DNA of 64,000 nucleotides from Sulfurovum sp. NBC37-1 (lineage in GTDB: Bacteria > Campylobacterota > Campylobacteria > Campylobacterales > Sulfurovaceae): assembly GCF_000010345.1 (NCBI RefSeq), contig NC_009663.1, positions 1,488,001 to 1,552,000 on the forward strand, given 5' to 3'. The translations under genes were made by a program, and so were the position numbers. Positions 1 to 64,000 of this stretch are shown here, piece by piece (the first letter of the stretch is position 1; every line of letters starts with the position of its first letter). The notes beneath the pieces are model-generated. The model searched no databases, was not told where the DNA came from, and saw only the letters and a program-made list of their open reading frames with translations.

Positions 1-15
1 TATATTTATTCAAGC

Positions 16-21
16 TATAAT
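16..21 (+). promoter_or_regulatory. -10 box of the tRNA-fMet gene
   Basis: A perfect TATAAT lies 17 bases before the first tRNA base. No clear -35 box can be judged because the window begins 15 bases upstream. It fits a sigma-70 promoter driving the tRNA, with transcription starting around position 28. Confidence 0.5.
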
Positions 22-38
22 CTCACTCTCATAACTGT

Positions 39-117
<79 letters not shown>

Positions 118-160
118 TCAAACCCCCTAAATACCATTGTTTGAGACGATTGCAAGAAAC

Positions 161-1261
161 TTAAACTTTTCTGATGTCACCACGAGTGTCACCACGCATG
201 TCACCATCAAAAAATGGATTAAATGAACTCCTTATTTTCAAATGTTCACCTTTGATAAATCGTGCATAATTTTCAAGTATCATTTTAGAGTTGGTATGCC
301 CTACTATCTGTGCAATTTCCAATACACTCAATTCACCTGATTTTAACATCGCTGTAATGAACGTATGTCTGGTATTGTAGATTTTCCTATATGGTATCTC
401 CAGATCAGACAAAAGTTTTGCCCACACTCCGTAAGGTTTTTTACCCCGAATTGTATCCACACTGTAAAGATGCCTTCCTTCATTGGAAAAAAGGTAGACA
501 CTCTTTAGCTTCCTTGCAGTTTGTACCTGTTCATTCAAATAAGGTCTAAGCACATCAAAAAGCGGTACTTCACGTATGCTTTTAACCGTTTTGGGTGTGG
601 AAATCACTCCTCTGGATATGCTGCGCTTGACAGTGATCCTTTTATCGTAAATATCCGAAAGCTGCAATCCAAGAATTTCTCCTGATCTCATACCCGTATA
701 AAACCCGATTGCCAGAAAGTTCTTCAATGGTCTGGGTGCATGTTCCAAGATGGTTTGCACTTCTTGTGAGGTAAAAGGTATGACCTCTTCACTCTCTTTA
801 CCGTTTTTGACAACTTTTATATGGACAAATGGATTTTTGGAAAGTATCTCTTCTTCCAGGGCGACCTGGAAGATACCCTTGCAATCGACCACATAACTTT
901 TCAGTGTTTTGGTTGCAACATCAAAGCTGCTAAGCCAGGCTCTAAGTTCTGATACCTTGATCTCTCTTATGTCACGTTTGTTAAAGAACTCGACTATCTT
1001 CTCTACCCTGCGGTGAATCTCCCAATAGGTTTTGAGATTTTCTTTTTTCAGCAGATATAGCCGCGCATATTTCTCGATAGGCTCTTTTTCTTCTTTTTGA
1101 GCTTTTTGTGCCAGATGTTCTTCAAGTGCAGGAAGCAGTTCTCTAATGATCGTCTTCCTGTTCTTTGGTGTATCTTTCAGCCCTGTGCTCTTTTGTTTCC
1201 AGCCTTCATCGGTTTTGTATTTGACCTGCAAAATTCCTTTGCGTGAATAGATGCTTGCCAT
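161..1261 (-). CDS. Tyrosine recombinase/integrase
   Basis: A 366-residue site-specific recombinase that should integrate and excise the element at the tRNA. The N-terminal part resembles an arm-binding domain (SRKGILQVKYKTDEGWKQKSTG), a SAM-like core-binding domain spans about 65-160, and the catalytic domain follows. Catalytic residues are visible: Arg in TGMRSGEILGL (near 192), the Arg of YNTRHTFIT with its His (near 297), the later His of VGHTNSKM and the nucleophile Tyr in ENYARF (near 335). Length is normal for phage or ICE integrases. Its 3' end lies 44 bases from attL, the usual tRNA-integrase arrangement. The last residues (GDMRGDTRGDIRKV) are a short repeated tail. The gene starts at ATG 1261. 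Confidence 0.95.
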   Translation of the reverse strand: MASIYSRKGILQVKYKTDEGWKQKSTGLKDTPKNRKTIIRELLPALEEHLAQKAQKEEKEPIEKYARLYLLKKENLKTYWEIHRRVEKIVEFFNKRDIREIKVSELRAWLSSFDVATKTLKSYVVDCKGIFQVALEEEILSKNPFVHIKVVKNGKESEEVIPFTSQEVQTILEHAPRPLKNFLAIGFYTGMRSGEILGLQLSDIYDKRITVKRSISRGVISTPKTVKSIREVPLFDVLRPYLNEQVQTARKLKSVYLFSNEGRHLYSVDTIRGKKPYGVWAKLLSDLEIPYRKIYNTRHTFITAMLKSGELSVLEIAQIVGHTNSKMILENYARFIKGEHLKIRSSFNPFFDGDMRGDTRGDIRKV

Positions 1262-1305
1262 TGTATTGACTCCTTTGAGTCACCACAAACCATACTTATT
1301 TTAGC

Positions 1306-1530
1306 TTACCACTCCTTGAGTAATTCTTTCATATGCTTTGCAGTTGTACTCTCTACATCCTGAAGCAGCCATTTTTCAAGTGCTTCAAGGTTAAATAATG
1401 TATGACCGATATGAGGGTTTTTCACATAGTGTATGCCCTCTTCCAACAGATCATCATGAATCAGTTGCCTGATCTTCTGTTCTGACAATGAGATGTAGTT
1501 AGTCACTTGACCTATTTTGACCCATTTCAT
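1306..1530 (-). CDS. Small helix-turn-helix protein, excisionase-like
   Basis: A 74-residue protein with a winged-helix/MerR-like pattern. WVKIGQVTNYISLSEQKIRQLIHD is a recognition-type HTH and HTLFNLEALEKWL is the usual wing and last helix of the Xis/AlpA class. It lies between the replication initiator, which it overlaps by 32 bases, and the integrase, so all three are probably co-transcribed. The likely role is excision directionality factor or element repressor; the sequence alone does not decide between these. Confidence 0.7.
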   Translation of the reverse strand: MKWVKIGQVTNYISLSEQKIRQLIHDDLLEEGIHYVKNPHIGHTLFNLEALEKWLLQDVESTTAKHMKELLKEW

Positions 1531-2578
1531 TCTTCTTCTCGTTATAATATTTTTCTATCAATGCCATAGTAACCGGCAGCGAATAGATATAGGCACGCTT
1601 TATCAGTGCTTTAAACTCTTCTTCAAATGCTTCGAGTTCATAGCTGTATTGCTTACGTTTGAGTTTTTCAAGCAGTGTACCGTTCTGTATGAAATTCTCT
1701 ATCGTATAGTCACCTCGTATCTTTTCCCAGATGGGGTGCGTAGCCGCTCTGTATCGATTTGTCATTGTAACGGTATCATTGTCTATCAGCCTAATGGCAT
1801 TGATGCACTCATCAAAAAGTTTGACCGCATTTTCCAACAGATCATCTACACTATCTATCTTGTAGGTTCTCAAAAACTGTCTGTGCAGTTCAAACTCCAC
1901 GTTGAAGATCGGTTTGTCGTACCGGAAACCTTTGTCCTGAAAGTAAAATTTCATCAACTTCTCTTTGTAGCTGTTCTTCAACTCATCCTTTTTATTGTAT
2001 ATCCGCAGCAAAAAAGGCTTTTTGCCCACATATATGGTCTGCATGATGTTGGAGTGAAGCTTTTTGCGTATATCCATATCTCTTTTTCGTGTGGCAAACA
2101 TCGTTTCATCGATGAATGAGAGGTCAAGCTGCACAAAACTGTTCAAGTCTGCCCTGGTGATCGGTTTGTATCCGGTGATGTATTCTTCAAACATAGCGTC
2201 AATGTGAGGAATCAGTTCTTTAATCCCTACTGCATAGATACCGTTGGCTAAAAGCTGTACACGTATATTATGCAGTCCGGTATTTGTTTCCGGGTCTTTA
2301 AATCCTATTTTAAACAAACTGTTTTGATCTACAAACCAAAGATATCCTTCTGCTTTGCCTAGATGCTTAAACGGGTTTTTGGCTATCTCTATAGTCAACT
2401 CTGTGGTATCCGCATCCACACCTCTGATCTGCATGATCTCTTTTTCCTCATTAAGGGTATGTTCTATCTTCTCAAATAGATTTGGATACTCTGTATTTGT
2501 TTCACAAAAATAGTACAGAGTGTCTATACCCGGTATGGTTTTCAAGTCTGTAATATTATTTAATATCTTTCTTTTCAT
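1499..2578 (-). CDS. Replication initiation protein, Rep_trans / filamentous-phage type
   Basis: A 359-residue protein resembling the replication initiation factor family (Rep_trans, PF02486), used by integrated filamentous phages and some rolling-circle plasmids. The core is visible in order: TRADLNSFVQLDLSF (near 140), then a YVGKK...LLRIYNKKDEL block (about 184-199) holding the conserved Tyr-x-Lys context, then FNVEFELHRQFLR (about 226-238), the basic/acidic motif of this family. It would nick the element's double-strand origin and start rolling-circle replication. It overlaps the 74-residue HTH gene downstream and is preceded by the structured GC-rich stretch that could be its origin. The family assignment is from pattern recognition, not alignment. 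Confidence 0.8.
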   Translation of the reverse strand: MKRKILNNITDLKTIPGIDTLYYFCETNTEYPNLFEKIEHTLNEEKEIMQIRGVDADTTELTIEIAKNPFKHLGKAEGYLWFVDQNSLFKIGFKDPETNTGLHNIRVQLLANGIYAVGIKELIPHIDAMFEEYITGYKPITRADLNSFVQLDLSFIDETMFATRKRDMDIRKKLHSNIMQTIYVGKKPFLLRIYNKKDELKNSYKEKLMKFYFQDKGFRYDKPIFNVEFELHRQFLRTYKIDSVDDLLENAVKLFDECINAIRLIDNDTVTMTNRYRAATHPIWEKIRGDYTIENFIQNGTLLEKLKRKQYSYELEAFEEEFKALIKRAYIYSLPVTMALIEKYYNEKKNEMGQNRSSD

Positions 2579-2611
2579 TTTATTATCCTTTGTAAACGTA
2601 TGTGTTTTAGA

Positions 2612-2717
2612 TAGGGGTGTTACTAATACCCCTAAAGTAAGTCAGTGCGTTCGCGTGGTGCTCTGCGTGCGGGCGTGAAGCCGTCCTCCGCATCCGCGCC
2701 ACGCTCCTTTCACTGAC
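2612..2717. other. Structured GC-rich intergenic region, candidate replication origin
   Basis: Two structured blocks lie just upstream of the rep gene. The first, 2612-2634, is an inverted repeat with 7-bp perfect arms TAGGGGT/ACCCCTA that extend further through a G-T pair. The second, 2641-2717, opens with GTCAGTG and closes with CACTGAC. Nested inside are GCGTGG/CCACGC and TGCGG/CCGCA. Its GC content is much higher than in the surrounding AT-rich element. Filamentous phages keep their nick site and packaging hairpins in such an intergenic region, so this is the best candidate origin. No nick site can be named from the sequence. Confidence 0.55.
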
Positions 2718-2786
2718 GCCTCGATGAAATGTGTCTAATCTTCAAGATGCTTGGCTCGTTGTCAGACCTCCGCCTTGCTACGGCCA

Positions 2787-3041
2787 CTAGATTCCATAAA
2801 AGACTGCTTTGCCCACCAGGGCTACTTCGACCTCAACTTCTTTACCGATCTTCTGACGATAGAGTTCAAGTTTTTCAATGGGAATGGAAAGATCATAGAG
2901 TTCATTCCTCAGCTCTCCGTTTCTCATGTGTGTTTTTACAAGTAGTTGCAGTTTCGTTTTTCCGGGAACGACAGTTCCATCCTCTTTTGTAAAATCACTA
3001 TTAGTGAAAATATTTAGTAATGTACCTTTTAGGGTTAACAT
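2787..3041 (-). CDS. Inovirus-type single-stranded DNA-binding protein
   Basis: An 84-residue small beta-rich protein. The start MLTLKGTLLNIF, the middle KTKLQLLVKTHMRNGELRNELYDLSIP and the C-terminal EVEVEVALVGKAVFY follow the pattern of ssDNA-binding (gene V-like) proteins found next to replication initiators of integrated filamentous phages. The ATG at 3041 is chosen because AAAGGA precedes it at good spacing; an upstream ATG at 3074 would add 11 residues without a ribosome site. The protein would coat the single-stranded product of rolling-circle replication. Homology is judged by eye, so a generic OB-fold protein remains possible. Confidence 0.6.
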   Translation of the reverse strand: MLTLKGTLLNIFTNSDFTKEDGTVVPGKTKLQLLVKTHMRNGELRNELYDLSIPIEKLELYRQKIGKEVEVEVALVGKAVFYGI

Positions 3042-3170
3042 TCTGAATCCTTTAAATATAATTTTTAGCCTCAACGCTGAGTTATATTGTCGACAGTGTT
3101 ATGCTAACTAATTGAGGAGTTTTAAATCTATGAATTTTGAGTGAGATAGGACATTCGTGAAAGTTGAATC

Positions 3171-4226
3171 TTAATTGAAGCGGTTACAAACTTTAATTAT
3201 CTCCTTTAAATATAGCTCTGTATCTTCAATTTCTTCTTTAGAGCGAATGATCTTATTTCTTTTATCAGAAAAGTCTAAAAGACGTAAACCATCGAATATT
3301 GCACACTCTCTAATAGGTTTCTTTGCAGTATATTCACTCACTACTTTTTTACCTTTCATATGTGGGAATAATATATCAGAATAATGTTTCGCTACTTCAA
3401 GTGCTTTTCTTGTAGATATTTTATTTTTAGATAGTTTTCTATATATACTAATACAATGTGCATACCAACTTATATAAATGTCAGAAGGTTCAATTGTACG
3501 GTCACTATCAACATATGGTTTGAGTTTAGCAATTGCATCTACAATTTCATTATCTGAATCAAGTTTTTTAATTTCAGAAAAGTAATGTATTGAACGAGCT
3601 ATCATATGATGTTCTCGACCATAATATCCAAGAAGCTCAAACTGTATCTCTTCCTTTTTACTTTCTTTATTTGGATTTGCAATTGCAAGTTTTAATGAGG
3701 GTTTTAGAAAGTTGATTTTATCTTTAGGTGCTTTAAGTGTATTTGTCGATGTTGTATAATTCATTTCATCTGGTTTGTTTTTATATAATGCATTTAAAGT
3801 AGCTAAAGCATTATGATATTTATCACGCCAATATAAAAGTTGAGTAGCTGAAGCTAAGTATTTTTTATCTGCTATAATTATCACTTGATCATATTTTAAA
3901 AGATCATATATTACATCGATTAATACAATTTCATCTTCATTGATTGTTTTTTTATTACAAGTATTATTGTAGGCTTCTATCGCTTCATTTTCATCTATAA
4001 AGTCACGAATTATAATACCTAGTTTCTTGTATTCTACAAAAGGTTTTAATCTCTCTTTAAGGTATGGCTCAAGAAAAGTTATGGAAACTTGAGGAACAAC
4101 TGTTTGTAGACCTTTTTGTATTGCAACCAATATAATAGTATACCAATTATCTTTTTGATATGTTTTATCCATTGTTTTGTAAAATGAGGTAATCAGCTTT
4201 TCATTAATACCTGTTAATTCATACAT
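3171..4226 (-). CDS. Cargo protein of unknown function (351 aa)
   Basis: A largely helical, lysine-rich soluble protein with no signal peptide, no membrane segment and no motif I recognise. Visible features are an N-terminal helical part, a hydrophobic strand (YDQVIIIADKKY near 112-123), a YGREHHMIARSIHYFSEI segment (about 205-222) and a charged C-terminus. It is transcribed leftward from the region containing the repeated AGGACA palindromes. Two TACAAT-like -10 boxes lie only 7 and 17 bases upstream of the ATG, implying a very short leader. Codon use is AT-rich like the other cargo genes. It is not part of the replication module; defence or superinfection control is only a guess from position. 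Confidence 0.75.
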   Translation of the reverse strand: MYELTGINEKLITSFYKTMDKTYQKDNWYTIILVAIQKGLQTVVPQVSITFLEPYLKERLKPFVEYKKLGIIIRDFIDENEAIEAYNNTCNKKTINEDEIVLIDVIYDLLKYDQVIIIADKKYLASATQLLYWRDKYHNALATLNALYKNKPDEMNYTTSTNTLKAPKDKINFLKPSLKLAIANPNKESKKEEIQFELLGYYGREHHMIARSIHYFSEIKKLDSDNEIVDAIAKLKPYVDSDRTIEPSDIYISWYAHCISIYRKLSKNKISTRKALEVAKHYSDILFPHMKGKKVVSEYTAKKPIRECAIFDGLRLLDFSDKRNKIIRSKEEIEDTELYLKEIIKVCNRFN

Positions 4227-4258
4227 GGATAAATTGTATCAAATTGTAGGGGATAACA

Positions 4259-4285
4259 AACCTTATAAAATATAATTTTATAAGG
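4259..4285. repeat. Perfect hairpin CCTTATAAAA/TTTTATAAGG, copy 1
   Basis: Ten-base perfect inverted arms (4261-4270 and 4276-4285) enclose a 5-base loop. The same arms recur at 6123-6132 and 6150-6159, and 15 bases (4259-4273) are identical to 6121-6135. The two copies bracket the two rightward cargo genes. They could mark a module boundary or act as terminators or binding sites. Confidence 0.7.
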
Positions 4286-4294
4286 TTTTGAAAC

Positions 4295-4507
4295 AGGACA
4301 TTTTGTCCTTTATTGCCAGAAATCAACAAATAACAGAACACTTTGTCCAAATAACGGCTATTTACAACCTAAAAGGACATTAGAAATTATTATAACACTA
4401 TAAAACATTGGGGAAATATACAAACTTAACCTCTTTTTACCAATATCAAAACATATTTGATATACTCTTCATACTGAAATTCGTAATAGAAGGACATTTT
4501 GTTCCTT
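4295..4507. promoter_or_regulatory. Repeated AGGACA-n3-TGTCC palindromes, candidate operators
   Basis: The non-coding stretch 4227-4570 separates divergent cargo genes. Palindrome AGGACA-TTT-TGTCCT is perfect at 4295-4309. A near copy, AGAACA-CTT-TGTCC, lies at 4335-4348, a half site AGGACA at 4374-4379, and a near copy with one inserted base at 4491-4506. Starts are spaced 40, 39 and 117 (three times 39) bases, so they recur at roughly four helical turns. A second inverted repeat with 8-bp arms ATATCAAA/TTTGATAT lies at 4443-4463. Two TATAAT boxes (4534-4539 and 4542-4547) precede the rightward gene. This looks like a repressor-controlled bidirectional promoter. Confidence 0.6.
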
Positions 4508-4570
4508 TAATAAAAAGTTAGCATAACAACAACTATAATGATATAATACATAAAAAAAGAAGGATATTTA

Positions 4571-4927
4571 ATGAAAAAAGTAAAGTTTATAACTATCAAT
4601 CCTGATGGAAAATATAATAGTTTTAGTTCAAATATTAGTGACAATGGTATAGATATTGATGAATCTGAGTTTGCAGAAAAAATAGATGAAGGAATTGAAG
4701 AAAAAATAGATATATCTGACTATACTCAAATTGAACTACAAGATGGAGATAGATACGCAAAAGTATATGTTAAAGATATAAAAGAAGAAGATGCATTATT
4801 TCCTATCCTAGAAGAAAATATTGCTACTGTTGGTTCTTATTTAGATAATGTAACTTATAGCGAATTATCAGAAGAAGACGAACAAGATTATGATGATTAT
4901 ATTGAAAATATCACAAAAGATGGTTAA
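4571..4927 (+). CDS. Small highly acidic cargo protein (118 aa)
   Basis: A 118-residue protein dominated by Asp and Glu, with few basic residues except at the N-terminus (MKKVKFITINPDGKY). It begins with a beta-strand-like stretch and ends in SELSEEDEQDYDDYIENITKDG. There are no membrane segments or known motifs. AAGGA stands 7 bases before the ATG, and two TATAAT boxes lie 24-37 bases upstream. The strong negative charge is reminiscent of DNA-mimic or antitoxin-like proteins, but this is speculation. The stop codon is followed after four bases by an attC-like hairpin. Confidence 0.7.
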   Translation: MKKVKFITINPDGKYNSFSSNISDNGIDIDESEFAEKIDEGIEEKIDISDYTQIELQDGDRYAKVYVKDIKEEDALFPILEENIATVGSYLDNVTYSELSEEDEQDYDDYIENITKDG

Positions 4928-4930
4928 AAA

Positions 4931-4998
4931 TGCTAACAAAACATAGTAGCCAATAAGTAGCCTAGCGGCGACTTGTCAGCTATATTTGACCGTTAAAT
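4931..4998 (+). repeat. attC-like site after the acidic gene
   Basis: A 68-base imperfect palindrome opens with GCTAAC (4932-4937) and closes with GTTAAAT (4992-4998), which agrees with the integron core consensus GTTRRRY. Inside, AAGTAGCC (4955-4962) pairs with GGCGACTT (4967-4974) with one mismatch around a 4-base loop, and ATAG/CTAT pair further out. Size and layout match integron attC sites and it starts just past a stop codon. No integron integrase is present in the window, so the call is tentative. Confidence 0.5.
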
Positions 4999-5076
4999 GT
5001 ACAGTTCGAGTGTTATCATGAAAGTTTTTACGGTATTGACTTTTCAAGAAAATTTTAAACTGACTATGTAAGACCG

Positions 5077-5096
5077 GTCTCTTTTTTAAAAGAGAC
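5077..5096. terminator. Hairpin between cargo genes (GTCTCTTTT/AAAAGAGAC)
   Basis: Perfect 9-bp arms with a 2-base TT apex, lying 27 bases before the start of the next gene. It may be an attenuator or an operator for that gene. It lacks a clean T-run on either strand, so ordinary termination is not assured. Confidence 0.4.
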
Positions 5097-5123
5097 ACAA
5101 AAATTACTAAAAAAAGGGATACA

Positions 5124-5942
5124 GTGTCTAGAAGATCAAAAGAATTTAATGAATATCTTATTGATTCTAATTCACAACATAATTTTAGCCATAATGACTA
5201 TATGCAGCATCCAGCAATAGCATTTTTAAAATATACTGTAGAAGCTAAGGATGCAGTTAACTTTTGTATTAATAAATTCCCAAAAAATAATGACAATGAA
5301 TATTCAAAAGATAGTTTAGATAGTCTTCAGCATATTGTAGTTGCAATGCTTCCAACCCTAATGGGACATTTTGAAACATATCAAAGATATTTATTTGCTT
5401 TAATGTTTGATTACAGTATCTACTTAAAAGACTTTGATGTAGAAAATTTTTTTAAAAAAATTAATAAATCTGCTAATTTATCAATTGATTTAATTAGATT
5501 ATCTTCTTACCGAGGCTCTAACTCAACTTCTATTGGTTTACTTTTATCTGATAGTTTACCTGGTTGGCATAACCCTAGTAAAGTAAACAGTTATTTTAGT
5601 GCTTTTGATTTAAACTTTCAGTTATTTAATGCAAATGCAGAAAAACAATTAAGAATTTTATGGCAACTAAGACATTCCATAGTACATACAGGAGGTACAA
5701 TTACTGTTCCAGATGCACAAAAAGTACCTGAATTAAAATTATATGGCAAAAAACAAGTAGTATTTGAAAAAAATTTTATTTTTGAAGTCGCAAGAAAAAT
5801 TCATCCTCTTATCAAAGATTCAACAACAGGTATAGGTGAAAAGTTTATTGAAAAACTTATTGATGACATAACTGACGAACAAAAAGAGCAAATAGAAGAA
5901 ATATTTAAAGTTAGATCAAGTGTTGCTGTTTGGCTTAGATAA
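5124..5942 (+). CDS. HEPN-like cargo protein (R-x4-H motif)
   Basis: A 272-residue mostly helical protein. Near residue 190 it contains ILWQLRHSIVHTGG, whose RHSIVH is the R-x4-6-H signature of HEPN ribonuclease/toxin domains; here the second motif position is His instead of the commoner Asn. Upstream helices (MLPTLMGHFETYQRYLFALMFDYS, about 75-97) resemble the first HEPN helices with a conserved Glu. The start is GTG 5124 after AAAGGGA. HEPN proteins act as RNases in toxin-antitoxin, abortive infection and CRISPR-linked systems, so an antiviral role is plausible for element cargo. The family call rests on a short motif. An attC-like hairpin follows the stop codon. Confidence 0.7.
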   Translation: MSRRSKEFNEYLIDSNSQHNFSHNDYMQHPAIAFLKYTVEAKDAVNFCINKFPKNNDNEYSKDSLDSLQHIVVAMLPTLMGHFETYQRYLFALMFDYSIYLKDFDVENFFKKINKSANLSIDLIRLSSYRGSNSTSIGLLLSDSLPGWHNPSKVNSYFSAFDLNFQLFNANAEKQLRILWQLRHSIVHTGGTITVPDAQKVPELKLYGKKQVVFEKNFIFEVARKIHPLIKDSTTGIGEKFIEKLIDDITDEQKEQIEEIFKVRSSVAVWLR

Positions 5943-5945
5943 ACA

Positions 5946-6075
5946 TCTAACAAAAACTTGGAAGAAAAATATGCCTACATAGTCGCCCTTTAGAAATTCT
6001 TTGAGAAAATATCTTAAATAATTGTCAAACTAAGCTAAAGAAAAACGGCATATTTTTCAAGATAGTCGTTATTCG
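5946..6075 (+). repeat. attC-like long hairpin after the HEPN-like gene
   Basis: The site begins ATCTAAC (5946-5952, fits RYYYAAC), three bases after the stop codon, and ends around GTTATTC (6069-6075). Long arms pair: the stretch ending AAAAATATGCC (5966-5976) is complementary to GGCATATTTTT (6048-6058), and flanking ACTTG pairs with CAAG with a small bulge on one side. The unpaired bulges and CTAAC/GTT ends are what attC sites look like, but the right core departs from consensus. The rest of the gap to 6424 holds the second CCTTATAAAA repeat, attR and the upstream region of the next gene; I see no gene in it. Confidence 0.5.
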
Positions 6076-6120
6076 CTGTAGCGACGTTTTCGAGCCATAA
6101 ATCTATGCCCTGCAACAGAA

Positions 6121-6159
6121 AACCTTATAAAATATTCTCTATAGGCATGTTTTATAAGG
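6121..6159. repeat. CCTTATAAAA/TTTTATAAGG inverted repeat, copy 2
   Basis: The same 10-base arms as at 4261-4285, but with a 17-base loop. Fifteen bases are identical to 4259-4273. It lies 102 bases inside attR, so the two copies flank the rightward cargo block. Confidence 0.65.
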
Positions 6160-6260
6160 TAATGTAGAATTTTTTTATTGAGTAAAATTAAAGTATATTT
6201 TGGTGCGGTTTGTGGTGACATTTTGTATTTTATGCCCTAAAACTGGGAATTTTAGACGCT

Positions 6261-6307
6261 CTCATAACCCGAAGGTCGTTGGTTCAAATCCTTCTCCCGC
6301 AACCAAT
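6261..6307 (+). repeat. Attachment-site repeat attR (tRNA-fMet 3' fragment)
   Basis: Identical over 47 bases to the tRNA 3' half at 71-117. It begins at the anticodon loop without the 5' half, so it is not a functional tRNA. It marks the right end of the integrated element. Confidence 0.92.
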
Positions 6308-6424
6308 CACCATTTTTTCCAATTCTTAAAAATCATAAGCACATTTCCTCCCCCCCTTAAAATATTAACATTTTTCAAGTAAATACGAATTATTGCTGGT
6401 AAAATAATAACTTAAAGGAAAAAA

Positions 6425-7339
6425 TTGAAACAGACACAAAACATAAAAAAAATACTTCTGCCCCTTCTAATGGGCATGGGCACTTTTCTGCACGCTTCTC
6501 CTGCGGTAGGTGCAGAAAAAGATGCATTGAGAACACTGCCTTCCAACTACAATATGATCATAGCCTACTATGGCCGTCCGCATGTAAAGACTATGGGTAT
6601 CCTGGGAGAGTATCCTATTTCTACGATCATACAGAAGGTAAAAGCACGGGCCAAACAGTATGAAAAAGCTTTGGGCAATGGACAGCATGTCACACCGGGT
6701 TTTGACCTTATTTATGAAATGGCAACCACTTCTCCGGGGAAGAACGGCAAATATGTCATTACACTGAGTGAGAAAAAGCTGATGGAGTACATTCATGCGG
6801 CACAGAAAAACGGACTTGTACTCTTCATCGATGTACAGCTTGGCAAAAAAAGCCCTGCACAGGCAGTCAAACCATTGCTGAAGTACCTGAAATATGACAA
6901 TGTACATATCGCGGTCGATCCCGAATTCTCGGTCGACAACCTCAGTGTACGTCCAGGCAAGAAAATCGGGTCCATCACCGGAACCCAGATCAATGCCGTT
7001 CAGGACCTCATATCTTCATATGTGCAAAAAAACCATCTTGTGGACAAGATCCTGATGGTGCATATGTTCACGGAAAATATGGTAAAAGACAAAAAAGCGA
7101 TCAGATATACCAAAAAGGTACATCTGGTCATGCACCTTGATGGACATGGGTCTCCGGCATTGAAGATCAAGATATACAACGGTCTCTATACAGAAGCACG
7201 TGCGGCAAAAGTTGTAGGAGGATTCAAAGTATTTCTCAAAGCGGACCACCCGGTCATGACACCAAAACAGGTGCTCGGCCTTGAACCAGTCGGGAACAAA
7301 AGAGTAAGAGATATGCCTAAACTGATCACGTATCAGTAA
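6425..7339 (+). CDS. Secreted protein of unknown function (304 aa)
   Basis: The start is TTG 6425, chosen because TTAAAGGA precedes it and the translation begins with a signal peptide (KKILLPLLMGMGTFLHASPAVGA). The mature part has ordered motifs: IAYYGRP, TPGFDLIYEMATTSPG, LVLFIDVQLGKKSP, VHIAVDPEFSV, GTQINAVQDL, KILMVHMFTENM and VMHLDGHG. This order recalls a family of exported proteins of unknown function also found in actinobacteria, with repeated strand-helix units suggesting a TIM-barrel-like fold; that recollection is unverified. It stands alone just outside attR. It could be a sugar- or cell-wall-acting enzyme, but no catalytic set is recognised. Confidence 0.8.
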   Translation: MKQTQNIKKILLPLLMGMGTFLHASPAVGAEKDALRTLPSNYNMIIAYYGRPHVKTMGILGEYPISTIIQKVKARAKQYEKALGNGQHVTPGFDLIYEMATTSPGKNGKYVITLSEKKLMEYIHAAQKNGLVLFIDVQLGKKSPAQAVKPLLKYLKYDNVHIAVDPEFSVDNLSVRPGKKIGSITGTQINAVQDLISSYVQKNHLVDKILMVHMFTENMVKDKKAIRYTKKVHLVMHLDGHGSPALKIKIYNGLYTEARAAKVVGGFKVFLKADHPVMTPKQVLGLEPVGNKRVRDMPKLITYQ

Positions 7340-7505
7340 GGCTTCTAAATCGGTATGGCGACAAGCCGACCGCATCCATGCAAAGCGTTTTTGAAACCCG
7401 CCTACATATTCCGGTCTTTAGTTCTGCACAACCAGCTTTCCCAGCGGCGGGGAGAGAGAGTATTTGGGGCTGATCATTCTTGCAGTGACGTCCGGAAACA
7501 AAAAT

Positions 7506-7523
7506 GGCAGGTACACTCCTGCC
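7506..7523 (+). terminator. Probable terminator hairpin
   Basis: GGCAGG and CCTGCC enclose a 6-base loop, followed by TCTCTTTC. It lies 167 bases after the secreted-protein gene and 65 before the FAD enzyme start. The T-tract is interrupted, so efficiency is uncertain. The rest of 7340-7587 shows no gene. Confidence 0.4.
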
Positions 7524-7561
7524 TCTCTTTCATTGATGACATTGACAAAGTATAAATATCC

Positions 7562-7567
7562 TATAAT
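7562..7567 (+). promoter_or_regulatory. -10 box of the FAD oxidoreductase gene
   Basis: TATAAT at 7562-7567, with TTGACA at 7542-7547. The 14-base spacing is short for sigma-70, but campylobacterotal promoters often depend mainly on the -10. If used, transcription begins near 7574, downstream of the TTG at 7567, which supports translation from ATG 7588. Confidence 0.45.
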
Positions 7568-7587
7568 TGAAAAAACAAAGTCAAAAG

Positions 7588-8673
7588 ATGATACGAACAG
7601 ACATTCTGATAATCGGAGGCGGCCCGGCGGGGTCTACACTGGCCAGATACCTTGCTGAAGCCGGAAAAGAAACCATATTGGTACAGCGAAATTTTAATTT
7701 CAGGAAACCCTGCGGTGGAGGGATTCGTCTGGATGCTTTTGATGAATTTGATATCGATAGAGAACTGATCAGAAAAGAGGTAAACAGTATTGCCTTGGTC
7801 TTCGGAACAAAGCGTGTGGAGGTAGACATTTCTCAGATGCCCTTAGGCATTGTGGACCGTGTTGAGTTCGATACCTATTTGCGCAATAGAGCTGAAGATA
7901 CCGGAGCGACACTTCTGGAAGCCTCTTTTGTGGATGTTGAAGTATGTGATGGGTACATTATAGTGACCATAGAGCAGGATGGTGTCTACAAAAAGATACA
8001 TGCAGGCTATCTTGTAGGTGCCGATGGCGTCAACTCGAAAGTCAGAAAATGCATCAACGGGGACAGGGTCCCTTCCGCGATGACACGCTATGCGGACTTG
8101 GCCCACACTGCATATAAAACGTGTGAATTTCATTTTGGTTCCAAAGTTGCAGGAAGTTATTATGCCTGGGCTTTCCCGCATACCAATGGATCAAATATAG
8201 GAACCCTGGCAGGTGATGACGAAACACATATTCAACACTTCATGAAGCAATTGGATGTAAAAGAAAAGGTCAAACTCCTTGGTTACAGGATCCCGCAATT
8301 TGAGAATCCGGTCTTTTATAAAGACCGTGTCTTTTTTGTGGGAGACAGCGCTTCACAGGTATTGCCGTTCACCTACGAAGGGATCTACTATGCGATGGCT
8401 TCTGCGCACCTGCTCTCAGCAGTACTCACCGAACAGGCAGACCCTTCCGAATATGAGAAGAGATGGAACGACACATACCTTCAAAAATTCACCACCCTTC
8501 AGAGACTGCAGAAGCTGTTTTTAAAAAACGATCTGACCATTGCAATGATGATGCATCTATACCGGAACAAAGCAGTGCAGCAGAGAATGGTGGATTTCTG
8601 GTTGGGACACAGAGAGGTCAAACTCAATAGGACATTTTTCTACAAAGTCATGAAAAAGCTTCTAACGATATGA
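7588..8673 (+). CDS. FAD-dependent oxidoreductase, geranylgeranyl-reductase-like
   Basis: About 361 residues in the NAD(P)/FAD oxidoreductase superfamily. The N-terminus shows the FAD-binding fold (DILIIGGGPAGSTLARYLAEAG), then CGGGIRLDAFDEF typical of geranylgeranyl reductase-like enzymes. The middle has YLVGADGVNSKVRK and the FAD motif VFFVGDSASQVLPFTYEGIYYAM (about 248-270). It probably reduces isoprenoid or quinone-type double bonds, but the substrate cannot be told. ATG 7588 is preferred to TTG 7567 because a TATAAT overlaps the latter. The gene ends nine bases before the convergent RNase Z gene. Confidence 0.85.
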   Translation: MIRTDILIIGGGPAGSTLARYLAEAGKETILVQRNFNFRKPCGGGIRLDAFDEFDIDRELIRKEVNSIALVFGTKRVEVDISQMPLGIVDRVEFDTYLRNRAEDTGATLLEASFVDVEVCDGYIIVTIEQDGVYKKIHAGYLVGADGVNSKVRKCINGDRVPSAMTRYADLAHTAYKTCEFHFGSKVAGSYYAWAFPHTNGSNIGTLAGDDETHIQHFMKQLDVKEKVKLLGYRIPQFENPVFYKDRVFFVGDSASQVLPFTYEGIYYAMASAHLLSAVLTEQADPSEYEKRWNDTYLQKFTTLQRLQKLFLKNDLTIAMMMHLYRNKAVQQRMVDFWLGHREVKLNRTFFYKVMKKLLTI

Positions 8674-8682
8674 TAAACCCTG

Positions 8683-9636
8683 CTACCCTTTTCGAACCAC
8701 CCTGTCCTTCCCCAGTGCGTACACATCAAAATCATTGGCGATGAACAACCTGCCCTTATAATACTCTCTGATCTCATCATAGACCACTTCAACACCCAGT
8801 TTGCTGTTTTTGCTGTAACGCGGGTTTATGTGAGTGGCTATGAGATTTTTGACATGTTTTTCCTCTGCTGCTTCCCCGAGATCTTTTGCAGTGGTATGCA
8901 GTACTTTCTCAGGCAGATGGTCATAGACTTCCTGAGTATAGGTACACTCATGCACAAGCAGGTCAAGATCATTCAGGTAATTTCCCAGCACAGCAGGCTG
9001 GCTGTTGTCGCCTGCGATGATCAGTGATCTTCCCAGTACCGGTTCAAGCATAAATGCTTTGGATTTTAGCTTCTTCCCATGAAACACGATGCTTCGTCCC
9101 CTTTTCAGTTCACCGTAAAGCGGAGATGGTTCCAGACCTTCCGCCCTTAACTTCTCTTCATTGAGTTTGTTGCTTGTATCGTTCTCTTTGATGTAAAAAG
9201 CAACACTCTCCACAGAATGCACAAGCGGCAGGACTTTCAATGTAAACCTGTCGAATACGAAGGTCTCACCCACTTCATATTCGATGATCTTCAGATGATA
9301 GCCGAGATGTTCAAATGAAATATCGGCAAAGGCACACCCTATGAACTTTTTTATCCCTTTGGGGCCATAGATGGTCAAAGGGTTGAAGGCTTTGTCGAGT
9401 TTTTTGCTGGAAAGCAGACCCAACAGACCATAGTAGTGGTCTCCGTGAAGATGGGTGATAAAAATGGTGTCGAGTCTGCCAACTCTCAGGCTGCTTCGCA
9501 TGATCTGGTGCTGCGTCGCCTCGCCGCAGTCAAAGAGATACCACTTGTTGTCCTGTTCGAATTCCAAGCCAAGCGCGGAAACATTCCTCTCTGTGGTAGG
9601 TTTGCCGGCACTGGTTCCCAGAAAGGTCAGTTTCAT
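8683..9636 (-). CDS. rnz: Ribonuclease Z
   Basis: A 317-residue metallo-beta-lactamase-fold endonuclease that trims tRNA 3' trailers. Signatures are LTFLGTSAGKPTTERNVSA at the N-terminus, HLHGDHYYGLLGLL (the HxHxDH zinc site, near 62-75), LIIAGDNS and the late His of LIATHINPRYS. Length is typical for bacterial short-form RNase Z. Its first codon overlaps the stop of the CDP-alcohol phosphatidyltransferase gene by 4 bases, and it is the last gene of the leftward cluster that starts with the DksA-like gene at 11193. Confidence 0.95.
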   Translation of the reverse strand: MKLTFLGTSAGKPTTERNVSALGLEFEQDNKWYLFDCGEATQHQIMRSSLRVGRLDTIFITHLHGDHYYGLLGLLSSKKLDKAFNPLTIYGPKGIKKFIGCAFADISFEHLGYHLKIIEYEVGETFVFDRFTLKVLPLVHSVESVAFYIKENDTSNKLNEEKLRAEGLEPSPLYGELKRGRSIVFHGKKLKSKAFMLEPVLGRSLIIAGDNSQPAVLGNYLNDLDLLVHECTYTQEVYDHLPEKVLHTTAKDLGEAAEEKHVKNLIATHINPRYSKNSKLGVEVVYDEIREYYKGRLFIANDFDVYALGKDRVVRKG

Positions 9637-10190
9637 CTCCGCTCCTTTAGAAGATGCCAGAGGGAATGTACGTTGATCTCAGGCTTCGGGAGAAGGAAGG
9701 TAATGGCGATATTCTCTATCGCTTCGAGTATGACAAAACAGATCGAGAGATGAAAGAGTCTGTTGTCATGGAAACCGAACAAAAGCACGATACCAATGCT
9801 TATCAGTACTGCCGAGATCTTCGCGCTCCAGGTGTGGTAACTGGCTATCCTCCCGAATTTTGAAAATGAGAAAAAAGCGGGCAGCAGATAGACGCCGACC
9901 ACTGTAATGATATAGGGGAGTTCCTCTTTAATGATATCCGGCCAAAGCCACCAGGCAGCCAGCGGAGTGGTGAGATAAACTGTCATATCCCCATAGCTGT
10001 CAAGTTTTGCACCGAGTTCGCTTGTCTGATCCGTTTTTCGAGCTACATATCCGTCAACAGCATCTGAAAGTAACATCAGTCCAAAAAGTATGAAAAAACC
10101 TGCCGGCAGTCCAAACCATCCTGTCAGCAACAGGAACGGTGCTGCCGCAATACGAAAAAGACTCAGGATGTTCGGGATATTCATAGGCAT
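9633..10190 (-). CDS. CDP-alcohol phosphatidyltransferase family protein
   Basis: A 185-residue integral membrane enzyme with several hydrophobic segments. The active-site signature is complete: D-x2-D-G-x2-A-R-x8-G-x3-D-x3-D, seen as SDAVDGYVARKTD followed by GAKLDSYGDM (about 41-69). Such enzymes move a phosphatidyl group from CDP-diacylglycerol to an alcohol. The closest roles are phosphatidylglycerophosphate synthase or a cardiolipin/phosphatidyl-alcohol enzyme, and the acceptor cannot be read from the sequence. It overlaps rnz by 4 bases and follows the DUF2905 gene closely. Confidence 0.88.
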   Translation of the reverse strand: MPMNIPNILSLFRIAAAPFLLLTGWFGLPAGFFILFGLMLLSDAVDGYVARKTDQTSELGAKLDSYGDMTVYLTTPLAAWWLWPDIIKEELPYIITVVGVYLLPAFFSFSKFGRIASYHTWSAKISAVLISIGIVLLFGFHDNRLFHLSICFVILEAIENIAITFLLPKPEINVHSLWHLLKERR

Positions 10191-10194
10191 AACA

Positions 10195-10419
10195 TTACCT
10201 GAAGAATTTTCCGAAAAAGTAAAAAAGAAGTGACAGGATCACACTGAGGATGATCGAAGTAGTGATAGGGAAATAAAATGAGAAGTTCTCTTTTTTATAC
10301 ACGATATCTCCGGGCAGTTTCCCCAAAGAGAAAGGAAGTTTGTCACTGAAGGTAAGCAGGATACCTACAAGTACGATCACAACACCTATAAAAATAATAC
10401 TTTTCCAAATATCTGCCAT
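10195..10419 (-). CDS. DUF2905-type small membrane protein
   Basis: A 74-residue protein with two hydrophobic helices (about 6-22 and 52-70). Between them is the family hallmark LGKLPGDIVYKKENFSFYFPITTSI. ATG 10419 starts right at the first helix and lies one base after the Nudix stop codon; a longer frame to 10650 runs through the Nudix gene and is rejected. No function is known for this family. The position between phospholipid and Nudix genes gives no clear clue. Confidence 0.85.
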   Translation of the reverse strand: MADIWKSIIFIGVVIVLVGILLTFSDKLPFSLGKLPGDIVYKKENFSFYFPITTSIILSVILSLLFYFFGKFFR

Positions 10420-10420
10420 T

Positions 10421-10846
10421 TTAGTCTGTACCTTTACTGTACTTTTTAAAATCTTCAATGATCTTGGCATGATCGAACACAAGCTCTTCCATCGGTATCT
10501 CATCGAGAGGATAGACGAAACATTTTTTTGCGTCATCGGCTGCTTTGGGTTCTCCGTGTGCTTTGCAGATATAGACCGCCGACACCGTATGGAACCTCGG
10601 ATCTCTTTTGGGATCAGAGTAGACACCAAGCAGTCTGATGATCTGTACATCCAGTGATATCTCTTCTTTCATCTCCCGGACAACGGCACTCTCACAACTC
10701 TCACCTACATTGACAAAACCTCCCGGCAAAGCCAGGCCAAGCGGAGGGTTCTTGCGTTCTATCAGGACGATGCCTCTAAACATTTCAGAATTGTCATAGA
10801 TCATCACAATACCGTCAACCGCAACGAACGGTGTTTTGATGCTCAA
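10421..10846 (-). CDS. Nudix hydrolase
   Basis: A 141-residue protein with a Nudix box starting at [15 protein letters not shown] and continuing [11 protein letters not shown] (about 41-66). All catalytic Glu residues of G-x5-E-x7-R-E-x2-E-E are present, although the box's usual Gly after EE-x is Ser. It has the LPGGFV lead-in typical of ADP-ribose or NTP pyrophosphatases. It likely hydrolyses a nucleoside diphosphate linked to another moiety; the substrate is unknown. It overlaps the DksA-like gene by 4 bases. Confidence 0.9.
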
Positions 10847-11193
10847 TCCTGATCCTCTGCTCCCACTACATATCTTGCAATAGGATTGGCTTCTAGTCTT
10901 TCAACCGGTATGGATTTACCTGTCTTTTCACATATGCCATAGGTGCCGTTCTTTATCTTTGTAAGTGCATGCTGTGTCTCTTTGAGTTCATCCTCCTGTC
11001 GCTTCAAAAGGGTATTGTCCTTAGAACTAATATTTTTCAGAGATGCAAGATCTTCCACATCATTTATCCCATCATCACTGCCTACAATATCCAGCTCTGA
11101 TTTCAGTTGTGCTATGTTCTCTTCAAGCTGCGCCTCTCTCTCTTTTAATATGTTTTCAAATCTATCAAGGTCAAGATCATTTCTTTTTTGCAT
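10843..11193 (-). CDS. DksA/TraR-family protein with reduced zinc finger
   Basis: A 116-residue protein with a long N-terminal coiled-coil (about 5-75) and a C-terminal globule [25 protein letters not shown], diagnostic of DksA/TraR-type RNA polymerase secondary-channel proteins. The classical finger has four Cys; here only the Cys in GICEKTG is present and the others are Thr, Lys or absent, so zinc binding is doubtful. Some DksA-like proteins work without zinc. It heads the leftward cluster, with AAGGAG-like TAAGGAG before its ATG at 11193. Confidence 0.85.
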
Positions 11194-11221
11194 AATTTAC
11201 TCCTTATTTTTTTATATTATA

Positions 11222-12439
11222 TCACTTCTCAACCATTTTATCTCTCACATACCTGAACCAATCCAGCCCATCCAGTTTTTCCCAGGGATACTCCGGGTAT
11301 CCTATCTGCCCTTTAGCAGCGATCTCAGCATAGAGGAAATGCTCCTTTGATGGCTTGTCCAGCCCGAATTTGTGCATGATCCACTTGGGACTTAGTACAA
11401 ACTTATCCGCGATCATTTGGGAAAGTACTTCATCTTTCATATCTGTCAGAGCGGTATGCTGTGTATCGACGGTAACAGAAATGGGTCTGGGTTCTGCGAT
11501 CACATAGGAGAGCTGTACCAGAGCCTTTTTGGCGAGCCCTGCCGCCACGATATGTTTTGCCAGCCATCTGGCGGCATAGAGAGCCGACCGGTCAACCTTG
11601 CTGTAGTCTTTGGAACTTTGGGCCCCTCCCCCAATGGGAGCATACCCGCCATAGGTATCACATACTACTTTTCTGCCCGTAAGACCCGAATCTGCGATGG
11701 GAGAATGGGTGACGTATCTGCCAGTGTTATTGATGTAGAATACCGTTTTATCTGCATCGAAATGCCCTGCTTCGAACTGTACCTCTTCTTTGATGATCTT
11801 CTTGACCCTCACCTCTACTTCATCCGGCTCTACTGAACTGATGCAGGGGATCGCCACGATGATCTTTGCAATATGTTCAGGCCTGCAACTGTCAAAATTC
11901 TCTTTGCTGCCATAATCCATCACCACTTCCGTTTTGATATCCACACCGAAAGTATCAGGATGTTCAAGGGCATAGGCATAGAGAGCATCTCTGATCTCCC
12001 GAGCGTAGGCAAAAGCCGAGGGCATGTAGTCATCACGCTCGCAGGTCGCATAGCCGAACATCATTCCCTGATCTCCGGCACCTATCTCATTACCCTCTTT
12101 GACCACCCCCATGGTAATGTCGGGAGACTGCTTGCTGACATAGACTTCTATCTCGGCCTCATCAGGAAAGAATGTCTCCCCTCTTTTGAATCCGCCTTCA
12201 GGATATCCTATCTTTTCCAGTGCTTTTTGGGCACACTCTTCATAAAAAACATTATCTACGGCAGTGCTTGTTTTTACCTCTCCGCCAATGATAATATGTT
12301 TTCCGCTGATGAACACTTCAGTAGCTACTTTGGCATTGGGATCACGCTGCAACAAACTGTCTACGATCGTATCGGCAATTAGATCGGCACACTTGTCAGG
12401 ATGTCCTGCCGAAACAGATTCTGAAGTAAAAAGATACAT
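11222..12439 (-). CDS. metK: S-adenosylmethionine synthetase
   Basis: 405 residues, making S-adenosylmethionine from methionine and ATP in the cytoplasm. Signatures are TSESVSAGHPDKCADLIADTIVD at the N-terminus, GAGDQGMMFGYAT (about 120-132) for ATP binding, and GGGAQSSKDYSKVDRSALYAARW (about 266-288), a form of the GGG(A)FSGKD loop. It is transcribed leftward with its own upstream region at 12440-12554. The DksA-like gene follows 28 bases downstream. Full length. Confidence 0.97.
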   Translation of the reverse strand: MYLFTSESVSAGHPDKCADLIADTIVDSLLQRDPNAKVATEVFISGKHIIIGGEVKTSTAVDNVFYEECAQKALEKIGYPEGGFKRGETFFPDEAEIEVYVSKQSPDITMGVVKEGNEIGAGDQGMMFGYATCERDDYMPSAFAYAREIRDALYAYALEHPDTFGVDIKTEVVMDYGSKENFDSCRPEHIAKIIVAIPCISSVEPDEVEVRVKKIIKEEVQFEAGHFDADKTVFYINNTGRYVTHSPIADSGLTGRKVVCDTYGGYAPIGGGAQSSKDYSKVDRSALYAARWLAKHIVAAGLAKKALVQLSYVIAEPRPISVTVDTQHTALTDMKDEVLSQMIADKFVLSPKWIMHKFGLDKPSKEHFLYAEIAAKGQIGYPEYPWEKLDGLDWFRYVRDKMVEK

Positions 12440-12554
12440 AATTAAATCCTTACTTTTAATCTCACAATAATCATAGCATAATTTGTAGCCCTATTGCCGC
12501 TATTCAAAAAAAGAGTATAATAAAAAAAGGTGAAATTACACAAAGGAGAATAAA

Positions 12555-13580
12555 ATGTCAGCAACAGCATGGTTAAGTAAAAAACTCAGCAGCGGAAAGA
12601 TTCTGTGTCAGGCCTGCGCACAATCCTGTAAGCTTGATGAAGGCGAATACGGGATCTGCGGCATCAGAAAAGTCGAGGACGGCGAGCTCAAACTGTTGGT
12701 GTATGGACTTGCATCCGTGGTAAATATCGACCCTGTAGAGAAAAAACCCATGTTCAATTTTCTACCCGGAAGCAGAGCTTTCTCGTTTGGGACTGTAGGG
12801 TGTAATTTTTCGTGTAAATTTTGTCAGAACTTTGATATCTCCCAATATCCTAAGGAACACAACCACCAGATATTCGGCAAAGAGTACCCGCCGGAACGCA
12901 TTGTTGAACTTGCAATAGAGAATGAATGCCAGTCCATCGCCTATACCTACAATGAGCCCATTGTCTTTTTTGAGTATACCTATGATACAGCAAAACTTGC
13001 GCATGAAAAAGGATTGAAAAACATCTATGTCACCAGCGGATTTGAAACACACAAGGCTTTGGACCTGCTGGCACCCTATATCGATGGTATGAACATTGAC
13101 ATCAAAGGATTTACCGAAGAGTTCTACAAGGAGATCTGCGGCGCAAGGCTCAAACCGGTACTCGAATGTGTCAAATATGCCCATGAAAAAGGTATATGGA
13201 TCGAGATCACGACACTGTTGATCCCCGGCAAGAACGATTCTGACGAGGAGATAAGAAATATTGCCAAATTCATTGCAGAAGTCGATCCGACCATGCCATG
13301 GCATCTCTCCGCATTCTACCCCATGTACAAAATGCTCGACGTACCGCCTACACCGGGATCAACACTGCGCAGAGCCTACGAAATAGGCAAAGAAGAAGGG
13401 CTGAAGTACATTTATGTAGGCAATATCGAGGATGAAGAGCATGAATCGACCTACTGTCCTCAATGTGCTGAGAGAGTAATAGACAGAACAGGACATATAG
13501 GACAGTATGTTACCAATGAACTTGACGATAACGGGATCTGTCCGCATTGTGGATACGCCCTTGAAGGAGTTTGGCACTAA
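12555..13580 (+). CDS. amrS: AmmeMemoRadiSam-system radical SAM enzyme
   Basis: 341 residues of the AmrS family (older name PflA-like activating enzyme). The radical SAM cluster motif is GCNFSCKFCQN (C-x3-C-x2-C, about 84-94). The N-terminus has CQACAQSCKLDEGEYGICGIR, and the C-terminus carries two CxxC-type pairs (YCPQCAERV and GICPHCGYAL) that may bind metal. In many genomes it accompanies AmmeMemo proteins, but these are not in the window. It begins at ATG 12555 after AAAGGAG, and its end overlaps the frame of a methyltransferase remnant. Confidence 0.92.
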   Translation: MSATAWLSKKLSSGKILCQACAQSCKLDEGEYGICGIRKVEDGELKLLVYGLASVVNIDPVEKKPMFNFLPGSRAFSFGTVGCNFSCKFCQNFDISQYPKEHNHQIFGKEYPPERIVELAIENECQSIAYTYNEPIVFFEYTYDTAKLAHEKGLKNIYVTSGFETHKALDLLAPYIDGMNIDIKGFTEEFYKEICGARLKPVLECVKYAHEKGIWIEITTLLIPGKNDSDEEIRNIAKFIAEVDPTMPWHLSAFYPMYKMLDVPPTPGSTLRRAYEIGKEEGLKYIYVGNIEDEEHESTYCPQCAERVIDRTGHIGQYVTNELDDNGICPHCGYALEGVWH

Positions 13581-13595
13581 AAAGGAATAAACAGT

Positions 13596-13834
13596 ATGAA
13601 AAAAACCGCCTTCATAGTCGTTTTTATGGTGAAGCCCGTTTTTTCAGTACAAATGAAGTGATCGGATTGTTAAAAAAAGCCGGATTTTCCGAGATCGTCT
13701 GCACCCAAACCCTTTTTGGAAAAGATCTGGAGCAGATGGACACTGCAGTCAAAAATGGGTGCGGAGAAGGAGCCTTTATAGCTATTCGTGCCCACAAAGA
13801 TGATCATGGGACAATTGAAACAGAAACATCATAA
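13596..13834 (+). pseudogene. C-terminal remnant of a SAM-dependent methyltransferase
   Basis: The open frame encodes FYGEARFFSTNEVIGLLKKAGFSEIVCTQTLFG followed by GEGAFIAIRAHK, which looks like the last 70 or so residues of a class I methyltransferase. The SAM-binding N-terminal domain is missing. A good ribosome site (AAAGGA) and ATG at 13596 lie upstream but in another frame (AFIVVFMVKP, then stop), so a deletion plus frameshift has probably joined a start region to this tail. A small independent protein is less likely. It follows amrS by 15 bases. Confidence 0.55.
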
Positions 13835-13847
13835 CAGACTCTTTGTT

Positions 13848-14720
13848 TTATAGAGAGTGCAAAGGAAATCCAGAGTCTCGTAGAAACGCTACCAGTTCCT
13901 TTTTGTGTGTTTTGATCTTCTCCACCGATTCATGACCTGCATTCTCTACTGTCAAGAGCCTGATATTTGATTGCTGGCATTCCCTCTTGATAATCAATGC
14001 ATCTTCCACTGGTACCGTCCGGTCTACTTTTCCATGGACCAGCAGGACCGGGCATTTGATGCGGCATACAGTATTGACAGGGGCTATCTCCTCGTAGCGA
14101 TATCCGATCACCCACTCGACATAACGGATGATGAAGGTGACCAAGAAGGCGGGGATATGCTGTCGCTTCAGAAAGCGCTGCATCATCCATTCGGGATGTG
14201 CAAAGGCAGAGATACTGATCACGGCATCAATGTCACTTCGTCTGGAAGCTGCGAACAGTACTGCTCCACCACCAACTGAGTGTCCCAACAGCGCTATTTT
14301 ACGGGAATATTCAGGATACTTGAGCTTAAGCCATTCAATTGCCTTTTCCAAATCCTCGGCGAATCGGGGAAGGGATGAAAAACTGTCTCGATCACTGCGG
14401 CCGTGATTACGTGCATCTACCAGCAGCACATTCATTCCGGCCTGATGAAAAGGAAGTGCCATAGGCAGCATCTGCTCTGCATTACCGCCCCAGCCATGAA
14501 GGATCACCATAGTAGTGGTGGCACCGGGAACCGGAAGCAGCCAGCCAAACAGCCGCTTTTGTGAAAGAGTAGGGATGGATACGGTCTGAAACACCAATCC
14601 CACGCTGCCCGGATCCGTCTTCTCAGGATTCCTGGGTACCCGGAAACCGAGATGTATCATGGCCAGCAACAGTAGTAGGATTGCTGTAAAGATCAGGATG
14701 ATAGTAGTGAGATACCACAT
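13848..14720 (-). CDS. Membrane-anchored alpha/beta hydrolase
   Basis: 290 residues. An N-terminal hydrophobic helix (LTTIILIFTAILLLLLAMIHLG) anchors the protein, probably facing the periplasm. The hydrolase core shows ILHGWGGNAEQML (oxyanion region), the nucleophile elbow GHSVGGG (Ser about 150), VLLVHGKVDRTVP (acid Asp) and the His of AGHESVEK. Possibly an esterase or lipase; the substrate is unknown. It is convergent with the methyltransferase remnant and stands 54 bases upstream of the radical SAM gene, in the same direction. Confidence 0.88.
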   Translation of the reverse strand: MWYLTTIILIFTAILLLLLAMIHLGFRVPRNPEKTDPGSVGLVFQTVSIPTLSQKRLFGWLLPVPGATTTMVILHGWGGNAEQMLPMALPFHQAGMNVLLVDARNHGRSDRDSFSSLPRFAEDLEKAIEWLKLKYPEYSRKIALLGHSVGGGAVLFAASRRSDIDAVISISAFAHPEWMMQRFLKRQHIPAFLVTFIIRYVEWVIGYRYEEIAPVNTVCRIKCPVLLVHGKVDRTVPVEDALIIKRECQQSNIRLLTVENAGHESVEKIKTHKKELVAFLRDSGFPLHSL

Positions 14721-14774
14721 ATCATTTCCATACTTTCCTCTTCAGAGTTAATATACATTTTATCCAAGTAGCGG

Positions 14775-15740
14775 TCACCTTTTACGGGACAACTTTCTCG
14801 CATAATAGAGATGATTGTCATATTCCAGTTCAAGTAGTTTTCCTTCATCGATCAGGTCAGTGACGACACCCCAGCTACTATTTGCTTTCTTCAAAAATGC
14901 CTCTACAGCCTCTTTTCGCATCGGATGTACCGATGTAATACTCAAAAGGTCTGATTTTGCATCACCGGTAAACGCAAAATCATCACCTTCGTATCCGATG
15001 ATCAACTCTGTATCGATACCATGGTCGGTAAATATCTGATACGCCATTGTTAATACCTCTTCCCCAGGTGCTTTGACCCACTCTTCTGCCGGTGGTCTGG
15101 TCGGAATGGAGATGTAGCTTTTCGTCGGTTGTATTTTTTGTAAAAAAGCTGCTATTTTGGTCAGCTCTTCTTTGGAATCGTTTATCCCCTCTACAAGCAT
15201 TGTCTCGGTAGCATAAAAACCTCGGAATTCAGACTTGAAATCGATCATTCCCTTTTGTATATCGTCAAGTTTCAGGCTTTTATTGGCTCTATTGACTTTA
15301 TGCCATAGATGTTCAGTAACAGCATCCACTTTTAATGAAACCCAGTCCGCTTTGCACAGATCCTTGCGTACATCTTCCCGCCAGATCAATGAAGCATTGG
15401 AGATAACAGCGATTTTTATACCAAATTTATGAAGTGCTACGATCTCATCGTCCAGATGGATATCGAGTGTTGGCTCACCATCGGGGACAAAGGCGAGATA
15501 ATCGATCGTCTCATTTTTCTCTTTTACCGCTTCTACACGTATTTTGGCCGATGCGACCAGATCCTCTACTGCGTAAAAAGGTGTTCTTTCAATTTGATTG
15601 TGAAGTGTTCTGCCTAACTGACAATAGACACAGCCATAAGAACATACTTTTGCGGGAATATTGTTAATTCCCAAACTTCTTCCCAGTCTTCTTGAGGGAA
15701 CAGGCCCAAAACTTAATTTTTCCAATTCTTCTGTTTTCAT
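14775..15740 (-). CDS. Radical SAM protein (COG0731-like)
   Basis: 321 residues. The cluster motif is KVCSYGCVYCQLG (C-x3-C-x2-C, about 32-44) preceded by FGPVPSRRLGRSLGINNIP, a lead-in characteristic of a radical SAM group related to wybutosine-type enzymes. Further signatures are DYLAFVPDGEPTLD (the GE-type motif) and VSLKVDA. The reaction is unknown for this group. The C-terminal 80 residues (SVHPMRKEAVEAFLKKANSSWGVVTDLIDEGKL) look like a winged-helix domain. It is unrelated to the AmrS enzyme nearby except in superfamily. Confidence 0.88.
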   Translation of the reverse strand: MKTEELEKLSFGPVPSRRLGRSLGINNIPAKVCSYGCVYCQLGRTLHNQIERTPFYAVEDLVASAKIRVEAVKEKNETIDYLAFVPDGEPTLDIHLDDEIVALHKFGIKIAVISNASLIWREDVRKDLCKADWVSLKVDAVTEHLWHKVNRANKSLKLDDIQKGMIDFKSEFRGFYATETMLVEGINDSKEELTKIAAFLQKIQPTKSYISIPTRPPAEEWVKAPGEEVLTMAYQIFTDHGIDTELIIGYEGDDFAFTGDAKSDLLSITSVHPMRKEAVEAFLKKANSSWGVVTDLIDEGKLLELEYDNHLYYARKLSRKR

Positions 15741-15789
15741 TTGGAACTCTTTTTATTTAAATTCAAATACTTTTACTGCTGAGGGATTA

Positions 15790-16323
15790 TCATCCCCTCT
15801 CATCTTGTATCGCTTTTTCAAATATCTCTTTATTTTCTTGGCTGTGAAATATAAAAGAGACTTTTATATCGTGTTTGTCATCCAAAAAACCTTTAACAGC
15901 TTCATAGGCAATACGTGCTGCTTCAGCTTTGGGATAACCGTATATCCCCGTAGAGATGGCCGGAAATGCAATATCATTGCATCCAAGCCCCAATGCAGTT
16001 TTAAGTGAGTTCTCATAACATGAGGCCAAAAGTGATGGACACCTGTCACCACAGCTGCGATAAACAGGTCCTACTGTATGGATCACATACCGGGCAGGCA
16101 AATTGCCAGCCGTTGTTGCAACTGCCTCACCCGTTGGAAGTCCATCAGGGTACTGTGTTCGGCGTATCTCTTTACAGGCTTCAAGGATGGCTGGGCCCCC
16201 TGCTCTATGTATGGCACCGTCCACACCGCCGCCGCCCATAAGAGAACTGTTCGCCGCATTGACAATGGCACAGACATTCTCCTTTGTGATGTCACCCGTT
16301 TTTATGATAATATTATTGTGCAC
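15790..16323 (-). CDS. Macro-domain protein, O-acetyl-ADP-ribose deacetylase type
   Basis: About 177 residues forming a complete macro domain that binds ADP-ribose. Motifs are KTGDITKENVCAIVNAANSSL, GGGGVDGAIHRAGG (ligand loop), ARYVIHTVGPVY and FPAISTGIYGYPKAEAA. This matches the YmdB/MacroD branch that removes acetyl or ADP-ribosyl groups. GTG 16323 is chosen because GAGGGG lies six bases before it; TTG 16347 would add eight residues without a better ribosome site. It diverges from the DUF2238 gene. Confidence 0.92.
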   Translation of the reverse strand: MHNNIIIKTGDITKENVCAIVNAANSSLMGGGGVDGAIHRAGGPAILEACKEIRRTQYPDGLPTGEAVATTAGNLPARYVIHTVGPVYRSCGDRCPSLLASCYENSLKTALGLGCNDIAFPAISTGIYGYPKAEAARIAYEAVKGFLDDKHDIKVSFIFHSQENKEIFEKAIQDERG

Positions 16324-16388
16324 ATTGCACCCCTCAATGATATTCAATTTAAATTTTAGTGTATAATACTTTTTATGAGGAGAAGTTT

Positions 16389-16997
16389 ATGCCACGATCA
16401 CATAAAATAGTCTATACCATTTATATCGTAATCTGGACAGTTTTGGCTATCAATCCCAAGTACCGTGAAGACTGGTTGCTTGAAAATGTTCTGGTATTCA
16501 TCGTTTTTCCGACAGTTATCTGGCTGGATAAAAAATATCATTTTACTTTGACAAGCATTATTTTTCTTCTTATCTTTGCCGGCCTGCATTCTCTGGGCGC
16601 ACATTTTACCTATGCAGAGATGAAATACTTCGACCTCATTACACAGTTCTTCGGATTTGAAAGAAATAATTTTGACCGGGTGGTACATTTTCTTTTCGGT
16701 CTTCTGGCTTTCAGGGCAATTTTTGAACTGGTCGCACCGGGTATCACCCATGTCAAGAAAGCACTTTTCTTTACTTTCACGGTAGTTGTAACTATCTCAG
16801 CATTCTATGAGTTACTCGAATGGCTCGCTGCGATCATCTTCCACCCCGAACTGGGTATAGCGTTTCTGGGAACCCAGGGAGATGTATGGGATTCACACAA
16901 GGATGTCACCGCTGCAATATTTGGTGCTTTGATCAACCTGGCTTTTTACAGGAGCTATGCAAAACTGTTGCTACAAAGAAATCAAGGGGACAAATAG
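16389..16997 (+). CDS. DUF2238-type membrane protein (YjdF-like)
   Basis: About 202 residues with six hydrophobic segments. Family landmarks are GLHSLGAHFTYAEM, RNNFDRVVHFLFGLL and FYELLEWLAAI followed by LGTQGDVWDSHKDV. The conserved His, Asp and Glu residues near membrane faces suggest a catalytic or metal role, but no function is established. ATG 16389 is chosen because GAGGAG stands seven bases upstream; a longer frame from 16359 lacks a ribosome site. Confidence 0.88.
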   Translation: MPRSHKIVYTIYIVIWTVLAINPKYREDWLLENVLVFIVFPTVIWLDKKYHFTLTSIIFLLIFAGLHSLGAHFTYAEMKYFDLITQFFGFERNNFDRVVHFLFGLLAFRAIFELVAPGITHVKKALFFTFTVVVTISAFYELLEWLAAIIFHPELGIAFLGTQGDVWDSHKDVTAAIFGALINLAFYRSYAKLLLQRNQGDK

Positions 16998-17003
16998 TCC
17001 CTG

Positions 17004-17321
17004 TCAGTCTTTTTTCTTCTCACTCAAGTCTTTTTCATTTACATTACACAATAAATCTTGTTCTTCTTTGACCTGAAAGGCACTCGGCCTGCTTTTATGA
17101 GAAATTTTCAGGATCATCGCTGTAAGGACTGCACCGCCCGGAACGATCCAGACAATGGTCAATCCCGTCATTTTGAAAAGATCAAGCACCTGAGCCCCGG
17201 CTTTCCGGTACTCTTTTTGTCTAATAAGCGACGGTATCTCGACGGTCTCTTTGAATTCCACATTCAGACCTTTGCCGATGTTCTTACTGAAGACAGTGAA
17301 TTTTTTAATGTGTTTTTTCAT
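17004..17321 (-). CDS. Small membrane-associated protein, LETM1-like motif
   Basis: A 105-residue protein with a basic N-terminus, one hydrophobic segment (LTIVWIVPGGAVLTAMILKI, about 54-73) and a following SHKSRPSAF. The pattern PGG...LK...PSAF recalls the core of LETM1-like proteins, but the rest is too short to assign. It is convergent with the DUF2238 gene. Function unknown. Confidence 0.65.
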   Translation of the reverse strand: MKKHIKKFTVFSKNIGKGLNVEFKETVEIPSLIRQKEYRKAGAQVLDLFKMTGLTIVWIVPGGAVLTAMILKISHKSRPSAFQVKEEQDLLCNVNEKDLSEKKKD

Positions 17322-17652
17322 TATTAATCATCTTCAATCTAATCAAATGGTTTTTAAATTTATTATCGGGATAGAACCCTCTATAAATTGTTTTGACAGA
17401 CTCCAACCGATGCAAGCATCGGGGAAATCTTTCAGATTTATACAGGATCATTGTGCCAATATATGAGTGGGATTATAACCAAAAAAAGTAAACTGTGGAT
17501 CATTCATTTATTTTGGCTCTATCTTGTATTATAGAGATTTAATCTTATTATTACTACACCATCCTCTCATGAGTGAAAAGTCATCTACCAATAAGGTCAA
17601 TACAATATTACACCACGGAAAACCGTGATGTTTGAACTGTGATGTGATATGC
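17322..17652. other. Non-coding gap upstream of the LETM1-like gene and after clpB
   Basis: AT-rich, about 330 bases. The only clear structure is CACGG-AAAA-CCGTG at 17614-17627, a 5-bp hairpin 26 bases past the clpB stop. Read on the clpB strand it is not followed by a T-run, so it is at best a weak terminator. No gene is seen. Confidence 0.5.
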
Positions 17653-20226
17653 TTAAGAAATATTAACTTTTATCTCACCATTCTGGACGTCGAATTCGAC
17701 ATTGCTGCCTTCGACGACCTTGTCTTCAAGGATGAGTTCGGCCAGTCTGTCCTCAACCACTTCGTAAAGTGCTCTCTTGAGCGGTCTCGCGCCATAGACC
17801 GGGTCGAAACCGGCTTCGGCGATATACGCTTTGGCAGCCGGTGTGAGTGTGATACTGATATCACGCTCTGCCAGCTTCGCCTGGACACTCTTGAAGAGTA
17901 TATCCACTATACTGGTGATCGCTTCAAGATCGAGCGGATTGAAGATAACGATATCATCGAGACGGTTAAGAAACTCCGGTTTGAAATTCCTTTTCAGTTC
18001 GTCATTGACCGCTTTTCTTCTGTCTTCAGGATCTCTGAACTCCATGATCTTGTCCGACGCGATGTTCGACGTCATGATGATAATGGTGTTCTTGAAGTCC
18101 ACCGTCACTCCTTTGTTGTCTGTAAGACGTCCGTCATCGAGTACCTGTAAGAGTGTGTTGAACACATCAGGGTGCGCCTTTTCGATCTCATCGAAGAGTA
18201 CGACAGAGTACGGCTTTCTTCTGACCGCTTCTGTCAGCTGTCCACCCTCTTCATACCCGACATATCCCGGAGGCGCACCGACCAGTCTGCTGGCTGCATG
18301 TTTCTCCATGTACTCACTCATATCGATACGGATGAGCGACTTCTCGGAGTCGAAGAGGAACTTTGCAAGCGTTTTAGCCACCTGTGTCTTACCGACACCG
18401 GTCGGTCCGAGAAACATGAAGCTTCCGATAGGCCTGTTCACATCGCTGAGTCCCGCTTTGTTACGCTTGATGGCACGTGCTACGGCTTTGAGCGCCTCTT
18501 CCTGCCCCACTACCTCTTCTTTGAGAATGCTTTCGATCGCAAGGATCTTCTCTTTTTCACCCTGCAGCATCTTGTTGACGGAAATACCTGTCCAGCGGCT
18601 TACGATGCTGGCGATCATTTCTTCATCCACAGAGTTCTTGAGCAGTGTGCCTTCTGCCATCATCTGGTTCCACTTGTCTTCAAGCGCCTTGAGCTCTTCC
18701 TGTTTTGCAGGGATCTGCCCATACTCGATCTCAGCGGCTTTGTTGAAGTCACCCTCACGCTTGACCTGCTCTGCCTGTACTTTGAGTGACTCGATGGCAG
18801 TTTTGACCTCTGCGATCTGGTTGAAGACCTCTTTTTCGTTCTCAAACTGGTTCTGCAGCGAAGTACGCTTCTCTTCGAGATCTGCAAGCTCTTTCTCTAT
18901 CTCTTCAAGACGTGCAGTGTTCTTTTCACTCTCTTCCATCTTGAGCGCCTCTTTCTCGACCTGAAGTGTCGAGATCTCACGCTTAGTCTTGGCTAGTTCG
19001 GTCGGTTCACTCTCGATCTGCATTTTCAGCTCTGCTGCAGCCTCATCAATCAGGTCGATCGCCTTGTCCGGCAGGAACCTGTCGGTGATGTATCTGTCCG
19101 AGAGTTTTGCCGCAGCTACCAGTGCACCATCGGTAATGATGACATTGTGGTGCGTTTCAAGTCTGTCTTTGATACCTCTGAGGATCTGTAATGCCTCGTT
19201 GATACTTGGTTCATCAACTTTGACCGGCTGAAAACGTCTCTGTAGAGCTGTGTCTTTTTCGAAATACTTTCTGTATTCTTTAAGTGTTGTTGCACCGATG
19301 GTATGCAGTTCACCTCGTGCCAGTGCCGGCTTGAGGATGTTGGCCGCATCCATACTTCCCTCACTTGCACCTGCACCGACAATGGTGTGGATCTCATCGA
19401 TGAAAAGAATGACATTCGCCGCTTCCTTGACTTCATCGACAACGGCTTTGAGTCTGTCCTCGAACTCACCTCTGTACTTCGCACCGGCGATCAAACGGCT
19501 CATGTCAAGAGAAATGACGCGCATATTCTGCAGACTTAAGGGAACCTCTTTGTTGACGATACGCTGTGCCAGACCTTCAACGATAGCTGTTTTACCGGTA
19601 CCTGGTTCACCAATGAGTATCGGGTTGTTCTTGGTCTTACGGATAAGGATCTGCATCACACGCTGAACCTCTTCGTCTCTACCGATGACCGGATCGAGCT
19701 CTCCGTCCAATGCTTTCTGGTTCAAGTCAATTCCGTACTGTCCCAGCGCTTCAAGCGTCTCGTCACCGGATTGTGACTCGATCTGCTTGCCGCCGCGGAT
19801 GGACTCCAGTGTCTTCTTGAATTCAGAGATATCGACATACTTGCCCAGTATATCTCTGATAAAACTCTCATCGGCATTGGCGAGCAGCCATGCATCGACT
19901 GCCAGGTACTGATCTCCGTTGGCCGCCATAACGCCCTCTGCGTTCTGTAGTGAACGCACGAGGTTCTGCCCCAGCTTGATGTTCTCTTTGGTCACCGTTG
20001 TGACTGTCGGCAGTTTGTTCGCCACGGATTTGGCTTCCAGCTCGACCGCTGCCTTGTCGACATTCATTTTATTGAGCGCCTGGTTCAGAATGGAATTGCT
20101 GTTGGTCAGCAATGCCCATATAAGATGAATAGGTTCTACTTCCTGGTTTTTATTATGTAGTGCGAGGGATACTCCCGATTCGATGGTACCCTGCATTTGG
20201 TTGGTTAATTTCTCTAAAATACTCAT
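17653..20226 (-). CDS. clpB: ATP-dependent disaggregase ClpB
   Basis: 857 residues, full length for the Hsp104/ClpB chaperone that pulls proteins out of aggregates with DnaK. Layout: N-terminal double repeat (1-145), first AAA+ domain with Walker [10 protein letters not shown] (about 199-207) and Walker [11 protein letters not shown], coiled-coil middle domain (about 400-530), second AAA+ domain with GPTGVGKTQ (about 604-612) and [16 protein letters not shown], and a C-terminal oligomerisation part ([16 protein letters not shown]). GGAGAG precedes ATG 20226. A consensus promoter lies just upstream. No CIRCE or HAIR heat-shock operator is seen there. Confidence 0.98.
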
Positions 20227-20258
20227 AACACTCTCCTGATAATTGATTAATTTGACAT

Positions 20259-20287
20259 ATTATACAACTTTAGTCACTTCTTGTCAA
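20259..20287 (-). promoter_or_regulatory. Consensus sigma-70 promoter of clpB
   Basis: Read on the minus strand, TTGACA (20287-20282), a 17-base spacer, then TATAAT (20264-20259). Both hexamers and the spacing are textbook. Transcription would start near 20252, leaving a 25-base leader to the clpB ATG. This is unusually perfect for this genome, where -35 boxes are mostly weak. Confidence 0.75.
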
Positions 20288-20462
20288 GTTTATTTAATGA
20301 TTTTATGCAATTTCAGACAAAATAGATCCTATTCCATAAAAAAGGTATTTAACTTCAATTTACCCTCACTTATTATGATACTTCATGGAACCTTTTGGAA
20401 ACAGCAACCTCTTAGAGAGATTTCTATAAAATAATAACTCAATTAATGGAGACAACTCACCC

Positions 20463-21830
20463 ATGATCAAAAAAAGTAAAAAAATCATTGCTACCGGCTT
20501 GATTTCTACCCTGACAGCGGCTTACCTTTTCGGCGGCCTTGCGCAGGCAAAGAACACAACAACAGAATCTACGGCTAAAGACAAACTCGAAGCGTATATC
20601 AAATTTACGCAGATCCTCAATGTAATAGAGAAAGAGTACGTCGATGAAACAAACACGACCGATCTTATAGACAAAGCACTTAAAGGCCTGATGGCCAACC
20701 TGGACTCCCACTCTGCGTTTATGGATACCAAAGCATACAAAGACCTTACCGTACAGACCAAAGGTGAATTCGGAGGTCTTGGCATCTCTGTGGGAATGAA
20801 GGATGGTGCACTCACGGTCATCGCCCCGCTTGAAGGTACACCGGCTATGAAAGCCGGTATCAAAGCAGGAGATATCATCCTCAAGATCGACAACAAAGCA
20901 ACGATCGGTATGACCATAGATGAAGCGGTCAAGCTGATGAGAGGAAAACCAAAAACGGATATTGAACTGACAGTGGTCAGGAAGAATACTCCCAAACCGC
21001 TTGTCATCAAGATCACAAGGGATATCATCAAGATACAGTCCGTTTATGCAAAGAAATTTGAAAAAGAGAAAGGACTGCTCTATCTCTATGTCACCTCATT
21101 TGACCAGAAGGTCGTAGAAAGTGCGCAAAAGGCCATAAAGGAACACAACAATACCAAAGGGATCGTACTGGATCTCAGGAACAACCCGGGTGGACTGCTG
21201 GACCAGGCGGTTGGACTTGTAGATATGTTCGTTGACCATGGCGTTATTGTCAGCCAGAGGGGCCGTGTTAAATCAGAAAATATTGAATACAGGGCGACCA
21301 AACCAAATACCGATACCACTACACCGATGGTCGTTCTTGTCAACGGCGGTTCGGCAAGTGCCAGTGAGATCGTCTCGGGTGCACTGCAGGATTTCAACCG
21401 TTCTATCGTAGTGGGAGAGAAGACCTTTGGTAAAGGTTCTGTGCAGGTGGTTATGCCCGTGGGAGATAATGAAGCTCTCAAACTGACTGTGGCCCGTTAC
21501 TACCTTCCAAGCGGACGTACCATTCAGGCAAAAGGTGTTACGCCGGACATCATTGTACATTCTGGCGAGATCCCCAGAAAGAAGGATTCACTCTTTCTCA
21601 AAGAGGCGGACCTCAAAAAACATCTTGAAGAGGAACTTGCAAAGGCCGATGCCAATGCAACGAAGAAATCGATCAGAGTGGACATCAATGCGTCGGACGC
21701 CAATACGACCGTATCGCTGGAAGATAACAAAACGATCATCTCAGAAGATATGCTCTACAAAGATGCACAACTCAAGATCGGAGTGGATATTCTCAAAGCG
21801 TTGGTAATTACAAATAAAGGAAAGAAATAA
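20463..21830 (+). CDS. ctpA: Carboxy-terminal processing protease (S41)
   Basis: 455 residues, exported by an N-terminal signal ([24 protein letters not shown]). A PDZ domain spans about 100-180 ([43 protein letters not shown]). The S41 protease core has the Ser in [10 protein letters not shown] (about 301) and the Lys in [11 protein letters not shown] (about 326), the Ser-Lys dyad. It trims periplasmic or envelope proteins at their C-terminus. It leads the rightward operon; its stop codon overlaps the purC start by one base, an odd but common pairing in this group. Confidence 0.95.
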
Positions 21831-22564
21831 TGGTAACTGATCCAGTGGTCAAAGAAACCCTTGTCTACGAAGGAAAAGCAAAGAAGATCTGGTCAACAGA
21901 GTATGAAGACCTTTATATTTCCGAGTTCAAGGACGATCTTACAGCTTTCAACGGTGAAAAGAAGTCAAGCGAGGAAGGCAAAGGGGCTCTGAACAACAAG
22001 ATCTCCACTGAACTGTTCAAATACCTCAATAAAAAAGGTATTCCAACTCATTTCGTAGAGATGCTCGATGACAACCACATGCTTCATAAGAAAGCGGACG
22101 TCATCCTTATCGAAGTGATCGTAAGGAACATCGCTACGGGAAGCCTCAGTCGGAACCTGGGTATCGAAGACGGCAAAGTACTTCCGTTCACACTGGTCGA
22201 ATTCGACTACAAGAACGATGAACTCGGCGACCCGAAGCTCAACGACCAGCACTGTCTCATTCTTAACCTGGTCCATGACACTTCCGAGTTGGACTATATC
22301 CGCTATATGGCAAGACGCATCAATGATCTTCTCAAAGCATTTTATGCACAGCGTAATCTGACCCTGGTCGATTTCAAACTTGAGTTCGGACGCGATATGG
22401 ACGGTAACATCATCCTCATCGACGAACTCAGTCCGGACAACTTCAGACTCTGGGACTCCGTGAGCGGAGAGAGTATGGACAAAGACCGTTTCAGACAGGG
22501 TCTCGGTGGACTCAAGGTGGCGTACGAAGAGGTACTTAACAGAATATTAGGGGAGATAGAATAA
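21830..22564 (+). CDS. purC: SAICAR synthase
   Basis: 244 residues making phosphoribosylaminoimidazole-succinocarboxamide from CAIR, aspartate and ATP in purine synthesis. Signatures are [11 protein letters not shown] at the N-terminus, [13 protein letters not shown], the [16 protein letters not shown] block and [14 protein letters not shown] (about 200-213). It overlaps ctpA and purS by one base on each side, so translation is probably coupled. Confidence 0.97.
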
Positions 22565-22803
22565 TGACAACAGCAATCGTAAATGTATTTTTGAAAGAGG
22601 GTGTACTCGACCCGCAGGGAAAAGCGGCACACCATGCATTGGATTCACTCGGATTCAAAGGCGTTAAGGATGTACGGATCGGCAAGCAGATCGTACTGCA
22701 GCTCGATGTAGACAAGGAAAAAGCGGAAGCGGAAGTAAAAGAGATGTGCGAAACCCTGCTGGCCAACACGGTCATCGAAGATTATACGATAGAGATCAAG
22801 TAA
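22564..22803 (+). CDS. purS: Phosphoribosylformylglycinamidine synthase subunit PurS
   Basis: A 79-residue small subunit of the three-part FGAM synthase (PurSQL). The family pattern is visible: VNVFLKEGVLDPQGKAAHHALDSLGFKGVKDVRIGKQ, then the C-terminal LANTVIEDYTIEI. It bridges PurQ and PurL in the complex. purL is not in this window. It sits directly between purC and purQ. Confidence 0.96.
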   Translation: MTTAIVNVFLKEGVLDPQGKAAHHALDSLGFKGVKDVRIGKQIVLQLDVDKEKAEAEVKEMCETLLANTVIEDYTIEIK

Positions 22804-22804
22804 G

Positions 22805-23476
22805 ATGAAAGTAGCAGTATTACGATTTCCGGGAACGAACTGCGAGTTCGATACCCAGTATGCATTCGAAAAACTGGGACACAACACTGAACTGGTATGG
22901 CATGAAGATGAAACCCTGCCCGAAGCGGTAGACCTTGTCGTCGTACCCGGAGGGTTCTCGTACGGGGATTACCTCCGTTCCGGTTCCATTGCAAGATTTT
23001 CTCCTGTCATGAAAGCGGTGAAAGCCTATGCGAACAATGGCGGAAAAGTGCTCGGCATCTGTAACGGTTTTCAGATATTGACCGAAGCGGGTATGCTGCC
23101 CGGAGCACTGAAGCGCAATAATAATCTTCACTTCATTTCCAAATATCAGAACCTCTGTGTGGTCAACAATGACAATGCCTTTTTGAACCAGTGTGAAAAA
23201 GACGAAGTGCTCAATATACCTATCGCCCATGCAGACGGAAACTACTATATCGATGATGAAAGTCTGGAAAAACTTGAAGCCAACGGACAGGTCCTGCTAA
23301 GATATTCCGATGCAGAAGGCAACAGAGTGGTCGTGAACGGTTCAGTGACCTCCATTGCAGGTGTCTGCAACGCATCCAAGAATGTCTTTGGACTTATGCC
23401 CCATCCGGAACGTGCCCTCGAAGCGATCCTTGGAAGCGAGGATGGTATTCGTATGCTTAAAGGTTTTGAAGCCTGA
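22805..23476 (+). CDS. purQ: Phosphoribosylformylglycinamidine synthase, glutaminase subunit PurQ
   Basis: 223 residues, supplying ammonia from glutamine to PurL. A class I glutamine amidotransferase: nucleophile Cys in VLGICNGFQIL (about 85), and the His/Glu pair in LMPHPERALE near 200. VVPGGFSYGDYLRSG is the oxyanion region. ATG 22805 lies one base after the purS stop. The stop overlaps the next gene's first base. Confidence 0.97.
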   Translation: MKVAVLRFPGTNCEFDTQYAFEKLGHNTELVWHEDETLPEAVDLVVVPGGFSYGDYLRSGSIARFSPVMKAVKAYANNGGKVLGICNGFQILTEAGMLPGALKRNNNLHFISKYQNLCVVNNDNAFLNQCEKDEVLNIPIAHADGNYYIDDESLEKLEANGQVLLRYSDAEGNRVVVNGSVTSIAGVCNASKNVFGLMPHPERALEAILGSEDGIRMLKGFEA

Positions 23477-24519
23477 TGCCATTTCTGCGTTCATTCGGCG
23501 TTATGCTCATAGTAGTGTTCTCATTCACTACCCTCTTGAACGCGCAGGCTGAATACAAATACAGTTATGTTCCAAAAAAGGTGTATGAACACCAACTCTT
23601 CCCCGTTACGGTGATCGATATCACCAGTGAAAAAGACGACAACCCACAGTTCCAGTTTGACACGATGAGCCCCATTCAGCCTATTTTCAAGGTTCCCCTG
23701 GTGGTCCATAACGGAAACGACAGTTTCTATACCTTTTACTTCAAGGCCGACAAGGTCGATATCAAGATACCAAGACTTTTTATCGTCTCACCCAGTGTTG
23801 ACACCTCTCTGGAGCCGCAACTCATTCCTATGGCGCACCTCAAGCCAAGAGAGGACTTTTGCGGGGTGCTTGCTGCCGACATGAAGATCAAGGGTTCACA
23901 AGTCTCCAACTATGATGAGAAGAATCACCTCGTCACCCTTTCCATAGAAGCCTTTGAAGCCAACCTCGAAGATATGCATCTCAAAAGTGCGGAAGAATCA
24001 GGCCTTGAGGAGCTCAAAAGAAAATTTGCCAAAGTGGAAGCGGAGTTTTACATTGTCGTGCCCGTGGAACAGAAAAATATCAAGTTCACCTACTTCAATA
24101 CCATCAAGAACCAGTATGTTTTTCTTGAAGCTTCTGCGGAACTTGCCGATGATACTGTAGTGACACAGTCTGACCTTAACCCCAAAGAGGACAGTTATGA
24201 AAAGCTGAAGAAATACACGTTCATGTTCCTCGTAGGCTTTTTCTTTTTCTTCTTCCTCATTAAAAGAGATTTCTTCTTTCTCGTGTTAGGGGTCATCTCA
24301 CTCATTACCCTTTTGACCTTCTACATCCCACACAAGAAGATCTGTATCAAACAGGGGGCTCCGCTCTATCTTCTGCCGACACAAAACAGCTCCATAGGTA
24401 CGAAGATAGACGAGGACCTGGAAACACCTCTGCTGGGGGAACGAGACGAGTTCCTAAAAATAGAATACAAAAACGGAATTATAGGATGGGTGAAACATGA
24501 AGATCTTTGCGAAAATTAG
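23476..24519 (+). CDS. Exported membrane protein with C-terminal SH3-like domain
   Basis: 347 residues with a signal peptide (LIVVFSFTTLLNAQA), a large periplasmic beta-rich part (about 25-235), two adjacent hydrophobic helices (FMFLVGFFFFFFLI and FFFLVLGVISLITLLTFYI, about 247-283) and a final stretch ICIKQGAPLYLLPTQNSS...WVKHEDL that reads like an SH3-type domain. It resembles BatD-like or tetratricopeptide-linked envelope proteins in layout, but no family is certain. It is embedded in the purine/plsC operon: its start overlaps purQ by one base and its end overlaps plsC by 23 bases. Confidence 0.8.
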   Translation: MPFLRSFGVMLIVVFSFTTLLNAQAEYKYSYVPKKVYEHQLFPVTVIDITSEKDDNPQFQFDTMSPIQPIFKVPLVVHNGNDSFYTFYFKADKVDIKIPRLFIVSPSVDTSLEPQLIPMAHLKPREDFCGVLAADMKIKGSQVSNYDEKNHLVTLSIEAFEANLEDMHLKSAEESGLEELKRKFAKVEAEFYIVVPVEQKNIKFTYFNTIKNQYVFLEASAELADDTVVTQSDLNPKEDSYEKLKKYTFMFLVGFFFFFFLIKRDFFFLVLGVISLITLLTFYIPHKKICIKQGAPLYLLPTQNSSIGTKIDEDLETPLLGERDEFLKIEYKNGIIGWVKHEDLCEN

Positions 24520-25207
24520 ATTTGGCTGGAATGCCTTTGTCATCGCCGTAAATACCGGCCTGATCATGATACCTGCGATCATACTCTTCCCAAAATATAA
24601 GGGTCCGATCATGCATCATCTGAACCGTCTTACACTCTTTCTAATGGGTGCGAAAGCTGCACAGGAAGGCGAAATGGACCCTGAAGCCGATATGATAGTC
24701 ATGAACCATCAGGGCATCGTCGATATTATCGGTATGGAAGCACTGCAGAACAACCACCTCAGATGGGTGGCGAAAAAAGAACTTTTTTCCATGCCGCTCT
24801 ACGGATACCTGCTGCGCTTCGGAGACATGATCTCTCTTGACCGAAGCAGCAAGGCTGGCCTGATCAAACTGATGAAGGATGTCAAAGAGTCCATTGAAGA
24901 GAAACACCGTGCCGTTGCCATCTTCCCGGAAGGGACCAGAGCCAAAGACCAGAAGGTCCTTCCCTTCAAGCAGGGAACCAAAATGATCGCTGAAAAACTA
25001 AAGCTTAAAGTACAGCCGGTCGTGATCACCGGAAGTAAGCGGGTAGTGAACGAGCATGAAAAAACCGGCCATGGCGGTACGATACACTACAAGTTCCTGC
25101 CAACCATTGATGTAGGCAAAGAGGACAAAGAGTGGTTCGATAGAATTCACGATCAAATGCAGAAAGAGATAGACAATGAATTTACAAACCATCATCGCAG
25201 TCGCTGA
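24497..25207 (+). CDS. plsC: 1-acyl-sn-glycerol-3-phosphate acyltransferase
   Basis: 236 residues, making phosphatidic acid from lysophosphatidic acid at the inner membrane. Acyltransferase motifs are NHQGIVDIIG (H-x4-D, near 74), SLDRSSKAGLIKLM, FPEGTRAKDQ (about 141-150) and VQPVVITGSKRV. An N-terminal hydrophobic stretch (AFVIAVNTGLIMIPAIILFP) anchors it. The start overlaps the preceding gene by 23 bases. Confidence 0.93.
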   Translation: MKIFAKIRFGWNAFVIAVNTGLIMIPAIILFPKYKGPIMHHLNRLTLFLMGAKAAQEGEMDPEADMIVMNHQGIVDIIGMEALQNNHLRWVAKKELFSMPLYGYLLRFGDMISLDRSSKAGLIKLMKDVKESIEEKHRAVAIFPEGTRAKDQKVLPFKQGTKMIAEKLKLKVQPVVITGSKRVVNEHEKTGHGGTIHYKFLPTIDVGKEDKEWFDRIHDQMQKEIDNEFTNHHRSR

Positions 25208-25255
25208 TATTACCGCTATAGAGTACGGCCAATTTATAAAATATTAGGAGCAACA

Positions 25256-25516
25256 GTGTCATCATTACAACAAGAGATCGAAAAACACATCAAAAAACTG
25301 GTACATCCGCTTAAGGATGAAGAGGAACTTCTGGCTGCACTCAAGCTCAAACTGACTAAAAAGGAACTCAAACTGCTCAAATCCTGGGCAGAAGAGACCT
25401 CGCTTGACGAAATCAAAACCAAGCTAAACCTCGACGAACAGCACTATGCAGACCTCTCCTCAAAGCTCATCAAAAAGCTCAACCAGGAGAAGATCAAGCA
25501 GGCGATCTGTCTTTAG
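25256..25516 (+). CDS. Small charged helical protein (86 aa)
   Basis: A lysine- and glutamate-rich protein starting at GTG 25256, with TAGGAG six bases before. The region ELKLLKSWAEETSLDEIKTKLNLDEQHYADLSSKLIKKL reads like a sigma-70 region 4-type helix-turn-helix, so DNA binding is possible. No family is recognised. It follows plsC by 48 bases and may be the last gene of the operon. Confidence 0.7.
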   Translation: MSSLQQEIEKHIKKLVHPLKDEEELLAALKLKLTKKELKLLKSWAEETSLDEIKTKLNLDEQHYADLSSKLIKKLNQEKIKQAICL

Positions 25517-25618
25517 TGTACCTCTACTAATACATGGGCACTTCTAAGTCTTTTTGCTCTATCATATGGATAAGGCTATCAACAGATAGTCAATTAAAAC
25601 AATTTCAAAGGATCAAAA

Positions 25619-25759
25619 ATGTTAAAAAAGAAAAAGATCAAAAAGATCATCAAAAAAGAATTCGAAAACAGATATAGAAAAGAGTTGAAGCAGGAGATAA
25701 AAAAACACATCAAAGACTACAAGAAAAAAGAGAGAGCCGAAAAAAAGAAAAAGAAATAA
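25619..25759 (+). CDS. Lysine-rich small protein (46 aa)
   Basis: A short frame of 46 residues, about half Lys or Arg, with no hydrophobic core. It has a clean AAAGGA five bases before the ATG and ends with EKKKKKK-type repeats. Coding status rests on the ribosome site and the uninterrupted basic helix-like pattern. It could be a nucleic-acid- or ribosome-associated small protein. Low-complexity A-rich sequence could also give such a frame by chance. Confidence 0.45.
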   Translation: MLKKKKIKKIIKKEFENRYRKELKQEIKKHIKDYKKKERAEKKKKK

Positions 25760-25807
25760 TTCTAACGCTATTTCAACTGTGGAGCAAGCCGAATAGCCTG
25801 CTTCACT

Positions 25808-26551
25808 TTAACTCATTGTAGGGATGTCACTTTTTATTTTCATAGGTTTGATTGTAACATTACCTTCTTTCTGAGGTGTATTTTTCTGCTCTTTTTTCTC
25901 TTCCGTACTCTTTGGATTTTCCTCCTTTTTCATCTCTTTCTTTTCATAGTTTGGTTTAGGCACAACCACCTTATCCTCTTTTTTCTTCGGTTTCATCAAA
26001 GTCGGTACCGTACCTACTTTAGCAGGTTTCACAGCTGATTTTTTCTTGCCGATCGTCACGATCAGTTTTCCATCCTTATAGGCTGTTTTGATAGTAGACT
26101 CATCGGCATCGATAGGAAGGGAAGTACTCTGCTGGTACATTCTGACCGAGCGAGACTGGCTCACACCGTACTGGCTCTTTTGCTCTTTCTCCTGCACGAC
26201 CTTTGCAGTGATGTTCATCATACCATTAGCAGTATTGATATCGATATGGTTTTCTTTGCTTTCAGGGATATTGGTCACAAGTTCATAATGATCACCTTTA
26301 TCCAGAAGCTGGTTCTGTACGGCCATTTTATAGGTTCCTATCGGGCTTACAAGGCCTGATGAACGTTGATTCATGCGATGCTGCATTCTCTCGAACATTT
26401 TGTCCATATTTTTTTGCATCTGCATCATCTCTTTGAATATATCATCTCCGAACGGATCATTGAAGAATGGATCATTGAACGGATCGCTTGCATGAAGGGA
26501 GAGTGCAGTTACGACCGGTAAGGTCAAAAGTAATAATTTTTTCTTTAACAT
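25808..26551 (-). CDS. Exported Hsp20/alpha-crystallin-like protein
   Basis: About 247 residues from ATG 26551, where AAGGAG stands seven bases upstream. A signal peptide (KKKLLLLTLPVVTALSLHA) is followed by an acidic DPFNDPFFNDPFGDDIF repeat and a Met-rich helix. The middle (about 85-175) has the small heat-shock pattern: YELVTNIPESKENHIDINTANGMMNITAKV and YKDGKLIVTI in place of the GVL-type motif. The C-terminal third is a Lys/Glu/Pro-rich low-complexity tail. It may be a periplasmic chaperone. Hsp20 proteins are normally cytoplasmic, which makes export unusual. Confidence 0.8.
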   Translation of the reverse strand: MLKKKLLLLTLPVVTALSLHASDPFNDPFFNDPFGDDIFKEMMQMQKNMDKMFERMQHRMNQRSSGLVSPIGTYKMAVQNQLLDKGDHYELVTNIPESKENHIDINTANGMMNITAKVVQEKEQKSQYGVSQSRSVRMYQQSTSLPIDADESTIKTAYKDGKLIVTIGKKKSAVKPAKVGTVPTLMKPKKKEDKVVVPKPNYEKKEMKKEENPKSTEEKKEQKNTPQKEGNVTIKPMKIKSDIPTMS

Positions 26552-26606
26552 GAATTGCTCCTTATAACTGTTTTTCACATTATAGAAAGTAAAGTTTAAC
26601 GGTTTT

Positions 26607-28295
26607 TTAACGCTGGTTCAGGTCATTCATGGAAAGTTCACTGACACTGCTCTTGCCCATAACCGCAAGGAGCGAACGTATACCGTATAGCAGTTCATGA
26701 TGATAACTGGCGACACTTTTGGCTTTTTGAAGTACCAGGTACTTGCTCCGCTTGCCTTCATCCATTGTAGCAAGCCCGACAGGACAGTTTCGCCCTCCCG
26801 CTCCGGAACATTCTCTGGCACGGATACACCCGGCAGAGATCATAAAACCTCTGGCAATATTGATAAAGTCTGCTCCGTAGCACAAAAGTTCAATTACGTC
26901 ATCGGGAGTAAGGACTTTTTCCGCAGCGATGACCCTGATATCATCCCGAAGACCATACGTTTCCAACACCTCGATCACGATCTGCAGGGCTGCACGTATG
27001 GGAAGCCCGATCTTGCTCATCATCTCCAGCGGTGCGGTTGCAGAGCCACCGTCACCTCCGTCTATGGTAAGGAAATCGGCAATGCTTTTACCGGCATCTT
27101 TTCTCTCTTGGAGTACCTCGGCATAGCGTTCAAAGTCTTCTCTGGTCGAAATAACTATCTTGAAACCTACCGGTTTATCAGAGAGTTCCTGCAGTTCAGA
27201 GATGAAATCAAAAAAAGTATCCATATCTTTGGCATAAGGAAAACGGTTGGGGCTTATGAGGTCCTTGTGCGCTGGTATACCCCTGTAATAGGCGATATCA
27301 TCACTTACTTTCGCTGCCAGAAGTTTTCCTCCTGTCTGCTTGGCCCCCTGTGCGAGTTTCACCTCGGTCATACGGCAGAATCGCATCACTTTCCGGTAGC
27401 GTTCGGCATCAAATTCACCTTTTTCATCACGTACTCCGTACAGGCCGGAACCCATCTGAAAGGTAATATCCGGTACGGAATGCGGTACTCCTGTCGGGAA
27501 ATAGGAGATATCCTGCGTCCAGTCTATACGGAAATAGAGCAGTTTTTTGTTGTCAAATATAAAGGTGCCTCTGTCTTTCTGTCTTACGACCATCTTTCTG
27601 TAGACACGCTGGGCTATCTCTTTGTTGCTGAAAAAACACAAAAGCCTATAGACTGATCTTGCAAAAATCGTCCCTTTTCTGATCTCGAGGTAGTCGGTAC
27701 AGTTACAGTCCTCCACGTTCAAAGAGGCCAGAAAATTTGACGTGAGCCCGCCCTCTCCGGTGTTGATGGGAAATTGTCCTTTATAGGCACCGATGGAAAA
27801 AGCCCGTGTCCCCTCCGGCGAGATGGCCCCGTCACTCATGGCCGAACGTCCTATGATACTTCGACTGACATAGGGAATTTTTCTCTTCTCTCCGAATGTA
27901 ACAGAAAAAGCTTCCTGCACTTCATCTACCTCTTTGACAAAGTTGGCATGTTTGAACAGTATTATCTGATTGGCATAAGGTTTGGTCGGAGAAAAAGAGA
28001 GGTAGGGGCTCTCTTTCTTTGCAACCTTATTGATCCAAAGCAGCTTTTCGAAAGAATCATAAAAAGTCTCATCCCCGAAGTACTGACGCATGGGGCCGCG
28101 CAGCATGTAGAAGAAGTAGCGTAATCGCCCGATGAGCGGATAGTTGATGAGAAGCTGATTCTTTCTCTGTATGAACCTGTCATATATGGCTACTATGATA
28201 AATATAATAAGAATAGCGACAATGGAAAGCTTGATCAATATGCTCCAGTCCGAAGCGATCAGAGGGAAATGTTCTATGAGATGCTCTTTATTCAT
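26607..28295 (-). CDS. Membrane-anchored FMN-binding glutamate-synthase-like protein
   Basis: About 562 residues. An N-terminal helix (ILIKLSIVAILIIFIIVAIYDRF) anchors a large domain resembling the FMN/synthase half of GltB. Landmarks are INTGEGGLTSNFLASLN, FQMGSGLYGVRDEKGEFD, EVKLAQGAKQTGGKLLAAKV, DFLTIDGGDGGSATAPLEMM (FMN phosphate loop) and ARECSGAGGRNCPVGLATM. The amidotransferase domain is absent, so it is not a whole glutamate synthase. ATG 28295 is preferred because AAGGA stands ten bases upstream. It overlaps the DoxX gene by eight bases. Confidence 0.85.
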   Translation of the reverse strand: MNKEHLIEHFPLIASDWSILIKLSIVAILIIFIIVAIYDRFIQRKNQLLINYPLIGRLRYFFYMLRGPMRQYFGDETFYDSFEKLLWINKVAKKESPYLSFSPTKPYANQIILFKHANFVKEVDEVQEAFSVTFGEKRKIPYVSRSIIGRSAMSDGAISPEGTRAFSIGAYKGQFPINTGEGGLTSNFLASLNVEDCNCTDYLEIRKGTIFARSVYRLLCFFSNKEIAQRVYRKMVVRQKDRGTFIFDNKKLLYFRIDWTQDISYFPTGVPHSVPDITFQMGSGLYGVRDEKGEFDAERYRKVMRFCRMTEVKLAQGAKQTGGKLLAAKVSDDIAYYRGIPAHKDLISPNRFPYAKDMDTFFDFISELQELSDKPVGFKIVISTREDFERYAEVLQERKDAGKSIADFLTIDGGDGGSATAPLEMMSKIGLPIRAALQIVIEVLETYGLRDDIRVIAAEKVLTPDDVIELLCYGADFINIARGFMISAGCIRARECSGAGGRNCPVGLATMDEGKRSKYLVLQKAKSVASYHHELLYGIRSLLAVMGKSSVSELSMNDLNQR

Positions 28296-28728
28296 CTTTA
28301 CCATCCTTGAAGATCACTCTGTCCAGACTGTATTTCCCTGCACCGTAGGAGGCAAGGAAACTCAGGAAAATAAAATAGTAGAGCGGTATTTCAAAACCGT
28401 TGCCGGCGACAGAGAACCCATACTGCAGATGGACGAAAAGAATGGCACCCAGCATCACACAGGCCAGCAGTACCGAAACAATGCGGGTATAAAGCCCCAG
28501 TATGAGAAAGATGATCCCCATCAGCTCGATGCCGGAGACAAGATAGGCCGACAAAAGCGGGAAAGGGATGGAGATACTCTCAAACCACTGTACCGTCTCT
28601 TTCATATTGTTTATTTTCATCAGTGCCGGTTTGGCAAAGCCATAGGCCAGCACCAGCCGGACCAGTAAACGCACCAGGTTCTGAGGATAAGATAACAAGA
28701 CCGCCGCTTCAGCAAAGAAATCTTTCAT
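28288..28728 (-). CDS. DoxX-family membrane protein
   Basis: 146 residues with four hydrophobic helices. DoxX patterns are LVRLVLAYGFAKPALMKINN, YLVSGIELMGIIFLILGLYTRIVSVLLACVM and a C-terminal Tyr/Gly turn. The family is linked to redox of sulfur or quinones, but the role here is unknown. It is upstream of and overlaps the FMN-binding protein gene, suggesting co-expression. Confidence 0.88.
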   Translation of the reverse strand: MKDFFAEAAVLLSYPQNLVRLLVRLVLAYGFAKPALMKINNMKETVQWFESISIPFPLLSAYLVSGIELMGIIFLILGLYTRIVSVLLACVMLGAILFVHLQYGFSVAGNGFEIPLYYFIFLSFLASYGAGKYSLDRVIFKDGKDE

Positions 28729-28830
28729 ACTGCTCCCCTAAGGTTTTCATTGGGATCATTATAGGATTTGATTGTGTAAAGCGTGTGCATTCAGGTAATT
28801 TCTGCAGTTGCCTGTTAAGAGAGGTTTTTT

Positions 28831-29019
28831 TTAAGCTTCCAGGCGAAAGCGGCAGGTACCCAGTGTGACGGTCTTGTCTTTTTTGATCTCCGAGAGAATA
28901 TACTGAAGCGTTGATTCAGGATCTGTTTCCGGCATTTCTTCAGCAACCATTTTTAAAGCATCTTTTTCACTCGTTCTCACCCATTTTTTCTCATAGGTGT
29001 ACTGGGTATAGAATGTCAA
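28831..29019 (-). CDS. Small protein of unknown function (62 aa)
   Basis: A short, mixed-charge protein (MTFYTQYTYEKKWVRTSEKDALKMVAEEM). No motif is recognised. It begins at the base after the stop of the 64-residue gene, so the two are almost certainly translated together. Coding is supported by the tight junction and lack of a better frame. Confidence 0.55.
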   Translation of the reverse strand: MTFYTQYTYEKKWVRTSEKDALKMVAEEMPETDPESTLQYILSEIKKDKTVTLGTCRFRLEA

Positions 29020-29214
29020 TTACACCAATCCCATCTCAGCGAAGATCGGTTCGACCTCCATCCACCAGTTCTCGAATCTAACGGCAATATCGTTAATGGC
29101 ATTGTCTTCTTCCCTCCACTCTTTGAGCTTCTGGATGATCAAAGGTTTGTCCTCTGGCGTCACCTTCTCTGATTTTTCTACTTTTTCTATTACTTTATCA
29201 ATTTTTTCTTTCAT
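29020..29214 (-). CDS. Small helical protein of unknown function (64 aa)
   Basis: A charged protein with an amphipathic N-terminal helix (MKEKIDKVIEKVEKSEKVTPEDKPLIIQKLKEW) and a Trp-rich end (FENWWMEVEPIF). No family is recognised; the layout resembles small stress or regulatory proteins. It directly abuts the 62-residue gene and stands 29 bases after pfkA, all on the same strand. Confidence 0.6.
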   Translation of the reverse strand: MKEKIDKVIEKVEKSEKVTPEDKPLIIQKLKEWREEDNAINDIAVRFENWWMEVEPIFAEMGLV

Positions 29215-29243
29215 TATATGTATCCTTAATAGTTTATTTGAAA

Positions 29244-30227
29244 TTATACCTGTTTATGCTGTGGTGATTCAAATTCTCTTCCCAACGCTAACAGGTCCTC
29301 ATCTATCATGTACTTTTTGAAGGCAACATCCTTTATGTCTTTGCAGATAAACATACCGTCATCATAACAGACCACTTTGCTTTTGGTTCCCTCACGCAGC
29401 GCATCAATGGCAGAGGTGACAAAATGAAAAGCCATCAGACGGTCATGCACGGTCGGAATGCCTCCTCGCTGGATGTGTCCCAACACTGTCATGCGTGACT
29501 CGATATCGATCTCCTCTTCGAACCATCGGACGATCTGTTCGGTATTTTTCAACGCTTCGGAAACGACAGCGATAAAGTAGGTCCTGCCCTGCTCTTTCTC
29601 TTCGAGGAACTCTTCTTTATAGACTTCAAGATTATAGGGAACCTCAGGTATCAGGCACATCTCTGCGCCTGAGGTAAGGGCCGAGACAAGTGCCAGATAG
29701 CCGCACTCCCTCCCCATTACTTCAATGACAAATGCCCGACCGAATGAGGAGGCGGTATCGCGGATGGAATCGATCGCCACCCTGATGGCGTTCAGTGCCG
29801 TATCGACCCCGAGGCAGTACTGTGTGCCGGCAATATCGTTATCGATCGTAGAAGGAATACCGATGAAACCGATATCATTACATTCGTCCGAAAGCTTTTG
29901 CATACCTTTGAAAGAACCGTCACCTCCCAGCACTATCAAACCGTCTATGCCATGTCCACGGAGATTTTCCAGCGCTATTTGCCTGTAAGATATTTCTTTG
30001 AAACGCTCCGATCTTGAAGTCCGTATTTTAGTGCCTCCAATGGATATGATCCCAGCTACATCAGAGTAGTCCGCTTTACTTATTTTGTTATCGATCAGGC
30101 CCTCATATCCGTTCTCGACAAAGAAAGGTGTCAACCCCTGATCGAAGGCATACTCGACAAAACGTTTCAGTGCCGCATTCATACCGGAGACATCACCGCC
30201 GGAGCAGAGTATTGCGATATTTTTCAT
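29244..30227 (-). CDS. pfkA: 6-phosphofructokinase
   Basis: 327 residues of the PfkA family, phosphorylating fructose-6-phosphate. Motifs are ILCSGGDVSGMNAALK at the N-terminus (ATP site), LIVLGGDGSFKGM (about 98-110), GIPSTIDNDIAGTQYCLG with the catalytic Asp, FVIEVMGRECGYLALVSAL and LGHIQRGGIPTVHDR. The residue after GGDGSF-K is Gly, as in ATP-dependent enzymes of this group. Pyrophosphate-dependent activity cannot be excluded by eye. Genes for other glycolytic steps are not in the window. Confidence 0.93.
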   Translation of the reverse strand: MKNIAILCSGGDVSGMNAALKRFVEYAFDQGLTPFFVENGYEGLIDNKISKADYSDVAGIISIGGTKIRTSRSERFKEISYRQIALENLRGHGIDGLIVLGGDGSFKGMQKLSDECNDIGFIGIPSTIDNDIAGTQYCLGVDTALNAIRVAIDSIRDTASSFGRAFVIEVMGRECGYLALVSALTSGAEMCLIPEVPYNLEVYKEEFLEEKEQGRTYFIAVVSEALKNTEQIVRWFEEEIDIESRMTVLGHIQRGGIPTVHDRLMAFHFVTSAIDALREGTKSKVVCYDDGMFICKDIKDVAFKKYMIDEDLLALGREFESPQHKQV

Positions 30228-30319
30228 TTTTTCTCTTTACGTAAATTTTAATTGGATTTTTTAGTGCGCAGCTGCACACCTTTATACACATCAATCATAC
30301 ATATTATCACAACCTTTAT

Positions 30320-30517
30320 TTAAAAAACGATGAATATCTCCAATCGTGTAAGATATCTATTATTCCCATGCTCCTTCTTATACTCAGCTGAAAAATAGTC
30401 ACCAAGGTAAAGTGGCATATCTCCCAACTGTACACTTTGTCCCAACTGATACTTCGTTTCCTGTCCATAGCTCGATACACCAAAAAGAAGAAAAAAGAGC
30501 AACAAGAATCTCAGCAT
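30320..30517 (-). CDS. Small exported protein (65 aa)
   Basis: A signal-peptide-like start (RFLLLFFLLFGVSSYG) is followed by KYQLGQSVQLGDMPLYLGDYFSAEY. No family is recognised. Codons end in a stop at 30320. The gene lies alone between pfkA and mltG. The clear signal sequence supports coding, but the length leaves some doubt. Confidence 0.5.
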   Translation of the reverse strand: MLRFLLLFFLLFGVSSYGQETKYQLGQSVQLGDMPLYLGDYFSAEYKKEHGNNRYLTRLEIFIVF

Positions 30518-30602
30518 CTATATTATTTACCTATTAGTTTATATGGATTTTATTTTGGAGTATATCATAATCACATTTTAAGATATGTTATAATCCTTCA
30601 TC

Positions 30603-31640
30603 ATGAAAGAGTTATTGACCCAGGAATACAAACGTATCCTACGTTATATCGAAGTTCTAATCGTTATTGTCGCCATCGCAGCAATCTACAATTTCGTCTC
30701 CCCTACCTCGAAGCATAAAACCTTCTACCTCTCAGGATCCACCTCTAAAGAGGTAGCCAAAAATCTTGAAAAATATAGCTATACAGTCACTTTCATCGAT
30801 CAGGTATTTATGCATTTGGGTACACTTCCCAAAGAGGGATGGTATCATGTCGAAGATACGAAGAAAAGCAGGTACACATTCTTCTCCTCCCTGCATAAAA
30901 AAAAGGCCGGTACCATGAAAGTGGTAGTCTATGCAGGGGAAACAGCCAAAGAGCTCTGCCGCCGTTTGGCGAATGACATGAAGCTTGACCCAAAGAAACT
31001 GCTTGAAGAGTATGAAGTACGTTCGCGTTTCAAAGAGGGGGATATTTTTGCGCAGAGTTATACCCTTGCCAGAAAGGCGGATGCATTTGCTGTCATGCAA
31101 TACCTCTTTGATCGATCCTGCAAAGAACTATCAGCATTTGAAAAAGAGTATTTCAAAAACAAACCTGAACACTCCACCATCCGAATACTCCTGACCATCG
31201 CTTCCATCATCCAGAAAGAGAGCAATTCGGCCAAAGAGATGCCGCTGATATCATCGGTGATCTACAACCGCCTAGACAAAAAAATGAAACTGCAGATGGA
31301 CTGCACACTGAATTACGGTGAGTACTCCCATGTCATTGTCACTCCGGAGCGCATAAAAACAGACAATACCTACTTCAATACTTACAGATACAAAGGATTG
31401 CCACCCCTGCCACTGGGTACGGTCACCATGGAAGCGCTCAGAGCGGCAATGATGCCTACAGAGAGCGAATATCTCTTCTTTATGCTTACCCCAAGCGGAG
31501 TGCACAATTTTGCAGTCACTTATGAAGAGCATTTGAAGAACATCAGGGCATTCAGGGAGTACCAGAAAAAAAGGAAAGCCCAGCAAGAGGCAGAAAGCAA
31601 TGCAACGGTCAAAACCGATACAAACCGTACAAAGGTTTAG
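30603..31640 (+). CDS. mltG: Endolytic murein transglycosylase MltG (paralog 1)
   Basis: 345 residues with one N-terminal membrane helix (RYIEVLIVIVAIAAIYNFV) and the YceG-like domain. Landmarks are VVVYAGETAKELCRRLA, LLTIASIIQKESNSAKEMPLISSVIYNRLDKKMKLQMDCTLNYG and NTYRYKGLPPLPLGTVTMEALRAAMMP. It cleaves newly made glycan strands at the inner membrane. It has a second homolog in this window (51935-52888). The end overlaps the convergent flavin reductase gene by 4 bases. Confidence 0.92.
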   Translation: MKELLTQEYKRILRYIEVLIVIVAIAAIYNFVSPTSKHKTFYLSGSTSKEVAKNLEKYSYTVTFIDQVFMHLGTLPKEGWYHVEDTKKSRYTFFSSLHKKKAGTMKVVVYAGETAKELCRRLANDMKLDPKKLLEEYEVRSRFKEGDIFAQSYTLARKADAFAVMQYLFDRSCKELSAFEKEYFKNKPEHSTIRILLTIASIIQKESNSAKEMPLISSVIYNRLDKKMKLQMDCTLNYGEYSHVIVTPERIKTDNTYFNTYRYKGLPPLPLGTVTMEALRAAMMPTESEYLFFMLTPSGVHNFAVTYEEHLKNIRAFREYQKKRKAQQEAESNATVKTDTNRTKV

Positions 31641-32227
31641 GGAATATCGGGCGGGGTGATCTTCTTTCCGAGTTTTGCATAGCTCTTGCCAATACGCGCG
31701 ATGGCATCGAGCTCGAGCGTCATCTTCTCACTGTCCGCAATGATGGACTCATTGATATAGAGCTGTTTGATCTCTATGATAACAGGAATCGTTTTGCTTC
31801 CCTTCAGATCGACCTCCTGGAGGTATTCGCAGAAGAAAGCAGTCTTCACGCCTTTCACCATGGGAGGGAAACCTTCTACCACCTCTTCCGTGGGGATATC
31901 GAAGAGTTCGCTCTCGCTGACATCGGCATCTACCCCTTTTGAGCTGAAATGCATCGCTTCAAGCTGTTCCTCTTCGATCATACAGACCACGCACTTCTTT
32001 GTTTCACGGAGATTGCGCAACGTATCTTTTGGCGTACCGTCGGGACGATGCCCGATGGAGACGATCATCGTGGGAGGGTTGGAGGAGAGACCGGTAAAGT
32101 AGGAGAACGGTGCAAGGTTGAGAATCTCCCCCTTTGTAACAATCCAGGCAATGGGACGGGGAATGATGAGCTGGGACATCAATGCATATTTTTCAGTCAG
32201 TACCCTGTTTTCAAAATCGATGATCAT
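31637..32227 (-). CDS. Flavin reductase-family protein (FMN split barrel)
   Basis: 196 residues with the split-barrel fold of flavin reductase-like proteins. Features are PRPIAWIVTKGEILNLAPFSYFTGLSSNPPTMIVSIGHRPDG near the N-terminus (FMN contacts) and KTIPVIIEIKQLYIN. Partners unknown. It is convergent with mltG, sharing 4 bases. Confidence 0.85.
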   Translation of the reverse strand: MIIDFENRVLTEKYALMSQLIIPRPIAWIVTKGEILNLAPFSYFTGLSSNPPTMIVSIGHRPDGTPKDTLRNLRETKKCVVCMIEEEQLEAMHFSSKGVDADVSESELFDIPTEEVVEGFPPMVKGVKTAFFCEYLQEVDLKGSKTIPVIIEIKQLYINESIIADSEKMTLELDAIARIGKSYAKLGKKITPPDIP

Positions 32228-32245
32228 GCTTCTCTTCCCTCTCCT

Positions 32246-33841
32246 TTAGTTTTCATGCTGTTCGACAAAATCTTCATAGTTCCCTTCGAAATCCGTCACG
32301 GTTCCGTCCTCATTGATTTTGATGATACGGTTTGCAAATGCATCGATGAGCTCACGGTCATGGGAGACACAGATGGCCCCTCCCTGATAGTTGTGGAGTG
32401 CTTCACCCAGTGCGACAATGGCTTCAAGGTCCAGGTGGTTGTTGGGCTCGTCGAGTACCAGAAAGTTGGCGGAATCCATCATCATTTTTGAAAGCATGAC
32501 ACGGTGTTTCTCTCCACCGGAACAGGCATCTATCTTCTTCTTCTGCTCTTCGCCGGAGAAGAGCATACGCCCCAGTGTTTTTCTGATGTCGTCTATGTGC
32601 CATTTTGGGTCGAAGCCCTGTATCCACTGCGGCAGTTCTTCATCGCCGACCACGACATCCGTCGTATTCTGTGGAAAATAGGTCGTAGTGATCGTCTGTC
32701 CCCAGTTGAACTTTCCGCTGTCTGCCTCAAGTTTTCCCATAAGAATTTCCAATAGGGTCGTTTTACCCACACCATTTGCACCGATCAGTGCGATCTTGTC
32801 ACCCTTGTTAACCTTGAACGAAATGTTTTCAAGCACTTTTTCATCACCATAGCTTTTACTCAGGTTCTCCACTTCAAGTACTTCGTTCCCGATCTCCCTG
32901 TGGGGCTTGAACATAATGGAAGGGTCTCTTCTGCTTGAGAGCTTGATCTCCTGTACATCGAGTTTATCGAGCTGTTTTTGTCTAGAGGTTGCCTGCTTGG
33001 CCTTGGATGCGTTTGCCGAGAATCTTGCGATGAATTTCTCCAGCTCCTCTTTTTCTTTAAGCGCTTTGCTTCTGTCTGACTGAGCCTGCTTCGATATGAG
33101 GTTGGCAGCGATGTACCACTCATCATAATTGCCCGTGAATTCACGGATATTCTGGAAATCGAGGTCCAGAATGTGCGTGACCACACCGTTGAGGAAGTGT
33201 CTGTCATGCGAAATGACCAGCAGGGTTCCTTCATGGCGCTTGAGTTCATTCTCCAGCCATGCGATCGTCTCCATGTCAAGGTTGTTGGTAGGCTCGTCAA
33301 GCAGCAGGACATCGGGTTTGAGGAAAAGCACCTGTGCCAGCAGGATCTTGAACTTGTCCCCGCCGGTAAGCGAGCTCATCAGGTCGTCATGCTGTTCTAC
33401 CGGGAAGCCCAGTGTGGTCAGCAGTTTTTCGATCTTGACATCGCTCTCATAGGTCGGGTCTTCATCGGCACAAATCATTTCGAGTTCCGCCAGGCGGTTG
33501 TTCACTTCGTCACTTTCGAAGTCGCCTTCCATATAGAGCTTCTCTTTCTCTTTCTGTGCATCGTAAAGCTTTTTGTTCCCGTAAAGTACGGCATCTTTGA
33601 GCGTGAAATCCTCAAAGGCATACTGGTTCTGGCTGAGCATACCGAGTTTGAGTCCAGGCTGTAACTGTACTTCACCGTCACTTGGTTCCAGCTCACCGGC
33701 CAGGATCTTCATAAACGTGGATTTTCCCGCGCCGTTGGCTCCGATGAGGCCGTAACGCTTTCCCGCATCCAGAGTGATGTTGATCTTGTCGAAAAGAACG
33801 CGTTTTCCGTATCGTTGTGTCAAATTAACTGTACTGAGCAT
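32246..33841 (-). CDS. ABC-F ATPase, YbiT-like
   Basis: 531 residues with two ABC domains and no membrane domain. Walker A: GANGAGKST (about 36-44) and GANGVGKTT (about 354-362). Walker B ends in LLLDEPTNNLD and LVLDEPNNHLD; the signatures are LTGGDKF and CSGGEKH. A charged linker (SKQAQSDRSKALKEKEELEKFIARFSANASKAKQA) separates them. The layout and the LDLDFQNIREFTGNYDEW segment fit the YbiT branch of translation-associated ABC-F proteins. It probably acts on ribosomes. Confidence 0.9.
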   Translation of the reverse strand: MLSTVNLTQRYGKRVLFDKINITLDAGKRYGLIGANGAGKSTFMKILAGELEPSDGEVQLQPGLKLGMLSQNQYAFEDFTLKDAVLYGNKKLYDAQKEKEKLYMEGDFESDEVNNRLAELEMICADEDPTYESDVKIEKLLTTLGFPVEQHDDLMSSLTGGDKFKILLAQVLFLKPDVLLLDEPTNNLDMETIAWLENELKRHEGTLLVISHDRHFLNGVVTHILDLDFQNIREFTGNYDEWYIAANLISKQAQSDRSKALKEKEELEKFIARFSANASKAKQATSRQKQLDKLDVQEIKLSSRRDPSIMFKPHREIGNEVLEVENLSKSYGDEKVLENISFKVNKGDKIALIGANGVGKTTLLEILMGKLEADSGKFNWGQTITTTYFPQNTTDVVVGDEELPQWIQGFDPKWHIDDIRKTLGRMLFSGEEQKKKIDACSGGEKHRVMLSKMMMDSANFLVLDEPNNHLDLEAIVALGEALHNYQGGAICVSHDRELIDAFANRIIKINEDGTVTDFEGNYEDFVEQHEN

Positions 33842-33995
33842 AGTATTATCCTTCTTAATTCAGTATTTAGGGTTATTAGAGATGCCCTTATATAATATTG
33901 ATGCGATTTTACCCAAATCTTCTGAAAGTGCAAAAAAGAGTATCGAATAAACTTTTTAGTATAATCGTCAAAAAATTTTCAGGACAGACAGATTT

Positions 33996-35204
33996 ATGAA
34001 AAGAAGAGATTTTTTCAAAAAAGCCGCCACGGTTGCCGGGAGTGCCGCATTGGGCGGAAGCACACTTATGGCAGATGAAACAGGCCACCCTGTAGACAAC
34101 AGAAAAGTGTCAGACATTGCCCTTCCGCAGAAAAGACCGCTGATCACCTACTCCGACAGGCCTCCACTGCTCGAGACACCAAGGGAAGTCTTTGCCAATG
34201 CCATTACCCCCAACGACCTTTTCTTCGTGCGCTGGCATATGCCGATGATCCCTACCTACATCAACCCGCACTATTTCAGCATCTCCATCGACGGTGAAGT
34301 AAAAAAGCCCACGAAAGTATCGCTCAAATCGCTTAAAACGGAGTTCGAAGCTGTCGAGATCACATCCGTACTCCAATGCGGCGGGAACAGCCGAAGCGCT
34401 TTCCACCCGACACCCGGCGGCATCCAGTGGGGGCCTGGCGCAATGGGCTGCGCCAAGTGGAAAGGAGCCCGGCTCAAAGACGTACTGGCAAAAGCAGGTC
34501 TGAAACCGAACGCCGCATGGATCAAATTCAATGGCCTTGAAAAACCGGTTTACAGCAAAACGGACCGTTTCGTCCGTGCGCTGGAACTCAGCAAGATACA
34601 CGACGACATCATCATCGCTTACGAAATGAATGGCGAAGAGCTTCCCTACCTCAACGGTTTCCCTGTACGGCTCATTCTTCCCGGCTTCTACTCCGACAGC
34701 TGGATCAAAATGCTCTCCAACATTACCGTCACCGACACAAAACCACCGCTGCATTTCATGGACCATGCCTACCGCATTCCTGACAATAATTGCGAATGTG
34801 AAACACCCGACCATCTTGCAGAAAAGACCAAACCGATAGAGGAGATGAACGTCAATGCTCTGATCGGCTATCCGGTGAACGGTACGAAGGTCAGAAAAGA
34901 TGCAGAACTCATTGTCAGGGGCGTTGCCTTCGACGGCGGCCACGGCATTGCCAGAGTTGAGATCTCGACCGACGGCGGAACAGGCTGGCAGGCTGCATCA
35001 CTCGATGACGGCAAGCAGGGGAAATACGCCTACCGAACCTTCACTTACAGACTCACACCCGACCGGACAGGCAGCCTGTCCATTATGGCCAGGGCCACCA
35101 ATACCAAAGGTGAAACACAGCCTTTTGCTCACGAGGTAAAATGGAACCGAGGCGGCTACAAATACAACGGTATCGACGAAGTTGCTGTGGAGGTACTGTC
35201 ATGA
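33996..35204 (+). CDS. sorA: Periplasmic sulfite oxidase-like molybdopterin enzyme (SorA type)
   Basis: 402 residues. The N-terminus MKRRDFFKKAATVAGSAALGG is a twin-arginine signal (RRDFF), so it is exported folded. The Moco domain shows LQCGGNSRSAFHPT (the Cys ligand, about 128) and a C-terminal immunoglobulin-like dimerisation domain (about 290-400). These match sulfite:cytochrome c oxidoreductase/SoxC-like proteins. The gene overlaps the next, a c-type cytochrome, by 4 bases. Together they resemble SorAB: sulfite to sulfate with electrons passed to the cytochrome. The precise donor is inferred from gene pairing. Confidence 0.88.
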   Translation: MKRRDFFKKAATVAGSAALGGSTLMADETGHPVDNRKVSDIALPQKRPLITYSDRPPLLETPREVFANAITPNDLFFVRWHMPMIPTYINPHYFSISIDGEVKKPTKVSLKSLKTEFEAVEITSVLQCGGNSRSAFHPTPGGIQWGPGAMGCAKWKGARLKDVLAKAGLKPNAAWIKFNGLEKPVYSKTDRFVRALELSKIHDDIIIAYEMNGEELPYLNGFPVRLILPGFYSDSWIKMLSNITVTDTKPPLHFMDHAYRIPDNNCECETPDHLAEKTKPIEEMNVNALIGYPVNGTKVRKDAELIVRGVAFDGGHGIARVEISTDGGTGWQAASLDDGKQGKYAYRTFTYRLTPDRTGSLSIMARATNTKGETQPFAHEVKWNRGGYKYNGIDEVAVEVLS

Positions 35205-35530
35205 AAAAATTCACAGCACTCTTCATGCTCTTTGCCTGCCTGCACTCCCTGCATGCCAATGAAACGGTAAAGATAGAAAAGGGGATCAAAATACCCCATA
35301 TAGAGTTCCCCATGAAAGAGGGAAAAGGCATGTACTCCACCAAAGGAAAATGCAACATGTGCCACTCTTTCGGTTACATTATTAACCAGGGGAATCAGTC
35401 CAGAAAATTCTGGCATGACAAAGTCATTAAAATGATCAAAGTCTTCAAGGCACCTATTTATACCAAGGAGGATATAGATACGGTGACGAACTATCTCTTT
35501 GAGAATTACGGGAACGGAAAGGAAGAATAG
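35201..35530 (+). CDS. sorB: Small c-type cytochrome (SorB-like)
   Basis: 109 residues with a signal peptide (KFTALFMLFACLHSLHA) and one heme-binding site CNMCH (about 50-54). It uses ATG 35201 overlapping the sorA stop, so translation is coupled. The axial Met ligand is not certain: several Met residues follow (VIKMIKVF). It likely accepts electrons from the molybdoenzyme beside it. Length is typical of single-heme SorB subunits. Confidence 0.88.
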   Translation: MKKFTALFMLFACLHSLHANETVKIEKGIKIPHIEFPMKEGKGMYSTKGKCNMCHSFGYIINQGNQSRKFWHDKVIKMIKVFKAPIYTKEDIDTVTNYLFENYGNGKEE

Positions 35531-35554
35531 GCAGTATTTTACCTGCCATTGTTT

Positions 35555-35653
35555 CGTAGGGTGCTGTCCCCTGACAGTACCATTTTCATCCTAAACAATG
35601 CAACATACATTGCAGTTTTGATTTATTGGTGCCGTGAGGACACGGCACCTACG
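35555..35653. repeat. Palindromic intergenic repeat, copy 1 (MITE-like, inverted halves)
   Basis: A 99-base unit with inverted 26-27-base ends: it opens with CGTAGGGTGCTGTCCCC and closes with GACACGGCACCTACG. Each end is itself a small palindrome. The middle is unique and AT-rich. The same family occurs at 52905 and 60149. The right end supplies the arsC stop codon. Confidence 0.8.
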
Positions 35654-36002
35654 CGTCTAGCAATTCAACAATCTTTTCTATGGGCCGTCCGATAGCCGCT
35701 TTGCCGTCTTTGATGACAATAGGCCTTTCGATCAGCTTGGGATACTCAGCCATCGCTTCGATGAGTTTCTCTTCATCCTCAACTTCTTTAAGCCCCAATT
35801 CCCTGTAGATCTCCTCTTTGGTACGCATCAGTTCACGTGCCGAAATGCCGAGCATCTTCAACACCTCTCTGATCTCCTCTTTTGTCGGCGGAGTCTCAAG
35901 ATATTTGACTACTTCAGCCTCTATACCTTTTTCTTCAAGTAGCATAGCCGCATTTCTCGATTTGCTGCATCTTGGGTTATGCCAGATAATCACTTTACTC
36001 AT
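35649..36002 (-). CDS. arsC: Arsenate reductase, ArsC/Spx family
   Basis: 117 residues. The N-terminus has VIIWHNPRCSKSRNA, with the catalytic Cys at about 12 and the Arg-rich pocket of glutaredoxin-type arsenate reductases. The C-terminal ERPIVIKDGKAAIGRPIEKI carries conserved arginines. It reduces arsenate to arsenite with glutathione/glutaredoxin or a similar thiol. The stop codon TAG comes from the terminal bases of the adjacent repeat, so the last residues may have been altered by its insertion. No arsenic-resistance partners are nearby. Confidence 0.9.
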   Translation of the reverse strand: MSKVIIWHNPRCSKSRNAAMLLEEKGIEAEVVKYLETPPTKEEIREVLKMLGISARELMRTKEEIYRELGLKEVEDEEKLIEAMAEYPKLIERPIVIKDGKAAIGRPIEKIVELLDA

Positions 36003-36006
36003 TTTA

Positions 36007-38337
36007 TCACTCCTTTTTCTTTTTCGGTTTCAACAATGCTTCAAAATCTTTAAGAGGGACAGCCATAGAGGCAAGATACCCCTGATAGGTATCACAGTCT
36101 ACATGCTGAAGATATTTCAAGGTATCATTATTTTCAACACCTTCAGCGACAATTCCCAAGTGAAATTTTTGTCCTATCGCAACAACCGCTTCTACTATCA
36201 TTTCATCATCCTGGTTCATATTTCGTATAAACGACTGGTCAATCTTTATAACATCAACAGGTAGCTCTTTAAGATGCGATAATGAGGAATAACCTGTGCC
36301 AAAGTCATCAATGGAGAAAGCAAATCCGAAACCTTTCAATTCCCTGATCTTTCGTATGGCATCGTCAATATTTCGTATAATACCACTCTCGGTTATTTCC
36401 AATTCAAACCATTCAGGTTTTACTTTATGTTCTTTTACAAGCAGCATTATTTTTTCAACGAAATGTGGCTCCAGGAAATGCACCGTACTGATATTGATAG
36501 AAATATGATGTAAACTGAATCCTCCCATATCCCTGTTCATCTCTTTAACATCTTTAAATATCCTGTCAAATATCCATTCTTCAAGTTTAATAATGATTCC
36601 ACTCTCTTCAGCAAGTTGAATAAATGCATCTGGCAGAACAAGGCCTTTTTCAGGATGGTGCCATCGAATCAATGCCTCAGCACCAATGATCTCATTTGTT
36701 TTTACCTTCAGTTGGGGTTGATAATACATTTCAAATTCATCATCTTTAATAGCTCTATGTATATCATTTTCAAGCATGAGTTGTTCTTCGACCTGCGTAC
36801 TCATACTGTCTTGATAAAATTTCATACTGCCTCGTGTACTCTTTTTCGCTTCATACATAGCGGTCTCGGCGCGTTTTAAAAGGTCAAAGGCTGTTGCCTC
36901 TGTATCTGCAAAAAGAATAGCACCGATCGAAAAACTCACATGATGATCTTTCCCAACTACTTTTATTGGCCGTGTAAAATGCTGATTAAACTTTTCAACA
37001 TATTCAGTAGTAGCATCTTTGGCTGTATTTTCATCCATGCCGATATTAGGAATTAAAATAACAAATTTATCACCGGCCACTCTTGCCAGTGTTTCGTGAC
37101 TGCCAATAAACTCTTCAATCCTGTGAGCTACTTGTTTAATGACTTTATCACCAATATCCTGGCCAAATGTTGTATTGATCTTTTTAAAATTATCTATATC
37201 AAGAAAAAGCAATGCGCCATAGTTTTTAGTGGATTTTTTGACTTCAGCAAGATTTTGAAGTTTATCCATGAGAAGTGTACGATTTGGAATATTAGTAAGC
37301 ATATCATAATAAGCATTTCGAAGCATCTTTTCCTGTGCGGTGACCTCATTTGTAATATCATTCACAATGGCTATACCACCGGTAATATCTCCCTCGCTGT
37401 TAAGCATTGGTATAGTTGACAGGTCGACATAAAGATTTTCTTCTATAGTGCCACTGATCATTTGAAAAGGACCACGGTAATCTCCTGTTTGCCGTTTAAA
37501 AACCTTTTCATGAACTTCAAGAATCTTGGCATCATCAATATCTTCGTAAAGAGAGATACCCAAAAGGTCTTCTTTATTTTTTATATTACTCATCTTCCTG
37601 AATTGTTGATTCACATCTTGGAGGATTAATGATTCGTTATAGTAATAAATACCTACAGGTGCACGTTCAAATAGAGAAAAAAAACGTTCCCTGAGCTTAT
37701 CATGGGATACTTTAATATCAATAAACTGCTGACGATCTTCCAATGATTTATTAATGATTTTCCCATAATAATTTGCTGCAAGGATCAGGACAAGGACAAG
37801 AGAAAGTACTGCATAGGCGAAATTTAAATACAGATCACCAGCTAAAAAGAAAAGCCGCCATACGATTGGCCCATACATCACAAATATATAGCTTAAAAGT
37901 AAATCCCTTTTTGTCGCCAATACCCCTAAAGAAGAGAAACCTACTGCAAAGAGAAAAAGAAGTAGTATCATTTGACCAAAAAGATTTGATTCAGGAAATA
38001 ATAGAAATGCACTGCTTCCCCAGATAATTCCACTAAGCAGTACGTTAGTATAGTAGCGATCGAGCCATAGTTTTGCATTGTTATGCTTATTCTTTTCACT
38101 CTCTCTTTTAAACAGACTGTAGTGATAAATACGATAAAGAAACATAATAATATTCAGAAGTAACCAGATGCCAATTGAATACAAATCAACGGCTGTCATT
38201 TCCATAGCACTTAAAAGAAGTGCCCCTAGTAACTGGCCAAGCAGAATAATAGGTAAAGAGAGATAGAAAAAACTTAATTTATCATACTCTATACGTTCAT
38301 ACAACGTAATAGATGCATTAGAAATCATTCTCTCCAT
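36007..38337 (-). CDS. Membrane PAS-GGDEF-EAL protein, probable c-di-GMP phosphodiesterase
   Basis: 776 residues. A multi-helix membrane part (about 25-195) is followed by a PAS domain (about 210-330), GGDEF (about 340-500) and EAL (about 515-760). The GGDEF signature is degenerate (RVAGDKFVILIP), so cyclase activity is unlikely; it may only bind GTP. The EAL domain keeps EALIRW, the Asn of SINIS, ELEITES, SIDDFGTGYSS, VIKIDQSFI, AEGVE and QGY, the metal- and substrate-binding set. It probably lowers c-di-GMP in response to a signal at the membrane or PAS domain. Confidence 0.9.
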   Translation of the reverse strand: MERMISNASITLYERIEYDKLSFFYLSLPIILLGQLLGALLLSAMEMTAVDLYSIGIWLLLNIIMFLYRIYHYSLFKRESEKNKHNNAKLWLDRYYTNVLLSGIIWGSSAFLLFPESNLFGQMILLLFLFAVGFSSLGVLATKRDLLLSYIFVMYGPIVWRLFFLAGDLYLNFAYAVLSLVLVLILAANYYGKIINKSLEDRQQFIDIKVSHDKLRERFFSLFERAPVGIYYYNESLILQDVNQQFRKMSNIKNKEDLLGISLYEDIDDAKILEVHEKVFKRQTGDYRGPFQMISGTIEENLYVDLSTIPMLNSEGDITGGIAIVNDITNEVTAQEKMLRNAYYDMLTNIPNRTLLMDKLQNLAEVKKSTKNYGALLFLDIDNFKKINTTFGQDIGDKVIKQVAHRIEEFIGSHETLARVAGDKFVILIPNIGMDENTAKDATTEYVEKFNQHFTRPIKVVGKDHHVSFSIGAILFADTEATAFDLLKRAETAMYEAKKSTRGSMKFYQDSMSTQVEEQLMLENDIHRAIKDDEFEMYYQPQLKVKTNEIIGAEALIRWHHPEKGLVLPDAFIQLAEESGIIIKLEEWIFDRIFKDVKEMNRDMGGFSLHHISINISTVHFLEPHFVEKIMLLVKEHKVKPEWFELEITESGIIRNIDDAIRKIRELKGFGFAFSIDDFGTGYSSLSHLKELPVDVIKIDQSFIRNMNQDDEMIVEAVVAIGQKFHLGIVAEGVENNDTLKYLQHVDCDTYQGYLASMAVPLKDFEALLKPKKKKE

Positions 38338-38553
38338 TCATCCAGCCTTTTACTCTCAATTGCAATCTCACAACCTCATTTTTACAGATATTATACACTT
38401 TTTCTCTTTGAATAAATATTATTTTTAATAAAAACTTATAATTAAAAACTATTTAAAATATAAATTTTTGATCTAAAGCAAGACCAACTATGAAAAAAAT
38501 ACAACAAATCAGAACTAGCGTTTTTACTAGTAATCATAAAAATTATTACAGGA

Positions 38554-38997
38554 CTAATCAAAATACTCACAATCTTTCTTTTTTACATTAAAACGGAACA
38601 GCTCTTTCTTACTTGTAGCACTGTGGTAGATATAGGCTATCCTGATATGAGCATCGAGAAAGCGCTTGGAACTGTGGCATATTCCATTTGTGACTGCTTT
38701 TTGCATACGTGTTCTGCCCTCTTTCTGTACCGCTTCATCACTCTTCGTACCGGTGTTGATCTCAAAAATATATAGCAGTGTCTCGCCTTTCCCTTCGATC
38801 TTCATCAGTGTTGTATATTTATCCACTTTTTGAGGCAGGTTCCTGCTAAGTTCTTCACTGGCCAGTTTTACAATGCTCCTGTTCTGTTGCTGCATTTTTT
38901 TAAGCGGATATTCTTTGACTGTTATATTATTTTCATCCGCACTGAGTATTTGTATAAAGAGTAGTGTACCAGTAATTAGTATAGTTGATTTTTTCAT
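38554..38997 (-). CDS. Small exported protein of unknown function (147 aa)
   Basis: A signal peptide (KKSTILITGTLLFIQILSA) precedes a 125-residue mature domain with two Cys residues (NGICHSSK and KKDCEYFD). The stretch LASEELSRNLPQKVDKYTTLMKIEGKGETLLYIFEI suggests an alpha/beta fold. No family is recognised. It lies between two c-di-GMP genes on the same strand, but nothing ties it to them directly. Confidence 0.75.
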   Translation of the reverse strand: MKKSTILITGTLLFIQILSADENNITVKEYPLKKMQQQNRSIVKLASEELSRNLPQKVDKYTTLMKIEGKGETLLYIFEINTGTKSDEAVQKEGRTRMQKAVTNGICHSSKRFLDAHIRIAYIYHSATSKKELFRFNVKKKDCEYFD

Positions 38998-39073
38998 CTA
39001 TTTCTCCAAGTTCTGTAATTTATCTTTTATTTTAACGTTAACCACAGCTCAAAACTTTGATGTAGGTCATTGT

Positions 39074-41515
39074 TTAGCAGATATCAAAACACTTCTTTTC
39101 TATCTGATCGGCTGTCATTGGTCTCCCATAGTAGTACCCCTGCATAGAAATACAACCGTTGAACAGTAGAAATTCTTTTTGTTCTTCATTTTCAACCCCT
39201 TCAGCGATAATACTCAGGCTGAGACTCTTCGCCAGCGCAATAGTTGCTTTTACGATAGCCGCATTCTCTCTGTCTTCAGGAATACCATGAATGAAACTCT
39301 GATCTATCTTGAGTCTACTGACGGGTAGACGTTTCAGGTAACCGAGGGAAGAGTAGCCTGTACCAAAATCGTCAATAGCGATACTGATACCCATCGACTT
39401 AATCTCTCCAAGCGATGCCACTGCATCATCAGGCCTTTTCATCATCTGCCCTTCAGTCACTTCGAACTCTAACCATTCAGGTTCAAATGACATCATATGT
39501 AGATACTCTTTGATCACATCGATGAAGTTTTCGTCTTTCAACTGCCGCATAGAGAGGTTCAGCGAAAGTACACCAGGATCAAGTCCGCGTGCATACCATT
39601 CACGTACCTGCTTCATTGCCGTACGCATTACCCATCTGTCTATCTCCAGGATCAACCCGCTCTCTTCAGCGAGTGGGATGAACTTGTCAGGTAGAATCAT
39701 ACCAAGATGCGGATGTTCCCAGCGTATCAAAGCTTCCATACCGGTCATTCTACTGGTTTGCGCATTGACTTGGGGCTGATAATAAAGAATGAATTCTTCA
39801 TTTTTGATCGCCTGACGCAGGCTGGCTTCCATGACCACACGTTCGTATGCCAAAGTTGTCATTTCTGTTGAATAAAACTGAAAGTTGTTACGCCCCTCCT
39901 CTTTGGCCTTGTACATCGCTGCATCGGCATACTTGACAAGATCATTGGCATTTTGGGTATCCTGAGGATAGAAAGAGATACCGATACTGCAGGAAATATA
40001 GAGTGTATGTCCTTCTATATGCATTGGCTGGTTCAAAACTTTCTGTATTTTTTGTGCCAGAACCGATACCTGCTGTACGTCCTTAAAATTCTCCATAATG
40101 ATGGTAAATTCGTCTCCACCCAAGCGCGCAAGAGTGTCTTCTTGACGTATCTTGGCCTTCAAACGTTTGGAAACGACCACAAGTACTTTATCTCCTATCT
40201 GATGCCCCAAAGAATCATTGATTTGCTTGAAATTATCCAGATCGATAAAGAAGAGTGCCAATTTACCAAGATGACGTTCTGCAAGCTTAAGACCGTGTTC
40301 GAGCCTGTCACTGAAAAGTGTCCGGTTCGGCAATCCGGTCAAGGCATCATGATGCGCCTGATGATGCAAAATATCTTTCTGTTTTAAAAGTTCCTGCTGG
40401 GCTTTTTTCTTGTCAGAAATATCTCTTACTACCGTATAGATGACATGCCGTTTTCCCAGCATAATAGGTGTTAACGTCACTTCGGCCAGAAATTTTTCAC
40501 CATCGGCCCTAATATAAACACATTCAAACTGATAGCCTTTGTATTTCTTTGCCAGTAAGACCATCTCTTTCGATTTTTCATAAGAGTTCCTGCCGTCCGG
40601 CTGGAATTTCGGGACCATGGAAGTATAATGCATGTTCAAAAGTTTCTCTTTTGAATCATATTTCAATATTTCAACCATTTTTTCGTTACATTCGATGAAT
40701 GTTGAACCGTCAACGATAAGGATACCGTCTGACGATTTTTCAAACAGTGTCTCAAAAGTTTCTTTCTGCTTGTTGATCTCACGGGTCTTTTTCTCAATAT
40801 CTTTTTCCAACTTTTCGAGATACTCTTTATCTTTGTGGCGTATACGTTTGATTAAAAGATAGATGACCACAAGCAGCAGTACATAAATCAGTATGGCAGC
40901 TAACAGTGAACTCAGGAAGTTGTCATACAGTCCGGCAAAAAGATCGCGGTCTTTGATCTTGATATGCATAACACCGCGTATTTCTCCCAGTTTATAGCCA
41001 TAGGCTTTATTGTATCTTTTTCGTATACTGGGTACAGCCTCTTCACGCTTTCCATGGCAGCGCAGACAGCTCTTTTCGATATACATCGGTTTGATGAAAC
41101 TATATGTTTCCCCATTCTCCAAGAATTTGTATTTTTCTTCGGGATGAGACTTAAAATAGTCGATCATCTGTGCTTCAAAACGGTCTACTTTGTTAAGAGG
41201 GTTCCGGGGACGGTCCGAGACCGTACGTACGACGATCTCCCCATTAACCTTTGAACTGAAACGTTCACTGATCTCAGTAATAGTCTTGACCGGCAGGAGG
41301 TTCAAACTGGTATCGGTGATCTTTATATGTTCACGCAGAAAGACATCCTGATAGGTCTGGCGGAAGGAGGAGATAAATTCGGCAAGTGATTTACTTTCAT
41401 GCAGAACGATGAGTTTTTGCGTCTTGCTGATCTCCTGATATTGTTCATAAGTACGGTAAAAGAGTACAACGAACAAAAGTACTGCGAAAAGAATGAAAAT
41501 TTTCATACGTTTCAT
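39074..41515 (-). CDS. Heme-c sensor (Tll0287-like)-PAS-GGDEF-EAL protein
   Basis: About 813 residues from ATG 41515 (GGAAGGA stands ten bases upstream). Helix 1 (IFILFAVLLFVVLFY), a periplasmic Tll0287-like domain with CLRCH heme-binding motif near 150, helix 2 (LLAAILIYVLLLVVIYLLI), a coiled-coil linker, PAS (about 255-380), GGDEF with intact LGGDEFTIIM (about 395-550) and EAL with EALIRW, AIDDFGTGYSS, LKIDQSFI and AEGVE (about 560-805). Both enzymatic domains look competent. A heme-c redox or gas sensor that controls c-di-GMP is the natural reading. Confidence 0.92.
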   Translation of the reverse strand: MKRMKIFILFAVLLFVVLFYRTYEQYQEISKTQKLIVLHESKSLAEFISSFRQTYQDVFLREHIKITDTSLNLLPVKTITEISERFSSKVNGEIVVRTVSDRPRNPLNKVDRFEAQMIDYFKSHPEEKYKFLENGETYSFIKPMYIEKSCLRCHGKREEAVPSIRKRYNKAYGYKLGEIRGVMHIKIKDRDLFAGLYDNFLSSLLAAILIYVLLLVVIYLLIKRIRHKDKEYLEKLEKDIEKKTREINKQKETFETLFEKSSDGILIVDGSTFIECNEKMVEILKYDSKEKLLNMHYTSMVPKFQPDGRNSYEKSKEMVLLAKKYKGYQFECVYIRADGEKFLAEVTLTPIMLGKRHVIYTVVRDISDKKKAQQELLKQKDILHHQAHHDALTGLPNRTLFSDRLEHGLKLAERHLGKLALFFIDLDNFKQINDSLGHQIGDKVLVVVSKRLKAKIRQEDTLARLGGDEFTIIMENFKDVQQVSVLAQKIQKVLNQPMHIEGHTLYISCSIGISFYPQDTQNANDLVKYADAAMYKAKEEGRNNFQFYSTEMTTLAYERVVMEASLRQAIKNEEFILYYQPQVNAQTSRMTGMEALIRWEHPHLGMILPDKFIPLAEESGLILEIDRWVMRTAMKQVREWYARGLDPGVLSLNLSMRQLKDENFIDVIKEYLHMMSFEPEWLEFEVTEGQMMKRPDDAVASLGEIKSMGISIAIDDFGTGYSSLGYLKRLPVSRLKIDQSFIHGIPEDRENAAIVKATIALAKSLSLSIIAEGVENEEQKEFLLFNGCISMQGYYYGRPMTADQIEKKCFDIC

Positions 41516-41662
41516 GATAGTTTTTCCTTCCGTCATTCAATAACATGAAGACAATGTAATATTCTAACATATATTTTTCTTATTTTTGTGTACTCCCATA
41601 TAAATACTTCAGAAAAATTCTTGTGATATAATACGATTCATTTTATTTCAAGGCAGCATGTC

Positions 41663-43123
41663 GTGACAGAAAGCAACGTCAAAACACAAAAATTCATCCT
41701 CAAGCTCTTTCCGGAGATCATGGTCAAAGGCTCTTCGGCCAAAAAGCAGATGGTCCAGCAACTTTACAGCAATCTCCAAACCCTGCTCGGCAGAATAGAT
41801 GAGCAGATAGCCATCAGGAAATTCTCCGACAAGATAGAGGTAGTCACGCCCGTCACTTGTCTGGAAGAAGTACGTAACACGCTCCTGCATACACCGGGTA
41901 TCGAACAGGTACTTGAAGCGCTGCAGTTCGACAATATGGACAATCTTGAGAAGATCAAGGAAAAGGTTTGTGAGATCGTAGCCCCGACCATCGAGGCCAA
42001 AAGCTTTGTAGTGCGTGCCAAACGGACCGGTAGCCACTCTTTCAACTCTTCGGAAATGGAGCGCGTCATCGGTGGCTATACACTGGCACACAGCTCTGCG
42101 GCGAGAGTGGACCTGCATGATCCGGAGGAGACGGTACGCATCGAGCTCATCAACAACCAGCTCAATATCATCACGGAGAAACATATCGGCCTTGGCGGTT
42201 TTCCCATTGGCACACAGGGAGACGTGCTCTCCCTGATGTCCGGCGGTTTCGACTCCACCGTGGCAAGCTACCTGACTATGAAACGGGGCATCAAGACCCA
42301 CTTCATTTTCTTCAACCTCGGCGGCGCGGCACATGAGATAGGGGTGAAACAGGTCTCTCTGTACCTCTGGAGCCGTTACGGCACTTCACATCCTGTCCGG
42401 TTCATCTCCGTACCGTTCGATACTGTCGTTGAAGAGATCTTCCGTTCCACAGCGGAGACCTACATGGGTGTGACCCTCAAACGCCTCATGCTGATGGCGG
42501 CAGAAAAGATCGCCAACGAGATGGGTATCGATGCCCTTGTCACGGGAGAGAGCGTCGCACAGGTCTCCAGCCAGACCCTGAGGAACCTCGCGCTCATCGA
42601 CCAGGTGACCAACAAACTGGTACTGCGTCCGCTTGCCACCTTTAACAAACCGGACATCATCGACATCGCCACCCAAATAGGCACACGCTATTTTGCGGAG
42701 AATATGCCCGAATACTGCGGTGTCATCTCCAAGAACCCCATCATTCACGGCTCCTACAAACGCATGGAGAAAGAGGCAAAACGCTTCAACTATGAAGTGC
42801 TTGACAAGGCTGTTGAAGATGCCGTCAGTCTCGATATCCGCGATATCGTGGACGATGTCAGCCAGAGTGCGCCTGTTGAGGTCGTACAGAACCTCGACAG
42901 CGGAGACTACACCATCATAGATATACGCACAGACGCCCCTTGCATCAAGACAGAATGTGAAAGCATACAGATCCCCTTCCACAAGCTCAAGACAGAATTC
43001 AAAAAACTGCCGCAGGATAGGGAGTACCTGCTCTACTGCGACAAAGGCATCATGAGCCAGCTGCATGCCCAGTACCTGCGTGACTCGGAAAATCTAGAGA
43101 ATGTCAGGGTTTACAGGCCGTAA
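41663..43123 (+). CDS. thiI: tRNA 4-thiouridine synthetase with rhodanese domain
   Basis: 486 residues starting at GTG 41663. Layout: N-terminal ferredoxin-like and THUMP domains (about 1-170), PP-loop ATPase with SGGFDSTVASYL (about 192-203), and a C-terminal rhodanese domain (about 395-486) with the Cys in YLLYCDKGIMSQLHA. It makes s4U at tRNA position 8 and can supply sulfur for thiamine. Full length, like the E. coli enzyme. Confidence 0.96.
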   Translation: MTESNVKTQKFILKLFPEIMVKGSSAKKQMVQQLYSNLQTLLGRIDEQIAIRKFSDKIEVVTPVTCLEEVRNTLLHTPGIEQVLEALQFDNMDNLEKIKEKVCEIVAPTIEAKSFVVRAKRTGSHSFNSSEMERVIGGYTLAHSSAARVDLHDPEETVRIELINNQLNIITEKHIGLGGFPIGTQGDVLSLMSGGFDSTVASYLTMKRGIKTHFIFFNLGGAAHEIGVKQVSLYLWSRYGTSHPVRFISVPFDTVVEEIFRSTAETYMGVTLKRLMLMAAEKIANEMGIDALVTGESVAQVSSQTLRNLALIDQVTNKLVLRPLATFNKPDIIDIATQIGTRYFAENMPEYCGVISKNPIIHGSYKRMEKEAKRFNYEVLDKAVEDAVSLDIRDIVDDVSQSAPVEVVQNLDSGDYTIIDIRTDAPCIKTECESIQIPFHKLKTEFKKLPQDREYLLYCDKGIMSQLHAQYLRDSENLENVRVYRP

Positions 43124-43233
43124 TCTCCTTCCTCTTTAACGTACTCCCAACCTTCCCATTATAGTACAGAGGTGAGACGAATTTTAAAAGAATATTATTG
43201 TATTAGCTGTCCTGGTATCTTTTTACGTTTACG

Positions 43234-44781
43234 CTACTCTTCTTCTCCTTTGAGTTCTTTGGGTATCTGTTTGTTCGTCTGGGCACCCAGCTCTTTGAGC
43301 TGCTGCACCTGGCGTACCAGATTGCCTTTTCCATCACTGAGTTTGTTCTTGGCTGCGGAAAAACTGCTTTGAATGGCATCGATCTGTTTGGAGATCTTGA
43401 TAAGGTCTTCAGAAAAACGTACGAACTTGTCGTACATCGCCCCTGCCCGTCTTGCAATCTCCTGGGCATTCTGATTCTGCCGTTCATACTTCCAGACATT
43501 CTCGACCGCCCGCATAGCAACTAGCAGGGTGGTTGGGCCTACGAGAAGAATCTTCTTTTTGAAGGCATTGTCATAAATGCTGTTATCATGCTCAAGTGCC
43601 ACAGCCAATGCACCTTCGATCGGCATGAACATAAAGATGAAGTCCAGTGTATTGACTTCTTTGAGACGCTCATAATTCTTGTTTGACAGCTCTTCAATAT
43701 GCATTTTGATGGAGTTGAGATGTGCGGCAAGATGTTTGGCTTTGTTGGCTTCATCCTCTGCATTGATGAAACGTTCGTAGGAGATAAGGGAAGTCTTGGC
43801 ATCAATGATAAGATCCCTGTTGTCGGGAAGATGTACAATGACATCGGGACGTAGCACTTCGTTGTCATCCGTTCGCAAAGAGACTTCACGTTCAAACTCA
43901 TGACCTTTGCGCAGTCCCGAAGCTTCAAGAACATGCTCCAGTACCATTTCACCCCAGACACCCTGTTGTTTGCTTTCGCCTTTGAGCGCATTGGTCAGAT
44001 TGATGGCATCCGTGCTGATCTTCTCGTTGAGCTCTTTGAGCGAATTAATCTCATTCTTAAGGACTGCCCGGTCCTGACTTTCGGCATTATACGTATCGGA
44101 AACCTGTTTTTTGAATTCTTCTATCTGTGTCTGCAGTGGTTTGATCATACTGTCAAGATTCTGTTTGGAGAACTCTGCGAATTTTTCCGAATTGCCGTCG
44201 AATATCTGTTTTGCCAGACGCTCGAACTCCGTTTTGAGCTCTTTTTTATGCTCCTGCATCATCTCGAGTTTGCTGGAAGCATGCCTGCTCTCCGTCTCCA
44301 GTTTCATCAGCAGTCTTGCATTGTTCACCTGGAACCTGTTGTTCTCCTCCTGCAAATGTTCAAAACGCCCCTGAAGCTCCTTGTGTTCTTTCAGCAGGTT
44401 CTCATACATCTTTTCAAGGTTCTCAAGCTGTGTCTCTGTCTGACTCAGTTCCTTCTCAAGCACACTGTTCTTTGTCTGAAGTGTTGCGACCTGCTCGGTT
44501 TTGGAAGCAAGCTCTTCCCTCACCTGTGAGAAATGCTGAAGCTCCTGTTCATAACCTGCATTAGTGATCTTAACACTCTGAAGTTCTTTCTCAAGTGCAT
44601 CGATCTTTATGCTTTTCACTCTGTCGAGCTCATGACTTTCCACCAGTCTGTCACTCAATGTTTTTGCTTTGGTAGAGAACACTACCACTACCAGCACAAT
44701 GACCAGAAGGACGACAAGCGCAATACCTGCAACGAACATCAGTGTCGAATCGTTCTGTATCGTTTGAAAGATCTCTTGCAT
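43234..44781 (-). CDS. rmuC: DNA recombination protein RmuC
   Basis: 515 residues. An N-terminal helix (STLMFVAGIALVVLLVIVLVVVVF) precedes a long coiled-coil (about 45-220) and the RmuC core: KQQGVWGEMVLEHVLEASGLRKGHEFEREVSLR, VLRPDVIVHLPDNRDLIIDAKTSL and FMFMPIEGALAVAL. The core resembles a nuclease fold and the family limits inversions in repeats. It starts one base from the lolA stop on the same strand. Confidence 0.92.
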   Translation of the reverse strand: MQEIFQTIQNDSTLMFVAGIALVVLLVIVLVVVVFSTKAKTLSDRLVESHELDRVKSIKIDALEKELQSVKITNAGYEQELQHFSQVREELASKTEQVATLQTKNSVLEKELSQTETQLENLEKMYENLLKEHKELQGRFEHLQEENNRFQVNNARLLMKLETESRHASSKLEMMQEHKKELKTEFERLAKQIFDGNSEKFAEFSKQNLDSMIKPLQTQIEEFKKQVSDTYNAESQDRAVLKNEINSLKELNEKISTDAINLTNALKGESKQQGVWGEMVLEHVLEASGLRKGHEFEREVSLRTDDNEVLRPDVIVHLPDNRDLIIDAKTSLISYERFINAEDEANKAKHLAAHLNSIKMHIEELSNKNYERLKEVNTLDFIFMFMPIEGALAVALEHDNSIYDNAFKKKILLVGPTTLLVAMRAVENVWKYERQNQNAQEIARRAGAMYDKFVRFSEDLIKISKQIDAIQSSFSAAKNKLSDGKGNLVRQVQQLKELGAQTNKQIPKELKGEEE

Positions 44782-44782
44782 C

Positions 44783-45307
44783 TTACCCCCTTATCTCATC
44801 ATACTCTTTGGGAGCGGTACAAGTCATGCTTTGCCGACTCAGTGCTCCCTTCCCATACTTGATCTTTTTAAATACTATCTGTACCTTGTTGTCCAGGTCA
44901 TCATAATAGGCTATACTCTGCAGCCGCTTTTTCCCGTCGGTCTGGATCGTATAACTCTTACCCCCATAATGGGCAACATAAATGTTTGATTTGTGTTCTT
45001 TTGCCTGTTTGACGATCTCGTTCAGGTTGAAACCTTTGGAGATAAGATAGGTGGAGACCTGCTCCAGATCATGGTCTACCACTCTCAACTCCTTCCCGTC
45101 CGTGCAAACCTCTTTTTTTGTCGGTCTGGTGTAGTCCCATTTCATCAGGGAGGGCGTGGAAAAAAATACTTTGCCACTATACGTGATAGTCTTTTTCTTC
45201 GTATTGGTGATCATCTGGGTAAAGTTCGCTTTAAAATAGTCAGGCAGAGTGATCCCGTTGGCATACAGAGAAATCCCTATAGTCATACTTACTAATATTT
45301 TTCTCAA
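44783..45307 (-). CDS. lolA: Outer-membrane lipoprotein carrier LolA
   Basis: 174 residues with a signal peptide (RKILVSMTIGISLYANG). Family patterns are LPDYFKANFTQMITNTKKKTITYSGKVFFSTPSLMKWDYTRPTKKEVCTDGKELRVVDHDLEQVSTYLI. It ferries lipoproteins across the periplasm to the outer membrane. It precedes rmuC by a single base and is divergent from secA, with a 170-base region between. A Lol permease-type gene lies 2.8 kb away. Confidence 0.88.
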   Translation of the reverse strand: MRKILVSMTIGISLYANGITLPDYFKANFTQMITNTKKKTITYSGKVFFSTPSLMKWDYTRPTKKEVCTDGKELRVVDHDLEQVSTYLISKGFNLNEIVKQAKEHKSNIYVAHYGGKSYTIQTDGKKRLQSIAYYDDLDNKVQIVFKKIKYGKGALSRQSMTCTAPKEYDEIRG

Positions 45308-45477
45308 TTCTTATCCTTTTTAACTTTTGAAATATACCAAAAACTCACTTGCTAAGGGGTAATATCTGCCATTTTGTCATAAAATCGTGAAAGTACTGTG
45401 AGCTTATCTTTACCATAACGGATTATTAATCACTTTTTGGATAAAATTAAGCCAATTTATTTAAGGCAAGTATAAAC

Positions 45478-48117
45478 ATGATCAAATCCGTACTAAAAGT
45501 CTTCGGCACACAGAACGACAGAATCGTCAAAAGCTACATGAAGCGCGTCAGCAACATCAATGTGCTGGAATCAACCTATGAACCCATGAGCGATGAGGAG
45601 CTGCAGGTAGCCTTCAATGCACTCAGAGAATCGGTGAAGAGTGGAGAAAAGAGTATGGAGGATGTCCTTTATGACTCTTTTGCCATTACACGTGAAGCGA
45701 GTAAGCGTGTTCTGGGGCTGAGACATTACGATGTGCAGATGGTCGGTGGTATGGTACTGCATGACGGCAACATCGCAGAAATGAAGACGGGTGAAGGTAA
45801 AACGCTTGTCGCGACACTGGCCGTTGTACTCAATGCCATGACGGGCAAAGGCGTTCATGTCGTCACTGTGAACGACTACCTGGCAAAAAGGGACTCCAGC
45901 GAGATGGGTGAACTCTACAACTTCCTCGGCTACAGCGTGGGTTGTATCACGGCCGACATACAGGACGATGCAGGAAGAAAAGCGCAGTATGATGCGGACA
46001 TCACTTACGGTACGAACAACGAATACGGCTTCGACTATCTGCGTGACAATATGAAAGTCCGTCTTGAAGAAAAGGTGCAGAGAGAGCACAACTATGCCAT
46101 CGTGGATGAAGTGGACTCCATCCTTATCGATGAGGCGAGAACACCACTCATCATCTCCGGTCCGACACAGAGAGACCAGAACCACTATGCCAGAGCCGAT
46201 GCCATTGCCAAACAGATGGAACGCGGAGAGAAAATAGAGACCAAACCGGGTGAAGACGAAAAGACCACCGGGGACTTCATCGTTGACGAGAAGAACCGGA
46301 CCATTGTCATGACCGAACAGGGTCTTCAGAAAGCACAGGACCTCTTTGAAGTTGACAATCTCTACTCACTTGAAAATGCCGTACTCTCGCACCACCTCGA
46401 CCAGGCGCTCAAGGCACATAATATTTTTGAAAAAGATGTCGACTATGTTGTCCAGGACAATGAGATCATCATCGTTGATGAATTTACGGGAAGGCTCTCT
46501 GAAGGACGAAGATACTCCGAAGGACTGCACCAGGCGCTCGAAGCCAAGGAAGGCGTAGAGATACAGGAAGAGTCACAGACACTTGCAGAGATCACTTACC
46601 AGAACTACTTCAGACTCTATAACAAACTTGCTGGTATGACCGGTACGGCACAAACCGAAGCGACGGAATTCTCACAGATCTACGGGCTGGATGTCATCTC
46701 CATTCCAACGAACGTCCCTGTAGAGCGTGCCGACAGGAATGACCTGATCTATAATACGGAAAAAGAGAAACTTGACGCTGTAGTACGCAAAGTAAAAGAG
46801 TACCACAGCAAGGGTCAGCCTGTACTCATCGGTACGGCATCCATCGAAAAATCAGAAATGATCCATGAGAGACTCAAAAAAGAGAAGATACCACATAATA
46901 TCCTGAATGCGAAGAACCATGCACAGGAAGCAGAGATTATCAAGAATGCAGGGCAAAAAGGTGCCGTAACCGTTGCGACCAACATGGCGGGACGCGGGGT
47001 CGACATCAAAATAGACGATGAAGTGAGATCGCTGGGCGGTCTTGCCATCCTCGGTACTGAGAGACACGAAAGCAGACGTATCGACAACCAGCTCAGAGGG
47101 CGTTCAGGCCGTCAGGGTGACCTGGGTGAGAGTCAGTTCTTCCTTTCGCTTGACGACAACCTGCTGCGCATTTTCGGCGGAGAGAAGATCAGAAATATCA
47201 TGAACAGGCTTGGCGTGGAAGAGGGAGAGTACATCGACTCCAAGATCGTCACCCGTTCTGTCGAAAAAGCACAGAAAAAAGTAGAGAACCAGCATTACGA
47301 ATCGCGTAAGCACATTCTCGAGTACGATGATGTCGCCAACCATCAGAGAAAAGCAATCTATGCCTTCAGGAACCAGCTGCTTGACCCTGAATTCGATATC
47401 GATGCCAAGATCAAAGAGAACCGTGCCGAGTATGTACATCACATGCTTGCCGAAGCTGAAATCTTCGAAGGAATGCCGAAAGAGGATTTCGATATAGAAA
47501 AACTGGCGGCACTCATCAAAGAGGAACTGCGTATCGAAGTCGACCCGCAGTACTTCAAAGACAAAGAGACCGAGGAACTCGAAGCGATGATCACCGAAAT
47601 GATGGAGAACATTTACGAAGAGAAAATGTCACAGCTCGAGCCGGCACAGCGAAATGAGATCGAACGTATTCTCTACCTTCAGGTACTCGATCCGCAGTGG
47701 AGAGACCACCTTTACGAGATGGATGTTCTCAAAACAGGTATCGGACTCAGAGGATACAACCAGAAAGATCCGCTTACCGAATACAAGCAGGACAGCTACA
47801 AACTCTTTACCGATCTTGTAGAGCGTATCAAGCTTGAAGCGGTCAAAGTTCTGCACCTTGTGCAGTTCGATTTCACTTCGCCTGAAGAGGAAGAGGAAGC
47901 TATTGAGCAGATCAGGGAAGAATTGGAAAGCGAAGTAGCTGATGCTTCACTCAACCAGTCCTTTGAAGAAGGTGTGATCGCAGAGGATTCCGAAAAGCTC
48001 AAACCGATCACAGGTACGAAAAAACCAAAAAGAAACGACCCCTGCCCTTGCGGTTCAGGCAAGAAATACAAAAACTGCTGCGGACAGAGCGGACCGAAAA
48101 AAGGTCTGTTGGCTTAA
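45478..48117 (+). CDS. secA: Preprotein translocase ATPase SecA
   Basis: 879 residues driving protein export through SecYEG. Layout: DEAD motor domain with [13 protein letters not shown] (about 101-113, Walker A) and [20 protein letters not shown], preprotein cross-linking domain, second motor domain ([13 protein letters not shown] and the GRSGRQGD arginine finger), helical scaffold, and a C-terminal zinc tail [14 protein letters not shown]. Starts at ATG 45478. The following gene's ATG is the very next base after the stop. Confidence 0.98.
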
Positions 48118-49344
48118 ATGTCCGCCATACTTAAACATGTCTCACCCAACAAGCGCTTTGTTGGGCACATCATTAAACATTATCTGAAATACGATAAAGA
48201 AAATCCCTTCATCTTCATCTCCGCCCTGCTCGCTTTTTTCGGTATCGCTGCAGGCGTGATGGTACTCATGATCGCCATGGGGGTCATGAACGGAACACAG
48301 CAGGAGTTCACCAAAAAGCTCTTTGTCATGAATTACCCTCTTACTGTACTCCCCATTGAAGAGAATGCTGTCAATATCGATCTGGTCAAGGAACTTTCCC
48401 GGAAATTTCCCGATATGAAATTCTCCCCCTACTATACGACACAGGTTATTACCAAAAATGACGGTGCTGTACAGGGTTCACTGCTCTATGGCGTGGACTA
48501 TGACAAAGAGAGCCAGCTTAATGACGTCTTTAGAAAAGCCAGAGGAGATGGTAAAAGTAAATTCAAGGTCGTCATCGGAGAGGGGCTCTCTTATGAAATG
48601 AATGCGATGAAAGGTGATAAGGTCACGCTCTATTTTTCCGAGCAGACCGCTGCAGGCTTTGGAACAATGCCGCTTCAAAAACGTTTCGTCGTGGATGGCG
48701 TTTTCAAGTCCGGCCTGAAAGCCTATGACAAGGCGATCATGTACACTACGCTTGAAGCCTTTGAAAAACTGCTCAAACGCGAGGTGGGATACTATGATGG
48801 CCTGCATATCTACAGTAAGAACCCTGTTGATGATATTGAAAAAGTCCGTAAGCAGCTTCCCCCCTCCGTTGTCATAGAAGGCTGGTGGATGCAGAATGGC
48901 AATTTCTTTTCAGCCATGGAAATGGAGAAGAAAGCACTTTTCCTCGTACTGCTACTCATCATTCTCGTGGCTTCTCTGAACATTATCTCCTCTTTGCTGA
49001 TGACGGTGATGAGTAGACGCTCCGAGATCGCTCTCATGAGAACACTTGGCGCAACCAAAGCAGAGATACGTTCCATATTCTTCCGGTTGGGCATTATCAT
49101 CGGACTTGCAGGTATCGTTGCCGGGACACTACTTGGTACACTGGGAATTTGGGCATTGAAAACTTTTAACATCATCTCCATGCCGGAAGATGTCTACGGA
49201 ACCAGTAAACTGCCTGTCGACCTGCTCATGAGTGATTTTGGCTTCATTATACTCGGTACCTCCATCATCATTCTGCTCTCTTCCCTCTATCCTGCAAAGA
49301 AAGCAGCACAGACCGACCCGCTCACAGTCCTGAGAAACGAGTAG
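48118..49344 (+). CDS. LolC/E-type ABC transporter permease
   Basis: 408 residues with an N-terminal helix (FISALLAFFGIAAGVMVLMIAMGVMNGTQQEF), a periplasmic domain (about 65-265) and three C-terminal helices. The MacB/FtsX pattern appears as SRRSEIALMRTLGATKAEIRSIFFRLGIIIGLAGIVAG and the final DPLTVLRNE. Lol proteins extract lipoproteins from the inner membrane for LolA. No LolD ATPase is in the window. It starts immediately after secA and ends base-to-base against the convergent AsmA-like gene. Confidence 0.88.
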   Translation: MSAILKHVSPNKRFVGHIIKHYLKYDKENPFIFISALLAFFGIAAGVMVLMIAMGVMNGTQQEFTKKLFVMNYPLTVLPIEENAVNIDLVKELSRKFPDMKFSPYYTTQVITKNDGAVQGSLLYGVDYDKESQLNDVFRKARGDGKSKFKVVIGEGLSYEMNAMKGDKVTLYFSEQTAAGFGTMPLQKRFVVDGVFKSGLKAYDKAIMYTTLEAFEKLLKREVGYYDGLHIYSKNPVDDIEKVRKQLPPSVVIEGWWMQNGNFFSAMEMEKKALFLVLLLIILVASLNIISSLLMTVMSRRSEIALMRTLGATKAEIRSIFFRLGIIIGLAGIVAGTLLGTLGIWALKTFNIISMPEDVYGTSKLPVDLLMSDFGFIILGTSIIILLSSLYPAKKAAQTDPLTVLRNE

Positions 49345-52008
49345 TCAGGGGGCAACTTTGTTTTTCGGGATCGTGACCTCTTCGATCACAGGGACCTTGG
49401 TCGTCTTTTTCTTTTTCCCGGTATTGATGATATGTGCCGGTGACTGCAAAGTCCGTTTGATCAGATCGAACGGCAGTGAGAGGATCTCTTTGGCCGCAGA
49501 ATAGTTTACTTTGGGATTATCCAGTGTTCCTTTTATCGTAAGTCCCATAGTCACGCTGTTGTCTTTTCCCATTAGGATATAACCCAATAGTGGTATACTC
49601 CCTACTGCTTTACCGAGTTTACGTGCCATCTGGACAGCCAGCTTAATATTGAGCTTTTTAGTTTTGATATTGAGTGTCCCCTTGCCCACGATCGTTGCCG
49701 TGTCCCCTTTGACATAAACCGTATCAAATATTACTTTATCCTTGACGATACGATACAATATCTTTCCTTTCTGAATTTTGAAACCTTTTTTAGTCAACCC
49801 GGGGTCTTCAATGTGGGAGAAATTCTTATCCTTCCTGATAAAATCCCGTGTCTTACTGTAGGCTTTAAAACTTTTCAGTACCCCTCCATCAAGCAGAATC
49901 TCGCCTTTCATCAGTTTACCCGGTGTTCCGGAGATCCTGAATGTATAGCGTCCCTTCTGAAGTCCGTCAAAATTGATCAGAGGGTGCAGCATCCTGTCAT
50001 GAATACGCAGGGCTTCAATAGCGATCTTTGCTCCTGTTTTTCGGAATGTCACTTTGTCGCTGCCAAGATTTCCGACTGCCGTTATTGTGTTGCTTCTAGG
50101 ATAGATCGTAACTGTGTAGGCATCTGTCAACAATGTATATTTGTCATAACGTAAATTGCTCTTTATACCTCTGATCACTATTTTTTTACCACTCTTTTTT
50201 TTACTTTTTATTTTTTTCAAGCGCAGATTGGATTCAAGGAACTTCTGCAGGTCTATATTAAGGTTTTTCAGGGTAATCATAGATTTGGCAGTATCGTAAT
50301 GTACTCGCTTGTTAAAAGCATAGAAATTGACTCCCTTCGGACTTACCGTTCCAAAACATGGCACTCTGGTATGGCAGGTCTTCTTATCATAGATAAAACA
50401 GTCATATCTTGTCAGTACCCCTTTAAATACAAATGTACCAAGGTCTTTACTGCTGATCTCCATTGTGCCCCCATCTATATCTATCTCCATTTTTTTCAGG
50501 TATGGCTTTATTTTGGCAAGATCCGCCGCCTCGATTTTCAAACCCTGGTCATTCTGTCTGGTCTTAAGCTTGAAAGAAGGTATGCTGACCAGAACCCCTT
50601 TGGCATAATCGACACTGAATGGGATCTTTTTATTCGTCAGGAGGAAAAGCGTTTCCTTTTTCTTTTTGAATTCTATTTTCTTCGCCTGCAGGACAAGGTC
50701 TGCCTTCTTGCTTTTAGTATGTACTTTCCCATTGACCGTACCTTCATACCACTGCGATTTCAACTTGATATCTTTGAGGGTAAGCGTATGATTGCTGTAA
50801 GTGATATCTCCGCTCTGTACAGGCAGCTTCAGCTTTCCCAGATAGAGATTTCCCTTGCCCGGATGTGCCTTGACATAGACATTGATCTTTCTATTGGGCA
50901 TATGACCAAGCGGAATACCCAGTTTAACCTGCACTTTAGACCTGTTTCCTTCATGCAGTACAGGAATATTGAGTTTATAGGCTTTAAGGATTTTCTGTAC
51001 GATTGCATCGATCCTGGTATTGAAATACATGTCCAGATTGAGACGTGTATCCTTTTCTTTACCTATATCGGTAATAGAAACCGTGGCATTAATTTCCCTG
51101 TTCTCATATGTGGGATTGGTCAGATCAAAAAAGAGGCTATTCTGCTTATAATTCAATACGACCTTCTCCGATTTGACAGGAGGCAGTCCCTCTTTATAGT
51201 GAATTTGAACATCTTCAAGCAGAGCATTCCCTTTCAGGGAATTCCAGTCGAGCTTAAAATCGGTACCATGAACGATACCTTTTCCTGTCAACATATAGAG
51301 TCTGTAGGATTTTGCCTCTATCTTTCGAGTGATCCATGCATTGACCTTCTCATTCATCGGCAGCCTGTCTATGAATGTTTTCAAGTCACCAAACAGATCA
51401 CTGTTGACAATAAATTGGAGCATATGATCCTCTTTGATCGCCTTGAATCTTCCCGTAATGTTATATGCCTCATATTTTCCCTCAAGGATCAGCTTGTCGC
51501 TGGGAAGGTCATAATTGAGTTTTCCGACCATGTTAATATCTTCTTTTTTAATATAAAAGAGTGAGATATCCGCAACAAGAACACGTCCTTTACGCCCAAC
51601 ATTTCCGGCGATCTCATAGTCATCACTGGTAATATACAGTACATCATCTGCAAATATGATCTTGTAATGATTGTTTTTGAAATCAACCTTCTCCAGTTCG
51701 ATATAATGAAAAAATGTCAGCAGATATTTCACACGGTCGAGTACTGTATCCACATTATCAAATGAAGGCTTTTTCTTGGATTTTGGAATGAGGATATGTT
51801 TCGCTGTAAGTGTAAGCTTTTTATCGAGTTTGATGTATAATCCATCTACTTCATAATGGTTGAAACTAAGATGCTCCACATGGATACCGGATTTCAGCCA
51901 GACAAAGAGGGCTCCAAAAAGGATAATAAGAACAATGAGTGTATCACGCAAAGCAACATGGAGAACATGGATGGTATGGGCAGAGAACATTGCCGTCGTT
52001 TTGATCAT
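49345..52008 (-). CDS. Large AsmA-like/YhdP-type protein
   Basis: 887 residues with one N-terminal helix (LRDTLIVLIILFGALFVWL) and a very long beta-rich periplasmic part rich in Lys and Val (many short strands such as KVVLNYKQNSLFFDL and DYEIAGNVGRKGRVLVADI). The C-terminal end VKGDTATIVGKGTLNIKTKKLNIKLAVQMARKLGKAVGSIPLLGYILMGKD is the AsmA-like C-terminal pattern. Such proteins are thought to bridge phospholipid transport from inner to outer membrane. The start is uncertain: the 5' end overlaps that of the divergent mltG paralog by 74 bases. Confidence 0.82.
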   Translation of the reverse strand: MIKTTAMFSAHTIHVLHVALRDTLIVLIILFGALFVWLKSGIHVEHLSFNHYEVDGLYIKLDKKLTLTAKHILIPKSKKKPSFDNVDTVLDRVKYLLTFFHYIELEKVDFKNNHYKIIFADDVLYITSDDYEIAGNVGRKGRVLVADISLFYIKKEDINMVGKLNYDLPSDKLILEGKYEAYNITGRFKAIKEDHMLQFIVNSDLFGDLKTFIDRLPMNEKVNAWITRKIEAKSYRLYMLTGKGIVHGTDFKLDWNSLKGNALLEDVQIHYKEGLPPVKSEKVVLNYKQNSLFFDLTNPTYENREINATVSITDIGKEKDTRLNLDMYFNTRIDAIVQKILKAYKLNIPVLHEGNRSKVQVKLGIPLGHMPNRKINVYVKAHPGKGNLYLGKLKLPVQSGDITYSNHTLTLKDIKLKSQWYEGTVNGKVHTKSKKADLVLQAKKIEFKKKKETLFLLTNKKIPFSVDYAKGVLVSIPSFKLKTRQNDQGLKIEAADLAKIKPYLKKMEIDIDGGTMEISSKDLGTFVFKGVLTRYDCFIYDKKTCHTRVPCFGTVSPKGVNFYAFNKRVHYDTAKSMITLKNLNIDLQKFLESNLRLKKIKSKKKSGKKIVIRGIKSNLRYDKYTLLTDAYTVTIYPRSNTITAVGNLGSDKVTFRKTGAKIAIEALRIHDRMLHPLINFDGLQKGRYTFRISGTPGKLMKGEILLDGGVLKSFKAYSKTRDFIRKDKNFSHIEDPGLTKKGFKIQKGKILYRIVKDKVIFDTVYVKGDTATIVGKGTLNIKTKKLNIKLAVQMARKLGKAVGSIPLLGYILMGKDNSVTMGLTIKGTLDNPKVNYSAAKEILSLPFDLIKRTLQSPAHIINTGKKKKTTKVPVIEEVTIPKNKVAP

Positions 52009-52888
52009 TGCGCTTGCCTTTTACACTACAATACCCGTCAGAACGACGCAGACGCTCTACATTCCTCAAGGTTCTATTAATATTATTATATCACAGCTGG
52101 CTAAAAAAGGATACGCTGTATCCGTTGTCGACAACTTTATTCTGCGTGTCATGGGCAGTCCGCAGACGGGTTGGATATTTCTGGGGAAGAATGAGATGAA
52201 CCGTATCGATTTTCTTCATAAACTCACCTCATCTAAAGCGATGATCAACAAAGTCACCCTGATCCCGGGAGAGACTTCGGAGATCTTTTTTGATATGCTG
52301 GCAAAAGAGCTGAAACTCGACCCCAAAAAACTTTACAAATATTACCATGAATTTTCCCTCTATCCCGAAGCAGGGATCTTTGCCGATACCTATTATGTCC
52401 CCTACGGGATTAAAGAAAAGCACCTGATGCATTTTCTTGTGCGTGAATCCGAAAAGAAATACAAGGCGATCTCGGAGAAGATCTATGGAACGTACAATAC
52501 CAAACAGTGGCAGAAAGTACTGGTGGTCGCCTCGATCATTCAGAAAGAGGCAGCCAACAAAGAAGAGATGTCCCTGGTCTCCTCTGTCATTTACAACCGT
52601 CTGAAAAAAGGGATGCGCCTGCAGATGGACGGTACGCTCAATTACGGAAAATACTCCCATGTCAAGGTCACACGGGAACGCATCAAAAATGATGAAAGCA
52701 CTTTCAATACCTACAAACATAAAGGCCTGCCGCCCTCACCTATTGGCTCAGTGAGCATAGCTGCCATCCGGGCAGCCATCCGACCGGCAAAAACGAAGCA
52801 TCTCTATTTTATGAAGAATAAAGAGGGTACGCATGACTTCTCAGACAGCTTTAAGGCACATAGGAAGAATGTGAAGAAGGCTAGATAG
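51935..52888 (+). CDS. mltG: Endolytic murein transglycosylase MltG (paralog 2)
   Basis: About 317 residues from ATG 51935, with AAGGA upstream; further upstream ATG 51860 lies inside the divergent gene and is less likely. One membrane helix (IAVVLIIALAFYTTIPV), then the YceG-like domain: LIPGETSEIFFDMLAKELKLDPKKL, LVVASIIQKEAANKEEMSLVSSVIYNRLKKGMRLQMDGTLNYG and NTYKHKGLPPSPIGSVSIAAIRAAIRP. Clearly homologous to the protein at 30603 but diverged. Having two copies is unusual in a small chromosome. Confidence 0.9.
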   Translation: MSVSRKATWRTWMVWAENIAVVLIIALAFYTTIPVRTTQTLYIPQGSINIIISQLAKKGYAVSVVDNFILRVMGSPQTGWIFLGKNEMNRIDFLHKLTSSKAMINKVTLIPGETSEIFFDMLAKELKLDPKKLYKYYHEFSLYPEAGIFADTYYVPYGIKEKHLMHFLVRESEKKYKAISEKIYGTYNTKQWQKVLVVASIIQKEAANKEEMSLVSSVIYNRLKKGMRLQMDGTLNYGKYSHVKVTRERIKNDESTFNTYKHKGLPPSPIGSVSIAAIRAAIRPAKTKHLYFMKNKEGTHDFSDSFKAHRKNVKKAR

Positions 52889-52904
52889 AACACGGTAAAA
52901 TTCA

Positions 52905-52931
52905 CGTAGGGTGCTGTGCCCTCACGGCACC
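52905..52931. repeat. Palindromic intergenic repeat, copy 2 (single unit)
   Basis: A single half-unit of the family at 35555 and 60149. It begins CGTAGGGTGCTGTG and folds back through CACGGCACC with one mismatch. It lies 16 bases after the mltG paralog 2 stop. Confidence 0.75.
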
Positions 52932-52976
52932 AATAAATCTGCAACATTATAGGCCCCATCTAATAACCCTAAATAC

Positions 52977-54611
52977 TCAATGCCAAAAAAGCAGCTGCAC
53001 AATATTCAGTATGAACATCGTCACGAATCCCACTTTGTATACCATCATTTCGTTCCGCTCTATAAATGAAAGGTTCTTGTCAAAATAGGGTTGTACTTTC
53101 TCAGGATTGTCGATCTCGTAGAGCATTTCCGAGTAGTTGTGGTAGCGTTTGTCCGTATCGCTCTCTACGGCACGAAGGATAACACTTTCCAGCCATTCGG
53201 GTATCTTTGCATTGTACTTTGTCGGATGCTTCGGATTCTTGTCAAAGCTTGGATTCTGAAACGGTTCTATCTCACCGAAAGGGAACTTCTGTGTCAAAGC
53301 TTCGTACAGCACCACACCGATAGCATAGACCTCCGTCTGTTCCGTAATGGGTGCCTGCAAAAAACGCTCCGGTGCCAGATAGGAAGGGGTACCTGCACGC
53401 GTTACCTTGGAATATGCTTCCGTGATACTGCCGAAATCAACTATCTTGAAAATTATTTTCTCTTTGCGTTTGGTCACAATGATGTTTTCGGGCTTGATAT
53501 CACCATGTACCAGGTTGAGCTTGATAAGGAACTGTGACATTTTCAGAAGGAAACGGGCAAGCTCCACGCCCAGGTCAACTGAAATCGGTTTTTTGGCAAT
53601 GTACTCCTTGAGCGGTATGCCTTCCACATAACTCATGATGTAATAGCGGTGGGTACGTTTTTTAGGGATCACCGCTTTGGGGAAAAAACCTGCCTTGAGA
53701 CGCTTTGCCATCCAGACTTCTTTGACAAAAAAGTCCAGTATCGTTTCATCATCCAGCGCTTCGAAAGGAGCAAACTTGATGACATACTGCACACCTTTTT
53801 TCTCACAGAGCCAGGTACGGTTGTTCTGTATCAGCGGTTTGAAGAGTCTATAGCCGTCGATCTCCTCCCCTTTTTTATACTGTTCCTGTATGATCAGTTC
53901 CGTCTGCTTAAGCTTCAGCCTGGGGTCTAGTTCTTTGATCTCGATGATCACTGCCGTGGTATCGTCAGGCAGATCATCGTTGTGTTGTTTACTCGCTTTC
54001 TTGATCAGGAAAGAAGCCCCCACTTTCAATCCGTCAGCCAACTCCTCCTGCGAGAGTTCATTGTAGAGTCCATCACTGCAGAGCAATATGCGGTCACCGA
54101 CTTGAAGGTTGTTCTCAAAATAATACGGTTCCACATGCTCTTCAAGCCCGATAGCGGAAGTGAGCACATTCTCCATTCCCTCTTCCTCCATAGCATGGTC
54201 AGAAGAGAGTTGCGCGAACTGACCGTTACGCGCCAGATAGATACGGCTGTCCCCCACATTGGCACCGTACAGTCTGTCCCCCTCAACAACTACCAGTGTG
54301 AGCGTCGTTACCAGCTCCTGACGCGCATACTGTTCCATTGATTCAAGGTACAGTACACGGTTGATATTTTCAATAAAATGGCGAATGGACTTCTCCATAC
54401 TCCAGCTGCGTGGACGGTTCTTGAGCGACTGTACCAAAAACTGTGTCGTGCGCTTAGCTGCTTCAGCACCCTGCAAGGCTGATCCTACACCGTCACAGAC
54501 CACCGCAACGGTAATATTCTCCATCACCTTCACTTCAAAGAAGTCATCCCCTTTAAGCTGTGTACCTTTGGCAAGCGTAAACCCGGAGGTCTCAATATTT
54601 TGTTTTGACAT
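52977..54611 (-). CDS. Fused PP2C phosphatase and Ser/Thr kinase
   Basis: 544 residues. The N-terminal PP2C domain (about 1-240) shows VAVVCDGVGSALQGAEAA, GANVGDSRIYL, LLCSDGL and DDTTAVI. The kinase domain (about 255-520) has the VIK lysine, HGDIKPENI (catalytic loop), VDFGS (DFG) and GTPSYLAPE. A final hydrophobic helix (VGFVTMFILNIVQLLF) puts it on the membrane. Opposing enzyme activities in one chain suggest a tunable phosphorylation switch. It is the last of three leftward genes (narK, hybrid, kinase), so nitrate uptake is the likely target or input. Confidence 0.92.
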   Translation of the reverse strand: MSKQNIETSGFTLAKGTQLKGDDFFEVKVMENITVAVVCDGVGSALQGAEAAKRTTQFLVQSLKNRPRSWSMEKSIRHFIENINRVLYLESMEQYARQELVTTLTLVVVEGDRLYGANVGDSRIYLARNGQFAQLSSDHAMEEEGMENVLTSAIGLEEHVEPYYFENNLQVGDRILLCSDGLYNELSQEELADGLKVGASFLIKKASKQHNDDLPDDTTAVIIEIKELDPRLKLKQTELIIQEQYKKGEEIDGYRLFKPLIQNNRTWLCEKKGVQYVIKFAPFEALDDETILDFFVKEVWMAKRLKAGFFPKAVIPKKRTHRYYIMSYVEGIPLKEYIAKKPISVDLGVELARFLLKMSQFLIKLNLVHGDIKPENIIVTKRKEKIIFKIVDFGSITEAYSKVTRAGTPSYLAPERFLQAPITEQTEVYAIGVVLYEALTQKFPFGEIEPFQNPSFDKNPKHPTKYNAKIPEWLESVILRAVESDTDKRYHNYSEMLYEIDNPEKVQPYFDKNLSFIERNEMMVYKVGFVTMFILNIVQLLFWH

Positions 54612-54624
54612 ATGTGCCTACCTT

Positions 54625-56622
54625 CTACTTATCCTCTTTGGTGACAAATACGACAAATCGATTAACCTCTTTTTGCAGGTTCATCCAGTTTTTCTGATAA
54701 AGCGCTGCGTACTCCATCAGGTAGATTTTTTTACTTTCTGAAAAATACTGTGTCAACTCATCCAACATCTTTACCATTTCGTTTGCATGAATATTTTTAT
54801 ACAAAGTGCTCAGTGTTCTGACATATGATTTCAGCGCATGATATTCATCATCGTAGATCATTTTTGACATTTGCTTTGTACTTCCCTTCAGGGTTTCCAT
54901 AGTTTCAAGTAGTATCTCCATATACTGCTGTTTCTCTCCTACCTCCTCCAGGCCTTTCTGCACATCCAAAACATTACGGTTGTACCCGGTATAGACACTC
55001 TGCTTTTTCTCTTTTTTCAAACTTCTCTCCTGCATGGCAGGAGTAACCTTCAGAAACCTGTCTAACGCCCGATACACCTCCTGTGCTGTAATTGGTTTGG
55101 AAATAGTCGCATTCATACCGGCAAGTACCATCGATCTGATTTCATGCTTAAACGCCATAGATGAAATCGATATAATAGGAATGTTCTTCCATTTTGGATT
55201 GGAACGTATTCTTTTCGTCATCGTCAAGCCATCGAGAAGCGGCATATTTATATCAGTAAAAATAATATCGATATCCTTCTCATCAAGCAGTTTGATCATA
55301 TCGAGCCCGTTATCGACAAAGAAAAGAGAAGCTCCTTCTGCCTTACTGAGTATGTTTCGAATGATCCGCTGATCAACTTTGCTGTCTTCCGCCACGGCAA
55401 TATGCGCGCCACTGAATCTTTTCAAATCTTCTTCCCGGACCGATCTGTTTCCATTGAGTACAAATGTCTCAGAATCAAATACCTCCATATTGTTGATCCC
55501 TTTGACTGCCTTGCTCTCAAGAATGAATATTTGGTAGAGTATCTCTTCTACATCCCCAATGATGGCAGGATTGAAGAGTTCCGCATGTGCGATCGGTTTA
55601 CTAAGAGCGATTTTATTTTCCGGTTCAAATAGTTCATGTATAACAATGATCTTAAATTCACTCTTCGGATTTTGATAGATTTTTTTGAAAAAAGCAATAT
55701 GTTTTGCAGTGAGGTCCGAGGACCGGACAATAGCCATATTGTATTTCTCAAAATCAGGTTTCTTCTTTTCAAAATCTTCGAGTTTCATGTCACTTATCTT
55801 GATACCGTAGGTCCTAAAAATGTATTGCACCCGCTTGGTATCATACTTTGTCTTCCCGATAAAAAGGGCCCGTTTCCCCTCAAGAAATTTTTTTAGTTTT
55901 TCCTGGTGACTTCTATTGTCTTTGTCCGGGATGTATGGAATTTTGAAAGTGTAGTGTGTTCCCAAGCGTTTGCTACTGCTTAGTGTAAGGGATCCCCCCA
56001 TAGCTTCAGCAATCTTCCTGGCTTTGACAAAGGTATTTATCTCCCCGCTCCTCTGATCAGAAACATTTTTGGCATCAAGATACTCCCGGCAGAGTGCTTT
56101 GGGTATGAGCCCCTTCTCATTAGTAACATCAAACACAATGAAATTCTGTTTCGATCTCGATATATTCAGAACAATCTCTGAATCAGTACTAAGTGCAATA
56201 GCACTCTGAAGAAGCGTTTCGAGTACCTGCTCAATATAATCATTGTCACCGACAATATACCTGCCCACTTTACTGTCCACATCGTAGTGAAGATGATGTC
56301 TCTGCTCTTTGAGTGTTTTGCTGATCTTGTTTGTCAGAATATGCAGCAGGCCGCTCAGCCTGAACGGCTGATTCTCTATCTTGATCTTTTTGGTCTCAAT
56401 ACGATATGCTTCAAGCAACTCCGGATTCGTACGGCTCTTCTCACTATCCTCTGCCTTTTTTGCTTTTCCGAACTGTATACGTTTTACAAAAAAAAGAAAA
56501 ACGAACAAAAGAACCAGAAGCAGAGAGAGCAGCAGATACAAAAATGTATTCCCCTCTCCTGCAGATGCATCGTTGGCAAAAAGCAGTGTACTTGATGCAG
56601 TCAAAATAAAACTTTTTTTCAT
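54625..56622 (-). CDS. Degenerate hybrid sensor protein with two receiver domains
   Basis: 665 residues. A helix (FLYLLLSLLLVLLFVFLFFV) is followed by a GHKL-type ATPase-like region (about 100-230) with KIAEAMGGSLTLSSSKRLGTHYTF, but no DHp phosphoacceptor His is seen and the N-box lacks its usual Asn. A first receiver-like segment (about 245-365) lacks the phosphorylation Asp. The second (about 400-525) is complete: AEDSKVDQ, FTDINMPLLDG, SISS and SKPI. The C-terminal 100 residues resemble an Hpt module without its His. It may be a scaffold driven by a single receiver. Lies between narK and the kinase/phosphatase gene. Confidence 0.78.
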   Translation of the reverse strand: MKKSFILTASSTLLFANDASAGEGNTFLYLLLSLLLVLLFVFLFFVKRIQFGKAKKAEDSEKSRTNPELLEAYRIETKKIKIENQPFRLSGLLHILTNKISKTLKEQRHHLHYDVDSKVGRYIVGDNDYIEQVLETLLQSAIALSTDSEIVLNISRSKQNFIVFDVTNEKGLIPKALCREYLDAKNVSDQRSGEINTFVKARKIAEAMGGSLTLSSSKRLGTHYTFKIPYIPDKDNRSHQEKLKKFLEGKRALFIGKTKYDTKRVQYIFRTYGIKISDMKLEDFEKKKPDFEKYNMAIVRSSDLTAKHIAFFKKIYQNPKSEFKIIVIHELFEPENKIALSKPIAHAELFNPAIIGDVEEILYQIFILESKAVKGINNMEVFDSETFVLNGNRSVREEDLKRFSGAHIAVAEDSKVDQRIIRNILSKAEGASLFFVDNGLDMIKLLDEKDIDIIFTDINMPLLDGLTMTKRIRSNPKWKNIPIISISSMAFKHEIRSMVLAGMNATISKPITAQEVYRALDRFLKVTPAMQERSLKKEKKQSVYTGYNRNVLDVQKGLEEVGEKQQYMEILLETMETLKGSTKQMSKMIYDDEYHALKSYVRTLSTLYKNIHANEMVKMLDELTQYFSESKKIYLMEYAALYQKNWMNLQKEVNRFVVFVTKEDK

Positions 56623-56688
56623 ATTATAGTGCCACCTGTTTATTATCTAGATTGTTAAGTATACCAAATGATCACTGTAATCTATGTA

Positions 56689-57969
56689 TTATATCATTCC
56701 ACCTGCATTTGCTCCCCAGGTCGTTCTCCATCTTGTTTTTACGAAGCTAAGTCCGGCAATGGCCACAAGTACGACAGCTGCAAAGATGAGAAATCCTGCC
56801 ATATAGCCGTCAAAGGCACCTTTGGACCAACCAAGCGTTTTTATGAGCGCCGTACCCCCAAGACCTCCGGCACATCCGACGATACCGGTCATAATACCGA
56901 TATCTTTGCCGAAACGCTGCGGTACGAGCTGGAAGACCGCGCCGTTTGCCATACCAAGGTTTGCCATGATGAAGAAAAGCACGGCGATCGCTGCAAAGAA
57001 CGGCAGATCGATCAATGCAAGCATAGCAGCCAGCACCGCAACCGCACCGTAAAAGAAATAAAGTGCTTTCACACCACCGATCTTGTCTGCGATATTCCCG
57101 CCGACAGGTCTGAGTACCGCACCGGCAAAGATGGTAAGGGCACCGAAATAACCGGCGATAACCTTGACGTTCGGCTCATCGAGCACATTAAGCCCGAAAG
57201 CACTCATATCTGCCTGATAAGTGTTCATCAAGTACACTTTCATATATCCCGCAAACCCTACGAAACCACCAAAAGAGATGGCATAGAAAAGGTTGAACCA
57301 CCATGTATCTTTATCACGAAGCAGTTTGAGGTAATCGGAAACCTTTTTCGGTCTTGCCTTATAGACAGACTCAGGAGCATTTTTTGCCAGGAACAGGTAG
57401 GCAATAAATACTGCAATAGCCATTATCGCACCGACACCGAACACTGATTCCCATCCCCAAAGTTCTGCGATCTTCGGAGCGAAGAGGAAGTCAAGTACCA
57501 CACCGATGTTACCCGCACCGGCAATACCCAGAACCACACCCTGAAGCTTTGGCGGATACCACTGTCCTGCCTGCGGAAGCGCCACGGCAAATGAAGCCCC
57601 TGCAAAACCCAGTCCAAGCGCAACGATCAGAAGCTGGTCGTATGTAATATCACCGCCTTTAAAATAGGCAAGCAGCAAAGAAGCGATAACGATCGCCTGG
57701 GCGATCAGGGCGGTCATTTTTGCTCCAAGTTTATCGACCCCGAAACCAAGTACGATACGCAGGATCGCCCCTGAGAGGATAGGAAGTGAAAGCAGTGTCG
57801 CCTTCTGTCCTGCTGTAATGATCTCACCATGCATCGCAAGGGCTTCCGCGATCTCCGTTGAAAGTGGTCCGAGCATCGTCCAGACCATGAAACTCATATC
57901 AAAATATAAAAAAGCCATGAACAGAGTCGGAAAGTGACCCTGTCCTTTCAGTGCTTTAAATCCAGCCAT
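56689..57969 (-). CDS. narK: Nitrate/nitrite transporter (MFS, NarK type)
   Basis: About 426 residues from ATG 57969 (AAGGAG eight bases before). Twelve hydrophobic segments. Nitrate-porter patterns are GAGNIGVVLDFLFAPKIAELWGW, FASSGAVALPQAG-like ALPQAGQWYPP and GANAGGM at the C-terminus. It brings nitrate in or exchanges nitrate and nitrite. Its own -10 box and a 20-bp palindrome lie upstream, mirrored at the divergent reductase gene. The two regulatory-looking genes follow on the same strand. Confidence 0.92.
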   Translation of the reverse strand: MAGFKALKGQGHFPTLFMAFLYFDMSFMVWTMLGPLSTEIAEALAMHGEIITAGQKATLLSLPILSGAILRIVLGFGVDKLGAKMTALIAQAIVIASLLLAYFKGGDITYDQLLIVALGLGFAGASFAVALPQAGQWYPPKLQGVVLGIAGAGNIGVVLDFLFAPKIAELWGWESVFGVGAIMAIAVFIAYLFLAKNAPESVYKARPKKVSDYLKLLRDKDTWWFNLFYAISFGGFVGFAGYMKVYLMNTYQADMSAFGLNVLDEPNVKVIAGYFGALTIFAGAVLRPVGGNIADKIGGVKALYFFYGAVAVLAAMLALIDLPFFAAIAVLFFIMANLGMANGAVFQLVPQRFGKDIGIMTGIVGCAGGLGGTALIKTLGWSKGAFDGYMAGFLIFAAVVLVAIAGLSFVKTRWRTTWGANAGGMI

Positions 57970-57997
57970 TTTGTTCTCCTTAATAAATATTAGGTGA

Positions 57998-58186
57998 ATT
58001 ATACAGCGGATTACTCCAATCATTAACCACTATATTGATTAATTTTTAATCATTCATAAAATCACTGTATTGGGGCTATCCCTATAAATCATGAATAGCA
58101 TAAAATTAAATTGATTAATTTTTAATCATAGATAAGACACAAAATATTCACGGTACAGCTATAATAAAACAATTATATACAGGAGG
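57998..58186. promoter_or_regulatory. Divergent narK/reductase promoters with two identical 20-bp sites
   Basis: The 20-base sequence ATTGATTAATTTTTAATCAT occurs twice, at 58034-58053 and 58110-58129. Each contains the perfect palindrome TGATTAA-TTT-TTAATCA (58036-58052 and 58112-58128). The narK -10 (TATAAT on the minus strand) is 58003-57998, and the reductase -10 is 58160-58165. The centre of each site lies about 40 bases upstream of its own -10, which would place it near -52 of each start. AGGAGG at 58181-58186 precedes the reductase ATG. This geometry suggests a shared activator binding one site per promoter. Confidence 0.7.
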
Positions 58187-58195
58187 TCCGATCGC

Positions 58196-60115
58196 ATGGA
58201 AGTATTGCAAAAAGCACTCGAAGCCAGATCAAAAAAAGTCAACAAGGTAGAGGCTACCAAATCATTAAAGAATCCTTTGGAGGTCTATGCCAAACTTGAA
58301 GAGATCGCAGCTGCCGGGTATGAAGGCCTGGCCAAGGAAGACTCTGCCTACTTCCTGAAATGTTTCGGCCTCTTTGACAAGGGTGAGGATTTCATGCTGA
58401 GGGTGCGTATTCCTTCCGGCCAACTTACCCATGAACAGGCACTGCGGATCGGTGAAGTTGCACAAACCTATGCCAATGACTATATAGATATCTCCACGCG
58501 TATGCAGGTCGTATTGCGCTATATTCAGATAGAGAACATTGCCAAAGTACTTCATGCACTCAAAGAGGTGGGGCTTAGCACATTTCAGACAGGTGCGGAC
58601 AATACACGAAATACTGTTTCTGACCCTCTTGACGGGCTTGCTTACGATAATATCATTGAAACCAAACCCATTGTAGACAGACTCGAAAAGCAATTTATAG
58701 AAAATCCTGAATGGATCTCCACCCTGCCCCGTAAGTTCAATACCGGGATACTCGGTTCACTCTCCAATTCCTGTAATATCTTCGGGCATGACTGCTGTTT
58801 TGTCCTTGCCCAAAAAGAGGGACGGTTCGGCTTTAATGTCTATTTGGGAGCCAGGGTCGGTGTACAGGCGAAAGATGCCGATCTATTCGTTACCGCAGAT
58901 GAAGTTCCCGAATTTTACACGGCTCTGCTGAGTGTATTTAAAAGATACGGCTACCGCGACAACCGGAACAAGAACCGCCTGCACTTCCTCCTGAGTGACG
59001 TGGGTGTCCCTGCCTTCATAGAGGCAGTGAAAGAGGAAGCAGGCAAAAATTATGCCGAGGCCGGCGTGACTATGGTACAGTCCCAGAACATTGCCATGGG
59101 CTCCAACAAAATACTGCTCAAAGACAATACCTATGCCTACAAGGTCATTGTGCCTTCCGGTATCTTCAGTGGTACCGATATGATCGAAGCAGCCAAAAGT
59201 GCGCAAACTTACGGAAGTGGACACCTGCGGCTTAGCTATGACCAGAACCTCTTTCTTGTCAACATACCGCAGGAGGAACTGACCGGGCTTGAAGCGAGTC
59301 CGCTCGTTGCAAAATATGCAGCATTCAACAACCTCTATTTTCAGGATATGATCGCCTGTGCCGGTACCCATACCTGCAGCTTCGGCGTCATCCCCAACAA
59401 ACCCGACGCTATAGAGATGGCACACTTCCTCAACTCTGAAGTGTCCATCACAAATGCACAGGTACGCATGAACTGGTCAGCCTGCCCCAAAGGCTGCGGC
59501 ATACACGGCATCGCCGATATCGGATTTGAAGGATGCAAGGCCAAAGATGAAGAGGGAAACAGAGTTGACGGTGTGCACATCTTCATAGGCGGGAAGATTA
59601 CCCGCAGGGCGAAAGAGGCTCATGTCCTGCATAAATCACTTCCGATCACAGAAGCGAAACATCATGTAAAGTATCTGCTCAAAATATACGCCGACTACAA
59701 AGAACGCAGCGAAACCTTCGAAGCGTTCGAGACACGTTTTTTCAGCCATAATTACAGCTATCAGGCGATCTCATTCTTTACCAAGATCAACTACGTCCTT
59801 CGTGAGAAGCTCGGCCTGGATGTGATGTTCGAACTTGAAAAAGAGCCGGCAAGTGGCAGAAAAGAGGAGTATGAGCTCTTCACTTTCGGCCTGAAACTCT
59901 TCAAGCTCCTTACCGGAGAGAAGCGTTTTGAAGCGGTTGACGGACTTTCACCAACCCTGGCACGCCCGAGAAAGATCAAACGTGACGAAGTCAGCAGACT
60001 CAATCCGGCGGTCCCACCTAAACTCTCTGAAGTCATCTACAACATGACGCATGAGAACAAAAGTGAACGTGCGCAGGTATTCTCGGAACTGCTTGTAGCA
60101 TTGAAGGAGGTATAA
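58196..60115 (+). CDS. nirA: Siroheme nitrite/sulfite reductase (assimilatory)
   Basis: 639 residues with two ferredoxin-like half-domains and two siroheme-binding halves. Motifs: DISTRMQVVLRYIQIENI, NSCNIFGHD, and the 4Fe-4S/siroheme cysteines in CAGTHTCSFGV (C-x5-C) and CPKGCG (C-x3-C) near 390-430. It reduces nitrite to ammonia or sulfite to sulfide with six electrons. The divergent nitrate transporter favours the nitrite role. A strong AGGAGG precedes ATG 58196. Slightly longer than minimal NirA proteins, with about 100 extra C-terminal residues. Confidence 0.92.
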   Translation: MEVLQKALEARSKKVNKVEATKSLKNPLEVYAKLEEIAAAGYEGLAKEDSAYFLKCFGLFDKGEDFMLRVRIPSGQLTHEQALRIGEVAQTYANDYIDISTRMQVVLRYIQIENIAKVLHALKEVGLSTFQTGADNTRNTVSDPLDGLAYDNIIETKPIVDRLEKQFIENPEWISTLPRKFNTGILGSLSNSCNIFGHDCCFVLAQKEGRFGFNVYLGARVGVQAKDADLFVTADEVPEFYTALLSVFKRYGYRDNRNKNRLHFLLSDVGVPAFIEAVKEEAGKNYAEAGVTMVQSQNIAMGSNKILLKDNTYAYKVIVPSGIFSGTDMIEAAKSAQTYGSGHLRLSYDQNLFLVNIPQEELTGLEASPLVAKYAAFNNLYFQDMIACAGTHTCSFGVIPNKPDAIEMAHFLNSEVSITNAQVRMNWSACPKGCGIHGIADIGFEGCKAKDEEGNRVDGVHIFIGGKITRRAKEAHVLHKSLPITEAKHHVKYLLKIYADYKERSETFEAFETRFFSHNYSYQAISFFTKINYVLREKLGLDVMFELEKEPASGRKEEYELFTFGLKLFKLLTGEKRFEAVDGLSPTLARPRKIKRDEVSRLNPAVPPKLSEVIYNMTHENKSERAQVFSELLVALKEV

Positions 60116-60148
60116 TTTTATATGTATGTATTTAACTCTATACAGGCT

Positions 60149-60223
60149 GTAGGGTGTTGTACCCTCACAACACCAATACTCTGCACCTACACAAAAGGTG
60201 TTGTCAGGGGACAACACCCTACG
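60149..60223. repeat. Palindromic intergenic repeat, copy 3 (inverted halves)
   Basis: A 75-base unit: GTAGGGTGTTGTACCC at the left is inverted at the right as GGGGACAACACCCTACG. Each half also pairs with itself (GGTGTTGT/ACAACACC). It separates the reductase gene from the ferredoxin/anchor gene. Same family as 35555 and 52905. Confidence 0.8.
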
Positions 60224-60246
60224 AAAAAAACAGCAAGAGAAATATA

Positions 60247-61854
60247 ATGGCAGCAGAACCCTTAACAAAACACACACCATTGGAAAGCTTCATCAACCAC
60301 AAGAACGAGACCGGTATGCAGTGCGGAAATTACTCCATTGACATTCCTGACCTCAAACCCGGAGAACAGTACCGCTTTCACTTCGATGCCACTGCCTGTG
60401 TAGGTTGTCACTGCTGTGAAGTGGCCTGCAACGAACAAAATGCCAATCCTGATGAGATCAAGTGGAGACGTGTTGGAGAAATGGAGATGGGGGCATTCCC
60501 CGATACCCTGCAGCTTTTCAACTCCATGAGCTGTAACCACTGCATCGATCCTGAATGTCTGCGCGGCTGTCCGACAGAGAGCTACATCAAACTCGATAAC
60601 GGGATCGTCTGGCACGATGACCCTTCGTGCATCGGCTGTCAGTACTGTACCTGGAACTGCCCGTACGAAGTACCTGTCTTCAACCCTGACCGGGGTATCG
60701 TAACCAAATGCCATATGTGCGTGGACAAACTCGAAGCCGGTCAGACCCCTGCCTGTGTGCAGGCCTGCCCGGGCGGTGCCATCGAAATAGAAGCAGTGAA
60801 TGTGGAACAGTGGGTTGCTGAAGATATGGCCAAAGAAGGAGTGGCTCCCCACCTGCCGAACATAGATATTACCAAACCTACCACACGATACACACTGCCT
60901 GAAATCCCCGAGGGCGAAGAGATACGCCCGGCAGACGAACATCTCCTGCACCCGGCACATCCTGAACTGCCGCTTGTTTTCATGACGGTACTCACACAGG
61001 TTTCGGTAGGTGCTTTTTTGGCGCTTTTTTTGGGACAGATGCTCTTTACCTTGGGATTCAATCTGCCAAAGCCCAATCTGGCAATGGCGATCCTGGTATT
61101 TTTACCGGCAGCCATCGGCCTGCCCCTTTCTGCCCTGCACCTGGGACGTCCTGCCAAAGCGATGTCCGCCATGAAGAACTGGAAGACTTCCTGGCTTTCA
61201 CGCGAAGCTATTGCCCTGGGAGCCTATACCGGCCTGGCAACCATGGTAGCGGGATTGTACTTTTTGGAGATCAAAGGCTTCCTGCTGCTTCTCGTTGAAG
61301 CGATTACTTTAGCCATAGGCCTTTTCGGTATTTATGCACAGTCGATGATCTACCGTATCAAAGCACGCCCGAGCTGGAACAGGAAGTCCACTACCAAAAG
61401 GTTCTTTGGTTCCGGCTATGTCGGCTTTCTCCTCATTGCGATGGTACTGCTCATCTCCAACGGTGCACAGGGGGCCATGGTACTGCTTGCCATTACGCTG
61501 CTTGCCGGAATGGGGCAGGCACTGGTCATTCTCGAAGAAGTTATGTTTTACCGACATTTGGACAAGGGAGATGAACTTTACTACCAGTACAATAGAACCA
61601 GAACCCTCCTTCAGGAACATTTTGGCAAGGTAAAGAAATTCAGAATCTACTCACTTGCTGTCTTTGCCCTGGCACTGCCACTGCTTGCTATTACGTTCAC
61701 AGCCAGCGGATTGGTCAGCTTGGCGATCGCAACATTGGCTATAGCGACCATAGGTGCATTGCTGAGTGAACTTGCAGGACGCTACCTTTTCTACCGTACC
61801 ATAGTGCCGTTGGGACTGGCAGGGAACTTCTTTGCGGGGAATCAACGCCATTAG
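60247..61854 (+). CDS. Fused four-cluster ferredoxin and DmsC-type membrane anchor
   Basis: About 535 residues from ATG 60247. The N-terminal part (about 40-200) holds four 4Fe-4S sets: CVGCHCCEVAC, CNHCIDPECLRGC, CIGCQYCTWNC and CHMCVDKLEAGQTPACVQAC, as in DmsB/NrfC. After a linker, about eight hydrophobic helices (about 240-530) match the DmsC anchor (LSALHLGRPAKAMSAMKNWKTSWLSREAIALG). It is therefore a quinol-linked electron-transfer unit in one chain. Its molybdenum catalytic subunit is not next to it. The position after the reductase suggests a link to nitrate reduction. Confidence 0.9.
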   Translation: MAAEPLTKHTPLESFINHKNETGMQCGNYSIDIPDLKPGEQYRFHFDATACVGCHCCEVACNEQNANPDEIKWRRVGEMEMGAFPDTLQLFNSMSCNHCIDPECLRGCPTESYIKLDNGIVWHDDPSCIGCQYCTWNCPYEVPVFNPDRGIVTKCHMCVDKLEAGQTPACVQACPGGAIEIEAVNVEQWVAEDMAKEGVAPHLPNIDITKPTTRYTLPEIPEGEEIRPADEHLLHPAHPELPLVFMTVLTQVSVGAFLALFLGQMLFTLGFNLPKPNLAMAILVFLPAAIGLPLSALHLGRPAKAMSAMKNWKTSWLSREAIALGAYTGLATMVAGLYFLEIKGFLLLLVEAITLAIGLFGIYAQSMIYRIKARPSWNRKSTTKRFFGSGYVGFLLIAMVLLISNGAQGAMVLLAITLLAGMGQALVILEEVMFYRHLDKGDELYYQYNRTRTLLQEHFGKVKKFRIYSLAVFALALPLLAITFTASGLVSLAIATLAIATIGALLSELAGRYLFYRTIVPLGLAGNFFAGNQRH

Positions 61855-62140
61855 GCGTTGAAGCATTCAGCGCAGGAGCCAGACAAGACTACTTTATTTG
61901 TTTTTGATATGATATTGAAATGATAATGATTGAATTGAAAATGTGGCACTTTGTCATACTTTTGATTTTTAACAGTCATTTTTAGTGTATGTTATTTGTT
62001 CAATATCTTAACTGTTTGTGCTATACCATTTGTTGAATAAATAGATGCGACGTTTCCGCTTCGCTACAACATCACATCGGCTGCGCGGATCACTGAAGGC
62101 GATCCCTTACGGCGGCTGTTAGACACCAAAGGATTTTTAA
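61855..62140. other. Gap with an attC-like element upstream of the NERD gene
   Basis: The first 190 bases are AT-rich without a gene. From about 62045 the sequence is GC-rich and ends in GCGGCTGTTAGACACC (62113-62128), whose GTTAGAC fits the GTTRRRY core. Two blocks, CCGCTTCGCTAC and GATCACTGAAGGCGATCCC, recur in related form after the NERD gene in swapped order. CAAAGGA then leads into ATG 62141. It resembles the right end of an integron attC site just before a cassette gene; a full left arm is not evident. Confidence 0.5.
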
Positions 62141-62917
62141 ATGATCGACATATCAGCAATTTTATCACCACTCTTGCAATTATGGTATTTACTACCTATC
62201 GTAATTATAGTGGCATTTTTCAGAACACCAATAGGGAAAGGCATCATCGGTGAATTTCTTGTAAATGTCGCTGCAAAATTAAAGCTTGACAAAAACCAAT
62301 ATCATCTCATAAAAAATGTAACGCTTCCAACTGAAGATGGTACTACCCAGATTGATCATATCATTATATCTGAGTATGGTATCTTTGTTGTCGAAACAAA
62401 AAATCTGAAAGGATGGATATTTGGTGATGAAAAGCAAAGATTTTGGACACAAAAAATCTACAAACATACCAATAAATTTCAAAATCCACTTCACCAAAAC
62501 TATAAACATATCAAAACCATTCAAAATGCACTCAATATAGAGCCTGAGAAAATATTTTCTATCATTGTCTTTACCGGAGACAGTACATTTAAAACCAAAA
62601 TGCCAGAAAATGTAAAACATGGTATTAGCTATATTGACTATGTTAAATCAAAAACACGCAAAATAATTTCAAAAAAAGAAGTTGAAGAAATTATTGCTGC
62701 AATTGAATCGGGTCGTCTTTCTCGATCTTTCAAAACAAATCGTGAACATGTAAAACATGTCAAAAGCATTATCGAAGAAAAAGAACAAAAAAACGTATGT
62801 CCAAAATGTGGTAGTGAATTGATTTTACGTACTGCAAAAAAAGGAACGAATGCAGGAAATCAATTTTATGGTTGCAGTAATTATCCAAAATGTAGATATA
62901 CTGCACAACTTGTCTAA
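62141..62917 (+). CDS. NERD-domain protein with topoisomerase-type zinc ribbon
   Basis: 258 residues. An N-terminal helix (LLQLWYLLPIVIIVAFF) is followed by a NERD (nuclease-related) domain (about 30-150): GIIGEFLVNVAA, QIDHIIISEYGIFVVETKNLKGWIFGDEKQRFWTQ with the D...E-x-K pattern. The C-terminal CPKCGSELILRTAKKGTNAGNQFYGCSNYPKC (about 220-251) is a topoisomerase C4 zinc ribbon. It probably binds or cuts nucleic acid at the membrane. Its stop codon lies inside the RYYYAAC start of an attC-like site, as in integron cassettes. Confidence 0.88.
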   Translation: MIDISAILSPLLQLWYLLPIVIIVAFFRTPIGKGIIGEFLVNVAAKLKLDKNQYHLIKNVTLPTEDGTTQIDHIIISEYGIFVVETKNLKGWIFGDEKQRFWTQKIYKHTNKFQNPLHQNYKHIKTIQNALNIEPEKIFSIIVFTGDSTFKTKMPENVKHGISYIDYVKSKTRKIISKKEVEEIIAAIESGRLSRSFKTNREHVKHVKSIIEEKEQKNVCPKCGSELILRTAKKGTNAGNQFYGCSNYPKCRYTAQLV

Positions 62918-63078
62918 CAAATCATTGGAGATCACTGAACGCAATCCCTTACCATTTGTTGGTCTCCGTTTCGCTACGTCCATCAAATGCAAGGATACAC
63001 ACATCAAGTCTGCTACCAGAATACCCTTCGGTTTATTCTGATATCATACTGAATGGCGATCAACGCGGCCGTTAGAAG
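62912..63078 (+). repeat. attC-like site after the NERD gene
   Basis: Begins GTCTAAC (62912-62918, fits RYYYAAC, includes the stop codon) and ends in GTTAGAA (63071-63077). Inside are a hairpin with CATTTG/CAAATG arms in a longer imperfect stem around 62945-62995 and a second, CAGAATA/TATTCTG, at 63017-63040. At about 166 bases it is longer than most attC sites. The blocks GATCACTGAACGC and CCGTTTCGCTACG repeat those before 62141 in the opposite order. Confidence 0.5.
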
Positions 63079-63094
63079 ACAAAAGGAACTTGAA

Positions 63095-63565
63095 TTGAAT
63101 GTGTATATTAAATCATTTTTAATTGGAGCAGCTTCATATTGGCTTCCAGATATTGCTATGCAGTTAATTCTGCCTGAGAATCCTTTATGGATTATCTTAC
63201 TAACACTTGTTGTTCCAGTAATTGTAATAACAACTTGGTACAAACAATATAAGTCAGAGTTCTTTTATCATTATCCAAAAGTATATCCACTTTTTATGTT
63301 GCTAGGAATTTGGGCAACTGGTCCAGTTGCAATTGCGATATCAATGCAATTTAAGGGAGGAACATTTTTTGAAATGGGGCTAGAATCATTCCTAATTATG
63401 TGGATTAGTTTTCCAGTAAGTACATTTATAATGTCCACATACAGTGGAGATTTAGGAGGGGTAATTATAGTGTCCCTTGCTCTATTGAAAGCATCTTCTA
63501 TAGCGTCCAAAAAGTATAAAGCTTCTAACAAGTACGGGAAAACTATTGCTCACGACAGTCGTTAG
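63095..63565 (+). CDS. Small multi-pass membrane protein (cassette-like)
   Basis: About 157 residues from TTG 63095, chosen because AAAAGGA stands seven bases before and the earlier ATG at 63053 lies inside the attC-like site. It has four hydrophobic segments (SFLIGAASYWLPDIAMQLIL, LWIILLTLVVPVIVITTWY, VYPLFMLLGIWATGPVAIAI and IIVSLALLKASSIAS). No family is recognised. The stop TAG is part of a GTTAGAT core. It sits between two attC-like sites. Confidence 0.7.
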   Translation: MNVYIKSFLIGAASYWLPDIAMQLILPENPLWIILLTLVVPVIVITTWYKQYKSEFFYHYPKVYPLFMLLGIWATGPVAIAISMQFKGGTFFEMGLESFLIMWISFPVSTFIMSTYSGDLGGVIIVSLALLKASSIASKKYKASNKYGKTIAHDSR

Positions 63566-63569
63566 ATGA
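63524..63569 (+). repeat. Short attC-like end of the membrane-protein cassette
   Basis: Opens TCTAAC (63524-63529) and closes with GTTAGAT (63563-63569, fits GTTRRRY). At 46 bases it is shorter than usual and the inner arms pair poorly, so it may be a truncated site. The ORF reads through it and stops in the right core. Confidence 0.35.
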
Positions 63570-63599
63570 AGGAGTAATATATTTTATGTTTTTTCCTCG

Positions 63600-63620
63600 T
63601 TCCCACGCTGAGCGTGGGAA
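63600..63620. repeat. REP-type hairpin TTCCCACGC/GCGTGGGAA
   Basis: A perfect 9-bp stem with a TGA loop. Palindromes of this kind are known next to REP-associated tyrosine transposases, which recognise such hairpins. It lies 19 bases after the transposase stop, marking the likely element end. Confidence 0.8.
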
Positions 63621-63638
63621 TGCATACACCTCTAAAAT

Positions 63639-64000
63639 CTACCAAAAGCGCTCAATCTCCAAAAGTCCACTCTGCCCTTCATAATCCCTCGCACTCGAAT
63701 ACCGCCAATGGGATGGCTCATCCACATAGCCCCGTTTTACAGGATTTTGGTGAATGTAGTTGATCTTGACTTTCATCATTGCATCTGATTGGATAAGTTT
63801 TGGCTGCAGTCCCTCCTGCCATACCTGGTACTCTCTATCAGACTTGTGTGCTTTCTTATAAAATGCCAGCTGATCAAGAATGGTTATCACATTGTTTTTT
63901 TGAAGTAACTTTAGCACTCCTCTTGCTGTGTACCGCTTGAATTTTGTCATGCTCTGAGCGATATCATCACTCTGTGCAACCAGGTGAAGATGATTTTCCA
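63639..64000 (-). CDS. REP-associated tyrosine transposase (5' part outside the window)
   Basis: The visible part is about 120 C-terminal residues; the frame continues past the window edge without a stop. Upstream of the internal Met at 63950 it reads ENHLHLVAQSDDIAQS, containing the H-x-H metal-binding pair of Y1 (HUH) enzymes. Further on are KINYIHQNPVKRGYV, with the probable nucleophile Tyr, and HWRYSSARDYEG, all typical of RAYT proteins (Y1_Tnp family). It nicks single-stranded DNA at REP hairpins; one is adjacent. Confidence 0.9.
   Translation of the reverse strand, partial: ENHLHLVAQSDDIAQSMTKFKRYTARGVLKLLQKNNVITILDQLAFYKKAHKSDREYQVWQEGLQPKLIQSDAMMKVKINYIHQNPVKRGYVDEPSHWRYSSARDYEGQSGLLEIERFW

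Follow-up and report, generated by a model that had tools for sequence, protein, structure and literature searches.

Conserved palindromes between narK and nirA of Sulfurovum sp. NBC37-1 as probable operators and a reduced NtrC-like protein as their candidate regulator

Introduction

The NtrC box of enterobacteria has the sequence TGCACCAnnnTGGTGCA (PMC8743547). The NtrC proteins of Rhodobacter capsulatus and Caulobacter have no GAFTGA motif and act with sigma-70; the motif derived from ChIP data for Caulobacter NtrC was reported to be related to the motifs of both Fis and NtrC (PMC10274813). Contact with sigma-54 has also been lost in other relatives of the enhancer-binding proteins, namely TyrR, HupR, DhaR, and VpsR (PMC3162934). 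For Fis itself, a 15-bp core is described, with G/C at its edges, a Y-R step at positions 3–4, and an A/T centre (PMC4784862).

Sulfurovum is a major group of hydrothermal vents and sulfidic sediments. The literature searched, which left most subscription journals outside, contained no description of the Sulfurovum nitrogen-control system analyzed here or of its candidate regulator, nor of nitrogen-uptake control without NtrC and sigma-54 in this genus. The analysis started from a window of 64,000 bp of the genome of Sulfurovum sp. NBC37-1 (contig NC_009663.1, positions 1,488,001–1,552,000), whose divergent narK and nirA genes are separated by two identical palindromes. Positions without a locus label refer to this window.

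Palindromes of the narK–nirA Intergenic Region

The gene on the minus strand encoded a narK-type nitrate/nitrite transporter of the MFS type (426 aa; 56689–57969; NCBIfam TIGR00886, E 4e-67, below the curated cut-off). The gene on the plus strand encoded a nirA-type ferredoxin–nitrite reductase with a C-terminal extension (639 aa; 58196–60115), which matched NCBIfam NF007125 (E 2.4e-104, below the curated cut-off) and contained the Pfam NIR_SIR domains. It was directly followed by an ORF for a DmsB-like 4Fe-4S protein fused to a DmsC-like membrane anchor (60154–61854, plus strand), a probable downstream member of the nirA operon, the true start of which lies probably some codons inside the ORF. 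The same gene order was found in one relative (L215), and no gene for a molybdenum catalytic subunit was present beside the fusion among the listed ORFs. Near narK, positions 52977–56622 encoded a fusion of a PP2C phosphatase with a Ser/Thr kinase, adjoining a hybrid histidine kinase.

The 20-mer ATTGATTAATTTTTAATCAT occurred twice on the plus strand, at 58034–58053 and 58110–58129, with a spacing of 76 bp. Each copy enclosed the same palindrome, TGATTAA-TTT-TTAATCA: site 1 on the narK side (58036–58052, centre 58044) and site 2 on the nirA side (58112–58128, centre 58120), both unstranded and both kept in relatives. The −10 hexamers TATAAT of narK (57998–58003, minus strand) and nirA (58160–58165, plus strand), whose positions are likewise kept in relatives, were centred 43.5 and 42.5 bp from the centres of sites 1 and 2, respectively; the distance from the palindrome centre to the near edge of its own −10 was 41 bp for narK and 40 bp for nirA. 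These coordinates confirm a preliminary description of this DNA, according to which one 20-bp sequence is present twice, 76 bp apart, with each centre 40–41 bp from its own −10.

The intergenic DNA is 73% AT, a composition in which AT-rich palindromes might arise by chance, and two identical copies might also reflect a recent duplication. The likelihood of such an origin is practically negligible: about 2e-5 sites are expected from the intergenic composition, and both sites were kept in relatives while their flanks diverged, so that conservation refutes this explanation. Under a dinucleotide model, the exact palindrome was expected approximately 0.001 times in the window and observed twice, and TGATTAA-n3-TTAATCA was expected approximately 0.04 times in the genome and observed four times. 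With three mismatches allowed, five matches were found in the window versus 6.4 expected. Counts at two to three mismatches were at chance level in both the window and the genome; weak sites were therefore left out of the evidence, and only the exact or near-exact palindrome is informative.

The TTGAT and ATCA parts of the sites look similar to the half-sites of FNR, which has narK among its targets in enterobacteria, and some related sites were located at heme-copper oxidase genes. Even so, it is very improbable that the sites are read by a regulator of the FNR/CRP type sensing oxygen, nitrate, or NO. The half-sites TTGAT/ATCAT at 58035–58053 are 9 bp apart rather than the 4 bp of FNR sites; separate true sites of the TTGAT-n4-ATCAA form exist in the NBC37-1 genome (L007:4124); and the regulon includes amtB, glnK, and glnA. 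The earlier remark that the spacing is unlike that of FNR sites was thus borne out, and readings of both the FNR/CRP and the NsrR type were dropped on spacing.

Occurrence and Conservation of the Palindrome

A search of the 2,562,277-bp genome, consisting of pattern matching only, revealed a third exact site upstream of amtB (L006:5670-5686) and a fourth between pgsA and the gene of an OprD-type porin (L005:3601-3617). Sites with one mismatch were found between glnK and the second amtB (two sites, L006:7706 and 7759) and near a heme-copper oxidase-type operon (one site, L007:4090). The porin gene (L005:2305-3617), located downstream of pgsA, had the operator in many Sulfurovum genomes, which suggests that it encodes an outer-membrane channel for nitrogen compounds. 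The divergent region between the pentaheme cytochrome gene and the cox-type operon (L007:4020-4140; G000:C1:289519-289639) contained near-matches to the palindrome together with a perfect FNR-type site, TTGATTTAAATCAA; the exact palindrome was present at the corresponding region in relatives (loci L186, L198, L211, and L221).

Exact TGATTAA-WWW-TTAATCA was found in 39 of 41 Sulfurovum genomes, with 1–6 copies in each, while the reversed pattern and the permuted palindrome, used as controls, gave none. The comparison within the family covered 89 regions upstream of nirA, amtB, or the regulator gene described below. The exact palindrome was present in 31 of them, and exact matches to the other 139 half-site permutations were found in none; when one mismatch was tolerated, the count was 46 for the palindrome versus at most 2 for permuted half-sites. 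These regions share descent, and the permutation controls carry the same relatedness.

In relatives, the narK–nirA loci had retained the two sites and the two −10 hexamers while the DNA between them diverged, and the site-to-site distance was 76–79 bp in most of the loci. Across the genus, exact sites were associated with narK, nirA, amtB, glnK-amtB2, the porin gene after pgsA, the gene of a 244-aa regulator, glnA (in two genomes), an NrtA-like gene (NMT1_2; in one genome), and cox-type genes. Both comparisons proposed in the preliminary description, at orthologous promoters and at other nitrogen genes and relatives, came out in favor of the palindrome: the pair was retained in most Sulfurovum narK–nirA loci, and the palindrome preceded amtB, glnK-amtB, glnA, and the NrtA-like gene. 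In some relatives, the half-site before amtB was TGCCTA, nearer to the NtrC half-site. Judged by this comparison of genomes, the two palindromes are conserved sites of a shared regulon of nitrogen uptake and nitrogen assimilation in Sulfurovum.

Promoter Architecture and Probable Sign of Regulation

Of 86 promoters (narK, nirA, amtB, porin, glnA, and nrtA-like), 76 had a TAnnnT hexamer at a distance of 42.5 or 43.5 bp from the centre of the site, against a background of approximately 4 per other position. Most amtB promoters had an extended −10 (TGn). No conserved −35 was seen at the narK, nirA, and amtB promoters of the relatives compared, and the 43-bp spacing to −10 was not seen at the amtB2 and cox-type targets. 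With the −10 hexamer assigned to positions −12 through −7, the centre of the site would fall at approximately −52 or −53 relative to the transcription start. The activator-type geometry claimed in the preliminary description is supported by the retention of the 42.5/43.5-bp distances at both promoters while the DNA between diverges, and by their recurrence at the other promoters named above.

The gene of the 244-aa regulator showed another arrangement. In relatives, its own site either overlapped a TATGAT hexamer or lay approximately 26 bp downstream of TATAAT; such sites were present in 16 of 29 relatives with up to two mismatches allowed, and none was found in the upstream region of the NBC37-1 gene. 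A site overlapping or following the −10 suggests autorepression by the 244-aa protein. This position would also be compatible with a factor that acts mainly as a repressor at narK and nirA under nitrogen excess. We consider such a role quite unlikely, since at narK, nirA, and amtB the site approximately 52 bp upstream of the predicted start, the strict −10 spacing, and the lack of a conserved −35 agree with activation.

Candidate Regulatory Gene and Its Neighborhood

The candidate regulator, a 244-aa protein with a Fis-type HTH, was encoded at G000:C1:1694235-1694966, approximately 148 kb from narK–nirA and directly upstream of a gene for an NtrB-like protein, with which it forms an operon and which was followed by amtB-glnK-amtB. 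It was present in 90 of 100 genomes of the family. Its C-terminal HTH matched PF02954 above the Pfam cut-off, the only Fis-type HTH in the genome to do so, and aligned with the C-terminus of the NtrC profile (positions 393–462). The recognition segment, NRNTLRKK, was nearly invariant in relatives.

Neither Pfam nor NCBIfam gave a match to a receiver domain, and the sequence begins directly with an AAA-like part. The AlphaFold model (pLDDT 89.2, pTM 0.71) matched the AAA+ folds of NtrX, NtrC1, NtrC4, and PspF, with residues 44–101 (58 residues) in the place of 112 residues of NtrC1. GAFTGA was absent from all aligned rows (33 + 24, 57 in total). A Walker A-like G-x4-GK was found in 32 of 33 rows and a DE of the Walker B type in only 2 of 33. 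As far as sequence and model can tell, the protein is a reduced NtrC, which retained the Fis-type HTH and a remnant AAA+ and lost the receiver and the GAFTGA loop.

A paralogue, 33–38% identical to the regulator, was encoded between slyD and fabD in the tol-pal-slyD-fabD locus of Sulfurimonas, Sulfuricurvum, and Sulfurospirillum (L104–L122). These genes had no detected NtrB-like or amtB neighbors, and the palindrome was absent except for one unrelated-looking site in L104. They were set aside as a separate paralogue group.

The NtrB-like protein (233 aa; L006:4951-5652, G000:C1:1694950-1695651) is encoded by a gene that overlaps the regulator gene and precedes amtB; the two genes were kept together in most of the family. 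Its model consisted of a PAS domain directly followed by a HATPase-like domain, and the catalytic domain of NtrB (1r62) was among the structure matches (TM 0.66 by target length). We failed to find a two-helix DHp/His segment in this model, and a partner of this kind is predicted to be incapable of conventional phosphotransfer. RpoN had no match in the NBC37-1 genome or in 38 of the 41 genomes of the genus, in a search that matched the Escherichia coli and Bacillus controls. Seven genome matches to Sigma54_activat (PF00158) were not taken as evidence of sigma-54 activators: the same search matched all 14 controls, archaea included.

The exact site was found in 41 of the 90 family genomes having the 244-aa protein. 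Co-occurrence was imperfect: genome G108 has the protein without an exact site, and in G104, G032, and G039 the site is present with the protein undetected, the G104 assembly being incomplete. Outside the genus, exact sites thin out, and many genomes have the protein without them. The family-wide co-occurrence of protein and site is thus suggestive but weak.

These few genomes with a site and no detected protein would fit an operator of the nitrogen regulon that is read by another transcription factor, the 244-aa protein being merely one of its targets; binding by the latter is what we infer. An OmpR-type regulator gene is indeed located near the amtB cluster in NBC37-1 (L006:2408-3100). In relatives, this gene was not detected next to the sites, and OmpR-type regulators usually bind direct repeats. 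With the 244-aa protein as the sole Fis-type HTH above the cut-off and a site of Fis/NtrC architecture, we regard another reader as unlikely. The preliminary description had suggested that the regulator could be new; this agrees with our data, the best candidate being the reduced NtrC-like protein, for which no paper was found in the literature searched.

Proposed Model of Nitrogen Control

The palindromes most probably serve a nitrogen regulon as operators to which the 244-aa protein would bind as a dimer, with activation of sigma-70 promoters at narK and nirA and repression of the protein's own gene. In this model, a dimer of the Fis-type HTH protein would occupy each palindrome. At narK and nirA, its centre would be placed approximately 52–53 bp upstream of the predicted start, one helical turn upstream of the class II position, and it would recruit sigma-70 RNA polymerase, probably via the alpha subunit, at promoters with a good −10 and without a conserved −35. 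Upstream of the regulator gene itself, the dimer would bind the site overlapping or following the −10, which would probably result in self-repression. The signal is probably nitrogen status, relayed by GlnK and the NtrB-like partner; protein contacts are proposed for this relay because the phospho-acceptor parts and sigma-54 are both missing.

It is quite possible, though we would not call it probable, that an entire nitrogen circuit was built in this way from remnants of NtrB and NtrC, in which, with neither a phosphorelay nor sigma-54, the PII/GlnK status would reach sigma-70 promoters by contacts alone and one factor would both activate the uptake genes and repress its own. Operator, promoter layout, targets, and candidate regulator together provide a complete and falsifiable nitrogen-control circuit.

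Relation to Described Regulators

With the Fis protein, the candidate regulator shares the HTH family, and the 15-bp core of the Sulfurovum operator, GATTAATTTTTAATC, follows the Fis rules (G/C edges, Y-R at 3–4, A/T centre, T/A at 8). Unlike Fis, a small global nucleoid protein, the candidate has an AAA remnant, and its operators are rare and sequence-strict.

The resemblance to the enterobacterial NtrC box comprises a 17-bp inverted repeat with a 3-bp centre, G at ±7, and A/T at ±2; the targets glnA and glnK-amtB and the adjoining NtrB-like and PII genes are also common to both systems. Compared with TGCACCA-n3-TGGTGCA, the Sulfurovum half-site TGATTAA has the same spacing and the same T, G, and A positions and differs in the middle bases. 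Unlike enterobacterial NtrC, the Sulfurovum system has neither a phospho-receiver nor sigma-54, and in place of an enhancer it has one site with constant spacing to the −10.

Like TyrR, HupR, DhaR, and VpsR, the 244-aa protein would descend from enhancer-binding proteins, lacks a working GAFTGA, and would serve sigma-70 promoters; those proteins, unlike the Sulfurovum one, retain larger sensor or receiver parts, and their signals, targets, and operators differ.

The NtrC proteins of R. capsulatus and Caulobacter have in common with the Sulfurovum protein the absence of the sigma-54 contact loop, the Fis-type HTH, a motif related to those of Fis and NtrC, and targets of the glnA and glnK type. 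The Sulfurovum protein differs from them in having no receiver and a much shorter AAA+; its kinase-like partner lacks the DHp/His part, the genome lacks RpoN, and the operator is AT-rich. The protein fits the GAFTGA-less sigma-70 type of NtrC at the level of sequence only, by the absence of GAFTGA and the fixed −10 spacing, and the Sulfurovum system can be assigned to this kind of NtrC with that qualification. It would exemplify how an enhancer-binding protein can turn into an ordinary sigma-70 regulator with its regulon and binding-site geometry retained.
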